Positions 1 to 64,000 of a DNA stretch of 64,000 nt are shown piece after piece. Source of the DNA: Ignavibacteria bacterium (lineage in GTDB: Bacteria; Bacteroidota; Ignavibacteria; Ignavibacteriales; SURF-24); NCBI GenBank assembly GCA_025612245.1, contig JAAXKQ010000002.1:186001-250000 (forward strand). Reading direction: 5' to 3'. The first letter of the stretch is position 1, and every line of letters begins with the position of its first letter. Below the pieces are notes generated by a model. The model ran no database searches, had not been told where the DNA came from, and was given only the letters and a program-made list of their open reading frames with translations. The position numbers and the translations under genes are program-made.

Positions 1-2
1 CA

Positions 3-749
3 GAGCAGCTCTTAAACGAGGAACGCCTGAGGAAGGCATACCAGAAGGAAACCCACATAAACAAGCTGAAAAGCTCTTTTTTGGCAAACATGTCGCACGA
101 AATCAGGACACCATTAAATGCCATAGTAGGCTACTCTGAACTGATTGAAGATGACGTAAATGCAGGAAACATTGCCTCTGCAGCAGAACTGTTCCCCTAT
201 CTTAAAGAAGGCTATGCCAGGCTTTTGAAACTGGTGGATAACATACTGGAAGTCTCACTGATACAGTCCGGTGAAACAGAGTTTGAGATCGGAAGGACGA
301 GAATAAGCGAGATACTGAGGGCGGTCTACCAGTCGATGATGAATGCCGCAGTTGAAAAGACGCTGGCTTTCGACCTGGATATTGAAGACGAAAACCTCTC
401 GATTAATGCCGACAGCAAAAAGCTTGAGAAGATCATAGCAGCCCTGGTGGATAACGCAATAAAGTATACCGAAGCACGCGGCAGAGTGCGCTTAAGTTCA
501 AGAATGGAAGGCAGCTATGCCAAGGTAGTGATTTCGGATACGGGAATCGGCATCAAGAAAGAAAGCCTTGCCCGGCTCTTTGAGGCTTTTACGCAGGAAG
601 ACGAAGGCCACAAGAGGCAGTTTGAAGGCGCAGGACTGGGACTTACGATAGCCTACAACCTCACAAAAATGATGGGAGGCGAGCTTTCCGTGGACAGCAT
701 AATAAACGAAGGGACAACAATAACCCTGACATTCCCCATCCCCTGCTAA
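3..749 (+). CDS. Sensor histidine kinase, C-terminal part (5' end outside window)
   Basis: The reading frame is open from the first bases of the window, so the gene begins upstream; a TTG at 81 is internal and not a real start. What remains is the kinase core. A helical stretch leads into the phospho-acceptor H box 'FLANMSHEIRTPLNA', followed by a HATPase_c domain with the N box (DNAIKY), the G1 box (DTGIGI) and the G2 box (GAGLGLTIA). It ends about ten residues after the last strand, so no receiver domain is fused at the C terminus. The protein would autophosphorylate on the H-box histidine and pass phosphate to a response regulator that is not visible here. The missing N terminus would hold the sensor part, so the stimulus cannot be inferred. 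The next 250 bases carry no recognisable gene. Confidence 0.93.
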   Translation, partial: EQLLNEERLRKAYQKETHINKLKSSFLANMSHEIRTPLNAIVGYSELIEDDVNAGNIASAAELFPYLKEGYARLLKLVDNILEVSLIQSGETEFEIGRTRISEILRAVYQSMMNAAVEKTLAFDLDIEDENLSINADSKKLEKIIAALVDNAIKYTEARGRVRLSSRMEGSYAKVVISDTGIGIKKESLARLFEAFTQEDEGHKRQFEGAGLGLTIAYNLTKMMGGELSVDSIINEGTTITLTFPIPC

Positions 750-1002
750 GAAAAGTAATTCTCAGGCTGAGAAAGTGAACGTTTATTTAGCCCGGAGGAT
801 AACCCGGGGGATTTCAAGCATCCGTTTGCTGACGCTTCAAATTATCAAAATCAGCCCGGCATATATTTGGTTTCAAGGGACAGTTTCCTAAAGGCTTCAG
901 AGGGCCTCAAAAATCTTAAAAGTGCCTCCATTTAATTCTTTCCTTTCAGGTCTTATTTACTTAACTTTTCGAATTAAAAAAACTGACTAATTAATTATAG
1001 TT

Positions 1003-3828
1003 ATGAAACTTAGAAACCTTTTACCCGCTCTTTTGCTCTTTGTGCATCCGCTGAATGCCCAGGATACTTCACAGACTTTTCTCTCGTTGAAACCGACAGG
1101 AGTTGAAAACTTTCTTAGCCTCCATCCTGATTATGACGGCAGGGGGACGGTTATTTTTGTGCTGGATACGGGTGTGGACATGGGAATTGACGGCCTTAAG
1201 ACTACTCCCGACGGTAAGCCCAAGGTAATTGACGTGAGGGATTTTACCGGGCAGGGCAACGTCAGGATATCCGGAGCCCGTCTGGAAAAAGAAGATGGCG
1301 AATTCGTCCTTGAAAACGCCGAGCGCACGCTTTCGGTAAAAGGAGTTGATAAGCTGGGCCTTAAACCCGTTGACGGCAGCTACTTTATCGGGAATTTTGA
1401 CGAGGAAAGATTTAAGAACTCAAATTCCGGCGTAAAGGACCTTAACGGGAACGGTAAGACAAACGATAACTTTGTTGTTGTAGTCTTTAAGACCTCACAA
1501 GGCGGCGAGGAATTCTGGGTGGCATATTTCGACACCAACGCCGACGGCAGCCTGGAAGACGAAAAGCCTCTCAGGAGCTATCACGAGAAGTTCGACACCT
1601 TCCAGATCCAACAGGCACCCGGCAGGCTTCCTTATTTTACGTTTGCCTTTAACATATTTCCCGAAGCCGGTACTGTAAGCGTTTTTTATGACGACGGCGC
1701 CCACGGCACACACGTCTCCGGCATAGCATCCGGCTACATGATAGGCCGCGAGAAGCACTTTAACGGGGTTGCCCCGGGTTCAAAGCTTGTGGGACTCAAG
1801 ATCGGTCAGAACACAATGTCGGGCGGTGCTACGGTTACCGAAAGCATGAAAAGGGCCTACCTCTTTGCCGATTCGGTCTCCAGGGTGTGGAAACAGCCGT
1901 GCATCATTAATATGAGTTTTGGAATAGGAAGCGTCATTGAAGGAAATGCGGATATGGAGCTTTTCCTGCAGGACCTCTTAAGAAAGAATCCTTACCTTTA
2001 TGTCTGTACGTCAAACGGCAATAATGGACCCGGAATTTCGAGCTCGGGCCTGCCGGCCTCTTCAAAGTATGTATTATCTTCGGGCGCCGTTTTAACAAAG
2101 GACGTGGGGCGCGACGTCTACAGCGCATCGCTTAGCGAAGACATAATCCTCCACTTCAGCGCCAGGGGCGGAGAGGTCTCAAAGCCCGACGTGGTTTCAC
2201 CCGGGGCATGCGTTTCAACCGTACCTAACTGGAGCACGAGCGACCGCATGTGGGGTACAAGCATGGCCTCACCTTACTCGACCGGAGTAACCTCGCTGAT
2301 CCTAAGTGCCGTAAGCCAGAAATATCCCGGACTTAAAATCCCTTCACAGGTGCTCTTCAGGGCCATAAAAAACGGCGCCATGCATATGGACGGTTACACT
2401 GCGCTGGATGAAGGCGCGGGATACATAAATGTTGAAGGTGCCTTTTCGGTTCTGGAGAAAATGATTAAAAACAAGGACTATGAGGATACCGAAGACTATA
2501 ACATTACGGCATACGTGCCAAGCATGGCTAACGACCGGGCTCCAAACCTTTATTTCCGCGACGGCTCCATAATTAAAGATGGCGATACATTCAGGTATAA
2601 CATTTCCAGGGTTAATGCGGGCGAAGGCAAAAAGTTCTACGGCATCTTTAACCTTGAAAGCAACTCTGGCTGGCTTGTACCGGTACAGAAGAAGATTTAT
2701 TTCAGAAACGGGCAGGGCACTGCTCTTAACGTACGATTCGACAAGTCGCAGATGAAAGAGCCGGGGCTTTACACGGGTAAAATTTCTGCTTTCCCCGAGG
2801 GCAGGAAAGGATTCCCGGAGTTTAGCATGCTTGCAACGGTTATTATCCCTTATGAATTTAACGGCTCTAACCGTTACACACAGACCTTTGAAAAGGAAGT
2901 CCTGCAGCCGGGAAGGCACAAGAGGTATTTTATCAACATCCCCTCAGGAACGGGAAACGTTACAATAAAGATCAGTTCCGACGGGAAGAACTATGCTCAG
3001 GCAGTCTACCGCCTTTTCGACCCGGACGGCGAGAATATTTACACTTCGCAGCTGTTAAATTCGGATCTTAAGGAAGCTGAATTTACCTCCAACCACGAAA
3101 ACCTCAGGCCAGGGGTTTATGAGCTCGTTGTGCACGGATATTATATGGCAAAGCAGGCTTCCGTTTACAACCTAAAAATTGAGTGCTCGGGTGTTAATTC
3201 GCTGAACAAGGAAATAGTGCTGGATACAAAAAACAGGAATATTTCCGTCATGAACTCCTTCAGCCAGGTAAAGCAGTACGAGCTTACGGGAAGGCTTTTG
3301 GGCTACAGAAAGGAATTTACGGCTGAATTTAACGGAGTCGACAGGTACGTTTATCCGTTTGTAATCAGGAAGAACGAATCTTCAAAAGAGTTTAACTTCA
3401 GCATCAGCAAAGAAGATTTCAACAAGTTTACCGATTTCTCCGTAATTATTTACGACGAATCGGGCAAAGCTTTGATCAAAGACGGGCTAAATTACGAGAA
3501 CGGGGAGATCAGCCTTGAGAACACATTCGGTGAAAAGGATTCAACGAAACTCAGCTTGGAGCTGATCCCGGCATTTGCAAATAAGGCCGGTTATGCAAGG
3601 GTGGAAATAAAAGAAGTCACCAGTATTTCTTCTCCGGTGGAATTTCCGGTTCAGTACGGGCAGTCGAGCCGCATTGAGCTATATCCTAACGTTGAGAAGA
3701 AGCTGAAATGTTCATTTGAAGCCCCGTCATATTATTACCCGGCTGATTCAAAGCCTTATGGGAAAGTTTATTTCAGATCTATAGAGACAGACAAAGTAGA
3801 ATTAGAGTTACCTTTTTTATTCAAATAA
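1003..3828 (+). CDS. Secreted tripeptidyl-peptidase-II-like subtilase (S8 family)
   Basis: A 941-residue protein with a Sec signal peptide (residues 1-20, ending NAQ). The subtilase triad is visible: Asp55 in VLDTGVD, His234 in AHGTHVSG and Ser420 in GTSMASP, with the oxyanion Asn in SNGNNGPG. The Asp-His distance is about 180 residues, against roughly 30 in ordinary subtilisins. The insert, and motifs such as 'YDGRGTVIFVLDTGVD', 'TPDGKPKVIDV' and 'GVAPGSKLVGLKIG', match what I remember of eukaryotic TPP II, a giant exopeptidase that removes tripeptides. After the catalytic domain come beta-rich regions also resembling TPP II, but the protein ends before the TPP II C-terminal helical repeats (about 1,250 residues in animals). 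No T9SS sorting domain is present. The OPT transporter gene starts 18 bp downstream, which suggests secreted or periplasmic peptide trimming coupled to uptake. Tripeptidyl activity is inferred from homology. Confidence 0.88.
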   Translation: MKLRNLLPALLLFVHPLNAQDTSQTFLSLKPTGVENFLSLHPDYDGRGTVIFVLDTGVDMGIDGLKTTPDGKPKVIDVRDFTGQGNVRISGARLEKEDGEFVLENAERTLSVKGVDKLGLKPVDGSYFIGNFDEERFKNSNSGVKDLNGNGKTNDNFVVVVFKTSQGGEEFWVAYFDTNADGSLEDEKPLRSYHEKFDTFQIQQAPGRLPYFTFAFNIFPEAGTVSVFYDDGAHGTHVSGIASGYMIGREKHFNGVAPGSKLVGLKIGQNTMSGGATVTESMKRAYLFADSVSRVWKQPCIINMSFGIGSVIEGNADMELFLQDLLRKNPYLYVCTSNGNNGPGISSSGLPASSKYVLSSGAVLTKDVGRDVYSASLSEDIILHFSARGGEVSKPDVVSPGACVSTVPNWSTSDRMWGTSMASPYSTGVTSLILSAVSQKYPGLKIPSQVLFRAIKNGAMHMDGYTALDEGAGYINVEGAFSVLEKMIKNKDYEDTEDYNITAYVPSMANDRAPNLYFRDGSIIKDGDTFRYNISRVNAGEGKKFYGIFNLESNSGWLVPVQKKIYFRNGQGTALNVRFDKSQMKEPGLYTGKISAFPEGRKGFPEFSMLATVIIPYEFNGSNRYTQTFEKEVLQPGRHKRYFINIPSGTGNVTIKISSDGKNYAQAVYRLFDPDGENIYTSQLLNSDLKEAEFTSNHENLRPGVYELVVHGYYMAKQASVYNLKIECSGVNSLNKEIVLDTKNRNISVMNSFSQVKQYELTGRLLGYRKEFTAEFNGVDRYVYPFVIRKNESSKEFNFSISKEDFNKFTDFSVIIYDESGKALIKDGLNYENGEISLENTFGEKDSTKLSLELIPAFANKAGYARVEIKEVTSISSPVEFPVQYGQSSRIELYPNVEKKLKCSFEAPSYYYPADSKPYGKVYFRSIETDKVELELPFLFK

Positions 3829-3846
3829 CGAAGGAGTATTTGTTTT

Positions 3847-5829
3847 ATGAGTGATCAAGTTGCCATTACCAACGGCGGATTACCCGAAAATGCCTATACG
3901 GAATTAAAGCCGGGTGAGGAGTATATACCGGTAATGTCGCCCAGGGCGGTTCATCCGGAAGTAACTCCGTGGTCGGTAACCTGGGGCCTTGTAATGGCTG
4001 TCATTTTCTCGGCTGCCGCAGCTTACCTTGGCCTAAAAATAGGGCAGGTCTTCGAGGCCGCAATTCCAATTGCAATTATTGCAGTAGGGCTTTCAACGGC
4101 TACGAGGCGGAAAAACGCCCTTGGAGAAAACGTTATTATACAGTCAATTGGTGCGAGCTCGGGTGTAATTGTTGCAGGTGCAATTTTTACAATTCCGGCG
4201 CTTTACATACTTAACCTGCACGTGCAGTTCATGCAGATCTTTTTAGCTTCTCTTTTCGGGGGGTTCCTGGGAATACTTTTCCTCATTCCCTTCAGGAAAT
4301 ATTTCGTGGGTGAGATGCACGGTAAATTCCCCTTCCCAGAGGCAACTGCAACAACCGAGGTCTTAATAGCAGGTGAAAAAGGGGGCGGGCAGGCCCTGGT
4401 TCTGGTTGTAAGCGGAATCATAGGAGGCCTTTACGACTTTATTATTGCCACTTTCGGCTGGTGGAGCGAGGTCTTTTCGACACGCGTCGTTGAGGCAGGA
4501 CAGAAGCTGGCAGACAACTACAAGCTCGTCTTCAGGATGAACGTCGGTGCGGCAGTAATGGGACTTGGTTACATTACAGGCCTTAAATATACGGCAATCA
4601 TTGCTGCAGGCTCTTTTGTTTCCTGGTATGTGCTGATCCCTATAGTAAACTATATTGGAGGCGCACTTACACAGCCTCTGGGTGTAAACGTAACGCTATT
4701 GGTCAAGGATATGTCGCCTGAACAGATATTTTCAACTTACGTGCGGCACATCGGCATTGGCGGCATTGCAATGGCGGGAATAATCGGAATCATACGCTCC
4801 TCGAAGATCATTGTCTCGGCGTTCTCTTTGGCCGTTAAGGAGATCTTCGGCGGCAAAGGTGACCATACCTCAAAACTCAGGACACAGAGGGACATTCCGA
4901 TGGCAATTATTGTTGTCGGGATACTGGTTACGGCCATACTGGTATTCATATTCTTCAGAACGGGTGTGGTTACAAACCTTACACACGCGGTAGTTGGACT
5001 TTTAATTGTGCTTATTATCTCCTTCCTGTTTACAACCGTAGCCGCAAACGCAATTGCAATTGTAGGCACAAACCCGGTTTCGGGCATGACGCTGATGACG
5101 CTTATCATGTCCAGCATCGTCCTGGTTTCTGTCGGTCTTACCGGGGAAGTCGGCATGATTGCGGCTCTCATCATTGGCGGCACGGTTTGTACGGCGCTTT
5201 CAATGGCAGGCGGCTTTATAACAGACCTTAAAATTGGCTACTGGCTGGGCTCGTCGCCCTACAAGCAGGAGTCGTTCAAGTTCCTGGGAACCGTAGTTGC
5301 CTCAGCAACCGTAGGCTGGGTAATTTTAATATTAAACCAGACATACGGATTTTCAGGTGAAGGAGCTCTTGTTGCCCCGCAGGCCAATGCAATGGCAGCC
5401 GTAATAAAGCCTCTTATGTCGCAGCAGCCTGCACCCTGGATGCTTTATGTGGCCGGCGCCTTTATGGCCTTAATACTTACAATGCTTGGAGTTCCGGCCC
5501 TTGCATTTGCCCTTGGAATGTATATTCCTCTTGAGCTCAACACTCCCCTTCTTGTCGGCGGACTTATCTCGTACTTTGTTTCCACAAGGAGCAAGGATGA
5601 GAAAGTGAATAATTCAAGAAGAGAGCGCGGTACGCTTATCGCCTCGGGCTTCATCGCAGGCGGCGCATTGATGGGTGTTGTAAGTGCAATGATGCGCTTC
5701 TGGAACATCAACTTTGTTAATGCCGAATGGCAGGAATCGCACGCGGCTGAACTGATAGCAATTACAATGTTTGCGCTAATCTGCGCTTACATGATATGGG
5801 ATTCGCTGAGAGCAAAGGCACAGGACTAA
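3847..5829 (+). CDS. OPT family oligopeptide transporter
   Basis: A 660-residue polytopic inner-membrane protein with about 14-16 hydrophobic segments. Family landmarks include 'AAYLGLKIGQVFEAAIPIAI' near the N terminus and 'GEMHGKFPFPEATATTEVL' around residues 155-175. These are typical of the bacterial OPT/YSL branch, which imports small peptides or metal chelates with protons. An AAGGAG sequence lies about 12 bases before the ATG. The gene is 18 bp downstream of the TPP-II-like peptidase and almost certainly co-transcribed with it, so di- to tetrapeptides released by that enzyme are the likeliest substrate; metal-siderophore transport cannot be excluded from sequence. A strong hairpin ends the operon. 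Confidence 0.93.
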   Translation: MSDQVAITNGGLPENAYTELKPGEEYIPVMSPRAVHPEVTPWSVTWGLVMAVIFSAAAAYLGLKIGQVFEAAIPIAIIAVGLSTATRRKNALGENVIIQSIGASSGVIVAGAIFTIPALYILNLHVQFMQIFLASLFGGFLGILFLIPFRKYFVGEMHGKFPFPEATATTEVLIAGEKGGGQALVLVVSGIIGGLYDFIIATFGWWSEVFSTRVVEAGQKLADNYKLVFRMNVGAAVMGLGYITGLKYTAIIAAGSFVSWYVLIPIVNYIGGALTQPLGVNVTLLVKDMSPEQIFSTYVRHIGIGGIAMAGIIGIIRSSKIIVSAFSLAVKEIFGGKGDHTSKLRTQRDIPMAIIVVGILVTAILVFIFFRTGVVTNLTHAVVGLLIVLIISFLFTTVAANAIAIVGTNPVSGMTLMTLIMSSIVLVSVGLTGEVGMIAALIIGGTVCTALSMAGGFITDLKIGYWLGSSPYKQESFKFLGTVVASATVGWVILILNQTYGFSGEGALVAPQANAMAAVIKPLMSQQPAPWMLYVAGAFMALILTMLGVPALAFALGMYIPLELNTPLLVGGLISYFVSTRSKDEKVNNSRRERGTLIASGFIAGGALMGVVSAMMRFWNINFVNAEWQESHAAELIAITMFALICAYMIWDSLRAKAQD

Positions 5830-5867
5830 AAGTTCTTAGTTTTGAGGGAAATTCCAAAACGGATATT

Positions 5868-5904
5868 AAAAAGGCAGGAGCCCAAAGGGAAATCCTGCCT
5901 TTTC
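5868..5904. terminator. Intrinsic terminator between convergent genes
   Basis: Inverted repeat AAAAGGCAGGA / TCCTGCCTTTT with a loop of about 13 nt, with A and T flanks so it can work in both directions. It sits between the OPT gene (plus) and the small lipoprotein gene (minus). Confidence 0.8.
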
Positions 5905-5920
5905 TATATTCAACATAATC

Positions 5921-6319
5921 TTATTTTTTCATTATAAACTGAACTAGTACGGCATCAGACATTCCCCTGCGGTCTCTTGCAAAACATTGAACCCAGGGTG
6001 TGTCCAGGTCAACATTCCGCCAGTTATTGGGATAGAATACGTGTGAGTTCTCAAAAGTATTATAAAGTGAATGCTCCCTGTCTGAAGTACCCTTTATATG
6101 TAACCTACCGTCGGTAATCCAGTCATATACCAGTGTATCTTTGTCGGGGTCACTTGCATAGCAGGTTATTACAACAGAATCCGAAGGGCTGACGACTTTA
6201 GGAACTACGGTTACGGATGATATTTGAGGCCGGTGATTTTCCGGTTTTTCGGGCTTTACCGGATCACTACAGCTTAAGTTCAATAGCATTACAAATATTA
6301 AGATTATGGCTTGTTTCAT
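5921..6319 (-). CDS. Small lipoprotein with an Ig/PKD-like domain
   Basis: I start the gene at the ATG at 6319, giving 132 residues that begin MKQAIILIFVMLLNLSC. This is a clean lipoprotein signal with the lipobox Cys at residue 17, whereas the longer frame adds a second hydrophobic stretch with no clear ribosome site. After a short Pro/Glu/Lys linker comes a beta-rich domain (SSVTVVPKVVSPSDSVVITC, then ASDPDKDTLVYDW) of the kind seen in Ig-like or PKD-like surface modules. It ends soon after one such domain. No catalytic motif is visible. It is a single-gene unit, convergent with the OPT gene. Function is unknown; it is probably anchored in the outer or inner membrane. Confidence 0.72.
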   Translation of the reverse strand: MKQAIILIFVMLLNLSCSDPVKPEKPENHRPQISSVTVVPKVVSPSDSVVITCYASDPDKDTLVYDWITDGRLHIKGTSDREHSLYNTFENSHVFYPNNWRNVDLDTPWVQCFARDRRGMSDAVLVQFIMKK

Positions 6320-6513
6320 TTTTACCCCGTTTTTTAGCAGGAAGGATACCGGTATAATTGCAAATAATGTTGCAATATGCAAGCGGGAATAGAAAAATAG
6401 AACTCTCCGTGGCTCTTAAATTAAGCTGACGCCTAAGGCCGCAGAGGACGCCAAACGCCGGACTACAAATGTCACCTCATCCGGAGGATGACAGAGTGGC
6501 TGCGTAATTCTGG

Positions 6514-6541
6514 TTGATCGCATTCCATTGGTTTGTATAAT
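6514..6541 (+). promoter_or_regulatory. Candidate sigma70-type promoter
   Basis: TTGATC, a 16-bp spacer and a perfect TATAAT. It points to the terminator about 70 bp downstream and then to the aminotransferase gene. Assigned by eye only. Confidence 0.45.
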
Positions 6542-6610
6542 AAATAAGTTATTATGGGTGAATAAAGTTAAGAAAAATCGTTATATTTAAGTAATAGATA
6601 CATTTTACAC

Positions 6611-6640
6611 GACCTTGAGGAGATTTCCTCAGGGTCTTTT
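6611..6640 (+). terminator. Terminator or attenuator ahead of the class V aminotransferase
   Basis: Stem GACCTTGAGGA / TCCTCAGGGTC (one mismatch) followed by TTTTTATTTTA, 40 bp before the aminotransferase start. It ends either a small RNA from the promoter at 6514 or acts as a conditional leader terminator. No leader peptide with a codon run was found. Confidence 0.6.
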
Positions 6641-6679
6641 TATTTTATCCGTTCATTAAACCAAAAACAAAGAAATAAA

Positions 6680-7816
6680 ATGATGCAAATTGCCGAAGCA
6701 AGGAAATACTACCCTCACCTGAAAAGCGGCCGCATATACATGAACCACGCCGCAATAAGCCCTTTGTCTGAACCGGTTGTAAAGGAGCTTAATGACTATA
6801 TATATATCAGGAGTGAAACGGAAATTGAGAACTTTCCTGAATATATGAAGGTATTCCAGGATACAAAGGATAAGCTGGGCGAAATGATAAACTGCCAGGC
6901 CTCCAGGATAGCCTTCGTGGATAATACGTCCAACGGTCTTAACATTCTGGCGCAGGGACTGGAATGGAAGGCAGGCGACAGGATAGTGCTAAATGACATA
7001 GAATTTCCTTCAAACATATATCCTTTCCTTAACCTTAAAGAGCAGGGTGTGGAAATAGATTTTGTAAAGTCGCACGACGGAATAGTCTCTTTTGAGGACA
7101 TTGAGCATGCTATTAGCAGCAGAACAAGGCTCGTCTCAATAAGTCACGTGCAGTTTCTTTCAGGCTACAGGGCAGAGATAGGCAAAATTGGCGAGCTCTG
7201 CCGCAGCAAAGGAATTATTTTCTGCGTGGATGCAATACAGTCTGCCGGGGCGCTTAATGTTGACGTCGAAAGGATGAAAATTGACTTTCTTGCCGCGGGG
7301 ACGCAGAAGTGGATGATGGCTCTGCAGGGGCTGGCATTCATTTTTGTAACAGAAGAGCTCCAGGAAAAAATCAAGCCCAGATACGTGGGCTGGACGTCTG
7401 TCAGTGATGCCTGGAACCTGCTAAACTATGACCTTAAGCTCAGGAGTTCAGCCGAGCGCTTCCAGAACGGCACCCTTTCAACCATCGGTGTCATAGGGCT
7501 CCACGGCTCGCTCGTTTTTATGAGGCAGTTCGGGCACGATAAGATTGAAGAGGCAATCCTCAGTAACACGGAGTATTTTATGGGGCGCCTTAATGAAGCT
7601 GGTATACCGGTGGTGCTTAAAGGTGTGGAAAAGAAAAATCTTTCCGGCATAGTAAGCATCCGTTCTTTAAAGGCGCAGGAAGTATTTGATGAACTGGAAA
7701 AAAGGGGCGTAACTGCTGCCGTAAGGGAGGGCATTGTGAGGTTTTCGCCTCATTTTTACAACAACAGGGAGGAGATTGACAGGGTCGTAGAAATCCTGAA
7801 AGAATTATTGCCCTGA
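6680..7816 (+). CDS. Class V PLP-dependent aminotransferase (cysteine desulfurase/epimerase-like)
   Basis: A 378-residue fold-type I PLP enzyme of the aminotransferase class V family. Visible elements are the N-terminal 'YMNHAAISPLS' substrate loop, 'DAIQSAGALNVDV' with the cofactor-binding Asp, and the Schiff-base lysine K210 in GTQKWMMA. The active-site Cys loop of SufS-type cysteine desulfurases is absent, so it more likely belongs to the isopenicillin-N-epimerase-like or selenocysteine-lyase-like branch with an undefined amino substrate. Two ATG codons are adjacent at 6680 and 6683, with no strong ribosome site. It is a single gene between a leader terminator and a strong downstream terminator. 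The substrate cannot be read from the sequence. Confidence 0.88.
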   Translation: MMQIAEARKYYPHLKSGRIYMNHAAISPLSEPVVKELNDYIYIRSETEIENFPEYMKVFQDTKDKLGEMINCQASRIAFVDNTSNGLNILAQGLEWKAGDRIVLNDIEFPSNIYPFLNLKEQGVEIDFVKSHDGIVSFEDIEHAISSRTRLVSISHVQFLSGYRAEIGKIGELCRSKGIIFCVDAIQSAGALNVDVERMKIDFLAAGTQKWMMALQGLAFIFVTEELQEKIKPRYVGWTSVSDAWNLLNYDLKLRSSAERFQNGTLSTIGVIGLHGSLVFMRQFGHDKIEEAILSNTEYFMGRLNEAGIPVVLKGVEKKNLSGIVSIRSLKAQEVFDELEKRGVTAAVREGIVRFSPHFYNNREEIDRVVEILKELLP

Positions 7817-7828
7817 AATGATAGTTTT

Positions 7829-7868
7829 AGAGAAGGCGCCTTAAAGGCGCCTTCTCTGAGGCTTTTTT
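7829..7868. terminator. Strong bidirectional terminator
   Basis: Perfect 12-bp stem AGAGAAGGCGCC / GGCGCCTTCTCT with a TTAAA loop, then a T-run at 7863. It separates the aminotransferase gene from the convergent minus-strand genes. Confidence 0.88.
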
Positions 7869-7872
7869 AGAA

Positions 7873-8100
7873 TTAAAGCTGTGTCTCTTCAGATTTTAAT
7901 GAAAGTTCGACCTTGAGATTAAATTCGGCACCGCTAAAGAGGGTGTACTTTATGTTCCCGATGCTGCACTTGTAATCCTCGCCTACAAGGTCACTTACTA
8001 CCTTTGAAATTCCTGCTTCCAGAGAATCCGTTGAGATGGATTTTAACTTATTGTGCAGAATTCTGTTAATATCAATGTCTTTTTCGTTTTCCTGGTTCAT
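7873..8100 (-). CDS. Small hypothetical protein (75 aa)
   Basis: A short acidic cytosolic protein with no signal peptide or membrane segment. It has an N-terminal polar helix, then a beta-rich half (SIGNIKYTLFSGAEFNLKVE). It lies 61 bp downstream of the phosphomannomutase gene on the same strand and may be co-transcribed with it. I do not recognise the family. Being a short frame, it is supported mainly by good coding-like composition and position between a gene and a terminator. Confidence 0.55.
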   Translation of the reverse strand: MNQENEKDIDINRILHNKLKSISTDSLEAGISKVVSDLVGEDYKCSIGNIKYTLFSGAEFNLKVELSLKSEETQL

Positions 8101-8161
8101 TGTTTTCTCTTCTTATTTGAGATGTTTATACTTTAGACGTATCATCTTCAAAAAGGTTCTG

Positions 8162-9508
8162 TTATTTTGACCTGATAATGCCTAAAAGTTCATCCGTTTT
8201 TTCCTGCATCAGCTTTTCGTCTTTCCTGCTTTCAACGTTCAGGCGCAGAATGGGTTCGGTATTGGACATCCTGACGTTAAAACGCCAGTCGGGGAATTCC
8301 ACGCTAAGTCCATCCAGGCGTTCTTTCTTGCCCTCGTACTTCGAATCCAGTTCCTTGATCTTTTCGGCAGGGTTTTCGATTGTGGTATTGATTTCACCCG
8401 AGCAAGGATAATTCTTCACCATTTCCTCAACCAGGCCTGAAAGGGGCTTGTTTTCTTCGGAAATCAGCTGCAGCACCAGGAGGAAAGGGATCATTCCGCT
8501 GTCTGAATAGGAGTTTTCCCTGAAATAGTGGTGGGCCGACATTTCGCCGCCGTAGACGGCATTTACTTCGCGCATTTTCTCTTTTATAAATGCGTGCCCG
8601 CTTTTTGACTCCACTGGAACGCCGCCGCTATTTTTAACGACTTCAACCGTATTCCAAACCAGGCGCGGGTCGTGCACGATGTTCTCGCCCGGATGAGTTC
8701 TAAGGATTGATTTTGCCAGGAGGCCTACAATGTAATAGCCTTCAATAAAATTGCCCTTTTCATCAAAGAAGAAGCAGCGGTCGTAATCGCCGTCCCACGC
8801 CACGCCAAGGTCGGCCTTGTTTTCAAGCACGGCGTCAATTGTAGACTGCCTGTTCCCAGGTAAGAGCGGATTTGGCACGCCGTTCGGGAAGCTGGAGTCG
8901 GGTTCAGTAAAAACTTTAACCATTTTAATCGGAAGGTCCTTTTCAATTGCGTCGAGTGCCGGGCCGACGCACCCGTTACCCCCGTTTACAACGACTTTTA
9001 AGGGTTTGATCTTCTCTTTTGAGTAAAATTTCCTGAGGTTATTTATAAAGTCCTGCATGAGGTCTTTATGCGTAAGACTCCCCTTTTTCACGCTGACGGG
9101 GTCGAATTCATTCTTCAGAATCATTTTTTCCACTTCATTCAAGCCCGAATCGTAGCCCACGGGAACAGAGCCCTTCTTTACAAACTTCATTCCGTTATAT
9201 TCGGGCGGGTTATGGCTTGCCGTAATCATAATTCCGCCGTCTGCACTTAGAAAAGGGGTGGCAAAATAGATCATTTCCGTCCCGCAAAGTCCTATATTTA
9301 TTACATTAACCCCGCTGTCTAAAATCCCCTTTATTAGGCTTTCTGATAGCTGTACGGAGGACTTTCTGACGTCGTGGCCTACAACGATATTCTTTGCCCC
9401 GATAAGCTTGCTGTAGGCTCTTCCGATCTTATAGGCCAGGTCCTCATTAAGCTCCCCGGGTACCTTGCCACGGATGTCATAAGCCTTAAATCCATTGATT
9501 TTTTCCAT
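8162..9508 (-). CDS. manB: Phosphomannomutase/phosphoglucomutase
   Basis: A 448-residue alpha-D-phosphohexomutase. The phosphoserine loop ITASHNP contains Ser98; the metal-binding loop DGDYDRC lies near residue 240; the sugar-binding 'GGEMSAHHYF' segment and the phosphate-binding 'RMSNTEPILRLN' near the C terminus are all present. Such enzymes interconvert mannose- or glucose-6-phosphate and the 1-phosphate, feeding nucleotide-sugar and exopolysaccharide synthesis. The short AlgC-like length and the GGEMS..HYF motif favour the PMM/PGM (ManB/AlgC) branch over GlmM. A GGAGAG ribosome site precedes the ATG. Substrate preference is inferred. Confidence 0.92.
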   Translation of the reverse strand: MEKINGFKAYDIRGKVPGELNEDLAYKIGRAYSKLIGAKNIVVGHDVRKSSVQLSESLIKGILDSGVNVINIGLCGTEMIYFATPFLSADGGIMITASHNPPEYNGMKFVKKGSVPVGYDSGLNEVEKMILKNEFDPVSVKKGSLTHKDLMQDFINNLRKFYSKEKIKPLKVVVNGGNGCVGPALDAIEKDLPIKMVKVFTEPDSSFPNGVPNPLLPGNRQSTIDAVLENKADLGVAWDGDYDRCFFFDEKGNFIEGYYIVGLLAKSILRTHPGENIVHDPRLVWNTVEVVKNSGGVPVESKSGHAFIKEKMREVNAVYGGEMSAHHYFRENSYSDSGMIPFLLVLQLISEENKPLSGLVEEMVKNYPCSGEINTTIENPAEKIKELDSKYEGKKERLDGLSVEFPDWRFNVRMSNTEPILRLNVESRKDEKLMQEKTDELLGIIRSK

Positions 9509-9802
9509 TTTCTCTCCTTCATTGACTTGATTTCGTTATAAATAAAAATAATACTTTTTACCTACAGATAAAACTTTCAGGTGAAATTATGGTCTGGTAA
9601 GTTAAAATAAAGGCATGGTTAAATTAGTGGTAGACTTAATTTTTACATAGAAATTGTATACTCATCTCTTTACTTTTGATACAAAAAATTAGCGGAGGCT
9701 GCAATCGAACCCAGGAATACAATACAGTTACATTTTGTTAAATGTAACAATACCAGATGCAATTCAATTTATTTAGTAGACCCCGGAAAGGCTCCTGGTG
9801 AT
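9509..9802. other. Intergenic region, AT-rich, with one hairpin
   Basis: Divergent spacer between manB (minus) and the zinc-ribbon gene (plus). It contains a perfect 9-bp inverted repeat with a 4-nt loop at 9727-9748 (GTTACATTT / AAATGTAAC). At about 9691-9712 the minus strand looks briefly like the T-arm end of a tRNA, but no tRNA fold supports it. No other gene is seen. Confidence 0.5.
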
Positions 9803-10012
9803 TTGGGTTATCTGTGTCCAATCTGCCGTGCGAAAGTAAAGACCTCCCACGTCGTACAGTGCGCAAGCTGCCAGACTGTAATCAACTTTGTTCACGCCGC
9901 GCCGCAGGAAGAAAAAACCGTTTATTACGTGGAAAAATGTTCCCACTGCATAGGTACAGTGGAAGATGAATGGGAGATTGAGCCTTTATACACACCGGAA
10001 TCCTATATCTGA
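9803..10012 (+). CDS. Small zinc-ribbon protein
   Basis: About 69 residues with three CxxC pairs (CPIC, CASC, CSHC), the pattern expected for one or two zinc-binding ribbons. The rest is short and acidic towards the C terminus (EDEWEIEPLY). No ATG is available in frame; I take the TTG at 9803, with a GGAAAGG sequence about 11 bases upstream, but the frame stays open further upstream, so the true start is uncertain. It could be a small regulator or RNA/DNA-binding adaptor. The family is not recognised. It stands alone between manB and the S46 peptidase. Confidence 0.62.
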   Translation: MGYLCPICRAKVKTSHVVQCASCQTVINFVHAAPQEEKTVYYVEKCSHCIGTVEDEWEIEPLYTPESYI

Positions 10013-10188
10013 AGAACAGGCATAATCTTTTAGAATTTCCACTTGTTTGGGGAAATTCCGGTAAAATCATTCCAGAAAATTTCCTGAAAACCGTATTTTA
10101 TTTGTAAATTTCTGATTGTAATGAGGGAAGAATAATATTAACTTTCATTAGAACAGTTCATTTAATTTCAATAAAATACGGATTAAAC

Positions 10189-12387
10189 ATGCTAAATAAC
10201 CTACGAAAGGCTTTTCTTGGCTGCAGTGTTGTGCTGTCGCTTGTCTTTATGGCAGGCTGTTCCGGCAGTACGGCAACAACACAGCAGGAAACAGCTATAA
10301 CATCAAACATCCCTGGCGGCATTAATCTCGATACCGTAAAGGCACAGAGATTTGATACCGGCAAGATGTGGACATTCGACAACCCTCCGGTTAAGTATTT
10401 TCAGGAAGCTTACGGCTTTAACGCTACTCCGGAATGGCTCGAAAAAGCCAGGAAATCTGCACTGAGATTTGCCAGCTACTGCTCGGCTTCTTTCGTCTCG
10501 GGTGACGGCCTGGTAATGACAAACCACCACTGCGGGCGCGAAAGCGTTACAGAAGTTAACCGCGAGGGTGAAGACCTGCACAATACGGGCTTCTACGCTC
10601 AGACTCTGCAGGATGAAAGGCCTGTGCAGGGACTTTATGTCGATCAGCTCGTTCTCATTCAGGACGTGACAAAAGAGGTGCAGGACGCAATCAATGCAGC
10701 CGGCACGGATGCCGATAAAGTTAACGCAAGAAAGAGCAAAATCAGCGAAATTGAAGCACGCTGCAGAAAAGAAACCGGGCTCGAGGCCTCAGTTGTAACC
10801 TTGTATAGCGGCGGAGAATATTCCCTCTACGGATACAAGAGATACAATGACGTGCGCCTTGTATTTGCACCGGAAAACCAGATTGGCTTCTTTGGCGGCG
10901 ACTATGATAACTTTACTTATCCCCGCTATAACCTGGACTGTACTTTCTTCCGCGTCTACGACGAAACGGGTAAACCGCTCAAGACAGATAACTACTTCAA
11001 GTGGAGCCCGCAGGGCGCAAGTGAAGGCGAGGCAATTTTTGTCATCGGTAACCCTGGCAGGACCAACCGCCTGAACACGATGTCGCAGCTGGAATTCTAC
11101 CGCGACATTAGCTATCCTGTGACACTGGATTTCCTGAACGACATGATTGACGCATATTCACAGGAACTCAAAGAGCACCCTGAGCAGTCATTAAAGTACG
11201 AAGACCTTCTCTTCAGCCTTTCCAACTCTCAGAAGGTATACATAGGAATGATCAAGGGCCTGAACGATCAGGTACTCATGGCAAGGAAAAGAGATTTTGA
11301 AAAGAAGTTCAAGGAAGCCGTAAATTCAAAGCCAGAGCTGCAGTCGAAATACGGCGGCATATGGGACAACATTGCACAGTCAAGAAACGAAATGAGGCAG
11401 TTTGCCAAGGAGCTTAACGCTTATGCCGTTAACTGGAGATTCGCCCCGGATTACTTCGTTATGGCAAGGGACATCATTAAATATGCAAACCAGATGATGC
11501 TGCCCGAAAGCGAAAGAAGCAGCAAGTATAAAGCTGCCCAGCTGGACTCAACCAAGGCAAAGATATTTCCTGAAAAGTTCGACAAGGACATGGACTTTAA
11601 GCTCACACAGGTGTTTGCCAACAACCTCATCAATTCGCTTGGGGAAGGAAACGAGCTCGTGCAGAAGCTTTTTGATTCAAAGAAGGGCAAGGATGCCGTT
11701 AGCTACATGCTCAGCCATTCACAGCTTACTTCAAAAGAATCTTTAATGGCACTTCTAAGCAAGTCGCCGAAGGAAATACTGAATTCTGATGATCCTTTCA
11801 TTTACTTCCTGCAGAACACCTCGGATAAGTCCGATGCGCTCCGCAAGAGGGCCAAGGAAATTCAGGACAAAGAGGCTGTCAACAGCCAGCTCCTTGGGCA
11901 GGCTCTTTTTGCCGTCTACGGCACCTCGATTCCGCCTGATGCAACCTTTACGCTCAGAATTGCCGACGGCGTTGTAAAGGGCTACGACTATAACGGCACA
12001 AAGGCTCCTGCAAAGACGACATATTACGGGTTATACGACAGGTACTACTCTTTCAAGAAGCAGTATCCATGGAACCTTCCTGAAAGATGGAAGAATCCTC
12101 CGGCAGAGTTTAACCTGGAAACACCGATGAACTTTATTTCCACAAACGACATCATCGGCGGCAACTCGGGAAGCCCGGTCATAAACAAGAACCTTGAAAT
12201 TGTAGGACTTGCATTCGATGGCAACATTGAAAGCCTTCCCGGCGACTTCATCTTTACGACTGAATCAAACCGCTGCCTGAGCGTTGATTCTGAAGGTATG
12301 GTTGAGGCTATAAAAGATATGTACAAGGCTACAAGACTGAGTGAAGAGCTGAGGGCAGGAAAAATTGTTGAAAGCACCAGCAAATAA
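10189..12387 (+). CDS. S46 family dipeptidyl peptidase, DPP7-type lipoprotein
   Basis: A 732-residue exopeptidase with a lipoprotein signal (lipobox MAGC, Cys24). The catalytic elements of peptidase family S46 are present: the NHHCG segment (residues 112-116), the GGDYDNFTYPRY segment with the acidic residue, and GNSGSP with nucleophile Ser660. In this family the residue 18 positions after the serine sets S1 specificity: Gly in DPP7 (hydrophobic P1), Arg in DPP11 (Asp/Glu P1). Here it is Gly678, so a DPP7-like preference is predicted. The enzyme would remove dipeptides from peptide N termini in the periplasm, complementing the TPP-II-like peptidase and the OPT importer earlier in the window. 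It is a single gene with a strong terminator. Confidence 0.93.
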   Translation: MLNNLRKAFLGCSVVLSLVFMAGCSGSTATTQQETAITSNIPGGINLDTVKAQRFDTGKMWTFDNPPVKYFQEAYGFNATPEWLEKARKSALRFASYCSASFVSGDGLVMTNHHCGRESVTEVNREGEDLHNTGFYAQTLQDERPVQGLYVDQLVLIQDVTKEVQDAINAAGTDADKVNARKSKISEIEARCRKETGLEASVVTLYSGGEYSLYGYKRYNDVRLVFAPENQIGFFGGDYDNFTYPRYNLDCTFFRVYDETGKPLKTDNYFKWSPQGASEGEAIFVIGNPGRTNRLNTMSQLEFYRDISYPVTLDFLNDMIDAYSQELKEHPEQSLKYEDLLFSLSNSQKVYIGMIKGLNDQVLMARKRDFEKKFKEAVNSKPELQSKYGGIWDNIAQSRNEMRQFAKELNAYAVNWRFAPDYFVMARDIIKYANQMMLPESERSSKYKAAQLDSTKAKIFPEKFDKDMDFKLTQVFANNLINSLGEGNELVQKLFDSKKGKDAVSYMLSHSQLTSKESLMALLSKSPKEILNSDDPFIYFLQNTSDKSDALRKRAKEIQDKEAVNSQLLGQALFAVYGTSIPPDATFTLRIADGVVKGYDYNGTKAPAKTTYYGLYDRYYSFKKQYPWNLPERWKNPPAEFNLETPMNFISTNDIIGGNSGSPVINKNLEIVGLAFDGNIESLPGDFIFTTESNRCLSVDSEGMVEAIKDMYKATRLSEELRAGKIVESTSK

Positions 12388-12428
12388 TTAGCCTTATCTG
12401 CAGAGAGGAAGTTACTCACTGTAATATA

Positions 12429-12471
12429 AAGAAAGCCGCCCGGTTTTTTTCCCGGGCGGCTTTCTTGTTTT
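12429..12471. terminator. Strong terminator between convergent genes
   Basis: A perfect 15-bp stem (AAGAAAGCCGCCCGG and its complement) with an 8-nt T-rich loop, flanked by A and T runs, so it can act on both strands. Confidence 0.88.
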
Positions 12472-12504
12472 TAAATGGTTCCCTTTATTTCAGGATTCTT
12501 GTCC

Positions 12505-13056
12505 TCAGTCCTTCCCGAGAAAGTAGTACTGTCCCTGTAGGTAGATTGAAAAGTAGGAAGCCAGTGTATTTGTAAAAGTAAGTCCGTATTCGGTTCCAAC
12601 TCCCACCGCCATGCCTTTGCTGCTTTTTCTAAAGTCAAGCCCCGCCAGAAAGGAAAAGCACAAGCCCAGGTCGTATGAATTAACGTCGCTGAAGGTCCTG
12701 TCGTTAAGAAGAAGCGGGCCAATGGCTTCTTCCGTATAGAAGAAATTCCGGAAAGTCTGATTCATGGTAGCTTTTAATGAAACTCCCCTGATAAACGGGT
12801 AATACCTTTCATAGATACCCTGAGGCAGGAGTGCCTCAATTTTCCTTCCGTATAGGAGGCTAAGCCTTAAGGAGGAGCCCTGCATAAACTGAGGGGAGGC
12901 ATCAATAAAGATACCCGTATTAAAGCTTGTCTGTGAAGGGGAATTGCCCTTAATTGAGCCGGCGCCCAGCTCTCCCCCGATGCTCATAGAGTTAATCTGG
13001 GGCAGAAGTTGTCCGTTCAAAATAAATACGAATAAAAAAGTAAGAATTCGGCTCAT
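12505..13056 (-). CDS. Outer-membrane beta-barrel-like protein
   Basis: A 183-residue protein with a signal peptide (MSRILTFLFVFILNGQLLPQ) followed by alternating polar and aromatic strands: GGELGAGSIKG, RLSLLYGRKI, SYDLGLCFSFLAGLDF, GVGTEYGLTF, SIYLQGQYYF. This is the pattern of small 8-strand outer-membrane barrels. The last strand ends FLGKD rather than in a terminal aromatic, which is slightly unusual. It appears to be a single gene sharing its terminator with the S46 peptidase. Function unknown. Confidence 0.68.
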   Translation of the reverse strand: MSRILTFLFVFILNGQLLPQINSMSIGGELGAGSIKGNSPSQTSFNTGIFIDASPQFMQGSSLRLSLLYGRKIEALLPQGIYERYYPFIRGVSLKATMNQTFRNFFYTEEAIGPLLLNDRTFSDVNSYDLGLCFSFLAGLDFRKSSKGMAVGVGTEYGLTFTNTLASYFSIYLQGQYYFLGKD

Positions 13057-13100
13057 ACTGCCTTTCTGCCTTACTTCTGCGCCGGGGCTAATTCAGGACT

Positions 13101-13292
13101 TCAGAGATTACTATCCGCAGGGGGCATAACGATCCAGAGTATTAAGTATACGATTATTCCTGGGAAGGCCACGCTGAAGATTGAGATCAGCACATAGGCA
13201 ATCCTGACAACTGTAGGGTCCCAGCCCAGCCATTCGGCAATTCCGCCGCAGACGCCTGCAATCATTTTATTTCTGGATCTTTTTAAGGGCAT
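13101..13292 (-). CDS. PspC domain small membrane protein
   Basis: A 63-residue protein from the ATG at 13292, which has a GGAGAG ribosome site immediately upstream; a longer in-frame extension has no such site and no family support. The N-terminal 'RNKMIAGVCGGIAEWLGWDP' is the PspC signature, followed by one long hydrophobic segment (IAYVLISIFSVAFPGIIVYL). In enterobacteria PspC is part of the phage-shock response to membrane stress. Stand-alone PspC proteins in Bacteroidota are common, with unclear partners. No pspA or other psp gene is nearby. Confidence 0.87.
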   Translation of the reverse strand: MPLKRSRNKMIAGVCGGIAEWLGWDPTVVRIAYVLISIFSVAFPGIIVYLILWIVMPPADSNL

Positions 13293-13398
13293 TTTCTCTC
13301 CGAGTAATGAGCTCCGGCCATGAAGGGGCCTGGTAAAAATTCGAAATATATTTGTTCTTCCGGCTCCCAAAGAAAAGGGGCCGGAAGCTGAAAAATTG

Positions 13399-13725
13399 CT
13401 AATCCATATAGTGCAGAGCGAGCCAGACGGTCTTCTGCTTGCGGTCCGTCCATTCAATACGATGCTTTGTATTGGCCGGAATAAGGATATAATCTCCCGG
13501 GTAGAGGACTTTTTCGTCGCTTTCCCCTTCAAATAACAGGCCCGCAGAACCTCCTAACAGTATAACCCATTCGTTTGTCTCCTGTTCATACCATTCTCCC
13601 TCGGGAGAAGCCTGACCGCATGATACGATCCTTTCCAGCGTAAGATTGTGATTGTGTATTAAAATGTCAAAAATTTCTTTTTGGAAATTATCGGGTATTT
13701 CCGAAAAGAGATTATTTACTTCCAT
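13399..13725 (-). CDS. Cupin domain protein
   Basis: A 108-residue single-domain cupin. The two conserved regions are around residues 50-70 (EWVILLGGSAGLLFEGE) and 75-95 (LYPGDYILIPANTKHRIEW). The second motif keeps the Pro, Gly and His typical of metal-binding cupins, while the first lacks the HxH, so metal binding may be incomplete. Homologues are annotated only as cupins. It lies upstream of pspC on the same strand, separated by a GCCGGAAG-type hairpin at about 13357-13387. No substrate can be inferred. Confidence 0.85.
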   Translation of the reverse strand: MEVNNLFSEIPDNFQKEIFDILIHNHNLTLERIVSCGQASPEGEWYEQETNEWVILLGGSAGLLFEGESDEKVLYPGDYILIPANTKHRIEWTDRKQKTVWLALHYMD

Positions 13726-13855
13726 TGCCTGTTTTACTCCAATTAAAAAATTCCATAGGGAAATATAAATTATTTAAGGCAATTTTGCTCGTTTTTATCC
13801 CCTGATAACCATAACTACATGCAATTAGAATACGGTTACCTGATAAGATAAGTAC

Positions 13856-13884
13856 GGCATGGCACTTTTGAGGTGTGCCATGCC
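13856..13884. terminator. Hairpin downstream of the YbaK-like gene
   Basis: Perfect 10-bp stem GGCATGGCAC / GTGCCATGCC with a 9-nt loop, 14 bp beyond the stop of the deacylase gene. No T-run follows on either strand, so it may stabilise the 3' end rather than terminate on its own. Confidence 0.5.
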
Positions 13885-13898
13885 ACATAATTGGATTT

Positions 13899-14363
13899 TC
13901 AGGCCAGGGAGAACCTGACGATTTTCGGCTTTACAAGACTTTCGAAGTCCTCAAAAGCCATTTTTATCAGCTCAGAGTGCGTACCGGCATTAAAGGCTAT
14001 TTCCTTGTCGCGGGTTAAAGGTTCGGCAACAAAGACCTGCATGCCGTAGATGTTTCCAAAAGGCGGCATGGCCCCGATTTCGCAGTCGGGGAACAGGTTC
14101 TTAAATTCTTTTTCGCTGGCCAGCTCAACGTTCTCAACGCCCGTAACCTCTCTTAAGAGGTCCAGATCCACGAGGTTTTTTGCAGGCAGTACGGCCATAG
14201 CCATATCATTGCCGATCTTAACGATTACCGTTTTAGCTAAATCCTTTCCGCGTACATGGGCCGTGTGAGCTACTTCCTGAGCTGTAAAGGCAGGTGAATG
14301 TTTGATGCTTATGTACTTTACATTATTAGCATCCAGGAACTGTTTTAATTTTCTGGCAGGCAT
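13899..14363 (-). CDS. YbaK/EbsC-family aminoacyl-tRNA deacylase
   Basis: A 154-residue stand-alone editing domain of the YbaK/ProX/INS superfamily. Recognisable parts are the N-terminal 'HSPAFTAQEVAHTAHV' segment, the conserved lysine in 'LAKTVIVKIG', the G-x-x-P loop in 'CEIGAMPPFG', and 'EIAFNAGTHSELIKM' near the C terminus. Family members hydrolyse mischarged tRNAs (for example Cys-tRNAPro or Ala-tRNAPro). The exact tRNA cannot be told from the sequence. Start at ATG 14363 with an AGGAGG-like site upstream. Single gene. Confidence 0.88.
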   Translation of the reverse strand: MPARKLKQFLDANNVKYISIKHSPAFTAQEVAHTAHVRGKDLAKTVIVKIGNDMAMAVLPAKNLVDLDLLREVTGVENVELASEKEFKNLFPDCEIGAMPPFGNIYGMQVFVAEPLTRDKEIAFNAGTHSELIKMAFEDFESLVKPKIVRFSLA

Positions 14364-14451
14364 GGTATCCTCCTTTAATTAAGTTATTAATCCGGAATGC
14401 GATTTAATGTAGTTAAAGGAATCGTAATAAACAATTCCACAATAATAGTAT

Positions 14452-14486
14452 GTACTAAATTAGTGATTCGTGCTAAATTGTGACTT
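14452..14486 (+). repeat. Imperfect tandem repeat upstream of a small secreted protein gene
   Basis: GTACTAAATTAGTGATTC followed directly by GTGCTAAATTGTGACTT. It lies about 90 bp before the start at 14578 and could be a pair of regulator half-sites. Matching pieces (GTATGTAC, CACTAATTA) recur up to the ribosome site. Confidence 0.4.
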
Positions 14487-14577
14487 ATGAAATTTTATTT
14501 TTCGGAGTTTTTATGTAATTTCGTATGTACAGTGAACTATCATTGTATAAACACTAATTAAACTAGAGGAGTCGATT

Positions 14578-14811
14578 ATGCGTATTAAAATATTTGCCAT
14601 GATTATAGCTGCTGCTTTTTTAATGACAGGCGTTAATTCTTCATTTGCACAGGGAAAGACAGCCCCTAAGAGCAAGATTGAGAAGGTTGCAAAGGTTACA
14701 AAGAAAGACACAAAGAAGTCTAAGACAAATAAAGCAAAAGATGAGACCAAGCACAAATGTTCAGGTAAGGAAAAAGAAAGCTGCTCAGGCAGCTGCGAGA
14801 TGGAAGACTAA
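14578..14811 (+). CDS. Small secreted Lys/Cys-rich protein
   Basis: 77 residues with a clear Sec signal peptide (MRIKIFAMIIAAAFLMTGVNSSFAQ). The mature part of about 52 residues is extremely rich in Lys, Thr and Ser, with no hydrophobic core (KSKIEKVAKVTKKDTKKSK), and ends in a cysteine cluster CSGKEKESCSGSC followed by an acidic tail. A GAGGAG ribosome site sits 7 bases before the ATG, and a strong terminator follows, so it is a genuine single-gene unit. The mature protein is probably disordered. The Cys cluster may bind a metal or form disulfides. No family is recognised. Confidence 0.75.
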   Translation: MRIKIFAMIIAAAFLMTGVNSSFAQGKTAPKSKIEKVAKVTKKDTKKSKTNKAKDETKHKCSGKEKESCSGSCEMED

Positions 14812-14833
14812 TCTGTCTTTTGCCTGATTTTTT

Positions 14834-14869
14834 AAGGAGAGCCACAGAGTATGGCTCTCCTTTTTTTTA
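14834..14869 (+). terminator. Intrinsic terminator
   Basis: Stem AAGGAGAGCCA / TGGCTCTCCTT with a 7-nt loop and a run of eight or more T. It ends the small secreted protein gene. Confidence 0.92.
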
Positions 14870-14914
14870 TTCCTAAATGGCCTGCCTTTTATTCCTTTTC
14901 GTCCTGCAGCTGCA

Positions 14915-15334
14915 TCAGCTGAATATCCTGAGCATGTTTCCATCCAAGGAGGTGTTATATTTTTGGAGGGGGCTTCCGGCAGGGCCGTTAATTACGTTCC
15001 CGCTGTCGTCAAAGTTGGAGCCGTGCCTCGGGCAGTGGAAATGACCGGCCGCGGCGTCAAATTGAACCGTAGCCCCCTGATGAGTGCAAGTCTGTGAAAG
15101 CGCCGAGAAGCTGCTTTCGTTAATACGGGCTATAATAATTCCATTCTGGTAAACGTAGCCCCCGGGGCCTTGAAGTGCGGCAAACTCAGGCTTCGAGAGG
15201 TCTATGGTAAAATTAACGTTTTGAGGTGCCGTAGGAATATCGCTGCTGTTCGAAGAGCAGCTCTGGAGGCAAGACCCTAAAAAAAGAAACGCTGCGCCTT
15301 GCCCGGCCTTCAGAATAAATTCTTTCCTGTCCAT
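14915..15334 (-). CDS. Rieske [2Fe-2S] lipoprotein
   Basis: A 139-residue exported Rieske protein. Cluster ligands are Cys83 and His85 (CTHQG) and Cys101 and His104 (CPRHG), with the usual spacing and the two-strand cluster fold around them. The N terminus (MDRKEFILKAGQGAAFLFLGSC) combines a Tat-like RKEF start with a Cys-containing hydrophobic region, so the protein is probably membrane-anchored, perhaps after Tat export of the folded cluster. Homologues are usually small periplasmic electron carriers of unknown partner rather than the bc1/b6f subunit. No cytochrome b gene is adjacent. It is next to, and on the same strand as, the hydrogenase island. Confidence 0.9.
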   Translation of the reverse strand: MDRKEFILKAGQGAAFLFLGSCLQSCSSNSSDIPTAPQNVNFTIDLSKPEFAALQGPGGYVYQNGIIIARINESSFSALSQTCTHQGATVQFDAAAGHFHCPRHGSNFDDSGNVINGPAGSPLQKYNTSLDGNMLRIFS

Positions 15335-15622
15335 TTTGTCTCTCCACTCTGTTCTGTTTTAATGCTGCTGCAGGGGAAAAAGTTAAGCCTTAGAAAATGT
15401 GCATCCTTTAATCTAATATAAAACTGCGGCTACAATAAACAAGCGCCCCGATATATTTACCAAGGCTTACTGTGGAAAAAAAGAAAACCAGTTAAAAAAA
15501 GGTTTAAGGCTTGCCATAGGGAATTATAGTCTTCAGGTGGAATTTATTTCGCGGAGGGGCAAGAGGAAGTGAACTGCCCTGGAAGTCCCTGTCGCCAATC
15601 GGCCGGGGCTTCCGGGGTAAGT

Positions 15623-16255
15623 TTATGAAACCATGCGGCTTTCAGCTGACTTTACAAAATAGATTACTTTTTCCAGCTCTCCCAGCAGGTCGACGTTACT
15701 GATGAACACCTCATCAGGACCCTTAAGCTTCACCGGGGCAAAGTTAAGTACTCCCTTTATTCCGGCTTCAACCATGCCATCCAGCACGTGCTGGGCAAAC
15801 ATTTCAGTTACAGAGATAATACCGATTTTTATGTCGTTATTTTTTATGTAGTCTTTCATTTCATCAAAGGGGTAGACGGGGATTTCCGCCTCTCTTTGAA
15901 TTTTATCTGGATCTATGTCGAAGCCTGCAGTAATCTGTATGCCTTCTTTGTCGAATCCCTTGTATTTCATAAGGGCGCTTCCAATGTGCCCGGCTCCTAC
16001 GATGATCACTTTCTGTACCACGTCTTTTCCGAGTAAACTGTTAAGCCGGCTTAGAAGCTCGTCAATCTGATATCCACCCCTGCGGTTACCCGGTATTCCG
16101 AATAGCGAGAAGTCCTTCCTCACCTGTGCGGCAGTTACATCTGCTGCATCAGCCAGGTTATCCGAAAATACCCTCTTGAAGCCAAGTATACGGAAACGCA
16201 GCAAGGAGCTCTTATATTTCAAGAGCCTGATTATGGAATGCTTATTACCGACCAT
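15623..16255 (-). CDS. Rex-family redox-sensing regulator, divergent copy 1
   Basis: A 210-residue Rex-like protein. A winged-helix domain (residues 1-75, with 'TAAQVRKDFSLFGIPG') is followed by a Rossmann NAD(H)-binding domain with VIIVGAGHIGSALM and a final swapping helix. Rex senses the NADH/NAD+ ratio and releases DNA when NADH rises. The N terminus lacks the canonical IPxPxxxRLPxYxxxL of true Rex and starts with a KxSIIRLLKYKxxLLRFR sequence shared with the second copy at 19753. About 80 of the first 101 residues match that copy, so this is a local duplication. Ribosome site GGAGG. It is the last gene of the hydrogenase island on the minus strand. Confidence 0.88.
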   Translation of the reverse strand: MVGNKHSIIRLLKYKSSLLRFRILGFKRVFSDNLADAADVTAAQVRKDFSLFGIPGNRRGGYQIDELLSRLNSLLGKDVVQKVIIVGAGHIGSALMKYKGFDKEGIQITAGFDIDPDKIQREAEIPVYPFDEMKDYIKNNDIKIGIISVTEMFAQHVLDGMVEAGIKGVLNFAPVKLKGPDEVFISNVDLLGELEKVIYFVKSAESRMVS

Positions 16256-16429
16256 TTTCCTCCGGTATTTATAAAATTAACAAATTCAAGAACAACACCG
16301 GTCAAGAAGGACCGCTTTATGCGGTAAATACCCTGCATAAACTAATATAATTGCTTTTATAACAATCCTCCACTAAACAGTGCGTATATTTTTCTTAGTA
16401 TAAGGCTTTGCGCTTAAGAAAGCAACATA

Positions 16430-16507
16430 GCCAAAAGAGAAGCACGGATAAGCCTTCTTTTGGAGGTCACCCCCCTTTTGAAGGATTCGGGTTATCCGGC
16501 TTTTGGC
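16430..16507. other. Long interrupted hairpin downstream of the phosphatase gene
   Basis: Nested arms: GCCAAAAG / CTTTTGGC (outer), CGGATAA / TTATCCG (middle) and CCTTC / GAAGG (inner). It lies between the PP2C gene and divergent rex copy 1 on the minus strand. No T-run follows. It may act as a processing or termination element, or as an operator region. Confidence 0.5.
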
Positions 16508-16516
16508 GGCTTAAAA

Positions 16517-17719
16517 TCAAATAAACTGAAGTTTTGTTTCCTTCAGGTATTTTTCCTCAAGCAGCCTTACAATATTTTTTATCAGGTTTCTCCTTAGCCC
16601 GAGTTCAACGGGTATATTAGGATCCTGATGTGCTTCATTTATCTTTGTACCGACCACGAAATGGATGACGTCGCTGTTCATGAGCGCATTTAAGAGCTTT
16701 GAAACGGCGTTATCGCGCCTGTATTCGTCCTGCGTATTGGATTCAAGCACTTCAAGGAGCTTGCCGATGGTTATGGTACCTTCCGTTACGAGGTCAATTC
16801 CCGGCATCTTGCAGCAGGGCGGTATCTCGGGATCATGTTCCTGCAGGTCGATGCTGACGCTACGGTTTAGCTCGCGGGAGATTATCTTAGCCGTCGTGCC
16901 GCCGCAGATTACCTTCTCGCCGTCAAACCTGTCGATCATTTCAGCCATTTCCCTGTCTTTTTCCTTTGCGACCGGTGGGCCCGTTACGACCATCAGCTTG
17001 CGCGGCTTTCTGAAGTAAATTACGCCGCATGTAATGTCGTCTTTAGCCTTATAGCTGTCGTTGTAATAAGCCCTGTCGACTATGTTACGTGCCAGCTCGC
17101 GGGCAGATATGTCGGATTCATTTTTAACCGTCTTAAGGACGTGTTCGATGATCTTATCCCTGTTCCAGCCAAGGGGCATGGACTGGGAGCCCATGCCGGA
17201 CTGGCTGACGCCGTCCGAGAAAAATATGATCCTGTCGCCCATTTGTACAGAGAACTCCGAATAGTTCAGTATGTTTTCCTTGTACCTGTTGAATGAGAGC
17301 TTCATCGGTGTAGCCTGTATTTCAAGCTGCCGGTTGTCGCGAATGAGTATAAACGGGGGATTGTCGTATTCAATTACCCTGATATTGCCCGACTCGGCAA
17401 TATCGGCAATTGTGAATGTGGAATAGCTGATCTTGCGAACCTTGCAGACAGGCAGGGTTTTCATGATAATTTCAGCCGTCTGGCGTATGTCCTTTGAATT
17501 CGAGATGAAGTTGACGGCCATGGTAGCTGTAAGCGTAGCAAGCACGTTTGCCTTCACTCCGCTGCCAAGTCCGTCGGAGAGGACTGAAATGATCCTGTTT
17601 TCCTCCTTTATCTTGTGCAAGAGGAATACATCCCCCCCTACGATCTGTTTATGCTTAAAGTTCTGGTAGTAATCGACTTCTATGAAACAGTTATCTTTTT
17701 CTTTATTCGTTGATATCAT
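16517..17719 (-). CDS. SpoIIE/PP2C-type protein phosphatase linked to the sensory hydrogenase
   Basis: About 400 residues from the ATG at 17719, which lies inside the last codons of the upstream hydS-like gene (17-nt overlap, translational coupling). The N-terminal two thirds form a PP2C/SpoIIE domain, with metal-binding Asp residues in VGGDVFLL, SDGLGSG, FFSDGV and KDDITCG. The C-terminal part (from about residue 240, 'RKLMVVTGPPV', 'VICGGTTAKII') looks like a separate alpha/beta domain. It would dephosphorylate Ser/Thr residues on a partner protein. The gene order hydS-phosphatase is known from clostridial and thermophile group C hydrogenase loci and points to output of a hydrogen or redox signal. 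No cognate kinase or anti-sigma factor is adjacent. Confidence 0.87.
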   Translation of the reverse strand: MISTNKEKDNCFIEVDYYQNFKHKQIVGGDVFLLHKIKEENRIISVLSDGLGSGVKANVLATLTATMAVNFISNSKDIRQTAEIIMKTLPVCKVRKISYSTFTIADIAESGNIRVIEYDNPPFILIRDNRQLEIQATPMKLSFNRYKENILNYSEFSVQMGDRIIFFSDGVSQSGMGSQSMPLGWNRDKIIEHVLKTVKNESDISARELARNIVDRAYYNDSYKAKDDITCGVIYFRKPRKLMVVTGPPVAKEKDREMAEMIDRFDGEKVICGGTTAKIISRELNRSVSIDLQEHDPEIPPCCKMPGIDLVTEGTITIGKLLEVLESNTQDEYRRDNAVSKLLNALMNSDVIHFVVGTKINEAHQDPNIPVELGLRRNLIKNIVRLLEEKYLKETKLQFI

Positions 17720-19433
17720 CGATTTTATCCGTAGAGAAGGATTCAATAATTCCGTTTAAGATCACCTCGGTTTCCGCGGCGTTTTCACCCAGAAGATAAG
17801 CGATCTTCTGAACGGTGGACAAATTCTTTCTTATTACCTGTTTTGCCTTTGTAATTATCTGCTCCTTGCGTACCCAGGGCTCTGTGATATCCCTGAAAAT
17901 GCCCCCCACGTAGCGGTGCTTTTCAATGGTGAAAATTGAAAACAGGAGCACTGAGCCGTTATAGTTTATTTCCTTGCCTATTATGTCTGTTCCGCTATCG
18001 AGCACATTCTGGAAGAGCTTGTAGAAAGGCGCAATTTTATTCAAGAATGCGCCTTCAAGACCCGGTTTAACCTCGAATAGGAATTCGGTTTCCTCTCCCA
18101 TGAGCTTTGCCCAGTTCTGGTTGCTTTCAACGATCTTAAGCTTATCGTCCACGATCACTATGCCAGAAGGCATTGTTTTTATGAGCGCATTGGCTTTTTT
18201 CTGGGCTAGCTGGCGCATATAGGAAACACACATCGTCTTTTCGGATTTCCCGTCCAGGAACGATACCGCAAAGTCGCGGCACGAATTATAGCCGCAGCCA
18301 GCGCAGTTGAGCTCATCCTTGGTGTTGATTTTTCCTATGTCATCCAGGACGGCTCTAATTTCCCTTTCGCTGTATTTTTTTGCCTCAACGGCCGGGATAT
18401 TAAAGTTCTCGTCTATGCATACGGTAGGTTTGCGGGGAATTTCCTCTTCAGGGTATTCGGAGCTGTTTATAATGTTATACCTTTTAACTGCCGTAGCGCA
18501 CCTGTTGAGTGTCTTGGGTCCATTAATGCAGCCTCCCTGGCAGGCCAGAAGCTCCAGGAAGAGATTATTCTTTAATTCAAGCTTGTCTATATCTTTCAGG
18601 GCCGCAGAGATGTTGCTGACGCCCGAGAAGGTCATAAAGTCGCAGTTTGTCACGGGCAGGTTTGCCTTAATTCCTGAGATCATGCCTCCGTCGATCGGGT
18701 AGAGTGAGCCTTCCTTGGCCGTTTCGGGTATAAATACGTCCTCATCGGTACAGGAGAGTTCATCGAAGCTGAGGTTTTCCTCCTTGAGCCAGCGCCTCAG
18801 GTCCTCAAAGGTAATTACTGCATCCAGCAGCTCCGGGTGCTGGTCGGCCTCCTTTTTCTTTGCAATGCAGGGGCCAATAAATACGACTCCAAGGTCGGTA
18901 TTGCCGTACCTTTCTTTGAGCATTTTGCATTGCGTAAGAAGCGGGGAGAGAAAATTTGTCAGGTTTTCTGCACTCTGGGGGTGGTATTTTTTAATCAAAT
19001 CGACCACTGCAGGGCAGGCAGATGAAATAAAGAGCTTTTTCTGGTTGCTGGAAAGGAGCTCGGCCACGTTGGCCGAAACCTCCTGCGCACCGATTGCCGT
19101 TTCAGAGACGCCAAAGAAGCCGAGGCTTTTTAAGGCCGCAATCAGGCGGGATGGCTTAAGTCCGGGGAATTCGCTCTTAAATGAAGGGGCAATTGACGCA
19201 ATTACGCGGCTTTTAAGCCTGAGCAGCTGCCGGACGCGCCCAAGGTCGTCTCTGACCTTCTTTGCTCCCGCGGGGCAGACTTCCACGCAGTAGCCGCACA
19301 TGACGCACAGATCATAAAGGACGGTTGCGCTGCCGCCTTCAACTTTAATTGCCTTTACAGGGCAGGACCGTACGCATTTATAACAGTCCTGGCAATTTGC
19401 CTTTTCCGTAAAAACGGGCTTCATGTAATTCAT
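17703..19433 (-). CDS. hydS: Putative sensory [FeFe] hydrogenase with PAS domain (group C, HydS-like)
   Basis: 576 residues in this order: two [4Fe-4S] ferredoxin motifs (Cys14-24 and Cys43-53); an H-cluster domain (about 75-330); an additional four-Cys cluster motif (Cys377, 380, 385, 402); a PAS domain (about 412-516); and a C-terminal helical segment. The H-cluster cysteines are conserved as Cys140, Cys190, Cys298 and Cys302. The L1 loop, however, reads SSACP instead of TSCCP, so the proton-relay Cys is Ala139, and L2 has GPC instead of MPC (Gly188). Both changes are reported for the sensory hydrogenase HydS of Thermotoga. Low-turnover H2 sensing, passed through the PAS domain to the overlapping phosphatase, is therefore likely. 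The N-terminal start could alternatively be the ATG three codons on. Confidence 0.9.
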   Translation of the reverse strand: MNYMKPVFTEKANCQDCYKCVRSCPVKAIKVEGGSATVLYDLCVMCGYCVEVCPAGAKKVRDDLGRVRQLLRLKSRVIASIAPSFKSEFPGLKPSRLIAALKSLGFFGVSETAIGAQEVSANVAELLSSNQKKLFISSACPAVVDLIKKYHPQSAENLTNFLSPLLTQCKMLKERYGNTDLGVVFIGPCIAKKKEADQHPELLDAVITFEDLRRWLKEENLSFDELSCTDEDVFIPETAKEGSLYPIDGGMISGIKANLPVTNCDFMTFSGVSNISAALKDIDKLELKNNLFLELLACQGGCINGPKTLNRCATAVKRYNIINSSEYPEEEIPRKPTVCIDENFNIPAVEAKKYSEREIRAVLDDIGKINTKDELNCAGCGYNSCRDFAVSFLDGKSEKTMCVSYMRQLAQKKANALIKTMPSGIVIVDDKLKIVESNQNWAKLMGEETEFLFEVKPGLEGAFLNKIAPFYKLFQNVLDSGTDIIGKEINYNGSVLLFSIFTIEKHRYVGGIFRDITEPWVRKEQIITKAKQVIRKNLSTVQKIAYLLGENAAETEVILNGIIESFSTDKIDDINE

Positions 19434-19442
19434 AACGTCAGA

Positions 19443-19700
19443 TTATTTAATTAACACATGGTTCAGCAGTTCCATCAATGATCCCGGGTCCACAAAGCTG
19501 TAGAGTTTCCCGTTGATCCTGATGTTTGGTCCTTTGTTGCATTTATCCTCACAAAGGTCTCCTGCAATTTCTACTTTTTGTTTCAGATTATTAGCCCGTA
19601 CAAATTCTTCGATTACTTCCAGATTCTTATTATTCCCACGCGAAAAACAGGAGCTTCCCATACAGATAACAATACTATTGACAAAGTTTTCCTCTTGCAT
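19443..19700 (-). CDS. Thioredoxin-fold [2Fe-2S] ferredoxin (NuoE C-terminal-like)
   Basis: 85 residues starting at ATG 19700, which has GGAG nine bases upstream; a TTG start ten codons earlier is less likely. Four cluster cysteines follow the NuoE/HydC pattern: C-x4-C in ICMGSSCF and C-x3-C in LCEDKCNKG. It corresponds to a stand-alone thioredoxin-like [2Fe-2S] domain, the same module fused to HydA and HydB here. Its stop is only about 9 bp from the hydS start, so it probably delivers electrons to or from the sensory hydrogenase. It is preceded by divergent rex copy 2. Confidence 0.88.
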   Translation of the reverse strand: MQEENFVNSIVICMGSSCFSRGNNKNLEVIEEFVRANNLKQKVEIAGDLCEDKCNKGPNIRINGKLYSFVDPGSLMELLNHVLIK

Positions 19701-19752
19701 AGCAGTTACTCCATTTGTCTGGGGCTGCAAGAAAGGGAGTTGAAAAAGGAAT

Positions 19753-20391
19753 TTATTTGCTGCCTTTCAGCCTGCTTTCGGCTGATTTAACGAAATAAAT
19801 TACTTTTTCCAGTTCACCCAGCAGGTCGACGTTGTTTATAAATGTTTCCGAAGAGCCTTTTAATTTGAAGGGAGCGAAGTTCAGAACCCCCTTGATGCCT
19901 GCAGAGACCATTGTGTCGAAAACTTCCTGGGCAAACACTTCTGTTACAGCCAGTATTCCAATTTTTATATTATTGTTTCTAACAAAATCCTTAAGTTCAT
20001 CAAAAGGATATACGGGTATATTTCCTTCCCGGTTTATTTTTTCCGGATCAACGTCAAAGGCGGCAGTAATCTGGATTCCTTCGCTTTCGAAACTCTTGTA
20101 TTTCATGAGAGCAGTTCCGATATGTCCGGCACCAACGATTACTGCTTTTTGAAGGACGTCTTTGCCCAGTATGCTGTTAAGCTTGCAAAGGAGTTCATCA
20201 ATCTGGTAGCCGCCCCTGCGGTAACCGGAAATTCCAAATAGTGAGAAATCTTTTCTAACCTGCGTTGAATTAAAGCCAGCTGCATCAGCCAGGTTTTCCG
20301 AAAAAACTCTCTTAAAGCCTAAAATTCTGAAGCGCAGTAATATAGTTTTGTATTTCAAAAGCCTGATAACTGAATTTTTATTCCCATCCAT
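19753..20391 (-). CDS. Rex-family redox-sensing regulator, divergent copy 2
   Basis: 212 residues with the same architecture as the copy at 15623: an N-terminal winged helix (STQVRKDFSLFGISG) and a Rossmann domain (AVIVGAGHIGTALM). It differs from canonical Rex in the first 30 residues. Position: immediately after hydA and its hairpin, and before the mini-ferredoxin, hydS and phosphatase genes, so it heads or belongs to that sensory operon. NADH-responsive control of the sensory module is the natural inference. The DNA site is unknown, because the recognition region differs from the canonical Rex at 25069. Confidence 0.88.
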   Translation of the reverse strand: MDGNKNSVIRLLKYKTILLRFRILGFKRVFSENLADAAGFNSTQVRKDFSLFGISGYRRGGYQIDELLCKLNSILGKDVLQKAVIVGAGHIGTALMKYKSFESEGIQITAAFDVDPEKINREGNIPVYPFDELKDFVRNNNIKIGILAVTEVFAQEVFDTMVSAGIKGVLNFAPFKLKGSSETFINNVDLLGELEKVIYFVKSAESRLKGSK

Positions 20392-20412
20392 TTGGAGTCC
20401 GGATTTAATGCT

Positions 20413-20446
20413 GAAAAATGTGTCCGTACGTTATGTACGGACACAT
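20413..20446 (-). terminator. Hairpin/terminator between hydA and divergent rex copy 2
   Basis: Perfect 12-bp stem (ATGTGTCCGTAC / GTACGGACACAT) with a 5-nt loop; read on the minus strand it is followed by five T. It probably ends most hydCBA transcripts, with possible readthrough into the sensory genes. The symmetry would also suit an operator. Confidence 0.65.
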
Positions 20447-20505
20447 AAAGGAATTCATCCGGATCAATCAATTATCATGCCCGGTAAACGAGCCTAAAGG
20501 CCAGT

Positions 20506-22509
20506 TTACTTTTTTGCCAGTTCCTCGTTCATAACCTGGCAGGCTTTTGCGAGCGTGCATTTTTCCAGTGTGTTGCCGTTTATAGTAACCGAAGGGCCGC
20601 GGTCGCACTGTTCCAGGCAGAAAGTAGCTTTGATGTCAACTTTCTCCTGAAGGTTGTTCTCGTCAATATGATCGATCATTTTGTGCAAAAGATCCTGTGA
20701 GCCTTTCAGATAGCAGCTTGTTCCGACACAAACGCTGATCTGAAGTTTGTCTTTCTCAGAGCCGTTAAGGAGCTGGATGTCGACGTCGGAGACACGGCGC
20801 CTGCTGCTGTAGGATGTATGCAGAAGCTCGTGAGCCTTATGGCTGCCGGCAGATTCGAGTGTAGTGTTATAAGCCTCAACGACAAAAGGATTGTCCTGTG
20901 ACTTATGGATCTGCAGGTTCTTGTCGGCCGAGTAAAGTCCGGCTGTTCTTTTAGCCTTTACGCTCATGTCGAATGTAACGGGCTGTCCGGCGCCGCCGAT
21001 GCAGCCGTTGGGGCAGGACATTACTTCGATGAAGTCGTACGTGCACTGTCCGTTCTTAACTTTCTCGGCAACAGCGCGGGCATTTTTAAGGCCGTGGACA
21101 ACTGCAACGCTGATGTCTTTGCCTGCAATATTAAGGTTCACCTCGCGGAGGCCTTCCATACCGCGCACATCGTGGAAATCGACCTGCTCGAGCTTCTGTC
21201 CGCTGAGCTTTTCATAGACGAACCTGAGGGCAGCTTCCATAACGCCGCCTGAATTGCCAAAGATAACTCCGGCGCCGGTCTTGAAGCCAAAAGGCATGTC
21301 AAGAGATTCTGGCTCCAGGTTATTGAAGAGAATTCCGGCCTGGTCGATCATCTGTCCTAATTCCTGTGTCGTCAGTACGAAGTCCACGTCCTGTACGCCG
21401 TCTTTGGAGAATTCAGGGCGTCTTGCTTCGAACTTCTTTGCCGTACAGGGCATGATTGAAACGATTACAAGGTCTTTCCTGTCCTTTTTGAGTTCTTTAG
21501 TGAGTGTTTCCTTTGCCAGTGAGCCGAACATCTGCTGCGGTGAGCGGCAGGATGAGAGGTTTGGCAGGAGGTCCGGGAAATACTGCTCGGCAAATTTAAC
21601 CCAGCCGGGGCAGCAGGAAGTAAACTGAGGGAGCTTGCCGCCGTTCTCGATTCTATGAAGGAGTTCGCTTGCCTCTTCAACAATCGTCAGGTCGGCAGCA
21701 AACGAGGTATCGAAGATCTTGTCGAAACCAATGATCTTGAGAGCTGCAACGATCTGTCCCGTAGAATCAACTCCGGGAGCCATGTTGAACATTTCTCCAA
21801 TTGCCACTCTTACTGCAGGAGCAATCTGTGCGATGACGGTTTTTGTAGGATCGCTTATTGCCTTCCAGACGTCGTTGATCTCCGACTTTGGAGTAATGGC
21901 TCCCGTAGGGCAGACCCTGGCGCACTGGCCGCAGTCGATGCATTCCACCATTTCGAGTTTTTTGCCGAAAGCAGGCAGAACGGCAGCGTGTGAGCCTCTG
22001 AAGGCAAAGTCAATTGCGCCGATGCTCTGAATTTCGCTGCAGGCCCTGACGCAGTCGCCGCAGAGTATGCACTTGTTAGGATCCCTGAGCAGTGAATGCG
22101 TAGAGTCATCGAGCGGAATATCCTGGTTCATTCTTTTGAACCTGATCTTTTCAACGCCGTGGCGTCTTGCGATGTCCTGCAGTTTGCAGTTTCCGCTTTT
22201 GACGCAGGTCGGGCAGTGGTGCTCGCCGTTTGCAAGGAGCAGTTCAAGTGTGATTTTTCTTATTTCGCGAATTTCCTGAGTTGTGGTCTTTAGTTTCATG
22301 CCCGGTTCAGGCTTTGTTGAACAGGCGCTGATGATTCCCCTGCCTTCAAGTTCAACGAGGCAAAGCCTGCAGGCGCCATAGACACTCAGTTCCGAGTGAT
22401 AGCAGAATGTAGGCAAATCTATGCCTGCTTTTCTGATTATCTCTAAAAGGTTTTTTTCTCCGTTAAGGGGAATTTTTCTTCCATCTATAGTTACAAAATT
22501 ATTTTCCAT
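20506..22509 (-). CDS. hydA: Electron-bifurcating [FeFe] hydrogenase, catalytic subunit
   Basis: 667 residues. Domains in order: plant-type [2Fe-2S] (Cys36, 47, 50, 63); a NuoG-like His-Cys3 cluster (HHCPTCVKSGNC); two [4Fe-4S] motifs (Cys147-157, Cys190-200); the H-cluster domain with L1 TSCCPGW (Cys299/300), L2 MPCTAKK (Cys355) and L3 MSCPNGC (Cys499/503); the small-subunit segment (about 515-575); and a C-terminal thioredoxin-fold [2Fe-2S] domain (Cys594, 599, 631, 635). All catalytic residues are intact. Together with HydB and HydC this is the Thermotoga-type complex that couples H2 to NADH plus ferredoxin. The stop of hydB and the start of hydA are 1 bp apart. The HydE/F/G maturases are not in the window. 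Confidence 0.96.
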   Translation of the reverse strand: MENNFVTIDGRKIPLNGEKNLLEIIRKAGIDLPTFCYHSELSVYGACRLCLVELEGRGIISACSTKPEPGMKLKTTTQEIREIRKITLELLLANGEHHCPTCVKSGNCKLQDIARRHGVEKIRFKRMNQDIPLDDSTHSLLRDPNKCILCGDCVRACSEIQSIGAIDFAFRGSHAAVLPAFGKKLEMVECIDCGQCARVCPTGAITPKSEINDVWKAISDPTKTVIAQIAPAVRVAIGEMFNMAPGVDSTGQIVAALKIIGFDKIFDTSFAADLTIVEEASELLHRIENGGKLPQFTSCCPGWVKFAEQYFPDLLPNLSSCRSPQQMFGSLAKETLTKELKKDRKDLVIVSIMPCTAKKFEARRPEFSKDGVQDVDFVLTTQELGQMIDQAGILFNNLEPESLDMPFGFKTGAGVIFGNSGGVMEAALRFVYEKLSGQKLEQVDFHDVRGMEGLREVNLNIAGKDISVAVVHGLKNARAVAEKVKNGQCTYDFIEVMSCPNGCIGGAGQPVTFDMSVKAKRTAGLYSADKNLQIHKSQDNPFVVEAYNTTLESAGSHKAHELLHTSYSSRRRVSDVDIQLLNGSEKDKLQISVCVGTSCYLKGSQDLLHKMIDHIDENNLQEKVDIKATFCLEQCDRGPSVTINGNTLEKCTLAKACQVMNEELAKK

Positions 22510-22510
22510 G

Positions 22511-24406
22511 TTAAACTCCGGTTATAGCATTTAGTTTGCATGCCTGAGCACAGGCGCCGCATTTAATACAAATTGAGACATTGATCTTGTGGGGCATTTT
22601 CCTTTCGCCGGAAATTGCACCGACTGGGCATTTCTTCGCGCAAACCGTGCAGCCCTTGCATAATTCAGGATTAATTTCGGGAGCGACTAGCTTTTTGCAG
22701 TTTTTAGTTGAGCACCACTTTGAAATAACGTGTTCGTTGTATTCTTTCCTGAAATGCTTGAGCGTCGAGAGCACTGGATTTGGGGCCGTTTTCCCGAGGC
22801 CGCACAGAGAGCCTTTCTTTACAGCGAGCGCCAGTTTTTCAAGAAGGTCCAGAGTTTCAACCGTAGCCCTTCCTTCAATTATGTCGTCCAGAAGCGAGAG
22901 CATCTGTTTTGTACCTTCGCGGCAGAGGACGCATTTGCCGCAGGATTCGTTCTGTGTGAACTGCATGAAGAATCTTGCAATTTTAACCATACAGGTCTGC
23001 TGGTTCATAACTACGAGTCCTCCTGAACCGATCATGGCTCCAATTCCGGTAAGTGAATCGAAGTCCAGCGGCAGGTCGAGGTGCTCTTTTGTAAGGCAAC
23101 CGCCTGAAGGTCCGCCGATCTGAACGGATTTGAATCCTTCTTCAGAGATAGTGCCGTCGTTATTTGTAACGCCGCCGCCAATGTTATAGACAATCTCCCT
23201 GAGCGTGGTGCCGAAGGGGACTTCAATCAGTCCGGTATTTACAACGTGGCCCGTAAGAGCGAATGTTTTTGTACCCGGGGATTTCTCGCTTCCTATTTTT
23301 CTGAACTCCTTGGCGCCCATTCTCATGATAAGCGGTACCGTAGCCAGGGTTTCGACGTTATTGATTACGGTCGGTTTACCCCAGAGTCCCGACTGAGCGG
23401 GGAATGGCGGTTTAGGAGAAGGCATGCCTCTTTTGCCTTCAATTGAGGCAATAAGGGCTGTTTCCTCGCCGCAGACGAAAGCCCCTGCGCCTTCCATTAC
23501 GTGGCAGCGGAGTGCTTTACCGGAACCGAAGACGTTGTCGCCTAAAATTCCTGCTTCTTCGGCCTCATCGACGGCCTTTCTAATACGCTTGACTGCAAGA
23601 GGGTATTCGGCTCTTACGTAAACGTAAGCCTCGTCGGCGCCAATGGCTCTTGAGGCAATCATGATGCCTTCAATTACGCTGTGAGGGTTGCCTTCCATGA
23701 CGCTTCTATCCATGAATGCACCCGGGTCACCTTCATCTCCGTTACAGATAACGTACTTTTTCTTTACTTCCTGGATGCGTGTAAGTTCCCACTTTCTGCC
23801 TGTAGGGAATCCGCCGCCGCCGCGGCCTCTGAGTCCGGCATCGAGAATTTCCTTGCAGATATCCTGTGATGTCAATTCTGTGAAAGCTTTCTTTGCTGCG
23901 CTATAGCCGCCGATGGAGATATATTCATTAATGTCTTCGGGATCGATTGTACCGCACTGCTTCAGGACGAAGCGGCTCTGCCTGGTATAGAAAGGAATGT
24001 CCTGTACGCCGTGGCACTTATCGCCTGTTGCGGGGTCCTTGTAGAGGAGTCTTTCAACCAGCTTGTTTTCTTTAATTGTACAGTCAACAATCTCTTTTAC
24101 GTCTTCGGGCTTAACCTTAACGTACATGATGCCCATAGGCTCAATTGTAACAAGCGGGCCCATCTGGCAGAAGCCTTGGCAGCCGCTTTCAGAAAGGAAA
24201 ATGCCCGGGTGTTTGTCCTCGGCCTTTAATTCCACCTTAACGTTCAGGCCTGTTTCCTGTATATAATTAAGGAATGCCTTGCGAACCTTTTCCGAGCCGT
24301 TGGCCATGCAGCCCGTGCCGGCGCAGATGATAATTCTGAGAGTGGTATTCTTCAAGTTTTCATTATACTGACTGGCAACAGCCTCAAGATTAATTGTTTC
24401 TTGCAT
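22511..24406 (-). CDS. hydB: Bifurcating hydrogenase NADH-binding subunit (NuoF-like)
   Basis: 631 residues. The N-terminal thioredoxin-fold [2Fe-2S] domain (CAGTGC, GCQGFC) is followed by a NuoF core with the FMN/NADH glycine loop GLRGRGGGGFPTGRKW and NGDEGDPGAF, the [4Fe-4S] N3-type motif ESCGKCVLCREG, and two C-terminal [4Fe-4S] ferredoxin motifs (CKGCTVCAKKC, CIKCGACAQAC). This is the domain arrangement of HydB in trimeric and tetrameric bifurcating hydrogenases. It binds NAD(H) and is the proposed bifurcation site. The gene overlaps hydC by 17 nt and abuts hydA, so translation is coupled. Confidence 0.96.
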   Translation of the reverse strand: MQETINLEAVASQYNENLKNTTLRIIICAGTGCMANGSEKVRKAFLNYIQETGLNVKVELKAEDKHPGIFLSESGCQGFCQMGPLVTIEPMGIMYVKVKPEDVKEIVDCTIKENKLVERLLYKDPATGDKCHGVQDIPFYTRQSRFVLKQCGTIDPEDINEYISIGGYSAAKKAFTELTSQDICKEILDAGLRGRGGGGFPTGRKWELTRIQEVKKKYVICNGDEGDPGAFMDRSVMEGNPHSVIEGIMIASRAIGADEAYVYVRAEYPLAVKRIRKAVDEAEEAGILGDNVFGSGKALRCHVMEGAGAFVCGEETALIASIEGKRGMPSPKPPFPAQSGLWGKPTVINNVETLATVPLIMRMGAKEFRKIGSEKSPGTKTFALTGHVVNTGLIEVPFGTTLREIVYNIGGGVTNNDGTISEEGFKSVQIGGPSGGCLTKEHLDLPLDFDSLTGIGAMIGSGGLVVMNQQTCMVKIARFFMQFTQNESCGKCVLCREGTKQMLSLLDDIIEGRATVETLDLLEKLALAVKKGSLCGLGKTAPNPVLSTLKHFRKEYNEHVISKWCSTKNCKKLVAPEINPELCKGCTVCAKKCPVGAISGERKMPHKINVSICIKCGACAQACKLNAITGV

Positions 24407-24908
24407 AACTTTTCTCCATCTCTATAATTTGATCAATCAGTGCTCCTGCTTTTTCTACTGTCATCTGTCCATGTACCTCATCATTTACTACCATAACAGG
24501 TGCAAGTCCGCAGGCGCCGAGACAGGAAACTGTTTCCAGTGTAAAGAGCATATCAGGAGTTGTGCGGTGTTTATCATCGAGGTTAAGCTTGTCCTTTACG
24601 ATTTCGGCCAGGGACATGGAGCCCTTTACGTGGCAGGCCGTGCCGTCGCAGACGCGTATGACATATTTGCCTTTTGGTTCCAGTGCAAAGTGGGAGTAGA
24701 AAGTTGCCACTCCGTATACCCTGGCCGGTGAGAGATTTAATGAAGTGGCTACAAATGTAAGAACTTCCTCAGGCAGGTAGCGGTATTCTTCCTGTACCGC
24801 CTGTAGGATTGGAATAAGCTTTGCCGAATCATTGGAATAACGGTCCAGAATTTCACATACTTTCCCGAATTGCCTTGTCCGACTGAGCATTTGCTTTTCG
24901 GCAATCAT
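24390..24908 (-). CDS. hydC: Bifurcating hydrogenase small subunit (NuoE-like)
   Basis: 172 residues of the NuoE/HydC family. An N-terminal helical bundle ('LIPILQAVQEEYRYLPEEVL') precedes a thioredoxin-fold [2Fe-2S] domain with ligands in VCDGTACHVKGS and SCLGACGLAPV. It is the first gene of the hydCBA unit: an AAGGAG ribosome site lies 10 bases before the ATG, and a 160-bp intergenic region upstream carries a small palindrome. It shuttles electrons between HydB flavin and HydA. Confidence 0.95.
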   Translation of the reverse strand: MIAEKQMLSRTRQFGKVCEILDRYSNDSAKLIPILQAVQEEYRYLPEEVLTFVATSLNLSPARVYGVATFYSHFALEPKGKYVIRVCDGTACHVKGSMSLAEIVKDKLNLDDKHRTTPDMLFTLETVSCLGACGLAPVMVVNDEVHGQMTVEKAGALIDQIIEMEKSYARNN

Positions 24909-24936
24909 TGTTGTTTATCTCCTTGTTATCTATATA

Positions 24937-24951
24937 TTATACTTTGTATAA
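24937..24951. promoter_or_regulatory. Palindrome in the hydC upstream region
   Basis: TTATAC-TTT-GTATAA, a perfect 6+3+6 inverted repeat that overlaps a TATAAT-like -10 on the minus strand, about 30 bp before hydC. It is a candidate operator for hydCBA. It does not match the classic Rex consensus. Confidence 0.4.
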
Positions 24952-24981
24952 CATCTCCTGCTATACACTAATGTCCATTTA

Positions 24982-25005
24982 TAATAAAAGGCAGAATAGT
25001 GCCTG
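24982..25005 (-). terminator. Weak terminator after the canonical rex gene
   Basis: On the minus strand: AGGCA, a 6-nt loop, TGCCT, then TTTATT. The stem is only 5 bp, so rex transcripts may read into hydCBA. Confidence 0.4.
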
Positions 25006-25068
25006 CTATTATGCTGTTAAATGGGACCCTACTGAGAGAAACTCAGGCGGGGCCACTGTTCAACGAGT

Positions 25069-25719
25069 TCATTCAACCATTTTTAGCGATTCTGCCAGCT
25101 TGCGGGTTAATACAGCAAGGCTTGTTGCAAATTGCGCGTTCTCGACTATAATTTCCTCGGGCAGCTTCAGCATCTTTGGTGCAAAGTTCCATATGGCCTT
25201 AATTCCCCCTGCCACCATCTGTTCAGCCACGCTTTGGGCTGAAGAGGCGGGAACGGTAATGATGCCGATGTGGATGTGCATTCTTTTAGCCAGACTGGCC
25301 ATTTTTTCGACCGGAAGGACGGGCACGCCTTTGACCTCGCGGTCGATTTTACGCCCGTCGTTGTCAAAAAGAGCCACTATCTTGATGCCGTACTTTGTAA
25401 ACTGCTCAAATCCCAGAAGTGCAAGGCCGAGATTTCCTGCGCCTGCAAGAAATGCGTCACTGAGGTTGTTCCAGTTCAGGTAGTCTTCTATGGAGTTAAT
25501 CAGAATATCTATATTGTATCCGATTTTCGGTTTGCCAATTATTCCTGTGTAAGCCAGGTCTTTTCTGACCTGCGTGGGGTCAAGTCTAAGATCCCGGGCA
25601 ATAAGAGTAGTGGATATCTCTGTTTTACCCGTCTCGCGGGCATTCTGGAGATATTGCAAGTAAACGGGCAGCCTTCTAAGCGAAGGTTCCGGTATGGATT
25701 TTAATTCTTCGGCTGTCAC
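25069..25719 (-). CDS. rex: Redox-sensing transcriptional repressor Rex
   Basis: A canonical Rex of about 216 residues from the GTG at 25719. This start places the diagnostic 'IPEPSLRRLPVYLQYL' a few residues in, as in other Rex proteins; the frame extends further upstream but with unrelated residues. Winged helix: 'LDPTQVRKDLAYTGIIGKPKIGY'. NAD(H)-binding Rossmann core: LAGAGNLGLALL. C-terminal domain-swap helix at the end. Rex represses fermentative and hydrogenase genes until the NADH/NAD+ ratio rises. A Rex-box-like site lies 59 bp upstream (25778-25795), implying autoregulation. The hydCBA genes follow on the same strand. The start is somewhat uncertain because a perfect palindrome occupies the usual ribosome-site position. 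Confidence 0.93.
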   Translation of the reverse strand: MTAEELKSIPEPSLRRLPVYLQYLQNARETGKTEISTTLIARDLRLDPTQVRKDLAYTGIIGKPKIGYNIDILINSIEDYLNWNNLSDAFLAGAGNLGLALLGFEQFTKYGIKIVALFDNDGRKIDREVKGVPVLPVEKMASLAKRMHIHIGIITVPASSAQSVAEQMVAGGIKAIWNFAPKMLKLPEEIIVENAQFATSLAVLTRKLAESLKMVE

Positions 25720-25720
25720 A

Positions 25721-25746
25721 TTAATCGAGAAAATTTTCTCGATTAA
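25721..25746. promoter_or_regulatory. Perfect 26-bp palindrome directly before the rex start
   Basis: TTAATCGAGAAAA followed by its exact complement, ending 1 bp before the GTG of rex. As DNA it is a strong candidate operator for a dimeric regulator; as RNA it would fold over the region where a ribosome would bind. Confidence 0.6.
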
Positions 25747-25777
25747 GATATGAAAATGCGGACTGCTTGTCAATATA

Positions 25778-25795
25778 TTGTGAAATCCATCACAA
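25778..25795. promoter_or_regulatory. Rex box (candidate)
   Basis: TTGTGA-AATCCA-TCACAA, an 18-bp inverted repeat with 6-bp arms matching the TTGTGA(N6)TCACAA form of Rex operators. It lies upstream of the rex gene and most likely serves autorepression by that protein. Confidence 0.7.
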
Positions 25796-25880
25796 AATAT
25801 TTTTACATTTATGCGAAAATTTCCCGTAAAGTTACCCCGGGGATGCAAAATCTCCGGGGCCGGATCCCCCTTTGAAGGAT

Positions 25881-26360
25881 TTAGCTTCTTTCCCGGGCGG
25901 GGTAGCTGCCGGAAAGCCTGAGGAAGAAACCGTGGAGCCTGTGTACAAAGGCCGAGTCCTTCAGGAACATGAAGGGGCAGTAGCCAGAAATAAAGTTAAT
26001 CCCGTTATCGCGGCTGAAATCCTCTACGGGTTTAACTGCCCTGCCCTTGTCTCGTGGGTTATAGACCCAGACGTTTTTAATTCCAGAGGCCAGGCATTCA
26101 TCCATAAGGCTCTCAAGCGGGAGCGAGGTGGTAAAGATCAGGGCAGCCTCGGGCCCGGGACTTACCTGGCTAAGCCGGCCATAGCACTTAAGTCCTTCAA
26201 TTTCAGTTGCATTGGGGTTTACCGGAACCACGTCGTATCCACGCGAGGTCATTTCTCTGAAAAGATTTCGCGTGTAGTTCTTCTCATCTCTCGAAATGCC
26301 GATAAAAGCTATCCTTTTTTTAGAAAGGAAATCCTGGATTTGATTAAAAGTTACGGCCAT
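25881..26360 (-). CDS. CoA-binding domain protein (YccU-like)
   Basis: A 159-residue single-domain protein with a CoA-binding Rossmann fold: 'KKRIAFIGISRDEKNYTRNL' at the N terminus, 'GYDVVPVNPNATEIEGLKCY', and 'GIKNVWVYNP' in the middle. It matches the small CoA-binding family related to the N-terminal domain of succinyl-CoA synthetase alpha and acetate-CoA ligases. AGGAGG precedes the ATG by 5 bases. It sits upstream of rex on the same strand and could be in the same transcript, which would place the Rex box between them. Biochemical role unknown. Confidence 0.85.
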   Translation of the reverse strand: MAVTFNQIQDFLSKKRIAFIGISRDEKNYTRNLFREMTSRGYDVVPVNPNATEIEGLKCYGRLSQVSPGPEAALIFTTSLPLESLMDECLASGIKNVWVYNPRDKGRAVKPVEDFSRDNGINFISGYCPFMFLKDSAFVHRLHGFFLRLSGSYPARERS

Positions 26361-26454
26361 TTTGTCCTCCTGGATTTATTTTGCCTTATAAATATAATAA
26401 TCCCCGGCGAAAGATACCGGAATTCCGTAAAGGGCATTCTTTAGAGCCGGCCGG

Positions 26455-28047
26455 CTACTTAAAAAGAATCATCTTCTTTGCCTCTGAGAATTTATCCGAG
26501 CTAAGCCTGTAGTAATAGAGGCCTGAAGGAAGGCCCCGGGCGTTAAACTGCACTGAATGCCGTCCCTGCTGCTGATAAGAGTCGGAAATCACGGAAACTA
26601 CCTTTCCCAGGCTGTCAAAGACTGTAAGCTTGACGTGGCCTTCTGCGGGCAGAAAGTATTCGATAGTTGTAGCGGGGTTAAAAGGATTAGGGTAGTTCTG
26701 AAAGAGCCGGAACTGCCCGGGTCCTAGGCTGCCTTCTCCGGGCTGCACGGCGTTGGCTTCTTCGTCTACCAGGGCGGTCCAGATGCTCAGGAGTCTTCCG
26801 TCAAGCCTCATCCAGATGGGGTAGACCTTCCCGTTAAAGGCCGCAATATTCGTATAGTCGCCAAAGAATTCCTGCGGGTCGGGTACAAAGGAGCTCTCGC
26901 TTACCTTAAAACTGGTGAATGTTTCTCCCCCGTCTTTAGAATAAGAGAGGAAGACGTCCGTTGCGGCGCCTGAAGTCTGGCTCCTGTCGTAATACACGAT
27001 CCAGAGCTGGCCGTTTGCGGGGTCGACAGCAGCCCAGCAGAAGAACTGGTCGCGGTCTTTGGAAGTAATGCCGTAAACTTTTTTTGCTTTAGACCAGCTC
27101 AGGCCGCCATCGGTGGACTTAGTGATAAAGACGTCCGTATTACCGAACCCATTTCTCTGGTCGGACCAGTTTATATAGATAGTACCCCTGTAAGGGGACT
27201 GGCTGAGGTCGCAGACGGTAACAGGCATGCCGTTACACCTCATTATCCCCTCGACGTTAAAATCCCATCCGCCCGGCTGCGCGGCGGCATAGATGTCGCG
27301 CCCGAAGGTAAGGCCTCCGTCGAGAGACTTATCGAACTTTATGCCTGAAGGACCCGCCCAGCTGATATAGACTTCCCCGTTGGGGCCAATGGCAGGCACT
27401 GCGCCCTCGACGGTGTTGCTGCTGTCGCGGCAGTCGCCGCTCGAGTCACTAATAATAATTGGCGTACTCCAGTTCAGTCCCCCGTCGGTAGATCGTGAGA
27501 ACAATATGCGTGAACTGTCGCCGGGAAGCGTGCTTTCGTAGTTATCGAACTGTGTCCATGAGAGGTAAAGGTTATTCCTGAATTTTGAAGCTGTCCTGTC
27601 GGAGGTGATCCATTCCTTGTCCTGGTTTTTCCTGGGCGGGTCAAAGCCGATTCCGACTCCCTGGGACCAGTTCCTGCCCCCGTCGGAGGATTTCTGGACC
27701 ACGATGCGGTCTATCCAGTATCCCAGGCTGGCAGGGGGCCTCGAAAGGTGCGCGTAGTAAAGGTTTCCATTGGCATCAAATCCGAGGGAGGGGTCGCCCC
27801 AGACGCCGAAGTTAGAGCTTAAGATTCCCTCATCCCAGCTTTTGCCTCCGTCAAAGGAATAGTAATAATTATTAAGATTTGCGGCAGCTGCAATATTAAG
27901 GGGGTTGGCTGGATTTATGGCAATTGAAACCTCTTCTGGCTGGTTGTTGATCTTATTGATCTTGACGTTTGTATACTGGGGAAAGGCTTCAAAAGACGTC
28001 AAAAGGATCCATGCTCCTGAGAAGAGGGCTAGTCTTAGGGTTTTCAT
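26455..28047 (-). CDS. Secreted Asp-box (BNR) repeat protein, sialidase-like, with T9SS signal
   Basis: 530 residues. Signal peptide (ending FEAFPQ), then a six-bladed-propeller-like region with at least six Asp boxes of the form S-x-DGG-x-[ST]-[WF] (SFDGGKSW, SSDGGRNW, STDGGLNW, SLDGGLTF, STDGGLSW, SKDGGETF). A C-terminal T9SS type A sorting domain follows (about residues 450-530), with NYPNPFNPATTIEY and the final KKMILFK. The propeller is the sialidase/BNR fold. The full sialidase Arg triad was not located, so glycosidase activity is uncertain and it may be only a binding or structural surface protein. Single gene, exported by type IX secretion. Confidence 0.88.
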   Translation of the reverse strand: MKTLRLALFSGAWILLTSFEAFPQYTNVKINKINNQPEEVSIAINPANPLNIAAAANLNNYYYSFDGGKSWDEGILSSNFGVWGDPSLGFDANGNLYYAHLSRPPASLGYWIDRIVVQKSSDGGRNWSQGVGIGFDPPRKNQDKEWITSDRTASKFRNNLYLSWTQFDNYESTLPGDSSRILFSRSTDGGLNWSTPIIISDSSGDCRDSSNTVEGAVPAIGPNGEVYISWAGPSGIKFDKSLDGGLTFGRDIYAAAQPGGWDFNVEGIMRCNGMPVTVCDLSQSPYRGTIYINWSDQRNGFGNTDVFITKSTDGGLSWSKAKKVYGITSKDRDQFFCWAAVDPANGQLWIVYYDRSQTSGAATDVFLSYSKDGGETFTSFKVSESSFVPDPQEFFGDYTNIAAFNGKVYPIWMRLDGRLLSIWTALVDEEANAVQPGEGSLGPGQFRLFQNYPNPFNPATTIEYFLPAEGHVKLTVFDSLGKVVSVISDSYQQQGRHSVQFNARGLPSGLYYYRLSSDKFSEAKKMILFK

Positions 28048-28168
28048 ATATTTGGCCTCCTGGGATCTGATAAATAAATCTATAAGGAGTTAAAGCCAAA
28101 ATAAATGGATAATTAAAGTCCCAAAGGGGAGGCTCATCTTTCAGTGCCTGAGAGGCTGCGAAAAACCC

Positions 28169-28873
28169 TTAAAAGTGGAAGAGTCCAATGTCTTCATATT
28201 TTATGCGCCGGGGCTGCCTTAAAAGGAACATGACAGTCGAGGCCAGATCCTCTGTCTGCAGCACGCCCGGCATTATGTCGGATTCATTTTCAGGGGCCGG
28301 TACCTGTACGAGTGCCGGGCAGAGTGAATGCACATGAATGCCGAAGTCCCTGACCTCGGTCTGAAGTGCCTCGGCAAAGCCAAGAATTCCGAACTTTGAG
28401 GCGCAGTAAGGTGCAGCCTGCGGGTAGCCGTGTTTACCGGCCTGTGAAGAAATGTTAATAATATAGCCGCTTTTCTGCGCCTTCATGAGCGGGAGCACTT
28501 CTTTTGTCATGAGGAAAGTGCCCTTAAGGTTTGTATCCAGAACCATGTCCCATTCCTCTTCCGAGCAGTCGATGACGTACTTGTCGAGGCCAAGTCCGGA
28601 GTTATTTACGAGTATATCCACGCCTCCAAAGGTATCCACAGTAAACCGGACGGCGTTGGCGACCTCGCTCTGGTTTCTTACGTCGCAGGTAATGTAAGAG
28701 GCTTTCCCGGTATTCAGGGCCTTCAGCCCTTCGGAGGTATTCTTCAGGACGTCATCCCTTCTTGAAGTAATTACAACATTAATGCCTTCCTTTACGAAAG
28801 CCGAAGCGATTGCTTTTCCGATGCCGCTTCCGCCCCCGGTAACAATTGCAGTTTTTCCCGACAGTGTATTCAT
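28169..28873 (-). CDS. Short-chain dehydrogenase/reductase
   Basis: 234 residues from the ATG at 28873, which places the NAD(P)-binding TGGGSGIG motif at the usual distance from the N terminus; an in-frame upstream extension would overlap the PAP2 gene. Classical SDR motifs are present: NNSGLG (NNAG-type), the catalytic Ser in INISSQAG, and YCASK with the Tyr-Lys pair. It looks like a 3-oxoacyl-ACP reductase-like member of unknown substrate. The end is about 10-15 residues shorter than many SDRs. It follows the PAP2 gene by 13 bp, so the two are probably co-transcribed. Confidence 0.9.
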   Translation of the reverse strand: MNTLSGKTAIVTGGGSGIGKAIASAFVKEGINVVITSRRDDVLKNTSEGLKALNTGKASYITCDVRNQSEVANAVRFTVDTFGGVDILVNNSGLGLDKYVIDCSEEEWDMVLDTNLKGTFLMTKEVLPLMKAQKSGYIINISSQAGKHGYPQAAPYCASKFGILGFAEALQTEVRDFGIHVHSLCPALVQVPAPENESDIMPGVLQTEDLASTVMFLLRQPRRIKYEDIGLFHF

Positions 28874-28886
28874 GCCTGATATCCCT

Positions 28887-29468
28887 TTATTTGACTTCTT
28901 CTGTAATAGTTTTATTATATCTTTCTTTAATGTAACTGTCAAGCCTCAGGGCAATAGAGGCAAACAAGTAGCCAAGAAGGCTTCCGATCAAGGCTCCGCC
29001 TGCAATGTCCGACGGGTAGTGCCTTCCCACGTATACCCTTGAAATGGCTACGAGTGCGGCAGTGATAAAAAGGACCCATTTAAGGTCGGGGTAAATTCTG
29101 TAAAAGAAGGCAGCGGCTGCAAAGTTGTTTACGGCATGAGAAGACGGGAAAGAATAAGAGCCTGAGGCCTCAATGAGGCTTCTGCAATCGGAAAGCGCGT
29201 TGCAGGGGCGAACTCTGGCAACCCAGTGCTTTATAAAAAAGCTGCTCAGCTGGTCGGACGTTACAATCAGCAGCAAAGCTCCAACGGCAGAGATCTTCCC
29301 GATTCTACCCCCTTTTATGAAAGCAATACCAAGAAGAATAAGGTATGCAATGTACCAGTGGTTTACGTCTGTTATAAAGACAAAAAAACGGTCCATGGCC
29401 GGATTTGCAATCGTATGATTAATAAAGTAGAAAACGGCCAGGTCTATTGAATACAAAAAGTCTGTCAT
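28887..29468 (-). CDS. PAP2-family membrane phosphatase
   Basis: 193 residues with about five to six transmembrane segments and the three phosphatase motifs of the PAP2/acid phosphatase superfamily: KHWVARVRP (Kx6RP), PSSH in 'YSFPSSHAVNNFA', and SRVYVGRHYPSD (SRx5Hx3D) with the nucleophilic His. Homologues dephosphorylate undecaprenyl pyrophosphate or lipid phosphates at the inner membrane. Substrate undefined. First gene of a two-gene unit with the SDR. Confidence 0.9.
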   Translation of the reverse strand: MTDFLYSIDLAVFYFINHTIANPAMDRFFVFITDVNHWYIAYLILLGIAFIKGGRIGKISAVGALLLIVTSDQLSSFFIKHWVARVRPCNALSDCRSLIEASGSYSFPSSHAVNNFAAAAFFYRIYPDLKWVLFITAALVAISRVYVGRHYPSDIAGGALIGSLLGYLFASIALRLDSYIKERYNKTITEEVK

Positions 29469-29627
29469 TTTACCCGGTGAAAAAGTTAAGAGGAAATATA
29501 TGATTAATGTGGAAATTTTCCCACTGCTATAACATTATTATATTATGCACTTTTATAAAAATTTCTTAACTTGCCAGCAATTATTTTAATGTGACGGCCT
29601 GTTGAGAAGAAAAAGGGAGTAAAGGTT

Positions 29628-30473
29628 GTGGATGAAACAATTTCCGATCTGAAAAAGAAGCTGGCTGAAAAAGAACTCGAGATAACAAAGCTTAAGGAAG
29701 AATTAAATAAATCGGAGCAAATTGCTTCGGAGGCCAGGCAGGCAAGCGAGGCCAAGAGCCGTTTTCTTGCAAGCATGAGTCATGAGATCCGTACGCCCAT
29801 GAACGGTGTGCTGGGATTTCTGGAACTCGTGGAGCAGGAGGTATACGAGAGTAAGGAGGAGCTGAAGGGTTTTATCAGTAAAGCGCGTTCTGCGGCAGAG
29901 TCACTTCTGGACATAATTAACAACATTCTTGACATATCCAAGATTGAAGCCGGCAAGATGGAGCTCGACAACGTGGACTTCAGCCTGAGGGAAGTGCTGG
30001 AAGAGACGGTTTCCATGGTTTATGCACTTGCAAACGAGAAGGGGCTGGTAATTAACTGTTACCTTGGAAGCGGCGTTCCCCTAATTCTTCAGGGTGATCC
30101 GGTAAGGCTAAGGCAGGTGTTTTCCAACCTGATTGGAAACGCCATAAAGTTTACGAACCGGGGGGCAATTGAGGTCTCAATTGAGCTGAAGGAAATTGTT
30201 GACAATACGGCCGTCATACTTTCAACCATAAAGGACGAAGGCACGGGAATTCCGCAGGAGAAAATTGACCTTCTCTTTAAGCCTTACGCACAGATTGCCA
30301 ATAGTTATACGAGGACTCATTCCGGCACGGGCCTTGGACTCAGGATCTGCAAGGAGTTTATAAACATGATGGGCGGGGAAATCTGGGTCGAAAGCAAGGA
30401 AGGAAAAGGAAGCAGCTTTTTCTTTACCGCAAAATTCAAAATAAATGAACACTCTCCTGCCTTCGGCAGTTAG
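29628..30473 (+). CDS. Short soluble histidine kinase lacking a sensor domain
   Basis: 281 residues from GTG 29628, with a GGGAG sequence about 10 bases upstream. An N-terminal coiled coil of about 45 residues (repeats of LKKKLAEKELEITKLKEEL type) leads directly into HisKA with His52 in ASMSHEIRTPMNG, then HATPase_c with GNAIKF, DEGTGIP and GTGLGLRI. There is no transmembrane, PAS or GAF region, so it is cytosolic and probably relies on the coiled coil to dimerise or to dock with another sensor. No response regulator is adjacent. Confidence 0.9.
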   Translation: MDETISDLKKKLAEKELEITKLKEELNKSEQIASEARQASEAKSRFLASMSHEIRTPMNGVLGFLELVEQEVYESKEELKGFISKARSAAESLLDIINNILDISKIEAGKMELDNVDFSLREVLEETVSMVYALANEKGLVINCYLGSGVPLILQGDPVRLRQVFSNLIGNAIKFTNRGAIEVSIELKEIVDNTAVILSTIKDEGTGIPQEKIDLLFKPYAQIANSYTRTHSGTGLGLRICKEFINMMGGEIWVESKEGKGSSFFFTAKFKINEHSPAFGS

Positions 30474-30492
30474 TCGTTTTGTAAAAACATTC

Positions 30493-30518
30493 CCGGCCGC
30501 AGCTTCAACTGCAGCCGG
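30493..30518. terminator. Hairpin between convergent kinase and ornithine aminotransferase genes
   Basis: CCGGC-C-GCAG / CTGC-A-GCCGG, 9 paired bases with one mismatch and a 6-nt loop. There is no T-run, so efficiency is uncertain. Confidence 0.4.
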
Positions 30519-30543
30519 AAACGGAATCCCGAAGAAAAGGGCA

Positions 30544-31791
30544 TTAGAGCCTGCTTATCTCCTCAATTGAACTTCTAATTATGTCAACCGCCTCCATTAC
30601 CTGGTCTTTTGTCATTACCAGGGGCGGGGCAAAACGGATTATATGCTGATGAGTCGGTTTTGCAAGCAACCCGTTATCCCTCATCTTAAGGCATACATCC
30701 CAGGCTTCCTTTCCGTTCATGGGCCTGATTATCATGGCATTTAGCAAGCCCTTTCCCCTGACGAGTTCAATCATGTCCGAGTTAATTTTCCTGAGTTCAT
30801 CCCGGAAGACTTCTCCCAGTTCAAAGGCTCTTGAAGCAAGGTTTTCATCCTTTACTACCTTCAGTGAAGCGATTGCAACTTTTGAGGCCAGCGGGTTACC
30901 CCCGAAGGTTGAACCGTGTTCACCAGGTTTAATTGTAAGCATGACCTCATCGTCGGCCAGAACGGCAGATATGGGCATTGTGCCTCCCGAGAGGGCTTTG
31001 CCCAGAATTAAAATGTCCGGCCTTACGCTTTCGTAGTCACAAGCCAGGAGCCTGCCCGTCCTGGCTATTCCGGTCTGCACCTCGTCGGCAATAAAAAGGA
31101 CGTTTTTCTCTTTGCAGAGCCTGTAGGCCCCGGAGAGGTAGCCTTCATCGGGCACAAAGACACCGGCTTCGCCCTGTATGGGTTCAACCAGAAAACCTGC
31201 AACGTCCGGGTCCTCAAGGGCATTTTTAAGCGCGTTAAGGTCGTTGTAAGGTATTTTTATGAATCCCGGCGTGTATGGGCCGAATCCTTTGTATGAATCG
31301 GGGTCTGTGGACATCGAGATAATTGTAATTGTCCTTCCGTGGAAGTTTCCCTCGCAGACGATTATCTTGGCCTGGTTATCTTTGATCCCTTTTTTCTCGT
31401 AGGCCCATCTTCTGCAGAGCTTCAATGCCGTTTCATCGGCCTCTGCGCCCGAATTCATGGGGAGGACTTTATCGTAGCCGAAGAATTCGGTGACGTATTT
31501 TTCATATTCACCAAGGCAGTTATTAAAAAAAGCCCTGGAGGTAAGTGTAAGGGTTTGTGCCTGTGAGGTAAGGGCCTCTATTATTTTGGGGTGGCAATGC
31601 CCCTGGTTAACGGCTGAATAAGCCGAAAGGAAATCGTAGTATCTTTTTCCTTCAACGTCCCACAAGTATACGCCTTCACCGCGTGCAAGGACAACCGGAA
31701 GCGGATGATAATTATGGGCACCGTACTTTTCTTCCAGTTCCATATAATCCTTAGAGGTCATATCTACCTGAACTAAATCTTTTGGAGCCAT
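30544..31791 (-). CDS. rocD: Ornithine--oxo-acid aminotransferase
   Basis: 415-residue class III PLP aminotransferase. The N-terminal '[13 protein letters not shown]' and '[18 protein letters not shown]', the '[14 protein letters not shown]' cofactor loop, FIADEVQTG with the pyridine-N Asp, and the Schiff-base Lys265 in ILGKALSGG match ornithine delta-aminotransferase closely. It converts ornithine and 2-oxoglutarate to glutamate semialdehyde and glutamate, linking arginine/ornithine catabolism to proline and glutamate. This fits the peptide-scavenging enzymes elsewhere in the window. Single gene. Confidence 0.93.
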
Positions 31792-32058
31792 AAAAAACCT
31801 GCAAATTGTGTATAAAAACTTTGTTTCTTTATAAATTTATAAAAAAGCCAGTTCATTTCCGAGTGATAATTTAGTAATCGGGCCTCAAGGCAAGAGAGAT
31901 GTTTTATCTTGTTATTACAACTGCGTTTTGATAATTTGCGGAAGTGAAAAATTGAGCCGAAGGCTCATGCCGGGTACCCTGCTGCACGTAATTCCAGTGG
32001 ATTTTGACAAAGCGGGCCGAGGAACAGAAAAAATATCGTACAATTAACAGGAAAACAG

Positions 32059-32901
32059 ATGAAACTAAAATACGTTACTGTGTTACTCATATCAGCTCTT
32101 AACTTCATTCCTACTTCAAACATTCTTCCCTGGGGCGACAAAGGGCATAAACTCACCACTTCAAAAGCCTTTGAATGCCTGCCTAACGAACTGTCTTTCA
32201 TGTTCCGCTGGAAAAAAGACATCGTTGAACACTCGATTGACCCGGACCACAGAAAGAAAGGCGACAATTCCGAGGCTTCCAAACACTTTATAGACATAGA
32301 TTATTATCAGGAATTTCTCAATGGCAGTTTTACACTGAACAAGGATTCGCTTAAAAATAAGTACGGCGAAAAAGTGTTCTTGGAGCAGGGAATCCTTCCC
32401 TGGGCAACTGAAAACACGCTTGAAGATCTTACAAAAGCCTTCAGGCAGATGGATACTGCGGCAATTAAACTCTATGCATCCGACCTGGCGCACTACGTGG
32501 CAGACGGCTTTCAGCCTCAGCACGCTACGGTGAACTATAACGGCAAGCTCACCGGGCAGAAGGGAATTCACTTCCGTTATGAGATAGACATGCTCGACAG
32601 CAACCTGGCACAAATTGAAAAGGAAGTAAGGCCCGAAGGAGCTTTCTACGTCGCGAATCCCGAAGGTTATATATTCTCTTATATAGAAGGCTCCGACATC
32701 TTTGCCGAGACAATTCTATCGGCCGACAAGGCTGCATACAAGGCTTCGGGTGAAAAGTACGACGGCAAATATTATAAGTTACTTTGGTTCAGGACTAAAT
32801 ACCTTACAATTCAGCAGATCGATTCAGCCGCCCGCGCACTTGCCTCGTTATACTATACCGCATGGTTTAACGCCGGAAAACCGGTTGCGCAAAGCAATTA
32901 A
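32059..32901 (+). CDS. Secreted S1/P1-type zinc nuclease-like protein
   Basis: 280 residues. A signal peptide ends before WGDKGHK: the mature N-terminal Trp and the following His are zinc ligands in S1/P1 nucleases and related phospholipases C. Further likely ligands are in DHRKK, SKHFIDID, SDLAHYVADGFQPQH and KGIHFRYE. These enzymes bind three zinc ions and cleave single-stranded nucleic acids or 3'-phosphomonoesters; the phospholipase branch is an alternative. It lacks a T9SS sorting domain, unlike its paralogue 23 bp downstream, and is probably periplasmic. Confidence 0.85.
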   Translation: MKLKYVTVLLISALNFIPTSNILPWGDKGHKLTTSKAFECLPNELSFMFRWKKDIVEHSIDPDHRKKGDNSEASKHFIDIDYYQEFLNGSFTLNKDSLKNKYGEKVFLEQGILPWATENTLEDLTKAFRQMDTAAIKLYASDLAHYVADGFQPQHATVNYNGKLTGQKGIHFRYEIDMLDSNLAQIEKEVRPEGAFYVANPEGYIFSYIEGSDIFAETILSADKAAYKASGEKYDGKYYKLLWFRTKYLTIQQIDSAARALASLYYTAWFNAGKPVAQSN

Positions 32902-32924
32902 GCCGAGGTAAGTGAGAATACTAA

Positions 32925-34047
32925 ATGAATATATTAAAAAAGTTTGCATTCATTACCTGCTCGCTGGCATTCTTGACGGGCTGGGGAGAGACAGGGCACT
33001 ATACGATAAGCAATAATACGACTTCATTTTTCCCGAAAGAATTTCTGCAGTTTGCTTCCTGGCGAGGCTACCTGGCAGACCATGCCTCGGACCCCGATAG
33101 AAGAAAAAGCTGGGACAGTACGGAGGAGCCGAAACATTTTATTGATATTGATGAGTATTATGAATTTAATTCTACAGGAAGCATACCTGAAAACTATCAA
33201 ACAGCAGTTAGAATTCACGGCTCCAGCTTTGTAAGTGCCGCGGGCATACTTCCGTGGGCAACCCTTACAACTATGGATTCTCTTAAAAACGCATTCCAAA
33301 GAAAAGACTGGACTAAGGCGCAGCTTTTTGCCTCTGACCTCGGGCACTATGTCGCCGACGGGCACATGCCGCTTCACATTACAAAAGACTATAACGGACG
33401 TACTTCGGCCAACAAAGGGATCCACTCCAGGTATGAAAGCCAGATGATCGACCGCTTTCAGCAGCAGATCAAATTCTCTCCCGATTCCGTGTCTTATATA
33501 CCTGACGTTTCACGTTTTATTTTCGACTATATATATATATGAAAACAACGGGTACGTGGATTCTGTCTATAATGCCGACGCACTGGCACGCAGCAAGGCA
33601 ACAACCGGAAGCGAAACTTATTACGGCGTTTTGTGGAGTTCCAGTTCGGCCTTTACAATAAAGCTCTTTAACAATGCCTCCAAAAGGCTGGCGGCTTTGA
33701 TCTACACGGCATGGGTTAACGCAGGCAGGCCGCAGTTAAACAGCTCACCGGTTGAAAAAGAACCTGCGGAGCCCGGGAGTTTTGAGCTCATGCAGAACTA
33801 CCCGAATCCTTTCAACCCTGAGACCGTAATTAGGTACCGCCTGACTACTGCGGGACACGTAAGGCTGAGTGTTTATGACGTGCTTGGAAAAGAAGTGGCG
33901 CTTCTTTTTGACGGAGAGAAATCTGCCGGGGAATACAGCTTGAAAGTTAATGCCGACGGCCTTAATATTGAAAGCGGAGTTTATTTTTACAGGCTCCAGG
34001 CAGAAGGCTCCGGGAGCCAGATTAGAAAAATGACTGTTCTTAAATAG
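32925..34047 (+). pseudogene. S1/P1-type nuclease with T9SS signal, split by a frameshift in a TA repeat
   Basis: Paralogue of the preceding gene. The first part (32925-33542, 205 residues) has a signal peptide ending before WGETGHY and the zinc-ligand segments (DPDRRKS, PKHFIDID, SDLGHYVADGHMPLH, KGIHSRYE), and stops at FIFDYIYI. The rest continues in another frame from about 33541 to 34047. It starts ENNGYVDSVYN, which aligns with the end of the first paralogue's nuclease domain, and then carries a T9SS sorting domain (NYPNPFNPETVIRY, KMTVLK). The break is exactly at 33528-33540, a (TA)6T tract. Adding one TA unit or removing two restores a single frame. It may be a pseudogene, a sequencing or assembly error, or a phase-variable gene. 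All motifs on both sides are intact, which argues for recent or reversible loss. Confidence 0.85.
33528..33540 (+). repeat. TA dinucleotide microsatellite at the frameshift
   Basis: Six TA units plus T inside coding sequence. Such tracts are prone to slipped-strand changes, and the length here puts the downstream T9SS domain out of frame. Confidence 0.9.
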
Positions 34048-34099
34048 ATATATAACAATATTCTTAACGCACTAAAAGTATACTGTTAAAAGGAGAAGT

Positions 34100-36874
34100 A
34101 TGAAAGTTAAACTTATACTGTTTACTCTTTTTATTTTTGCGCAGACCCTGACCGCTCAGGTTGTGACACTCTATCCATCCTTTGCCACTGAAAATGATTC
34201 GATCAGGGTCGTATTTAACATACAGCAGGCCACGAGAAAAGATCTGGCGGGATACACGGGTGATGTTTATACGCATACCGGTGTAACAGTAGGAACCTCG
34301 AGATGGCAGCACGTAATTGGAAGCTGGGGCATTAATTCCACACAGCCAAAATTAAAAAGGATAGCTGCGGACCAGTATGAACTGGTAATCGGAAAGCCGC
34401 ACGACTTCTACAAAGCCGGTTCTTCGGAAAAAATTACGGAGCTTGATTTTGTCCTGAGGAGTGCCGATGCATCAAAACAGACTGAGGATATATTCGTCAA
34501 ACTGTTTGAGCAGGGCCTGGATCTGACCATCCTTGCTCCAAGGCAGTTCCCGGTCTTTCTTATGCCTGGTGAATCCACAGACATAAAGGCCGCAGCCTCA
34601 AAGGCTTCAACAAAAACCCTGTTTGTAAATAATGTGCAGGTATTTCAGACCTCAAACGATACTCTTGTATACAGCTACAAGCCGTCAGATACGGGAAAGA
34701 AAACTTTCAGAATAGTGGCGCAGGATAATGGGGGTGCTACAAAGGCCGACTCCTTTACCGTTTATGCAAATGCGGCAGTAAGCCTGAAAGACCTTCCACC
34801 TGGCGTCAAAGACGGCATTAACTATATCGATAACAACACCGTAACGCTTGTTCTTTATGCCCCGTATAAAAGGTTTGTCTATGTAACGGGCGACTTTAAC
34901 AACTGGGATATAAATCCTTCCTACTATATGAACCTTACGCCTGACGGCAAGCGCTACTGGGTTACAATCCCCAACCTTACTGCAGGCCAGGAATATGCTT
35001 TCCAGTACTATATCGATGGAAAGATGAAAGTTGCAGATCCGTATACAGACAAGGTACTCGACCCCTGGAATGACCAGTATATAACGCCTGATACGTATCC
35101 AAACCTCAAGGCTTATCCGACCGGTAAAGGGGACAACATTGTTTCCGTGCTTCAGACTGCGCAGCCGGCATACAACTGGACAAGCACGACGGGTTATGTG
35201 CGACCCGATAAGGAGAACCTGGTAATTTATGAGCTCCTGGTAAGGGACTTTGTTGCCACACACAGCTTCAAGACTTTGAGCGATACGCTGGGATACTTTA
35301 AGCGCCTTGGCGTTAATGCAATTGAGCTCATGCCTGTTTCCGAATTTGAAGGCAACTTGAGCTGGGGTTACAATCCCAACTTCTACTTTGCGCCCGATAA
35401 GTACTACGGGACAAAGAACGACTATAAGAAATTTATTGACGCCTGCCACGCCAACGGCATTGCCGTAATAATGGACATCGTATTAAACCACAGCTTTGGC
35501 ACCAACCCGATGGTCAGAATGTACTGGGATGAAACAAAAAATGCCCCCTCGGCACTTAACCCATGGTTTAACCAGACTTCTCCAAATACTGCTTACTCCT
35601 GGGGCAGCGACTTCAACCACGAAAGCCAGGCGACAAAAGACTTTGTGGACCGCGTTACTTCATACTGGATTACCGAGTTTAAGGTCGACGGCTACAGGTT
35701 TGACTTTTCGAAGGGCTTTACCAATACCCCGGGCGACGGTTATGCTTATGATGCATCGCGTATTGCAATCTTAAAACGCATGGCAGACAAGATCTGGACT
35801 GTCGACCCCAAGGCATACGTGATACTGGAGCATTTTGCGGATAACAGTGAGGAAAAAGTGCTTGCGGACTACGGAATGATGCTTTGGGGAAACCTGAACG
35901 AAAGCTACAATCAGGCATCCATGGGATACCTTGAGAGTTCGGATTTCTCCTGGGGTTCGTATAAAAACAGGAGCTGGTCGAAGCCGGGTCTTGTTACATA
36001 CATGGAAAGCCACGATGAAGAAAGAATGATGTATAAGGATATTACCTGGGGTGCGCAGTCGGGCAGCTATAATGTGAAGGATACCAGTCAGGCTCTTAAC
36101 CGTGTAAAGCTTGCCTCTGCATTTTTCTTTACCATTCCCGGGCCTAAGATGATCTGGCAGTTCGAGGAGCTGGGTTATGACTACTCAATAGATTTTAACT
36201 CCAGAACCGGGAACAAGCCAATCCGCTGGGATTACCTGAAGCAGCCAAGGCGCGAGAAGCTCTTCAAGGTAATGCAGGCTCTCATTAAGCTGAAGACAAA
36301 TTACCCGGCCTTCAGAAGCGGCAATTACTCACTTTCGCTGGCAGACCTTGTAAAGAAGATAACAATTACGGATCCGTCGATGAATGTGGCAATTATTGGA
36401 AATTTTGACGTCGCAAATAGAACCTCCGGTATCAGTTTTCCGTCTACCGGAACTTACTACGATTACTTTACAGGCAATAGCGTTAATGCTTCCGGAACAC
36501 AGGTATCTTTAGACCTTCAGCCGGGAGAATTCCACATTTATACCAACGTGAAGCTCCCCGCTCCGGAAGGTGACATACTGAACGATGTTGAAGGAAATGA
36601 GGCCAGGGTGGAGGGTTATGAGTTAAAGCAGAATTATCCGAATCCATTTAACCCTTCCACGCTGATAAGCTATGAGCTTCCGCATGAGGGCAGAGTAACG
36701 CTCAGGGTTTATGACCTCATGGGCCGCGAGGTTGCCACACTTGTTAATGGCTTTCAGGCGAAGGGTAAATACAGAAAGGAATTCAGCGGGAAAAACCTTA
36801 CAAGCGGAATTTACTTTTATGAGCTGAGAACGGATGATTTCGTTTCAGCGCGCAAGATGCTGCTGCTCAAGTAA
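34100..36874 (+). CDS. Secreted GH13 alpha-amylase-family enzyme with T9SS signal
   Basis: 924 residues. Signal peptide (ending TLTAQ); an N-terminal beta domain with 'GYTGDVYTHTGVTV' (about 20-125); a second E-set/CBM48-like domain (FVYVTGDFNNWD, about 245-320); a GH13 barrel (about 370-770); and a C-terminal T9SS sorting domain (NYPNPFNPSTLISY, final KMLLLK). Catalytic residues by family pattern: nucleophile Asp535 in DGYRFDFSKG, acid/base Glu577 in VILEHFAD, and transition-state Asp639 in ESHDEER. It should hydrolyse alpha-1,4-glucans at the cell surface or outside the cell. An AAGGAG ribosome site precedes the ATG. Confidence 0.92.
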   Translation: MKVKLILFTLFIFAQTLTAQVVTLYPSFATENDSIRVVFNIQQATRKDLAGYTGDVYTHTGVTVGTSRWQHVIGSWGINSTQPKLKRIAADQYELVIGKPHDFYKAGSSEKITELDFVLRSADASKQTEDIFVKLFEQGLDLTILAPRQFPVFLMPGESTDIKAAASKASTKTLFVNNVQVFQTSNDTLVYSYKPSDTGKKTFRIVAQDNGGATKADSFTVYANAAVSLKDLPPGVKDGINYIDNNTVTLVLYAPYKRFVYVTGDFNNWDINPSYYMNLTPDGKRYWVTIPNLTAGQEYAFQYYIDGKMKVADPYTDKVLDPWNDQYITPDTYPNLKAYPTGKGDNIVSVLQTAQPAYNWTSTTGYVRPDKENLVIYELLVRDFVATHSFKTLSDTLGYFKRLGVNAIELMPVSEFEGNLSWGYNPNFYFAPDKYYGTKNDYKKFIDACHANGIAVIMDIVLNHSFGTNPMVRMYWDETKNAPSALNPWFNQTSPNTAYSWGSDFNHESQATKDFVDRVTSYWITEFKVDGYRFDFSKGFTNTPGDGYAYDASRIAILKRMADKIWTVDPKAYVILEHFADNSEEKVLADYGMMLWGNLNESYNQASMGYLESSDFSWGSYKNRSWSKPGLVTYMESHDEERMMYKDITWGAQSGSYNVKDTSQALNRVKLASAFFFTIPGPKMIWQFEELGYDYSIDFNSRTGNKPIRWDYLKQPRREKLFKVMQALIKLKTNYPAFRSGNYSLSLADLVKKITITDPSMNVAIIGNFDVANRTSGISFPSTGTYYDYFTGNSVNASGTQVSLDLQPGEFHIYTNVKLPAPEGDILNDVEGNEARVEGYELKQNYPNPFNPSTLISYELPHEGRVTLRVYDLMGREVATLVNGFQAKGKYRKEFSGKNLTSGIYFYELRTDDFVSARKMLLLK

Positions 36875-36909
36875 AAGGTCTTCTTTCCCCCAAAAAAAAT
36901 CTTGCAGGC

Positions 36910-36940
36910 GGGCGCTTTCATAAAAAGGCGCCCCTTTTTT
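36910..36940 (+). terminator. Terminator after the amylase gene
   Basis: GGGCGC / GCGCCC stem with a 12-nt loop and a T-run at 36935. Confidence 0.7.
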
Positions 36941-37028
36941 ATATGCCTCCTTTATTTCCCCTTGTTCTATCCTTTTACTTTATTCCAAAATATAGTATGT
37001 TTTCATAAAAAGAGCGGGAAAACAGCTT

Positions 37029-37478
37029 ATGAAGGAATACTTTATCAAACTCTTCAGGTATAATGAATGGGCAAATAACCAGGTGCTCGAAGCCTTTATG
37101 CAGCCTTTTGATAACTCAGAGGAAGTGACGCGTCTTTTCAGCCATATCATATCTGTACAGAAACTCTGGCTCGACAGGATTCAGAACAACAAGGTCATCT
37201 TTGAATTCTGGAATAACTATTCGGTTGAAGGGTGCATAAAAATCTCGAAGGAAAGTTCCTCGGCATGGCTCAGGTTTCTTGAGAGCCTGCCGGAGGAGGG
37301 CTTTTCAGATAAGATCTCCTATGTGAACTCAAAGGGGGAAGCCTACCGGAATACAATTGAAGACATACTGGCTCACGTCATCAATCATTCAACTTATCAC
37401 CGCGCACAGATCGCAATGCTGCTAAGGAAGGCTGAGGTTGTTCCGCCCGTTACGGATTATGTGTTTTACAGAAGGTGA
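37029..37478 (+). CDS. DinB-family protein
   Basis: 149 residues forming the DinB four-helix bundle. 'FRYNEWANNQVLEAF' opens the first helix; putative metal ligands are His in SHIISVQ and two His in HVINHSTYHRAQI near residues 120-130. DinB/YfiT proteins are metal-dependent thiol transferases or of unknown function; several are damage-induced. No substrate can be assigned. Single gene between two terminators. Confidence 0.88.
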   Translation: MKEYFIKLFRYNEWANNQVLEAFMQPFDNSEEVTRLFSHIISVQKLWLDRIQNNKVIFEFWNNYSVEGCIKISKESSSAWLRFLESLPEEGFSDKISYVNSKGEAYRNTIEDILAHVINHSTYHRAQIAMLLRKAEVVPPVTDYVFYRR

Positions 37479-37514
37479 AACAAAGTCCGAGGTTCGAGGT
37501 TATGAGAAATAGAA

Positions 37515-37535
37515 AGGGCGGCTTTCGGCCGCCCT
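37515..37535. terminator. Bidirectional terminator hairpin
   Basis: Perfect 8-bp stem AGGGCGGC / GCCGCCCT with a 5-nt loop; the minus side is followed by a T-rich stretch. It serves the dinB-like gene and the convergent CHRD gene. Confidence 0.75.
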
Positions 37536-37563
37536 GTTAATCTGCTTGTAGAGGTCTCACATT

Positions 37564-40140
37564 CTACTTTAGCAGCATCATTTTCCTGACAGAAACGTAC
37601 TCTCCGGCGCTGAGCCTATAAAGATACATTCCGCTTGTAAGCCTGGAGGCGTCAAATTTAACCTCGTGGCTTCCTGCCGTCATGTTTTGGTTGACGAGAG
37701 TTACAACCCTTTGGCCCAGCATATTGTAGACTGTCAGGTTGACCAGCCCGCTTGTGGGCAAAGTAAACCTGATTGAAGTAGATGGGTTGAAAGGATTCGG
37801 GTAATTCTGTTCAAGTGAATACCTGACGGGCATGGAATTCTTGCCATGAGCTGAAAGCACTGCATTCTCGACAAGTCTAACCACCTGCCCCCTGATTTCG
37901 CCATTGGGATTCTGTTCGGTTGAGGCGTTAAGGTAGAGCCCTTCGGTAAGAAGCGTTGCAATGTTATCGAAGTCCAGTGAATCACTTCCCGTAGTAAGCC
38001 ATACGTCCGAGACCGTTTTTGTCTTAAACGTAGTAGCTACAGTATGGACAGGCGTTCCATTCTGCCCCTGCGGGCCCTTGTAGAAGCTGAGTCCTGTAGG
38101 TTCGAGGCCCGTCATTGTTATGTCGTGAACCAGTCCGGCAGGAGTCAGTGTAAGCGACGCATCGCCATAGGCAGAGGTAGCGATAGAGGGAACGACCTGG
38201 AAGCCGTTCAAGTGGGCGCTGAAGCCCCAGCCGCCGTTAAGGAGTATCTGTCCCCTGAGTTCACCCAAGGGGCGGCTTGGCGAATGGATGCTGAAGTAAA
38301 GCTTGCCCGTAAGCAGTGCACGGACCAGGTCGGGAGTAAGGGGCTGGTTTCCGGTTGCCTTCCAAACCCCGGTGGCCGTATTGCCGACAAAGTCCGTGAT
38401 TATGTCCTTTACAATGTTTCCCGGTACTCCGGGTTCACCCATGTGGAAGTGTGCGCCTGAGATAAAAATGTTGTCAGCCGTTAATTTGTATGCAAGCCCC
38501 TCGTTTGTCAATGTAAAGCTGCCTGTAGCCTTTGCGCTTGAGTTGATCCTGGGCACTTCCTGGCTGCCCGTAAGGTCAGTCCTGAAGTTGGTTCCGGTCG
38601 ACAATAGCAGCTGGCCCCTGAGGCCGCCAAGCGTATCGACCCTGGTGCGTACATTCAGATAAATCTCGCCCCTAAAGAGGCTGTTGACGAGTTCAGGGGT
38701 AAGTGCCTGCAAGGAATCGGTATACTTCCAGACGCCGTTTGCTGTATAGCGGACGAACTCTTTTATGCTTTTTACAATGTTGCCGTTCCTGCCGGTTTTA
38801 CCCGTGAACAGGTGGGCTGCTTTCAAGGTATCCGTCTTGGCGAGCGTTATGTTGAAAGCCAGTCCTTCATTTGTAAAATAAAAATTAGCAGAGCCTTTGC
38901 CGTTCGGGTTGTGGGGAGTCTGTGTGCGTACCTGTGCAGCGGAGAGGTCTGCCGTGAACATTGCACCATTTATGAGCCTGAGCTGTCCCCTGATTTCACC
39001 CGTGCGGTTTTTGTCGGTGATCATGTTGATATAGATGTTGCCCTTCATCAGTTCGGCAATCATATCGTTTGATAAGGGTTCGGGGTCGTCAAATTTCCAT
39101 ATGCCTGTAGCCGTACTTCCGTTCAGCTCGCTGATGTTTCGCACAACGCCACCAATCATCCCTTCGGGCGCCTTGTAGAACTGTGCGAAAAGAATTGAGT
39201 CCTTTGAGTTTACGGTTATATTGAATACCAGGCCTTTGTGCGTCATGATAAAGGATCCGGTTGCCCTGGCGGTTGTATTTACAGGAGGCACTTCCTGCGC
39301 CCCGGTCAAGTTTGCATAAAAGCCCATGCCGCCCTCAAGGTGCACCTGAGCCCTGATTTCCCCCTGTGGATTGCTTTTGGTGTGAACGTTAATATAAACG
39401 CTGTCTGTAAGAAGTGCGGTAATGAGCCTGTCGTTAAGGGGCACTAAGCTGTCTTTCTTCGACCAGAAGCCGACAGCCTTATTGCCCGTAAATGTAAGGG
39501 GTCTAATCTCACTCCCGTTTATGCCAAGGGGTCCCATGTAGAAATGAGCTTCTGTTATGGCGTCTTTACCGTCATTTAACCCGCTTACTGTAATTGAATA
39601 AACAAGACCCGCGTCGGTTAAAAGAAATGAGCCCGTTCCCGAGCCGCCCGAAGCTACTGCCGGAGCTTCCTGGTCCCCTGAAAAAGTTGCCGTAAGGCTT
39701 GTCCCGGAGGTGGGCAGCACCTGTCCCCTGATTTCGCCTTTTGGGTGGGTTTCGGTAATAATGTTAAGATAGACATTCCCGGTCAGAAGCTTGCCTATAA
39801 CTTCTTCATTAAGTGGAACGGTATCGTTATTTTTCCAGATGCCATAGCCGAAGTTTCCCCTGAAGCCTTGCAAAAGGGAGATCATAACGCGCCCGGTATC
39901 GCCCATGGCGCCAAGTTGTAGATTTGCTCCCGTAATTTTTGAGATGCTGTCGACGGCTATAATATAGCTCAGACCCTCGTCTGTAAGCGTAAAGGATGCG
40001 GTCCCTGAGGCAGTGGATGTATCGGAAGGGACTTCCTGTGCTCCGGTCAGCCTGGCAGTGAAGTGAACCTGGGCCGTGGCTGCCTGTGAAAGAAAAACAA
40101 GCAGAAACAAGATACAAAGTAACACGTCTTTTCTTTTCAT
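37564..40140 (-). CDS. Secreted protein with six CHRD domains and a T9SS signal
   Basis: 858 residues: signal peptide (1-23), six tandem CHRD domains of about 122 residues each, then a T9SS sorting domain (NYPNPFNPSTSIRF, final KMMLLK). Each CHRD repeat begins with an F-x-A-x-L-x-G-x-Q-E-V-P type strand and ends with Y-[LI]-N-[IV]-x-T-x-x-x-P-x-GE-[IL]-R-GQ. The CHRD domain was first described in chordin and occurs in many bacterial surface proteins; its ligand in bacteria is unknown. Repeats differ enough that expansion is not very recent. The third and sixth repeats share a GF-starting variant. No enzymatic motif is present. Confidence 0.92.
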   Translation of the reverse strand: MKRKDVLLCILFLLVFLSQAATAQVHFTARLTGAQEVPSDTSTASGTASFTLTDEGLSYIIAVDSISKITGANLQLGAMGDTGRVMISLLQGFRGNFGYGIWKNNDTVPLNEEVIGKLLTGNVYLNIITETHPKGEIRGQVLPTSGTSLTATFSGDQEAPAVASGGSGTGSFLLTDAGLVYSITVSGLNDGKDAITEAHFYMGPLGINGSEIRPLTFTGNKAVGFWSKKDSLVPLNDRLITALLTDSVYINVHTKSNPQGEIRAQVHLEGGMGFYANLTGAQEVPPVNTTARATGSFIMTHKGLVFNITVNSKDSILFAQFYKAPEGMIGGVVRNISELNGSTATGIWKFDDPEPLSNDMIAELMKGNIYINMITDKNRTGEIRGQLRLINGAMFTADLSAAQVRTQTPHNPNGKGSANFYFTNEGLAFNITLAKTDTLKAAHLFTGKTGRNGNIVKSIKEFVRYTANGVWKYTDSLQALTPELVNSLFRGEIYLNVRTRVDTLGGLRGQLLLSTGTNFRTDLTGSQEVPRINSSAKATGSFTLTNEGLAYKLTADNIFISGAHFHMGEPGVPGNIVKDIITDFVGNTATGVWKATGNQPLTPDLVRALLTGKLYFSIHSPSRPLGELRGQILLNGGWGFSAHLNGFQVVPSIATSAYGDASLTLTPAGLVHDITMTGLEPTGLSFYKGPQGQNGTPVHTVATTFKTKTVSDVWLTTGSDSLDFDNIATLLTEGLYLNASTEQNPNGEIRGQVVRLVENAVLSAHGKNSMPVRYSLEQNYPNPFNPSTSIRFTLPTSGLVNLTVYNMLGQRVVTLVNQNMTAGSHEVKFDASRLTSGMYLYRLSAGEYVSVRKMMLLK

Positions 40141-40870
40141 TTACATTCCTCCTTTGGTTTTTACAATTCTTCAAAAATCTATTCATTTAATCTGTTGAAG
40201 GCTCATCTCTCTGACTTCTCAATGTCTCTTTAGAGTGCCGGCTTCAGGTTTCAGGCTAAGTAATCGGACCTGAAAAGGGCAAATGATTTCTTGGAGTTCT
40301 GCCCAAAAAGTATCTGGTTAGCAGCAAATACCATTACAGATATTACATGGCAAATTCTCTGTTAAAAATTTGAAAACACAGTTGGAAAAGTTAAAAGAAG
40401 AATAGCTTCCGAGGTCTTTTGCGCCCCCTCTTAATAATATTATATTTTAATAAAATCTTAGTGTCAAGTTTTTCTTATAGTGGAAACAATCTTTTTTATG
40501 AGCTCACGCCCTGCTCTGCCCGGGCAATTTCAGGACGCCTGATTTTATCCTGTCCCCCTTCCTTATAGCGCCGTTACTTCTTAGGCAAGAGGAGCACTGC
40601 GTCAAAACTCATGCTTCACCCGTCCGTTTTAATCCTTTCTCTTACCGGCTGATTTCCCGTGTTTACCGATATCGGCTTTAAAGACAGGCGGGGGGTAATA
40701 TTTTTGCACTATAAGACTTTACCTTCAGGAAGCAGAACTTATGGCTGAATGGATACGTTATTCAGAATGTGAACGATAATTCATGAAATGAGTAAGGGTT
40801 AAAAATTTGTAATTGACCTTCATCAAATGAGCGAATATTATAATAAAGATTTCGAAAGATGGTTTAAGAA
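40141..40870. other. Long intergenic region (730 bp)
   Basis: No convincing coding frame, tRNA or repeat array. It should contain the minus-strand promoter of the CHRD gene on the left and the efflux operon promoter at 40813-40841 on the right. The middle is low in structure apart from a TGCCCGGGCA palindrome near 40515. A phrase resembling AGTAATCGG[AG]CCT near 40259 recurs near 31873 in front of the nuclease genes. Confidence 0.5.
40813..40841 (+). promoter_or_regulatory. Candidate promoter of the tetR-efflux operon
   Basis: TTGACC, 17-bp spacer, TATTAT (with TATAAT shifted by three bases), about 30 bp before the tetR start. Confidence 0.6.
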
Positions 40871-41500
40871 ATGGAAGACATAAACAAATTGGGCAGAAAG
40901 GAAAGAGAGCGACTGCAAAGAAAGCAGGAGATACAAAAGTCTGCGGCCAGGCTTTTTGCCGAAAAGGGATTTACAAATGCCACACTGGAAGACATCGCTA
41001 CGAGTTCTGAATTCGGCATAGGTACCATATACAACTATTTTCAGAATAAGGAAGAGATCTTCAGGAGCATTATTGAATCCATTCTCGATTCAAACCTGGA
41101 AATTATCAGTGCTACCGAGAGCACTACTACGGGACTTGTCGATTTCCTGAAGGCTTACACCAGGAGCGTGTTCTATTATTTTGTAGATAAAAGAGACGAG
41201 GTGCTCCTGCTTGTAAGCTACTTTACCGGAATCGGTGAAAAGCCGGTACACCTCGGCCAGGACTGTTTCAGGGAGAAGAATTGCCAGATAGAGGGGGTCC
41301 TGAGAAAGAGGATAAAAGGAGGGATTGAAAGCCGGGAGATCAGGAACATCAATCCGGAGTACTTCCTCTATATTTATCACACTCTGGTTTTCCCTTATGT
41401 AACCACGCAGTTAAAGAGGAAAGTTCTTAACAGCTCAAATATTGATGAGCACGTAAACTTTGTGCTGGATATTTTATTTAACGGAATCTTAATCAAGTAG
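40871..41500 (+). CDS. TetR-family transcriptional regulator
   Basis: 209 residues. N-terminal helix-turn-helix: 'AARLFAEKGFTNATLEDIATSS' then GIGTIYNYFQNKEEIF, the standard TetR operator-binding unit at about residues 20-65. The C-terminal helical domain would bind the inducing ligand, and carries two Cys in 'DCFREKNCQIE'. It is the first gene of the efflux operon, 26 bp before tolC, so it very likely represses itself and the pump until an exported compound binds. Confidence 0.93.
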   Translation: MEDINKLGRKERERLQRKQEIQKSAARLFAEKGFTNATLEDIATSSEFGIGTIYNYFQNKEEIFRSIIESILDSNLEIISATESTTTGLVDFLKAYTRSVFYYFVDKRDEVLLLVSYFTGIGEKPVHLGQDCFREKNCQIEGVLRKRIKGGIESREIRNINPEYFLYIYHTLVFPYVTTQLKRKVLNSSNIDEHVNFVLDILFNGILIK

Positions 41501-41526
41501 ACTGTCTTGTAAGGAAAGGAGATAAA

Positions 41527-42870
41527 GTGAAAAAAAGCATATTCATACTTTTAGTCTTGTTCGTTTCCGGCTTATATGCCCAGAGCACGGGCTCTTCAGT
41601 GGGTGGTTTGAAGGTATCCTTAAGCGATGCCATTACGATGGCACTTCAGAAGAATAAGGACATACTCATTTCGAATCAGGACCTGGCTAAATCCGAAGCG
41701 CAGATAAGTGAAGCCTACGGCAACGCAATGCCACAGGTTAACTTTACGGGGAACTATACGAGAAACATCGAGCTTCCGGTACTCTTCATTCCGCCGGGCA
41801 CGCCCTTTAACCAGACGGGGAGCACCATGGCAATGAGCTTGGGCTCAAACAACAGCTATACGGCCGGCGTTTCGGCAAATCAGGTGCTTTTCAGCGCTAA
41901 GGTAAATACGGCAATACAGATTGCCAAGGAATACCGCAACTATACGGAATTCAATACAACAGCTACGCGTGAGAATGTGGTGGATTCGGTAAAGAAGGCA
42001 TACTATGGGGTTCTTTTACTGCAGCAGGTGCTCGAGGCAAGCAAACAGGGGCTTGATCTTGCAAAGGCAAACTATGAGAATGTAAGCCAGCTTTACAAAC
42101 AGGGCATGGCCTCGGAATTCGATTTCCTCAGGTCGGAAGTCCAGGTCGCCAATACAGAACCTGCCGTAAGCAAGGCCGAAAACACGCTGGAGCTGGCAAA
42201 AAACGGGCTCAAATTTCTTTTGGGAATAGACCTCAGGCAGAATATAGAACTTACCGGAGCGCTCGAGATTCAGGAACTGCCTCAGAACGTGCTGGAGACT
42301 GAAAGCCAAAATATAGTTGAGACTAACAGCCTGGTACAGGCGCTTCGCTCGCAGGAAAATATTCTTGAAAAGAACATACAGATCCAGAGGGCGGATTACT
42401 TCCCCACCCTTGCGGCTTTCGGCACTTACCAGTACCAGACGCAGGATAACACATTCCAGTTCAAGAATTATAACTGGGCAAATAATTTTATGGTGGGCCT
42501 GCAGATAAATTTCCCCATATTTAATGGGCTTCAGACAAAATACAGAACCGAGCAGGCAGTAATAGATAAGGACAAGCTGGTGCTTGCGCGCATGAAACTG
42601 GAAGAGGGGCTTAAAATACAGGTGGAGGCTGCCCGGCTGAGCATGATGGAGGCACAGAAAAGAATTGCGGCCCAGCAAAAAAGCGTCGAACAGGCTGCAA
42701 GAGCAGTCTCAATTGCCGAGGTCCGCTATAAGAACGGACTTGGTACGCAGATAGAGCTAATAGATTCGCAGGTGGCGCTCACGCGCACGCAGATCAATAA
42801 AGCACAGGCGGTCTATGATTACCTGGTGGCCCGTTCCGACTGGGAGCGCATAACAGGCTACGGCAAATAG
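41527..42870 (+). CDS. TolC-family outer-membrane efflux protein
   Basis: 447 residues with a signal peptide (ending SGLYAQ) and the two structural repeats of outer-membrane efflux proteins: long helices and strands with 'LSDAITMALQKNKDILISNQDL' in the first and 'AVSIAEVRYKNGLGTQIELIDS' in the second. It starts at GTG, with AAGGAG close upstream. It forms the trimeric outer-membrane duct of the tripartite RND pump encoded by the next two genes. Confidence 0.93.
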   Translation: MKKSIFILLVLFVSGLYAQSTGSSVGGLKVSLSDAITMALQKNKDILISNQDLAKSEAQISEAYGNAMPQVNFTGNYTRNIELPVLFIPPGTPFNQTGSTMAMSLGSNNSYTAGVSANQVLFSAKVNTAIQIAKEYRNYTEFNTTATRENVVDSVKKAYYGVLLLQQVLEASKQGLDLAKANYENVSQLYKQGMASEFDFLRSEVQVANTEPAVSKAENTLELAKNGLKFLLGIDLRQNIELTGALEIQELPQNVLETESQNIVETNSLVQALRSQENILEKNIQIQRADYFPTLAAFGTYQYQTQDNTFQFKNYNWANNFMVGLQINFPIFNGLQTKYRTEQAVIDKDKLVLARMKLEEGLKIQVEAARLSMMEAQKRIAAQQKSVEQAARAVSIAEVRYKNGLGTQIELIDSQVALTRTQINKAQAVYDYLVARSDWERITGYGK

Positions 42871-42983
42871 CCGCCTATTAAGAAAAAGAGGATACAAAAA
42901 GGTTTGCTAAGAAAGTTTGAAAATAAAAGAAGTCTCCGGAAATAAACCGGCAGTGATTAAATAACAAAAGGAGTTTTTATAAA

Positions 42984-44069
42984 ATGAAAAACAAATTCAG
43001 ATTTCTTTGGGGAACGGCAGTACTGATAATAGCATCGTCTCTGGCTTTAACAAGCTGCGGCAGGAAGAACGCCGAGGCAGAAAACAGGTCCGGCGCCGGA
43101 AAAGAAAAGTCAGACTCGGTTTCCGTAATAGCTGCCAAAGTTGAGACAATAAACATGTCGTTAAAAAAGACGTACACGGGCACACTTGAAGGTGACCAGC
43201 AGGCCAACATAGTTTCGCAGCTTGCCGAAAGGATCATCAGCATTCCGGTTAAGGTAGGCGAGAATGTAAGAGCGGGGCAGGTTATTGTTAAGCTCGACAA
43301 AGGCGGCGTTATCTCTCAGTATTTCCAGGCGCAGACGAGCATGCAGAATGCAGAGAAGACGCTTGAAAGAAACAAGGCGCTCTTTGAAAGCGGTGCCATT
43401 GCGCGCCAGGCACTGGATCAGGCGCAGATGGCTTATGACATTGCAAGGGCTAATTTCAATGCCGCCAGGAATGCCGTTGAGATCACTACACCGATAAGCG
43501 GCGTTGTGACGAGCATAAAACTGAACATTGGCGACTTTACATCTCCCGGGACGCCAATTGTAACTGTTGCCACAATTAACAGCCTGAAGCTTATTATGAG
43601 CGTGGGAGAAGCCGATATACCATATGTAGCAACGGGTAAAAATGTTAAGATCTATTCCGAGCTGAATCCGGATATAGTTGCAAACGGGAAGATTACAGAG
43701 ATTTCGAAGAGCGCAGATCTGAGTACGCGTACATTCCAGATCAAGGCCGCGTTCTCAAACGTAAAGGGCTCCTGGTTCAAGCCAGGCATGTTCGCCAAGG
43801 CGGAGCTTGACCTCTCCACACAAAAGGAGGTTAGCGTGATACCAAGAGAAGCCGTGATTTATGCCGAAAAAGGCCCGCAGGTTTTTGTAATATCCCAGGG
43901 TAAAGCCTACAGCAGGGATGTAAAGCTTGGGCTTCAGAACGATAAATACATTGAAGTGGTGGAAGGGTTGAAGCCTGATGAAGTAGTTGCACGCGTGGGC
44001 ATGAACAACCTGAAAGACGGGATGCCTGTAGTTGTATCTACGGATCCGAAACTTCTTTCACAAAGTTAA
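42984..44069 (+). CDS. RND efflux periplasmic adaptor lipoprotein
   Basis: 361 residues with a lipoprotein signal (lipobox LTSC). The lipoyl/hairpin/beta-barrel pattern of membrane fusion proteins is seen: 'VKVGENVRAGQVIVKLD', a coiled-coil hairpin (MQNAEKTLERNKALFESGAI), and the second lipoyl half 'ITTPISGVVTSIKLNIGDF'. It bridges the RND pump and the TolC duct. Ribosome site AAGGAG. Confidence 0.93.
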   Translation: MKNKFRFLWGTAVLIIASSLALTSCGRKNAEAENRSGAGKEKSDSVSVIAAKVETINMSLKKTYTGTLEGDQQANIVSQLAERIISIPVKVGENVRAGQVIVKLDKGGVISQYFQAQTSMQNAEKTLERNKALFESGAIARQALDQAQMAYDIARANFNAARNAVEITTPISGVVTSIKLNIGDFTSPGTPIVTVATINSLKLIMSVGEADIPYVATGKNVKIYSELNPDIVANGKITEISKSADLSTRTFQIKAAFSNVKGSWFKPGMFAKAELDLSTQKEVSVIPREAVIYAEKGPQVFVISQGKAYSRDVKLGLQNDKYIEVVEGLKPDEVVARVGMNNLKDGMPVVVSTDPKLLSQS

Positions 44070-44089
44070 AAAGAAAGGGAAATTAATCT

Positions 44090-47000
44090 ATGAAACTAGC
44101 CGATGTTTCTATAAAACGCCCCGTATTTGCGACGATGATGATTATGGCACTCGTTGTGCTGGGGCTCTTTGCCCTGACGAGGCTTAATATTGACCTTTAT
44201 CCTGACGTAGATATACCTGTAGTTGTTGTTACAACAGCGCTGCCGGGTGCAGGTCCCGAGCAGATAGAATCGGACGTTACAAAGCCGATTGAAGACGCCA
44301 TCAATCCCGTTGCGGGGGTGGATCATATTTCATCGACCTCGCAGGAAGGCGTTTCAATAATTGTTACACAGTTCAAGCTTGAAGTTGACGGTAAGTCGGC
44401 CGCGCAGGAGGTGCGTGAAAAGATTGCCGCCATAAGGAGCACCTTGCCGACGGACATAAAGGAGCCGGTCATACAGAGGTATGACCCTGCAAGCCAGCCT
44501 ATACTTACTCTGACCGTTGCAGGGCAGCGCCCTGAAAAAGAACTTACGACATACACAAAAGACGTGATTAAAAAGCGCCTTGAGAACGTTCCGGGCGTGG
44601 GTTCCGTAGACCTGATTGGAGGCGCAGAGAGGGAAATACACGTTGACGTGGACCTTGAAAGGCTGAAGGCTTATGCGCTTTCAATACAGGATGTCGTCCA
44701 GAGCGTTGGGGCCTCAAACGTGGAGATACCGGGAGGCAACTTAGAACAGGGGACCCGTCAGCTATTGCTGCGCACGATGGGAAAGTTCCGGAACATAGAG
44801 GACTTTGGAAAAATAATCATTGTCTCGAAGCAGGGTAACATCGTAAGGCTTAACGAAGTGGCACAGATAAGTGACGCCACTGTAGAAAGAACGAGTCTAT
44901 CCCGTTATAACGGGAAGCCTGCCGTAGGCTTGAATATCATGAAACAGTCGGGTGCCAATACGGTACAGGTGGCAGACCAGGTGGAAAAAGAGCTCCAGGT
45001 GCTGCAAAAAGAGCTTCCCGGGGACGTCAGGGTGTCGGTTGCGCAAGATTACTCCGTCTTTATACGTGATTCTGTAAGTGACGTCTTGTTCGACATTTTC
45101 TACGGCGGCTTACTTGCGGTTATAGTGGTTTACCTGTTTTTAGCCAACATAAGGAGCACAATCATAAGCGCCATAGCACTCCCTACATCCATTATAACGA
45201 CGTTCATGGTGATGTACATACTGAATTTTACGCTTAACATGATGACCCTTCTGGCGCTTTCACTTGCAGTTGGGCTTCTGATTGACGACGCAATTGTGGT
45301 CATTGAAAACATATACAGGCACCTCGACCATGGGGAAACACCAATGGAGGCTGCAAAGTCGGCTACAAGTGAAATCGGCCTTGCGGTTCTGGCAACTACA
45401 TTTACAATAGTTGCGGTGTTTGTGCCTGTGGCATTCATGCCGGGCATTGTGGGAAGGTTTTTCTACCAGTTCGGTATAACGGTTTCAGTTGCAGTGCTTG
45501 TATCGCTTTTTGTGGCATTTACGCTGACGCCGATGCTTTCCTCACGCTGGCTGAAAAAAGAAGACGAACATTTGTCGAAGTCGGGCAACCTGCTTCATAA
45601 AGTGCTCTATTATTTTAACCATTCGTTTGAATGGCTCAACGGCAAATACCGCTCAACTCTGGCCTGGGCTCTTAAGCACCGGCTTACCATAGTGCTGGGT
45701 TCGATTGCGGTATTTATTTTTAGCGTATTTATGATGAGGTTTCTTGGAACGGCATTCTTCCCTGATACCGACAGGGGGGAGTTTACAATACAGGTCAATG
45801 CGGCAGCCGGAACCTCAATTGACCAGACCGACAGGCTTTGTCGCATCATTGAAGACAGGCTCCATAATGTAAAGGAGGTGACAAATCTCCTTACAACCGT
45901 TGGCGGAACGAACGTTCCCGTAAACAGGGCGACCATACTGGTAAAGCTTACAAAGAAAGATGAGCGCCAGAGGAGCCAGAGCGAAGTAATCAGTTCCCTT
46001 AGAAGCGAGCTGATAAACTTCCCGGGTGCAAACCTTAACTTCAGTGTTGAGGGGGGCCCTGGAGGGCAGGAAAAGCCTGTAACGCTGAGCATCAGGGGAG
46101 CGGAAATAGACAAAATAAACGAGATTGCCGAGAAGGTGAGGTCAGCCGTGCATTCAACGCCGGGTGCGGTGGACATTGAATCCTCACTTGAAGCCTCCAA
46201 GCCCGAGGTGCGCGTAAGGATTGACCGCGACAAGGCATCGGACCTGGGAGTTAACGTGTATTCGGTAGCCTCTTCTGTGCGTTCAATGGTAGACGGGTTT
46301 GTAGCAACCAAGTACCAGGAGGGTAACGAGCAGTACGACGTGAGGGTGCGCCTGAAGGAAAACAACCGCAAGTCGATAAGCGACATAGAGAATCTCTCAA
46401 TTATGAGCAGCAAGTCGGGCCCAAATGATGGAAAAATCAATGTGCGCCTGGGTGACGTGGCAGACGTATTTGAGGGAGTAGGGCCTTCAAAGATAAACCG
46501 CTACGACCGCCAGAGGGAGATACGAGTTGACGCGAACGTTTCCGGCAGGCTGATGGGAGAGGTTTTAGGCGATGCAATGAAGAAGGTAAGCAAGCTTCCG
46601 CTTCCATCAGGCTATTCGGTTTCCGTAGTAGGCCAGGGGCAGCAGCAGGCAGAGTCGTTTTTGAACATCCTTATTTCGCTTGCACTGGCAATAATTTTCG
46701 TTTACATAGTGCTTGCAATGCAGTTTGAAAGCTTTGTCTATCCTTTCTCTATCATGCTTTCGCTGCCTATGGCCATCATTGGTGCAATCATGGCGCTAAT
46801 TGCGTTTAACAGTGCGCTTTCTGTGATGTCGATGATAGGTATAATCATGCTGATGGGGCTTGTGACCAAAAACGCAATTCTTCTCATCGATTTTACAAAC
46901 ACGCTTCGTGAGCGCGGATTGTCGAGGACGGAAGCGCTCCTGCAGGCGGGACCTACGAGGCTGCGCCCGATTTTAATGACCACGCTGGCCATGATATTCG

Positions 47001-47242
47001 GTATGATTCCCGTAGCCCTCGGCCTGGGTGAAGGCTCCGAATTCAGGTCGCCCATGGGGCAGGCAGTAATTGGAGGACTAATTACCTCCACAATGCTGAC
47101 GCTGTTGGTTGTGCCAGTAGTATATACGATTATAGACGATTTTTCGATGAAAAAAGCTTTCGGCTGGGCCACAAGGCTTTTACCCTTTGGGCGCAAAGCC
47201 AAATACGGATCGGAACCCAGCACTGCTTCTTTTGAAAAATAG
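44090..47242 (+). CDS. RND-family multidrug efflux transporter (HAE1/AcrB-like)
   Basis: 1,050 residues with the AcrB plan: TM1 (MIMALVVLGLFALT), a large periplasmic loop, TMs 2-6 with the proton-relay Asp pair in GLLIDDAIVVIEN, a second periplasmic loop and TMs 8-12 ending near residue 1,030. It is driven by protons and exports hydrophobic or amphiphilic compounds. It follows the adaptor by 20 bp and ends in a strong terminator. Substrates cannot be deduced. Confidence 0.95.
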   Translation: MKLADVSIKRPVFATMMIMALVVLGLFALTRLNIDLYPDVDIPVVVVTTALPGAGPEQIESDVTKPIEDAINPVAGVDHISSTSQEGVSIIVTQFKLEVDGKSAAQEVREKIAAIRSTLPTDIKEPVIQRYDPASQPILTLTVAGQRPEKELTTYTKDVIKKRLENVPGVGSVDLIGGAEREIHVDVDLERLKAYALSIQDVVQSVGASNVEIPGGNLEQGTRQLLLRTMGKFRNIEDFGKIIIVSKQGNIVRLNEVAQISDATVERTSLSRYNGKPAVGLNIMKQSGANTVQVADQVEKELQVLQKELPGDVRVSVAQDYSVFIRDSVSDVLFDIFYGGLLAVIVVYLFLANIRSTIISAIALPTSIITTFMVMYILNFTLNMMTLLALSLAVGLLIDDAIVVIENIYRHLDHGETPMEAAKSATSEIGLAVLATTFTIVAVFVPVAFMPGIVGRFFYQFGITVSVAVLVSLFVAFTLTPMLSSRWLKKEDEHLSKSGNLLHKVLYYFNHSFEWLNGKYRSTLAWALKHRLTIVLGSIAVFIFSVFMMRFLGTAFFPDTDRGEFTIQVNAAAGTSIDQTDRLCRIIEDRLHNVKEVTNLLTTVGGTNVPVNRATILVKLTKKDERQRSQSEVISSLRSELINFPGANLNFSVEGGPGGQEKPVTLSIRGAEIDKINEIAEKVRSAVHSTPGAVDIESSLEASKPEVRVRIDRDKASDLGVNVYSVASSVRSMVDGFVATKYQEGNEQYDVRVRLKENNRKSISDIENLSIMSSKSGPNDGKINVRLGDVADVFEGVGPSKINRYDRQREIRVDANVSGRLMGEVLGDAMKKVSKLPLPSGYSVSVVGQGQQQAESFLNILISLALAIIFVYIVLAMQFESFVYPFSIMLSLPMAIIGAIMALIAFNSALSVMSMIGIIMLMGLVTKNAILLIDFTNTLRERGLSRTEALLQAGPTRLRPILMTTLAMIFGMIPVALGLGEGSEFRSPMGQAVIGGLITSTMLTLLVVPVVYTIIDDFSMKKAFGWATRLLPFGRKAKYGSEPSTASFEK

Positions 47243-47260
47243 TGTTATCTTACCTGTAAA

Positions 47261-47295
47261 TCCGCCATGGAACAAGATCCATGGCGGAGTCTTTT
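47261..47295 (+). terminator. Terminator of the efflux operon
   Basis: Perfect 10-bp stem TCCGCCATGG / CCATGGCGGA with an 8-nt loop, then GTCTTTT. Confidence 0.85.
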
Positions 47296-47303
47296 CAGCT
47301 CCC

Positions 47304-47331
47304 ATTTATAATTTTTAATTTATAATTTTTA
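47304..47331 (+). repeat. AT-rich tandem duplication
   Basis: Two exact copies of the 14-mer ATTTATAATTTTTA. It lies between the efflux terminator and the PII-like gene and probably contributes to its promoter. Confidence 0.7.
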
Positions 47332-47361
47332 ATTGAAAATTAACCCACCGGAGGTGTCAGT

Positions 47362-47661
47362 ATGAAAATGGCATTTATAATTTACCGAGATATAATTGAA
47401 GAGAGGGTTTCCGGCATACTTGAGAAGGCCGGCGTTGACTTTTATACGGAGTGGGAAAATGTAAAAGGCAAGGGGCACAAGACTATCCCTCACCTTGGGA
47501 CGCGTGCCTATCCGGGGTATAATAACGTCCGCATGATTGCCTTTGAAGACGAATGCAAGTTAGATGAAGTAACGGAGCTCCTGAAGGAGATGAATGCCGG
47601 CATCACAATGAAAGACGACGTGGCGCGTATGTTCCTGCTCCCGCTGGAGAAGATATTATAA
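47362..47661 (+). CDS. PG0541-type PII-like transporter-associated protein
   Basis: 99 residues resembling the PG0541 / PII-like family found next to RND efflux genes in Bacteroidota. Ferredoxin-like beta-alpha-beta pattern: MKMAFIIYRD, 'ERVSGILEKAGVDFYTEW', 'NVRMIAFEDECKLDEVTELL'. GGAGGTG precedes the ATG. It is separated from the RND gene by a terminator, so it has its own transcription start, but the association suggests it modulates the pump, in the way PII proteins bind AmtB. Ligand unknown. Confidence 0.82.
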   Translation: MKMAFIIYRDIIEERVSGILEKAGVDFYTEWENVKGKGHKTIPHLGTRAYPGYNNVRMIAFEDECKLDEVTELLKEMNAGITMKDDVARMFLLPLEKIL

Positions 47662-47891
47662 AGAAGGTTTTTCTTTGCGAGGATTTCTTCCTGTTTACTC
47701 CTCATTATTTGATGGCAAAGTTGCTTGCTAAAATTATTTGAATTAACTTGCGTTATACCAGTTGAGATACCTTAAAAAAAGTCATTTTTTACCGGCGGCC
47801 GGGAGCCGGGTAGCAGTACCCTTTCCCCGGCACAGAGAGAAAGAGTTCCCGGTGTCCTTTAACGTAAATAAACAATTAAAGGAGAGGAAAA

Positions 47892-48272
47892 ATGGAAACT
47901 GTAGAAAATGCGGAAAACGTGGGAAATGCAGCGCTGGACAAGGAAACTAAGCTCTGGGGCATGCTTTGCCACCTCTCAGCCCTTTTGATGTTTGTCATTC
48001 CTTTCGGAAACATTATCGGTCCTCTGGTCATCTGGCTGCTCAAGAAGGACATATCGCCTTTTGTAGAGGATCAGGGGAAGGAATCGCTGAACTTCCAGAT
48101 TTCCATGACAATTTACATCTTTGTTGCGCTGATACTAATGCTGATTGTTCTGGGCATAATATTGCTGGTTATACTGGGCATTGCCGAGCTGATACTGGTA
48201 ATTATAGCCTCAATTCAGGCCAACGACGGCAAAGCCTACAGGTATCCTTTTGCTATGAGATTCATAAAATAA
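47892..48272 (+). CDS. DUF4870 small membrane protein
   Basis: 126 residues. A short acidic N terminus precedes 'KLWGMLCHLSALLMFVIPFG', 'IIGPLVIWLLKKDISPFVEDQGKESLNFQ' and a long hydrophobic hairpin (about 75-110), ending in YPFAMRFIK. This matches the DUF4870 (Tic20-like) family of integral membrane proteins. AAGGAGAGG precedes the ATG. Role unknown. Confidence 0.88.
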   Translation: METVENAENVGNAALDKETKLWGMLCHLSALLMFVIPFGNIIGPLVIWLLKKDISPFVEDQGKESLNFQISMTIYIFVALILMLIVLGIILLVILGIAELILVIIASIQANDGKAYRYPFAMRFIK

Positions 48273-48274
48273 TT

Positions 48275-48301
48275 AAGGGGGAAGTGTCCCCCCTTTTTTT
48301 T
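48275..48301 (+). terminator. Terminator after the DUF4870 gene
   Basis: AAGGGGG / CCCCCCTT stem with a 6-nt loop and a run of at least seven T. Confidence 0.88.
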
Positions 48302-48565
48302 ACTTTTCCCGGCCCCCTCATCAGGCGGGCGAAGGCTTATCCGCCCATACACGCCCTCTGCGGTTTTTAAGGCCTCTTTTGAAGTCTCATAGTACAAAAT
48401 GGCCCGGAATGTGTATTGAAGGTATACCAACCATTTCTTATGGAAAGGAGTAAAATCGTCCTTTTCTTCGGGGGAAGAAGCATTCTTTAGTTTAATCCCG
48501 GGAAAAGATTACTATATAATTGCATATTGCATGATTTTGCTGCATGCACAAACAGGAGTTATTGA

Positions 48566-50065
48566 ATGGACAGCACTCAGAAATCTGAAGTTATAGAGAA
48601 TAAAACTGTAGAATCAAACGGCTCAGATTCAATTGAAGAGCTCATCAGGCTTGAGGAAAACTTTAACCTTCACGACCGCATCTTTGGAATTGACCGCAGG
48701 GTCCCTCTTCTGGACGGCCGCTGTATTCCGTATGTAAATCTGGACAATGCCGCCAGCACTCCCCCCTTTGTTGAAGTAATGAAGGCGCTTGAGGCATTTA
48801 TGCCGTATTATTCCAGCGTACACCGCGGCACCGGCTTTAAGTCGCGCCTCAGTACGGCAGCATACGACAAGGCTCATGAAACAATCGGGCGTTTTGTGGG
48901 GGCGGATCTTAACACAAACACCGTAATTTTCGGCAAGAACACTTCCGAGGCCCTGAACAAGCTTTCTTACCGTCTGGAAATACCGGAGGACAAGGTTGTA
49001 ATTACTTCGCGCCTTGAGCACCATTCGAACGACCTCCCCTGGCGTGACCGCGCAAACGTGGTGCATGTAAAAGCCACATACGAAGGCAGGTTTGACGAAG
49101 AGGATTTTGACCGCCTGCTGGAAGAATACAAGGGCAGGATTGCACTTGTTGCCGTAACCGGGGCATCGAACGTGACGGGATTTATACAGCCTATTCACCG
49201 CCTGGCGCGTAAGGCTCACGAAGCAGGCGCCAGAATTCTGGTTGACGGAGCGCAGCTTGCACCTCACCGTAAAATAGACATGAAGCCGGACAACGATCCG
49301 GAGCACCTGGATTTTGTGGTGCTTGCAGGCCATAAGATGTATGCCCCGTTTGGTACCGGCGCTCTTGTAGGTCCAAAGGAAGTATTCTTAAAAGGAAAAC
49401 CTGAATATTCAGGCGGCGGAACGGTTAACGTCGTTACGCAGGATGAGGTTTACTGGGGAGGCACTCCCGACAGGGATGAAGCCGGAAGCCCGAATGTTCC
49501 GGGTGCGGTTGCAATGGCAACGGCAGCAAAGGTCCTCATGAATATCGGTATGGACAGGGTTGCAGAGCACGAAAGGGTGCTTACGGCATACTGCCTGGAA
49601 CGCCTGAGGTCAATTCCGGGCGTGACGATCTATGGTGAGACCGATCCGGCAAAGGCGGAAGAAAAAGTAGGCGTCATTCCCTTTAACCTTGAAGGTGTTC
49701 CACACTTTTTGCTCTCTTCAATTCTGGGCTATGAAGGCGGCATCGGCGTCAGGAGCGGATGCTTCTGTGCCCACCCGTATGTAGTGCATCTTCTGCACCT
49801 CAGCGATGAGGAAGCACAGAGCTGGCGCACTCAGATGCTGCAGGGCGACAAGTCGGATATGCCTGGAATGGTAAGAATCAGCTTCGGGTGCTACAATACG
49901 ATGGAAGACATCGATAAACTGCTGGAAATGGTCGAGAAGGTTTCGCGCGGCGAGTACAGCGGCAAGTATCAGGTTATAAAGAAAAGCGGCGAATATATGC
50001 CTGAAAACTACTGTGACGTATTCGACAGCTATTTTTCGCTCGACAAGGTGGATGAGGGGAAATAA
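48566..50065 (+). CDS. Cysteine-desulfurase-like class V PLP enzyme
   Basis: 499 residues. After an acidic N-terminal extension of about 45 residues comes a class V fold: 'YVNLDNAASTPP', 'SVHRGTGFKSRLS', 'ITSRLEHHSNDLPW', 'ILVDGAQLAPHRKID', Schiff-base Lys257 in LAGHKMYAPFG, and a cysteine-bearing loop GVRSGCFCAHP with Cys399 and Cys401. The RSGCFCA loop matches SufS-type group II desulfurases, where the first Cys carries the persulfide. No suf or isc partners are next to it, and it is longer than SufS (about 410), so it may serve another sulfur-transfer process. AGGAG precedes the ATG. Confidence 0.87.
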   Translation: MDSTQKSEVIENKTVESNGSDSIEELIRLEENFNLHDRIFGIDRRVPLLDGRCIPYVNLDNAASTPPFVEVMKALEAFMPYYSSVHRGTGFKSRLSTAAYDKAHETIGRFVGADLNTNTVIFGKNTSEALNKLSYRLEIPEDKVVITSRLEHHSNDLPWRDRANVVHVKATYEGRFDEEDFDRLLEEYKGRIALVAVTGASNVTGFIQPIHRLARKAHEAGARILVDGAQLAPHRKIDMKPDNDPEHLDFVVLAGHKMYAPFGTGALVGPKEVFLKGKPEYSGGGTVNVVTQDEVYWGGTPDRDEAGSPNVPGAVAMATAAKVLMNIGMDRVAEHERVLTAYCLERLRSIPGVTIYGETDPAKAEEKVGVIPFNLEGVPHFLLSSILGYEGGIGVRSGCFCAHPYVVHLLHLSDEEAQSWRTQMLQGDKSDMPGMVRISFGCYNTMEDIDKLLEMVEKVSRGEYSGKYQVIKKSGEYMPENYCDVFDSYFSLDKVDEGK

Positions 50066-50131
50066 AATAGCTTTTCATCTGGCCTAAATTTTCATAAAAT
50101 AATTTAAAAAGCGAATTAAATGGAGATTAAG

Positions 50132-50434
50132 ATGTCCAAGATGAAAGTAACTGTTCCGCATAATTTAGGTGAAGGCGAAGCCGTACGCAGGGTCAGCAGT
50201 CTAATTCAGGACTTAAAGAATCAGTTCGGCAGCCAGGTGACTGACGTCAGGGAAAGCTGGAATGGAAACCGCGGGGTCTTCTCATTCCGTGCCATGGGTA
50301 TGGCCGTTGACGGCGAGTTGTCGGTTCTTCCTTCCAAAGTTGAAGTGGAAGGAAACCTTCCCCTTGCGGCCCTGCCCTTCAAAGGCACAATTGAAAGCAC
50401 CATTAGAAACAAGCTTGAGAACCTCTTAAGCTGA
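50132..50434 (+). CDS. Polyhydroxyalkanoic-acid-system family protein
   Basis: 100 residues from ATG 50132, chosen because GGAG lies six bases upstream; an ATG four codons earlier has none. The sequence 'MKVTVPHNLGEGEAVRRVSSL' and the remainder (basic N half, beta strands, then 'LPFKGTIESTIRNKLENLLS') match the small family annotated as PHA granule-region or PHA-system proteins. No PHA synthase is seen here, so the PHA link is only by family name. Confidence 0.8.
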   Translation: MSKMKVTVPHNLGEGEAVRRVSSLIQDLKNQFGSQVTDVRESWNGNRGVFSFRAMGMAVDGELSVLPSKVEVEGNLPLAALPFKGTIESTIRNKLENLLS

Positions 50435-50455
50435 GAGCAAGCAGAAAATGAAATT

Positions 50456-50487
50456 AAGCCGCTCCTTTTTTTAGGAGCGGCTTTTTT
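50456..50487 (+). terminator. Strong terminator
   Basis: Perfect 11-bp stem AAGCCGCTCCT / AGGAGCGGCTT followed by TTTT. Confidence 0.9.
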
Positions 50488-50610
50488 GTATCCGCAAGTA
50501 AAATCCCTGAAAAGACACGCAGCCAATCCGGCATATAAAAGAAGAGAATTCTCCGGAAAATGTATTATATTTAATTTACTTGGTGCAATTTACCTTGTGT
50601 AAATCCTGAG

Positions 50611-51411
50611 ATGAAGACAAAAAACGACATTACCGTTAAAAACTGGCTCGAACTTCAGAAGCTCCTATTCGAGAACTCCTGGGATGAAAACATACTCAGG
50701 CACCGATCCCCTTATGCTTTCAGGGGGCTCTCGGACAAGGACTATGAGCTCAGGACCAGTCTCATGAGGCTTGGCGGCAAGTATGAGGACATGGAGCGCC
50801 ACCTGCTTAGGAATTTCAGGAAGTATTCGCCTAAAGGGACTCTTGACGGCGACCTGATCTGGGACTGGCTTGCCGTTGCACAGCACCACGGGCTTCCCAC
50901 GAGGCTTCTGGACTGGACTTATTCGCCATATATAGCGCTACACTTTGTAACCGATGACCTCGGGAAGTATGAAAAGGATGGCGTTATATGGTGCATGGAT
51001 TACATGAAATCCAACGAGCTTCTTCCGGGGCCACTGAGAAACATATTAAAGCAGGAAAGCTCACTCGTCTTTACCGGTGAAATGCTGGAAGGGGTTTGCA
51101 AGAGCATCTCCGACCTGGAGAAGCTGAAGAGCTCTGCCGACGAGTTTGTGGTTTTTCTTGAGCCCCCGTCATTCGATGAAAGGATTATTAACCAGTATGC
51201 GCTCTTCAGCTTTATGTCGAGCGCAAGGTCCGTCTTGAATGAATGGCTTGAGGATCATCCCGGCCTGTTCTTCCGAATCATTATTCCGGCCAAGCTCAAG
51301 TGGGAGATCAGGGATAAGCTGGATGAAGTTAACATTACCGAAAGGGTGCTCTTCCCGGGCCTTGACGGCCTGAGTGCCTGGCTCAGGCGCTACTACAGGC
51401 CCCCCAGATAA
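50611..51411 (+). CDS. FRG-domain protein
   Basis: 266 residues. The N-terminal half shows the FRG motif set: 'YAFRGLSDKDYELRTSL', 'LLRNFRKYSP', and 'WLAVAQHHGLPTRLLDWTYSPYIALHF'. The C-terminal half is helical with 'EFVVFLEPPSFDERIINQ'. The FRG domain is named after the FxRG motif and occurs in uncharacterised proteins, some of them in phage-defence or mobile contexts. No partner gene is adjacent and there is no signal peptide. It is a cytosolic protein of unknown activity, transcribed alone. Confidence 0.87.
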   Translation: MKTKNDITVKNWLELQKLLFENSWDENILRHRSPYAFRGLSDKDYELRTSLMRLGGKYEDMERHLLRNFRKYSPKGTLDGDLIWDWLAVAQHHGLPTRLLDWTYSPYIALHFVTDDLGKYEKDGVIWCMDYMKSNELLPGPLRNILKQESSLVFTGEMLEGVCKSISDLEKLKSSADEFVVFLEPPSFDERIINQYALFSFMSSARSVLNEWLEDHPGLFFRIIIPAKLKWEIRDKLDEVNITERVLFPGLDGLSAWLRRYYRPPR

Positions 51412-51525
51412 GAGGCCCGAAAATTAAGGGCTTTTAAGGCGCGAAACGGTTTTGGCTTTAAAAATTGAATTATTTCTCTTATTATATTATTCCCAGAGTA
51501 TTCATAAATAAGCCGGGGCAATTCC

Positions 51526-54093
51526 ATGAAAAAGAAATTTGCGGTCGTAAGCGTTATACTGCTCGTAATAGTTCTTCTGATGATGTTTGTTCCAATGCTC
51601 TTTAAGGATCAGATTGCTGAGGCAGTAAAAAAGCAGGCAAACAAGCAGTTAAATGCGGTCTTAAACTTTGAAAGCGCGGGACTCAATATGTTTAAGAGCT
51701 TCCCAGACCTGACGCTGAGCATCAATAACCTGACAATTGTAAACAAGCCTCCCTTTAAGGGCGACACGCTCTTAAGCGCAGCCTCATTTAATGCTACAAT
51801 TGACCTCTGGAGCCTGATTAAGGGAAATGCAATCCGCATCGAAGAGGTTAACCTGCACAAGCCGACAATTAAGCTCATAGTGCTGGAAGACAGTACGGCA
51901 AACTATAATATAATGAAGCCGGATACCACAAAGCCCGAGGCCACGCAGAAGAAAGTGAACATTTCCCTTAAATATTATTCCGTCGACGGCGCCAACATAG
52001 CCTACGTGGATCAGACCTCCGGAATGACGGCAATAATTAAAAACCTGGACCATGAGGGGTCAGGCGACCTGTCGATGGACAAGTTCAACTTGAAGACGTT
52101 GACAAAAATTGACGAGCTCACATTTGAATATAACGGCCTTACCTACCTTAACAAGGTTAACGCCTACCTGGACATGCAGCTCTTTGCCAACATGAATGAA
52201 AAGAAGTTTACGCTTAACAAAAATGAGCTCCGGATCAACAACCTGGCGCTTAAGTTTGACGGCTTTGTTGCAAGGCCCGACACGTCCAATATTTCCATGG
52301 ACCTGACATTTGCCTCCAACCGCACGGATTTTAAGGACATAGTTTCCCTCATTCCTGCGGCATACTCGGAGAATTTTCAGGACATGAAATCTTCGGGTAA
52401 AATGCTCCTTAACGGGAGCATAAAGGGGATTTATAACAAAACCCGCGTTCCTTCCTTTAACATAAAGCTCATGGTTCAGAATGGCAGCTTCCAGTACCCC
52501 AGGCTTCCAAATGCGGTAAGAAATGTAAACGTTGATTTGAACCTCAACAATCCCGGGGGCACTCCTGACAACACGGTCTTGAGCCTGAAGCAGATGCACT
52601 TTGAGCTCGGGAGCGATCCTTTTGACGCCTCGCTTTATATGACAACCCCGAGGTCCAACCCGTACATAGATACAAAAGTCAAAGGGCGGCTTAACCTCGG
52701 ACAGCTTAAAAATGCACTGCCGATGAAAGGCGTTCAGAGGCTTGAGGGACTCATTCAGGCCGACTTTCAGGCCAAGGGCAACATAGGGGGCTTAAAGAAC
52801 AAAAGGATTGATAATCTTAACGCCTCGGGAACCGTTAAGGCTGACAATATAATCTACGGAAGCGATGAGCTTACGCAGGAAGTAAAGATAAACCAGGCGC
52901 TGCTGACAATGACTCCCAGAGCATTTAACCTCAGCAGTTTCAACATGAACATTGGGCAGAACAACTTAAATGCAAGCGGCGGGCTTTACAATATGTTGGG
53001 TTACCTTTTGAACAAGGGTACCATCAGCGGCACACTTTCGCTTAATTCGAATTACCTGGACGTAAACGAGCTCATGAAGCTGAATAAGGCACAGCAGAAA
53101 AAGACGACTCAGACGGCCGGTAGCAAGATGCAGGCCGTGGAGCTGCCCGAGAGGATAAACTTTACGCTGAATTCAAACATCGGAAAGATGATTTACGACA
53201 ATCTTACGATCAGTAACATAAGAGGCGTTATTATTCTCAGCGACAGGAAGCTTTCCATGCAGAGCCTGAACATGAACCTCCTCGGGGGTAGCCTCGTTGC
53301 AAACGGCTATTATGCCACTCCCGCTGGCAGGAACCCCGACATGGCGTTTAACTTTACGATTAATAACTTCGACATTGGCAAGACATACGAGAGCTTTGTA
53401 AGTGTAAGGCAGATTGCACCGATGGCTCAGTTCATTCACGGCGCCTTCGGGGCCAGGATGAACATTACCTCAAGCCTGGATAAAAGTATGATGCCCCTTT
53501 GGAACAGCTTTAACGGCAGCGGAATACTTAACCTGCAGAGGGCCGAGGTAAAGGGCTTCAAGCCTTTTGAAGCCGTAGGAAGCGCCCTTAAGCTTGACGC
53601 GCTGAAAAATCCGGTGCTGACAAACGTGAACCCGTCTTTCCAGATCCGAAGCGGCAGGTTCTTTGTCCAGCCTTTTACGTACAAGGTGTTTAATTACGAC
53701 GTAACGCTTTCGGGCTCGAACGGAATTGACAAGAGCATAGACTATACGATGAACGTGCAGATCCCGGCAGGACAGCTAAAGCAGCAGGCAAACCAGGCCA
53801 TAAATAAGCTGATTAAAAAAGACATCAATCTGGTCTCAGCCGATAAGATAGACGTAAAGGCATTTCTCAGGGGCAGCATTAATTCTCCTTCTGTTACCAC
53901 CAGTGCAGCCGACATTGTAGGCGGTACCACTAAAACCGTGCAGCAGGAAATTAAGCAGCAGGCACAGCAGCAGATTGAGCAGAAAAAGGCTGAGATCCAG
54001 AAGCAGGCTCAGCAAAGGGTTGATACCGTAAAAAAGCAGATCCAGAAAAAAGCCGAGGATAAGCTGAAGGATATATTTAAGCGAAAATTCTGA
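51526..54093 (+). CDS. AsmA-family lipid-transport/outer-membrane biogenesis-like protein
   Basis: 855 residues anchored by one N-terminal transmembrane segment (VVSVILLVIVLLMMFVPMLF). The AsmA pattern follows: 'AVLNFESAGLNMFKSFPDLTLSINNLTI' near the N terminus, a long repetitive beta-taco region, and an AsmA_2-like C-terminal part ('LNLQRAEVKGFKPF'). The last 60 residues are Gln/Lys/Ala-rich coiled coil (for example QQAQQQIEQKKAEIQK). AsmA-like proteins bridge the periplasm to move phospholipid to the outer membrane in proteobacteria; a similar role is likely but unproven here. Confidence 0.9.
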   Translation: MKKKFAVVSVILLVIVLLMMFVPMLFKDQIAEAVKKQANKQLNAVLNFESAGLNMFKSFPDLTLSINNLTIVNKPPFKGDTLLSAASFNATIDLWSLIKGNAIRIEEVNLHKPTIKLIVLEDSTANYNIMKPDTTKPEATQKKVNISLKYYSVDGANIAYVDQTSGMTAIIKNLDHEGSGDLSMDKFNLKTLTKIDELTFEYNGLTYLNKVNAYLDMQLFANMNEKKFTLNKNELRINNLALKFDGFVARPDTSNISMDLTFASNRTDFKDIVSLIPAAYSENFQDMKSSGKMLLNGSIKGIYNKTRVPSFNIKLMVQNGSFQYPRLPNAVRNVNVDLNLNNPGGTPDNTVLSLKQMHFELGSDPFDASLYMTTPRSNPYIDTKVKGRLNLGQLKNALPMKGVQRLEGLIQADFQAKGNIGGLKNKRIDNLNASGTVKADNIIYGSDELTQEVKINQALLTMTPRAFNLSSFNMNIGQNNLNASGGLYNMLGYLLNKGTISGTLSLNSNYLDVNELMKLNKAQQKKTTQTAGSKMQAVELPERINFTLNSNIGKMIYDNLTISNIRGVIILSDRKLSMQSLNMNLLGGSLVANGYYATPAGRNPDMAFNFTINNFDIGKTYESFVSVRQIAPMAQFIHGAFGARMNITSSLDKSMMPLWNSFNGSGILNLQRAEVKGFKPFEAVGSALKLDALKNPVLTNVNPSFQIRSGRFFVQPFTYKVFNYDVTLSGSNGIDKSIDYTMNVQIPAGQLKQQANQAINKLIKKDINLVSADKIDVKAFLRGSINSPSVTTSAADIVGGTTKTVQQEIKQQAQQQIEQKKAEIQKQAQQRVDTVKKQIQKKAEDKLKDIFKRKF

Positions 54094-54140
54094 AAAACAG
54101 GTAATTAAGACGGGCTACGGCCTGAAAGATAAAGCCTCCG

Positions 54141-54175
54141 GCACTGGCGGCCCTTGGGGGGGCGCCGGTGCTTTT
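54141..54175 (+). terminator. GC-rich terminator after the AsmA-like gene
   Basis: GCACTGGCG / CGCCGGTGC stem (one G-T pair) with a G-rich loop, then TTTT. Confidence 0.7.
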
Positions 54176-54297
54176 GGGCTTACAAAAATGAAAAACTGCT
54201 CATTAGTCCCTGCCGGAAGGCCACAAAGATTACAAATTTATCCAAAGAAATCGTACATTTGCCTTGACGATATTAATATTTACGAGATCATCTTTTA

Positions 54298-55491
54298 ATG
54301 AAAGCTTTATTACTTGAAAATATACATCCCTGTGCGGTTGAAGTTCTGAAAGAAAAAGGCGTTGAAGTAGATACCTATAAAGGCAGCCTTTCCGAAGACG
54401 AGCTCATAGAGGCTCTTCAGGGGGTTGCACTTCTTGGCATCCGTTCAAGAACCTACGTTACAAAAAGAGTGCTCGAAAGCGCTCGGGATCTGCTTGCAAT
54501 AGGCGCCTACTGCATTGGCACCAACCAGGTCGACCTGCATGCGGCTTTGATGAAAGGCGTTGCGGTTTTTAATGCCCCGTACAGCAATACAAGAAGCGTG
54601 GCTGAAATAGTCATAGCGGAAATTATATTTTTAATACGCCGCCTGCACGACAAGATCGTAAAGGCGCATGAGGGCGTCTGGGACAAGTCGGCTGAAAACG
54701 CCCGTGAGGTAAGGGGTAAAAAGCTCGGCATCATTGGCTACGGCAATATCGGAAGCCAGGTTTCAATGCTCGCCGAGGCAATGGGAATGGAAGTTTATTA
54801 TTACGACATTGTTGACAAGCTGACAATCGGAAACGCAAAGAGGATGTCTTTCCTTGAAGACATGCTCAGGATTGTGGACGTGGTTACGGTGCACGTGGAT
54901 GGTAACCCCGGCAACACGAACCTCATTGGAAGCCGTGAGTTTGAAATAATGAAAGACGGGGTCATTCTCCTTAACTTAAGCCGTGGCTTTGTTGTGGATG
55001 TGGACGCACTGAAGGAAAACATATTGAGCGGGAAAGTTATTGGAGCGTCGCTGGACGTTTTCCCGGAAGAGCCCAAGAATTCGAGCGACAGGTTCGTTTC
55101 CCCATTGCAGCACCTGCCCAATGTGCTCCTGACTCCTCACATTGGAGGCAGCACCGAGGAAGCGCAGTATAACATAGGTGAATTTGTCTCCAGCAAGCTC
55201 CTGGAATACTATCATACGGGAAGCACCTATACAAGCGTCAACTTTCCAAAGATTCAGCTTCCTTCAATGAGCGATTCGCACAGAATGCTTCACGTTCACG
55301 AGAACGTCCCGGGCGTGCTTTCGCAGATAAACGCAATCTTTGCCCGCAACGACGTTAACGTTGTGGCCCAGTATCTGCGGACAAATGAAAAAATCGGCTA
55401 TGTTATTGCCGACCTGGATACAAAGTACCAGGAGCCTCTTTATGAGGACCTCAAGAAGGTTGTACGCACAATTAAAGTAAGAATTCTTTAG
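54298..55491 (+). CDS. serA: D-3-phosphoglycerate dehydrogenase
   Basis: 397 residues of the E. coli-type SerA. The catalytic domain is split around an NAD domain with GIIGYGNIGSQVS; 'GAYCIGTNQVDL' and 'NAPYSNTRSVAE' are typical; the catalytic His is in LTPHIGGST. A C-terminal ACT domain (about 325-397, 'HENVPGVLSQINAIFA') gives serine feedback inhibition in the family. First step of serine biosynthesis. Followed closely by ogt and the SdpI gene. Confidence 0.95.
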   Translation: MKALLLENIHPCAVEVLKEKGVEVDTYKGSLSEDELIEALQGVALLGIRSRTYVTKRVLESARDLLAIGAYCIGTNQVDLHAALMKGVAVFNAPYSNTRSVAEIVIAEIIFLIRRLHDKIVKAHEGVWDKSAENAREVRGKKLGIIGYGNIGSQVSMLAEAMGMEVYYYDIVDKLTIGNAKRMSFLEDMLRIVDVVTVHVDGNPGNTNLIGSREFEIMKDGVILLNLSRGFVVDVDALKENILSGKVIGASLDVFPEEPKNSSDRFVSPLQHLPNVLLTPHIGGSTEEAQYNIGEFVSSKLLEYYHTGSTYTSVNFPKIQLPSMSDSHRMLHVHENVPGVLSQINAIFARNDVNVVAQYLRTNEKIGYVIADLDTKYQEPLYEDLKKVVRTIKVRIL

Positions 55492-55507
55492 AATTTTAGG
55501 GGACATT

Positions 55508-56017
55508 ATGCCTGAAGCATATTTCGTTTCACCGGTTGGAATGCTTAAGCTTACGGCAGATGATGAAGCCCTGAGGGCAATTGATTTTTTGAAGGATGGC
55601 AGCTATGCCCACCCGGGCAGCAGCCATCCTGCCTTAAAAGAAAGCGTGGTCTTAAAAGAAAACGCGGTCTTAAAGGAAGCCGTGCGCCAGCTGGATGAAT
55701 ACTTTAAGGGTAAAAGAGAATCCTTTGACTTAAAGCTGAAGCCCGAAGGAACGGAATTTCAGAAGAGGGTCTGGATGGAGCTTCTGAAAATCCCATTCGG
55801 CAGGACCATTTCATACCTGGAACTGGCCGAACGCCTTGGAGACAGGAAAGTAATACGTGCCGTTGCCGGTGCAAACGGGAGGAACAGGATACCTATTATA
55901 ATCCCATGCCACCGTGTAATCGGCAGTGACGGCAGCCTTACGGGCTACTCGGGAGGCCTTGACATAAAGAAGTGGCTCCTCAGGCATGAAGGCAGCCTTA
56001 TGGATTTGGCTTTATAA
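55508..56017 (+). CDS. ogt: O6-methylguanine-DNA methyltransferase
   Basis: 169 residues. The C-terminal DNA-binding domain has the acceptor Cys134 in IPCHRVIGSDG, followed by 'LTGYSGGLDIKKWLL', which identifies the suicidal alkyltransferase. The N-terminal ribonuclease-like domain carries an insertion of three short tandem repeats, ALKESV-VLKENA-VLKEAV (residues 42-59). It lies 16 bp after serA and is probably co-transcribed. An AGGGGAC sequence precedes the ATG. Confidence 0.93.
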   Translation: MPEAYFVSPVGMLKLTADDEALRAIDFLKDGSYAHPGSSHPALKESVVLKENAVLKEAVRQLDEYFKGKRESFDLKLKPEGTEFQKRVWMELLKIPFGRTISYLELAERLGDRKVIRAVAGANGRNRIPIIIPCHRVIGSDGSLTGYSGGLDIKKWLLRHEGSLMDLAL

Positions 56018-56038
56018 ATTACCGGAAGGCGCCTAAAA

Positions 56039-56377
56039 ATGCGAAACTTCTACACTTTAATGTTTTGTGCTTTGTCACTTCTTTCTATCGGGCTTGCAAT
56101 TCCCTTCATATTAAAGAAAGTACCGCCAAATGAAGTCTATGGCTTCAGGACTGCCAGGTCGCTTGCCAATGAGAAAGTATGGTATGCGGCAAATTATTTC
56201 AGCGGCTGGACACTCTTAATTGCGGGAATTGTGTCTCTGCTTGCAATTATTATACTGCACTTTAACCCGCAGTGGGTTCCCGAGGCAAGGTATTACGGCT
56301 TTGTTGTAACTGCCCTTTATCTGGCTCCCCTTATTATAGCTGTCATTCTGTCTTTTGTGTATTCAACGAGGCTTTAA
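56039..56377 (+). CDS. SdpI-family membrane protein
   Basis: 112 residues with three transmembrane segments. The family motif 'VPPNEVYGFRTARSLANEKVWYAAN' (written here in parts: PPNEVYGFRT, SLANEKVW, AANYF) is the SdpI/YhfL C-terminal signature. SdpI in Bacillus gives immunity to the SdpC toxin; most family members are of unknown role. It lies 21 bp after ogt on the same strand. Confidence 0.87.
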   Translation: MRNFYTLMFCALSLLSIGLAIPFILKKVPPNEVYGFRTARSLANEKVWYAANYFSGWTLLIAGIVSLLAIIILHFNPQWVPEARYYGFVVTALYLAPLIIAVILSFVYSTRL

Positions 56378-56385
56378 GACACTCT

Positions 56386-56664
56386 TTAGTAGCTGCGTCT
56401 TCTATAGTATTTTTTTCCCCTTCCGGGCGAGAGGTCTATCAAAAGCGCAATAACAAGGCCTACAATTGGAATTGTCGTCCATGAGTTATCAAAGAAGTGG
56501 AATACCACGCTGTACCACAAAAGCGTAACCGGGAGGAAAAGAAAGCCCAAAAGAGGCCAGAGTACCGTGCTGAACATGCCGTGAAACCAGTTTGTCAAAA
56601 ACCAGAGCAGGGCTATGGAAAGTCGCGGGATGAGGACCGCAAAGATGAGTATCAGGTAAATCAT
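56386..56664 (-). CDS. Hypothetical small membrane protein
   Basis: 92 residues from ATG 56664, selected because an AGGGGA ribosome site lies upstream and the hydrophobic N terminus then begins directly. It has three to four hydrophobic segments (MIYLILIFAVLIP, LLWFLTNW, 'FLFLPVTLLWYSVVFHFF', IPIVGLVIALLIDL) and a basic C terminus (GRGKKYYRRRSY). Convergent with the SdpI gene, with stops 9 bp apart. Family not recognised. Confidence 0.7.
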   Translation of the reverse strand: MIYLILIFAVLIPRLSIALLWFLTNWFHGMFSTVLWPLLGFLFLPVTLLWYSVVFHFFDNSWTTIPIVGLVIALLIDLSPGRGKKYYRRRSY

Positions 56665-56759
56665 ATTTTTCCCCTGGAGTTGATTACAATAATTTATAAT
56701 TAAAATTAAATTATTGCAAAAGCGGAATCCTTGCAAACTCTTGCGCAAATTGTGCCCTT

Positions 56760-56780
56760 ATATGCAATTTATTTGCATAT
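56760..56780. promoter_or_regulatory. Palindrome upstream of the his leader
   Basis: ATATGCAA-TTTAT-TTGCATAT, perfect 8-bp arms, about 57 bp before the leader peptide. Candidate operator or part of the his promoter region. Confidence 0.45.
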
Positions 56781-56836
56781 TCCGCCTTAAAAGTTTTGAA
56801 ATACATGATTAATTTCATAGATTTGAGTTATAAATT

Positions 56837-56944
56837 ATGGAAAACATTAATACAGATATGACCCGGTTAATCGGCTGCCCGAAAGCAGCTCTGCATCATC
56901 ATGCTCATCATCTTAACTGCCTGGCCGGTGTCGGATTGTATTAA
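56837..56944 (+). CDS. hisL: his operon leader peptide
   Basis: A 35-residue open frame ending in TAA at 56942, or 28 residues if the second ATG at 56858 is used. It contains HHHAHH encoded by CAT CAT CAT GCT CAT CAT at 56894-56911: five histidine codons in six. It lies before a terminator and the hisG gene, the standard layout of a histidine leader peptide whose translation speed reports charged tRNA-His. No clear ribosome site precedes either ATG. Confidence 0.85.
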   Translation: MENINTDMTRLIGCPKAALHHHAHHLNCLAGVGLY

Positions 56945-56997
56945 ACTAAAATAAAGTTTGAATTTTAATAACCCCGACACTTTTGCCGGGGTTTTTT
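56860..56997 (+). promoter_or_regulatory. Histidine transcription attenuator (leader terminator and antiterminator)
   Basis: The terminator is AACCCCG (56970-56976) paired with CGGGGTT (56987-56993) followed by a T-run. Its 5' arm, CCGACAC (56974-56980), is exactly complementary to GTGTCGG (56928-56934) inside the end of the leader frame. A ribosome stalled on the His codons would leave GTGTCGG free to pair and open the terminator; a ribosome reaching the stop at 56942 would cover it and allow termination. Confidence 0.85.
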
Positions 56998-57028
56998 GTT
57001 TTTAAAGTATAAGGATTAAAATATTAAA

Positions 57029-57898
57029 ATGGAAAACGGAAACTTAAAGCTGGCCATTCAAAAGAAAGGAAGACTCTCGGAAAAGTCGCTGGAGCTTTTG
57101 AAACTTTGCGGACTTGACATAGAAAATTATTCTGAAAGGCTGATCGTCTCGGCTAAAAACCACAAGCTCGACCTTTTATTCCTAAGGGATGACGACATAC
57201 CTGAATACGTGCAGGATGGAGTTGCCGACATAGGCATTGTGGGAGAAGACGTGGTCTATGAAAAGCAGGCCAATATTACGGTAAGCGAAAAACTGGGTTT
57301 CGGCAAATGCAAGCTCATGATTGCGGCCCCGTCTAACGGGATGCCCGAGAGTCTGGAAGACCTGAACGGCAAGACAATTGCAACCTCCTACCCCAACATA
57401 CTCAAGCTCTTCTTAAACGCCAATAACCTGCAGGCCAAGATAATTCAGATCAGCGGTTCGGTAGAAATTGCTCCCTCGCTTGGCGTAGCCGATTTAATTT
57501 GCGACATTGTTTCGACGGGCAACACTCTCAGGATGAACAAGCTCAACAAATCCTTTAATGTTTTTGACTCTGAAGCAGTAATGATCTCAAACAACGACCT
57601 GAAGAAAAATGAGGAAAAGTATGCAATACTGCAGGACTTGATAGCAAGGATGCGTTCAGTCCTTTCGGCCAAGAAGTCGAAGTACCTGATGATGAACATT
57701 CCCAAGAATTCTCTGGAAGAAATTACAAGGATCATTCCTTCGCTTAAAAGCCCCACGGTGCTTCACCTGGCAGACGAGGCTTCGCTTGCAGTGCATGCCG
57801 TAATTCCGGCGGACCGTTTCTGGAGCATCGTAAACGACCTTAAGGCAGCGGGCGCAACGGGAATTCTTCTGCTGCCGATTGAAAACATGATATTCTGA
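57029..57898 (+). CDS. hisG: ATP phosphoribosyltransferase, long form
   Basis: 289 residues: two periplasmic-binding-like lobes (starting LKLAIQKKGRLSEKSLELL, with 'ADIGIVGEDVVYE' and 'CDIVSTGNTLRMN' at the phosphoribosyl site) and a C-terminal ferredoxin-like regulatory domain (about 212-289, 'KYLMMNIPKNSLEEI'). The long form is hexameric and inhibited by histidine without a HisZ partner. First and committed step of histidine synthesis. First gene after the attenuator. Confidence 0.96.
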   Translation: MENGNLKLAIQKKGRLSEKSLELLKLCGLDIENYSERLIVSAKNHKLDLLFLRDDDIPEYVQDGVADIGIVGEDVVYEKQANITVSEKLGFGKCKLMIAAPSNGMPESLEDLNGKTIATSYPNILKLFLNANNLQAKIIQISGSVEIAPSLGVADLICDIVSTGNTLRMNKLNKSFNVFDSEAVMISNNDLKKNEEKYAILQDLIARMRSVLSAKKSKYLMMNIPKNSLEEITRIIPSLKSPTVLHLADEASLAVHAVIPADRFWSIVNDLKAAGATGILLLPIENMIF

Positions 57899-57921
57899 AA
57901 AACAAGCAGATTGGATAAAAT

Positions 57922-59211
57922 ATGAAAATCTTTAATTTCAGGAATTTGGATGAGAAGGAAAAAGAAAACCTTCTCAAGCGCCCGGCAGTGGACCTGAAGG
58001 CGTCTTTTGAAGCCGTAAAGCCAATACTGGATGAAGTTAAGCGTGACGGCCTTAAGGCGGCACTTAAATATGCGGAAAAGTTCGACCGTTTCCCGGGCGG
58101 GGACCTCAGGGTCTCGGAGGCTGAATTTTTGGAGGCCGAGAAAAACCTGGATGGCGAGGTAAAGCATTCAATCAGGAAAGCCGCCGGCAATATAGAGAAA
58201 TTTCACATTAAGCAGCTTCCGAAGCCATACGAAACCGAGACCATGGAAGGCATTCTGTGCTCGCGTGAATACAGGGCAATTGAGAACGTGGGGCTTTATA
58301 TTCCGGGCGGAAGCGCCGTACTGCCATCGACGATGCTCATGCTTGGAATACCGGCGAGAATTGCCGGATGCAAAAGAATTGTTGCAGTTTCCCCGTCCAA
58401 AGGCAACCGGGTTAACGACGCACTCCTTTTTGCGGCAAAGATACTTGGCATAACGGAGTTCTATAAAGTGGGTGGCGTACAGGCAATAGGGCTTCTTGCT
58501 TACGGGGCTGAGGGTTTTCCGAAAGTAAATAAAATTTTCGGACCAGGAAACCAGTACGTTACGGCCGCCAAGCTGCTCGTAAGCATCGACCTTAACGGCT
58601 GCCCAATAGACATGCCCGCAGGCCCGAGCGAAGTGCTGGTAGTTGCAGATGAGTCTTCAGAGCCGTCGTTTGTTGCAGCGGACCTACTTTCGCAAGCCGA
58701 GCACGGGCCCGACTCTCAGGTGGTGCTTGCGGCAACCTCGCAGAAAGTTTTGTCGCGCGTACTTGAACAGCTTGAAAGCCAGCTGCTTCTGCTTCCGAGA
58801 AAGGATATTGCGGTAAGGGCACTTGAATCTTCATTTGCACTATTGACCGAAAGCATAGGTGATGCCATCAGTTTCAGCAACATGTATGCGCCTGAACACC
58901 TGATACTGCACGTTGAGGAGCCTGAAAGCTATAAGCCGCTTATTACAAACGCGGGATCGGTTTTTCTTGGAGGCTATTCTCCCGAAAGTGCAGGCGACTA
59001 CGCATCGGGCACAAACCACTCGCTTCCCACCTACGGCTATGCGAAGTCATTTGGCGGGGTAAGCGTGGAAAGCTTCATGAAAACAATGACATTTCAAACA
59101 CTAACGCGTGAAGGCCTGAGGAGTATTGCCGGGGCAATTGAAACACTGGCTGAGACAGAATCTCTGGCCGCACACAAAAACGCTGTAACTATAAGGTTAA
59201 ATAAATTATGA
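57922..59211 (+). CDS. hisD: Histidinol dehydrogenase
   Basis: 429 residues. Family landmarks are 'VGLYIPGGSAVLPSTMLML', 'FGPGNQYVTAAK', 'DMPAGPSEVLVVADE', AEHGPDSQVV with zinc ligands, and 'GGYSPESAGDYASGTNHSLPT' near the end. A zinc enzyme that oxidises histidinol to histidine with two NAD+. Last two steps of the pathway. The stop overlaps the hisC start by 4 nt. Confidence 0.96.
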   Translation: MKIFNFRNLDEKEKENLLKRPAVDLKASFEAVKPILDEVKRDGLKAALKYAEKFDRFPGGDLRVSEAEFLEAEKNLDGEVKHSIRKAAGNIEKFHIKQLPKPYETETMEGILCSREYRAIENVGLYIPGGSAVLPSTMLMLGIPARIAGCKRIVAVSPSKGNRVNDALLFAAKILGITEFYKVGGVQAIGLLAYGAEGFPKVNKIFGPGNQYVTAAKLLVSIDLNGCPIDMPAGPSEVLVVADESSEPSFVAADLLSQAEHGPDSQVVLAATSQKVLSRVLEQLESQLLLLPRKDIAVRALESSFALLTESIGDAISFSNMYAPEHLILHVEEPESYKPLITNAGSVFLGGYSPESAGDYASGTNHSLPTYGYAKSFGGVSVESFMKTMTFQTLTREGLRSIAGAIETLAETESLAAHKNAVTIRLNKL

Positions 59212-60254
59212 TCGAAAAATTAGCCAGAAAAAACATACTCGCCCTTAAACCATATACTTCCGCCAGGGATATGTATTCCGAGGGGATACTGCTGGATGCA
59301 AATGAAAACAGCCTGGGGACTACTTCCGAACTCTACGGTGACTTGTGCCTTAACCGCTATCCTGACCCGCACCAGGAAGACCTGAAGAAAGCGGCAGGTG
59401 AATACTTCGGCATTGAAGGCAAAAACCTCTTCTTCGGCGTGGGCTCGGATGAGGTAATAGACCTCCTCATAAGGGTCTTCTGTGAGCCCAGGGAAGACTC
59501 GGCCATGATACTCGATCCCACATACGGCATGTATCAGGTTGCCTGCGACATAAACAACGTTAAGACAAAAGTTGTAAACCTGAAGGAGGATTTTCAGATC
59601 GACCTTGAGGCAGTAAAGAAAAATTTCGACTCCACGGTTAAAATTATTTTCCTCTGTTCGCCAAACAATCCCACGGGTAACCTCTTGAAGAAAGATGACA
59701 TACTGGAACTCTGCAGGACATATAATGCCATTATAGCCGTGGATGAAGCCTATGTTGATTTTGCAGGCGATAATTCCTTAATTAAAGAGGTTAACGAGAT
59801 AGAAAACCTGGCAATAATAAGGACTTTCTCCAAGGCCTGGGGGCTCGCGGGCATAAGGCTCGGTTTCTGTGCGGCAAACGAGGAACTGATTCGTCTTCTC
59901 TTCAAGGTTAAGGCTCCCTACAATGTCAGCTCCCTTACAAGAAAGGCCGTTATTAACGCTATTGGAAATAAAAAGAAAAAAGACGAATTTGTGCAGAAAC
60001 TTATTTCGGAAAGGGAACGCGTAAAGGAAGAACTCTCCAAGATTCCGGGCATACTGAAGGTCTATAGTTCAGATGCCAATTATCTCCTGTTTAAGTGCAG
60101 TAATGCAAGACTCATACAGAAGAAAATGGCCGAGGAAGGCGTCATTATTCGCGACAGGAGCTCTTACGAGATGCTGAGAGACTGCCTGAGGGTTTCAATA
60201 GGTACGGAATATGAAAACAACAGATTTCTCGAAGCAATTAAAAAATTCTTATGA
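59208..60254 (+). CDS. hisC: Histidinol-phosphate aminotransferase
   Basis: 348-residue class I PLP aminotransferase. 'LLDANENSLG' at the N terminus, 'SPNNPTGNLL', 'AVDEAYVDFAG' and the Schiff-base Lys209 in RTFSKAWGLAG are typical of HisC. Transfers an amino group from glutamate to imidazole-acetol phosphate. Overlaps both neighbours by 4 nt (ATGA). Confidence 0.95.
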   Translation: MIEKLARKNILALKPYTSARDMYSEGILLDANENSLGTTSELYGDLCLNRYPDPHQEDLKKAAGEYFGIEGKNLFFGVGSDEVIDLLIRVFCEPREDSAMILDPTYGMYQVACDINNVKTKVVNLKEDFQIDLEAVKKNFDSTVKIIFLCSPNNPTGNLLKKDDILELCRTYNAIIAVDEAYVDFAGDNSLIKEVNEIENLAIIRTFSKAWGLAGIRLGFCAANEELIRLLFKVKAPYNVSSLTRKAVINAIGNKKKKDEFVQKLISERERVKEELSKIPGILKVYSSDANYLLFKCSNARLIQKKMAEEGVIIRDRSSYEMLRDCLRVSIGTEYENNRFLEAIKKFL

Positions 60255-61144
60255 ACAAAGTTATTATTGACAAGGAATTCTTTGACCCGGCCTCCCCTCT
60301 TGCAAAGGGACTGATTTCGGGCCTGAAGAAGCTGAGCCGCAAGAATCTCCTCCTTGAAGTAAAAGGGGATAAAATAGATAGCGGACTTAAAAAGATTCTG
60401 GCCCTTGAAGATGTCTGCCTCGGCAGGGCTTCTGAGAAGGCGGACGGGGAATTCCATATTACGGTTAGTGACAATCCGGAATCAAAGTCCGGCGTTATAA
60501 CGGTAAAAGAAGGCTCAAAGACGAGTGACTTCGGCCAGGCTGCCACAAGCCTCATTAAGGCTTTAAGGCATTCCCTGAAATCCAGGAAGACAAAAGAAAC
60601 CGACATTACGGTTGAGGTTTTTCTGGATGGTGAAGGGCATTCAGAAATAAATACCGGCGTTGGCTTTTTTGACCACATGCTCGAGCAGATTTCAAAGCAC
60701 GCCAACATCGACCTTAAGGTTCTTGTAAAGGGTGACCTTTACGTCGATGAGCACCACACGGTTGAGGATACGGGTATAACACTTGGAACGGCCATTAGTG
60801 AAGCCCTGGGTGATAAGATAGGCATAAAAAGGTACGGGTTTTTCCTTCCCATGGATGAGGCCTCGGCGCGCTGCGCAGTTGACTTAGGCGGCAGGACGTA
60901 TCTGAACTTCAAGTGCAGGTTCAGGAGGGAGAAAGTAGGGGACTTTCCGGTTGAGCTTACGGAAGAATTCTTCCGCGGGCTTTCCTCGGGTCTCAAGGCC
61001 AACATATTTCTCAGGGCAAAGGGGAAGAACGACCACCATAAAATTGAGGCGCTCTTTAAGGCATTTGCCAAGGCCTTAAACGAGGCCCTGAGGATGGACG
61101 AAAGAAGTGAAGACAAATTACCATCAACAAAAGGAGTCTTATGA
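60251..61144 (+). CDS. hisB: Imidazoleglycerol-phosphate dehydratase with an atypical N-terminal extension
   Basis: 297 residues. Residues about 110-297 are a complete IGP dehydratase: 'INTGVGFFDHMLEQISKHA', 'DEHHTVEDTG' and 'KGKNDHHKIEALFKAFAKAL' supply the metal ligands, and the C terminus LPSTKGVL matches E. coli HisB. The close resemblance (KETDITVEVFLDGEG...) is to the dehydratase half of the bifunctional enterobacterial/Bacteroidota HisB. The N-terminal roughly 105 residues are shorter than the HAD phosphatase half (about 165) and lack its DxDGT and downstream Lys/Asp motifs, so histidinol-phosphatase activity is not expected. No other phosphatase gene lies in the operon. Confidence 0.93.
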   Translation: MNKVIIDKEFFDPASPLAKGLISGLKKLSRKNLLLEVKGDKIDSGLKKILALEDVCLGRASEKADGEFHITVSDNPESKSGVITVKEGSKTSDFGQAATSLIKALRHSLKSRKTKETDITVEVFLDGEGHSEINTGVGFFDHMLEQISKHANIDLKVLVKGDLYVDEHHTVEDTGITLGTAISEALGDKIGIKRYGFFLPMDEASARCAVDLGGRTYLNFKCRFRREKVGDFPVELTEEFFRGLSSGLKANIFLRAKGKNDHHKIEALFKAFAKALNEALRMDERSEDKLPSTKGVL

Positions 61145-61725
61145 TAGCTCTGATTGATTATGATGCCGGCAATACGGCCTCTGTAGCCAATGCGCTTGGA
61201 ACGCTGGGGCAGGAATTCCTGCTGACCAATAAGGAGGCGGATATCTGTCGGGCCGATAAGATCATATTCCCGGGAGTTGGTGAGGCGTCTTTTGCAATTA
61301 AGCAGCTTCACCGCTATAACCTGATCAACCTTTTGAGGATCGTTAAGAAGCCTCTTCTTGGGATTTGCCTCGGGATGCAGCTCCTCTCGGAATTCTCGAG
61401 TGAAGGGAATATTGCGTGTCTGGGTGTGGTGCCGGGCAGGGTTGAAAAGTTCGACTCCTCAAAGGTGAATGTGCCTCACATGGGCTGGAATGAAGTATTC
61501 CAAAAAAAAGAAAGCAGGCTTTTTAAGGACATTAAAGACGGAGAGTTTTTCTACTTCGCAAATTCCTATTACCTGCCGGTAAATGAATATACCACGGCTA
61601 CAGCAAATCACGGAATCGATTTTACGGCGGCCCTGGAGAAAGACAATTTTTACGGGATCCAGTTTCACCCAGAGAAATCGGGTGATGCGGGTCTTAAACT
61701 CTTAAACAACTTTCTTGAATTATGA
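61141..61725 (+). CDS. hisH: Imidazole glycerol phosphate synthase, glutamine amidotransferase subunit
   Basis: 194 residues of a class I glutamine amidotransferase with triad Cys76 (GICLGMQ), His176 and Glu178 (FHPEKSG). It supplies ammonia to HisF. Overlaps hisB and hisA by 4 nt each. Confidence 0.96.
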   Translation: MIALIDYDAGNTASVANALGTLGQEFLLTNKEADICRADKIIFPGVGEASFAIKQLHRYNLINLLRIVKKPLLGICLGMQLLSEFSSEGNIACLGVVPGRVEKFDSSKVNVPHMGWNEVFQKKESRLFKDIKDGEFFYFANSYYLPVNEYTTATANHGIDFTAALEKDNFYGIQFHPEKSGDAGLKLLNNFLEL

Positions 61726-62438
61726 TAGTAATACCTGCAATAGACATATACCAGAATAAAATTGTAAGACTTAAAGAAGGAGACTTCAGCAAGGTAACTT
61801 TCTACAATAACACTCCCCTGGAACAGGCAAAAATCTTCGAAAGCTACGGCTTTGAGTGGCTGCACGTGGTGGATCTGGAGGGCTCCAAGACGGGAAACGT
61901 ATCGGTCCTCAAGACAATAGAGGAGATAAAAAATAATACCAGTCTCAGGCTTGAGTTCGGAGGGGGCATAAGGGATGAGGCTTCGGTAAGCCGAATACTT
62001 TCTTCCGGCGCCGACCGGGTAATTATTGGATCTCTTTCGGTAGAGAATAAAAAGGAATTTGAATACATACTCTCTAAGCACAGGGCTGAAAAGATAGTAA
62101 TTGCGGCTGACGTTAAAGACGGGATGATTGCTGTCAAAGGCTGGACGGAGCAGACTTCACTTTCCTTGCAGGAGCACATTGAATACTGCATGGCTAAGGG
62201 AGTGGACACGTTCCTTTGCACGGACATTTCACGCGACGGAATGCTTTCCGGAACGAATACGGAACTTTATTCAAAAATCATGGGTGAATTCCAGGGCATT
62301 AAGCTGATTGCCTCGGGAGGCATTAAGGATATTGAAGACGTAAGGAAGGTTTTGGAACTGAAGACCTACGGCGTTGTAATAGGCAAGGCAATTTATGAAA
62401 ACAGGATCAGCTTAGAGGAGCTCGCAGAAGTTGGTTAG
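61722..62438 (+). CDS. hisA: ProFAR isomerase
   Basis: 238-residue (beta/alpha)8 barrel. The N-terminal '[14 protein letters not shown]' carries the catalytic Asp8; a second Asp is in '[12 protein letters not shown]' near residue 168; phosphate-binding loops are 'FGGGIRDE' and 'ASGGIKD'. Fourth step of the pathway. Its end overlaps the hisF start by 8 nt. Confidence 0.95.
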
Positions 62439-63189
62439 CAAGAGAATTATCCCGTGCCTGGATGTAAAGGACGGGAAAGTGGTCAAGGGAACAAATTTTG
62501 TAAATTTAATAGATGCCGGTGATGCCGTTGAACTTGCAGAAAGGTACAGCAAAGAAGGCGCCGATGAGCTCGTATTTCTGGATATAACGGCTTCGGCCGA
62601 AAAGAGAAAGACTCTCCTGTATCTGGTAGAAAAGGTGGCAAAGGCCATAAGGATCCCTTTTACGGTCGGAGGAGGCATTTCGGAACTTCAGGACATAGAG
62701 AGCCTTCTTAAGGCCGGGGCCGACAAGGTCTCGCTTAATTCCTCCATAGTACGTAACCCCTCGCTCATTACCGAGGCCTCCAGGCGCTTCGGAAGCCAGG
62801 CAATTGTGGCTGCCATAGACACAAAAAGAAACATCAGCGGCGTAAACAAAGTTTTTGTAAAAGGGGGGCGCGAGGAGACGGAACTTGAAGGGCTTTCCTG
62901 GTGCCAAAGAGCAGCTGAACTGGGGGCGGGTGAAATACTCCTTACCTCCATGGACAAAGACGGCACAAAGGACGGCTACGACGTGGAGTTCCTCAAGAAG
63001 GTAACCTCAGGCGTCAGCATACCAGTAATTGCCTCAGGAGGAGCCGGGAAAAAGGAGGACTTCCTGGATGCGTTCAAAACAGCAGGCGTAGATGCCTGCC
63101 TGGCTGCAAGTTTATTCCACTTCAGCATACTGGATATAAAGGAATTAAAACAGTATCTCAGAGAAAACAATATAAAAGTAAGGCTTTAA
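62431..63189 (+). CDS. hisF: Imidazole glycerol phosphate synthase, cyclase subunit
   Basis: 252-residue barrel. It starts at TTG 62431 with GAGGAG about 10 bases upstream, giving the expected N terminus [15 protein letters not shown] with catalytic Asp11; the second catalytic Asp is in AAIDTKRN near residue 130. Pairs with HisH. Phosphate loops 'VGGGISE' and 'ASGGAGK' are intact. Confidence 0.95.
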
Positions 63190-63197
63190 GGATAATT

Positions 63198-63806
63198 ATG
63201 ATTGAAATTAGCAAACTGGATTTTAATAAAATGGGCGGGCTTATTCCCGCAGTTGTAACAGACAACTCAAATGGTGAAGTCCTCATGCTCGGCTTTATGA
63301 ACAGGGAAGCCCTCGAAAAGACAATTGAGACGGGGCTGGTTACTTTCTTCAGCCGCACCAAAGAAAGGCTCTGGACAAAGGGGGAAACCTCGGGTAATTA
63401 CCTGAAATTAGTCAGTATGTTCCAGGACTGTGACAACGATTCTCTTTTAATTAAGGCAGTTCCTGAGGGCAATACCTGCCACACGGGGGCATATTCGTGC
63501 TTTTTTGAGGAAAAACCCGCTTCAATCAGCTTTCTAAACGATCTTTTTGCGCTCATTAAGGACAGAAAGGAAAAGCTTCCGGAAGGCTCATATACTACAA
63601 AGCTCTTCAAGAGGGGCACAAACAGAATAATACAAAAAGTAGGAGAAGAGGCCATAGAAACCGTAATTGCAGCCAAAAACAGGGATAAAAATGAGATAAT
63701 GAATGAAACAGCAGACCTCATTTACCACATGTTTGTAATGCTGGCCGAGCAGGAAATAGAGTTTACGGACATCGTAAAGACTCTTGAAATGCGCCATTCC
63801 AAGTAA
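63198..63806 (+). CDS. hisI: Bifunctional phosphoribosyl-AMP cyclohydrolase / phosphoribosyl-ATP pyrophosphatase
   Basis: 202 residues. N-terminal HisI domain (about 1-110) with 'AVVTDNSNGEVLMLGFMN', 'FFSRTKERLWTKGETSGN' and zinc ligands in QDCDND and GNTCHTGAYSC. C-terminal HisE domain (about 112-202) with 'KLFKRGTNRIIQKVGEEAIE' and 'NETADLIYHMFVML'. It performs steps 2 and 3 of histidine synthesis. It ends the operon. Confidence 0.95.
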   Translation: MIEISKLDFNKMGGLIPAVVTDNSNGEVLMLGFMNREALEKTIETGLVTFFSRTKERLWTKGETSGNYLKLVSMFQDCDNDSLLIKAVPEGNTCHTGAYSCFFEEKPASISFLNDLFALIKDRKEKLPEGSYTTKLFKRGTNRIIQKVGEEAIETVIAAKNRDKNEIMNETADLIYHMFVMLAEQEIEFTDIVKTLEMRHSK

Positions 63807-63861
63807 TTTCGGCAATTATTGGTCTATAGTTTTTTTTTTGTCCACGGTTCCTTTTTTTCTT

Positions 63862-63892
63862 CCGGTCCGGGGGTGGGGCACCCCCGGACCGG
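63862..63892. other. Perfect GC-rich hairpin after the his operon
   Basis: 14-bp perfect stem (CCGGTCCGGGGGTG and its complement) with a GGG loop, 55 bp past the hisI stop. The T-rich tracts lie upstream on the plus strand rather than downstream, so it does not match a standard intrinsic terminator on either strand. Nothing else was recognised to the end of the window. Confidence 0.75.
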
Positions 63893-64000
63893 CAATATAA
63901 TTACACTATCCATTTTTAAGAAAATTCTCATTTTTGAAAATACCGCACTTACTTTGATTATTTTTTTTCTTAAGTTTGCTGTGTCTAAAATTAAACTTTA

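Follow-up and report, generated by a model that had tools for sequence, protein, structure and literature searches.

The histidine biosynthesis operon of this Ignavibacteria bacterium is very probably controlled by ribosome-mediated transcription attenuation, a reading in which leader translation, the stalling of the ribosome, the termination event and the histidine response are deduced from the DNA sequence. In the window, that is, the whole stretch of 64,000 nucleotides that was analysed (from a genome of 4.84 Mb in 44 contigs), the following features have been located on the forward strand:

56796..56825, + strand: candidate Bacteroidota-type promoter for sigma-A, TTG-N19-TAGATTTG (-33 / -7), a match to the consensus
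56837..56944, + strand: leader peptide ORF of 35 codons, MENINTDMTRLIGCPKAALHHHAHHLNCLAGVGLY*, with its stop codon at 56942-56944
56894..56911, + strand: regulatory codons CAT CAT CAT GCT CAT CAT (HHHAHH)
56928..56934, + strand: antiterminator 5' arm GTGTCGG, within the final codons of the leader ORF and the exact complement of 56974-56980
56970..56997, + strand: intrinsic terminator AACCCCGACACTTTTGCCGGGGTT, with a hairpin at 56970-56993 and a T tract to 56997 (-11.1 kcal/mol)
56974..56980, + strand: shared arm CCGACAC, used as the 3' arm by the antiterminator and as part of the 5' arm by the terminator
57029..57898, + strand: hisG, long form with a C-terminal regulatory domain (TIGR00070, TIGR03455)
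57922..63806, + strand: hisD, hisC, hisB, hisH, hisA, hisF and hisIE (NCBIfam matches), adjacent or overlapping genes on one strand

The elements named in the original prediction have all been recovered. The leader contains five His codons in six (at positions 56894, 56897, 56900, 56906 and 56909), read as HHHAHH at 56894-56911; GTGTCGG at 56928-56934 is the reverse complement of 56974-56980, and hence exactly complementary to the terminator 5' arm; the terminator lies 32 nt before hisG (the T tract ends at 56997 and the hisG ATG is at 57029); and a complete operon follows, with hisG first and the order hisG-D-C-B-H-A-F-IE according to NCBIfam matches. In the proposed mechanism, RNA polymerase would begin transcription a few nucleotides upstream of the AUG of the leader, with a ribosome trailing behind. 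Under a shortage of charged tRNA-His, this ribosome would stall on the His run and leave GTGTCGG free to pair with CCGACAC once the latter is transcribed, so that no terminator would form and hisG-IE would be transcribed. With histidine in good supply, the ribosome would reach the stop codon and cover GTGTCGG, the hairpin would form and transcription would end 32 nt before hisG.

Conservation of the leader and covariation of its helices

The search for His-rich leaders before hisG in related genomes, which had been proposed along with the original prediction, was carried out in the hisG upstream regions of 90 members of the order, a His-rich leader being an ORF in which some stretch of seven codons holds three or more for His and whose stop lies 40-130 nt before hisG. 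Such a leader is present in 89 of the 90 members, with at least four His in 72/90; in the controls, it appeared in 13 of 1800 dinucleotide shuffles (0.7%) and in 0/90 regions read on the reverse strand. A first search with the pattern CATCACCACCAC had given 0 matches; the His run of the window uses CAT. Among the order leaders, CAT and CAC are mixed within the His run in 53/89, and the rest of the peptide is variable (for example, MKTTINISIHHHHHFNYLR, MLLAIHHNHHHLFLIEEAGVL and MKKENLNITVTGHAHHHHHYFIDAGRS), which together argue for selection on histidine and not on one codon. Apart from the His run, the peptide is not kept between families, whereas the nucleotide arms are. In fact, only the in-frame His codons, the two arms and the terminator are consistently conserved in the alignment.

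By one mechanical procedure, a terminator with a competing antiterminator was found in 87/89 leaders; in the other two (those of G033 and G054), there is no usable terminator under the rule applied. The distance between the end of the terminator, a GC-rich stem followed by a T tract, and the start of the hisG match ranges from 16 to 59 nt among the order members. The terminator of the window was not picked up by a simple terminator finder, probably owing to its internal mismatch. This is an A-C mismatch in the stem, at precisely the position of an A-U pair in the antiterminator, which suggests that in the window the antiterminator has been kept at the cost of the terminator.

Covariation of the two helices was analysed in 46 sequences, using a MAFFT alignment built without structure in which both antiterminator arms and the terminator 3' arm are aligned. 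In the antiterminator, 91.5% of the cells are paired and 4/7 pairs have changes on both sides; double-change cells number 27, compared with 9.9 in shuffles that ignore the kinship among the sequences, and 0/500 shuffles attain the score. Sliding the antiterminator partner by 1-3 columns makes pairing fall to 25-47%, a control that can favour this helix because the window sequence supplied its structure, although the contrast is nevertheless large. In the terminator, 90.8% of the cells are paired and 7/10 pairs have changes on both sides, with 29 double-change cells against 7.4 in the same kind of shuffles and a fall in pairing to 35-56% when the partner is slid by 1-3 columns. At one and the same position of the arm, G-C is replaced by A-T repeatedly, in each of the three families. 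Terminator and antiterminator, as predicted, share one arm and hence are mutually exclusive, and each of them is supported by covariation. The full attenuation logic that had been attributed to this exclusive pairing is therefore supported, since all its elements are present and conserved and both helices covary.

The unit is also specific. A covariance model applied to the genomes of the order gave 79 hits at E values of 2.5e-5 or lower, each of them immediately upstream of hisG and never more than one in a genome. Twenty weaker hits (mostly with E from 1e-4 to 0.01) were also inspected, and 17 of them are gene-end terminators without His leaders. Other histidine-regulated operons were considered among these weak hits and discarded, the 17 being ordinary terminators and the remaining 3 being again hisG leaders.

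Ribosome spacing, RNA folding and the predicted 5' end

The distance between the last His codon and the start of the antiterminator arm is 8-23 nt in 87 genomes, with a median of 16; in the window, the His run ends 16 nt before GTGTCGG. Assuming that the 3' edge of the ribosome lies 12-13 nt past the A-site codon, a ribosome with the last His codon in its A site would leave the antiterminator arm free in 84/87 genomes, and one with the stop codon in its A site would cover at least half of the arm in 87/87. In some genomes the stop codon precedes the arm, yet a ribosome on the stop codon would reach it. This predicted spacing of the leader elements fits control by a ribosome.

RNA folding, another check proposed at the outset, also favours the antiterminator in the window under a simulated His stall: with the RNA hidden as far as a ribosome stalled at the last His codon, the probability of the antiterminator is 0.98, whether or not the terminator 3' arm has already been made. 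In full-length equilibrium folding with the upstream part hidden, the terminator is favoured in most relatives (median antiterminator probability of 0.03), and therefore the switch would have to be kinetic there, set by the order of transcription. The lowest-energy fold of the window includes a possible 1:2 (protector) pairing that is not better than in shuffles. A protector helix, which would mask the antiterminator arm in an untranslated leader, was sought in 87 genomes; it reached p<0.05 in 18/87 and in 0/5 of the family of the window, and was not found as a general feature.

A rival explanation is that the ORF is a separate small gene, or an sRNA, encoding a His-rich micropeptide (for example, a metal-binding one) with its own terminator, hisG being transcribed from a promoter further downstream. 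In its favour, the terminator is intrinsic and there is a weak sigma70-like match at 57001-57030, but such an arrangement is very unlikely: the peptide outside the His run is unconserved between families in contrast to the nucleotide arms, the antiterminator covariation would be left unexplained, the strong unit occurs only before hisG, and the spacing from the His codons to the arm is constant. Even less probable is an RNA element of the T-box or riboswitch type, sensing tRNA-His or histidine directly and with the ORF being incidental. Although his genes are under T-box control in Firmicutes (PMC9413887), no Rfam family reached the cut-off in the window and 14 related loci, the conserved parts are the in-frame His codons, the two arms and the terminator only, and the use of both CAT and CAC indicates that the amino acid is what is kept.

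Returning to ribosome-mediated attenuation, a candidate promoter of the leader can be recognized in many of the genomes. An exact TTG-N18..21-TAnnTTTG is present upstream of the leader in 48/87 genomes (5/5 in f1, the family of the window; 18/31 in f2; 25/51 in f3), the shuffle rate being 0.2%; for flavobacteria, TAnnTTTG has been described as the -7 consensus (PMC9723704). The first in-frame ATG follows the -7 box after 10-12 nt in 5/5 genomes of f1, whereas this gap is mostly 4-11 nt long in f2 and, in f3, mostly 20-28 nt. In Bacteroides, transcription starts ~5-6 nt after the -7 element, and if the start lies at this distance past the box in the window, its leader mRNA is predicted to have a 5' UTR of ~5-6 nt, that is, to be near-leaderless. 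Leaderless or very short 5' UTRs make up only a small minority in Bacteroidota: they have been reported at 5.5% in Flavobacterium psychrophilum (PMC9723704), and 5' UTRs of less than 10 nt at about 3.7% in Bacteroides thetaiotaomicron (PMC7366714).

Known histidine attenuators and spread in Bacteroidota

The closest likeness is to the his attenuator of enterobacteria (RF00514, hisL of E. coli and Salmonella), which also has a His-rich leader before hisG, an exclusive terminator/antiterminator and a complete his operon downstream. However, seven His codons in a row are found in E. coli hisL and five in six in the window; moreover, no generally conserved protector hairpin was found in the Ignavibacteria order, and the window has a candidate -33/-7 promoter of Bacteroidota type at a very short distance from the AUG of the leader. 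In a 311-base search, the Rfam model RF00514 (His_leader) gave 24.2 bits against the window, the threshold being 49 (E 0.052). Histidine attenuators have been described in Proteobacteria and Firmicutes (PMC9413887, PMC2965389). Those of Firmicutes, which occur in the Bacillus cereus group, Peptostreptococcaceae and Erysipelotrichales, similarly have short peptides with 3-5 His codons and a terminator plus antiterminator before the his operon, but they have been described as scattered and independently acquired (PMC9413887), whereas in the Ignavibacteria order the attenuator is nearly universal, with leaders in many other families of the phylum.

Within Bacteroidota, leader-peptide attenuation has been noted in outline for amino-acid operons of F. 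psychrophilum (PMC9723704) and, together with long 5' UTRs containing sORFs, for B. thetaiotaomicron (PMC7366714), and the Bacteroid-trp motif RF01692 belongs to the same broad phylum (PMC2864571). As far as their accessible text goes, these three accounts name no histidine leader, no Ignavibacteria and no antiterminator analysis. A 2021 study of his genes in the superphylum contains one mention of attenuation, for enterobacteria (PMC8305728). No description of Ignavibacteria attenuators was found in the freely accessible literature searched. The original remark that no detailed description was known for this lineage thus agrees with the searched literature, but has to be qualified in that leader-peptide attenuation had already been outlined in the two Bacteroidota mentioned above. 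The 2004 survey of Vitreschak et al. reportedly mentions Bacteroidetes/Chlorobi attenuators, and with a search confined to freely accessible papers, priority is uncertain: the mechanism is a textbook one and the lineage appears to be new.

Outside the order, a His-rich ORF precedes hisG in 44/80 genomes sampled from the remaining orders and classes of Bacteroidota. According to a hand count, a His-rich leader is present in 40/43 phylum genomes whose HisG is near that of the window (E below 1e-70) and in 0/17 with a distant type of HisG; within the class, the relation between leader presence and HisG type is mixed. In families f33, f28, f40 and f37, leader, antiterminator and terminator are all present with arms of unrelated sequence. 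In f35 and f25, on the other hand, His-rich leaders lie before hisG and intrinsic terminators were mostly absent or weak in this search. Attenuation through translation or Rho and not through the intrinsic terminator, for which these distant relatives might speak, is hardly credible for the window, where a GC-rich stem and a T tract are found as in 87/89 order members.

Several loci of f35 (L120, L125, L137, L139, L141, L142 and L144) carry very His-rich hisG leaders, such as MNRKNLHTTHLHHGVHHLHQGHHHA. In this family there are GTG starts, some leaders with an inverted repeat inside the ORF (GGTGTCC / GGACATC) and mostly no clear intrinsic terminator; it is possible that a different attenuation route is used. 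Another side observation concerns L196, L197 and L198 (in G031, G032 and G008), hisG leaders such as MNLLQLHHHHHHTCSQARW that appeared among the weak covariance-model hits. Their leader and terminator arms resemble those of f33, outside the class (MTFIQLHHHHHHICTQAN), unlike those of their own order, and suggest that the operon may have been transferred together with its attenuator. As for the phylum as a whole, we tentatively consider, with some doubt, that His-codon leaders before hisG may be old in Bacteroidota, and that the Ignavibacteria form may be a minimal two-state attenuator, near-leaderless and without protector hairpin, in which an untranslated leader would read through.

The HisG of the window has named relatives (64-83% identity) mostly in Ignavibacteriales, Melioribacteraceae and other Ignavibacteria MAGs, and this type of HisG is present in 102/164 genomes of the order. 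Since it is a long form with a regulatory domain of its own at the C-terminus, attenuation would be complemented by feedback inhibition. In HisB, ~100 N-terminal residues (window 60251-60560) lie outside the HisB family match, and a match to the bifunctional HisN-HisB model begins only at residue 88; this extension may be a remnant of a phosphatase domain. Other candidate leaders have also been noted. Upstream of trpE in the genome of the window (L203 from 1180; G000:C21 at about 24479) there is a candidate trp leader, MKLQNTTYNFNLTWSFLGSWWRTSIYGDLVN, with three Trp codons and a strong terminator, AAAAGCCCTTCTTAGTTTACTAAGAAGGGCTTTT (-21.7 kcal/mol), before trpE; its antiterminator pairing is weak. 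Finally, a candidate Ile/Leu/Val leader, MKDIAVNILDKKAAVPHGSQGYVLPITSINNISLEILLLGISIVIVVLGIIISILG, lies upstream of ilvD (L200 1114-1284); its 3' part, CCTAGGGATTAGC, pairs with CAATCCCTAATC, and CAATCCCTAATC can alternatively pair with GATCAGGGGTTG in a hairpin without T tract.

Transcription-translation coupling

Leader-peptide attenuation needs a ribosome close behind RNA polymerase, and the phylum makes little use of Shine-Dalgarno sequences. Because attenuators depend on such close following, their near-universal presence in the order makes transcription-translation coupling testable by a simple reporter. The present work describes histidine attenuation in Ignavibacteria with good comparative support and points to a wide occurrence in Bacteroidota, for which earlier accounts are in outline. 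If the near-leaderless two-state reading is true, it would imply tight transcription-translation coupling in the phylum, and the near-leaderless leader would be a naturally occurring example of translation starting on a very short 5' UTR.
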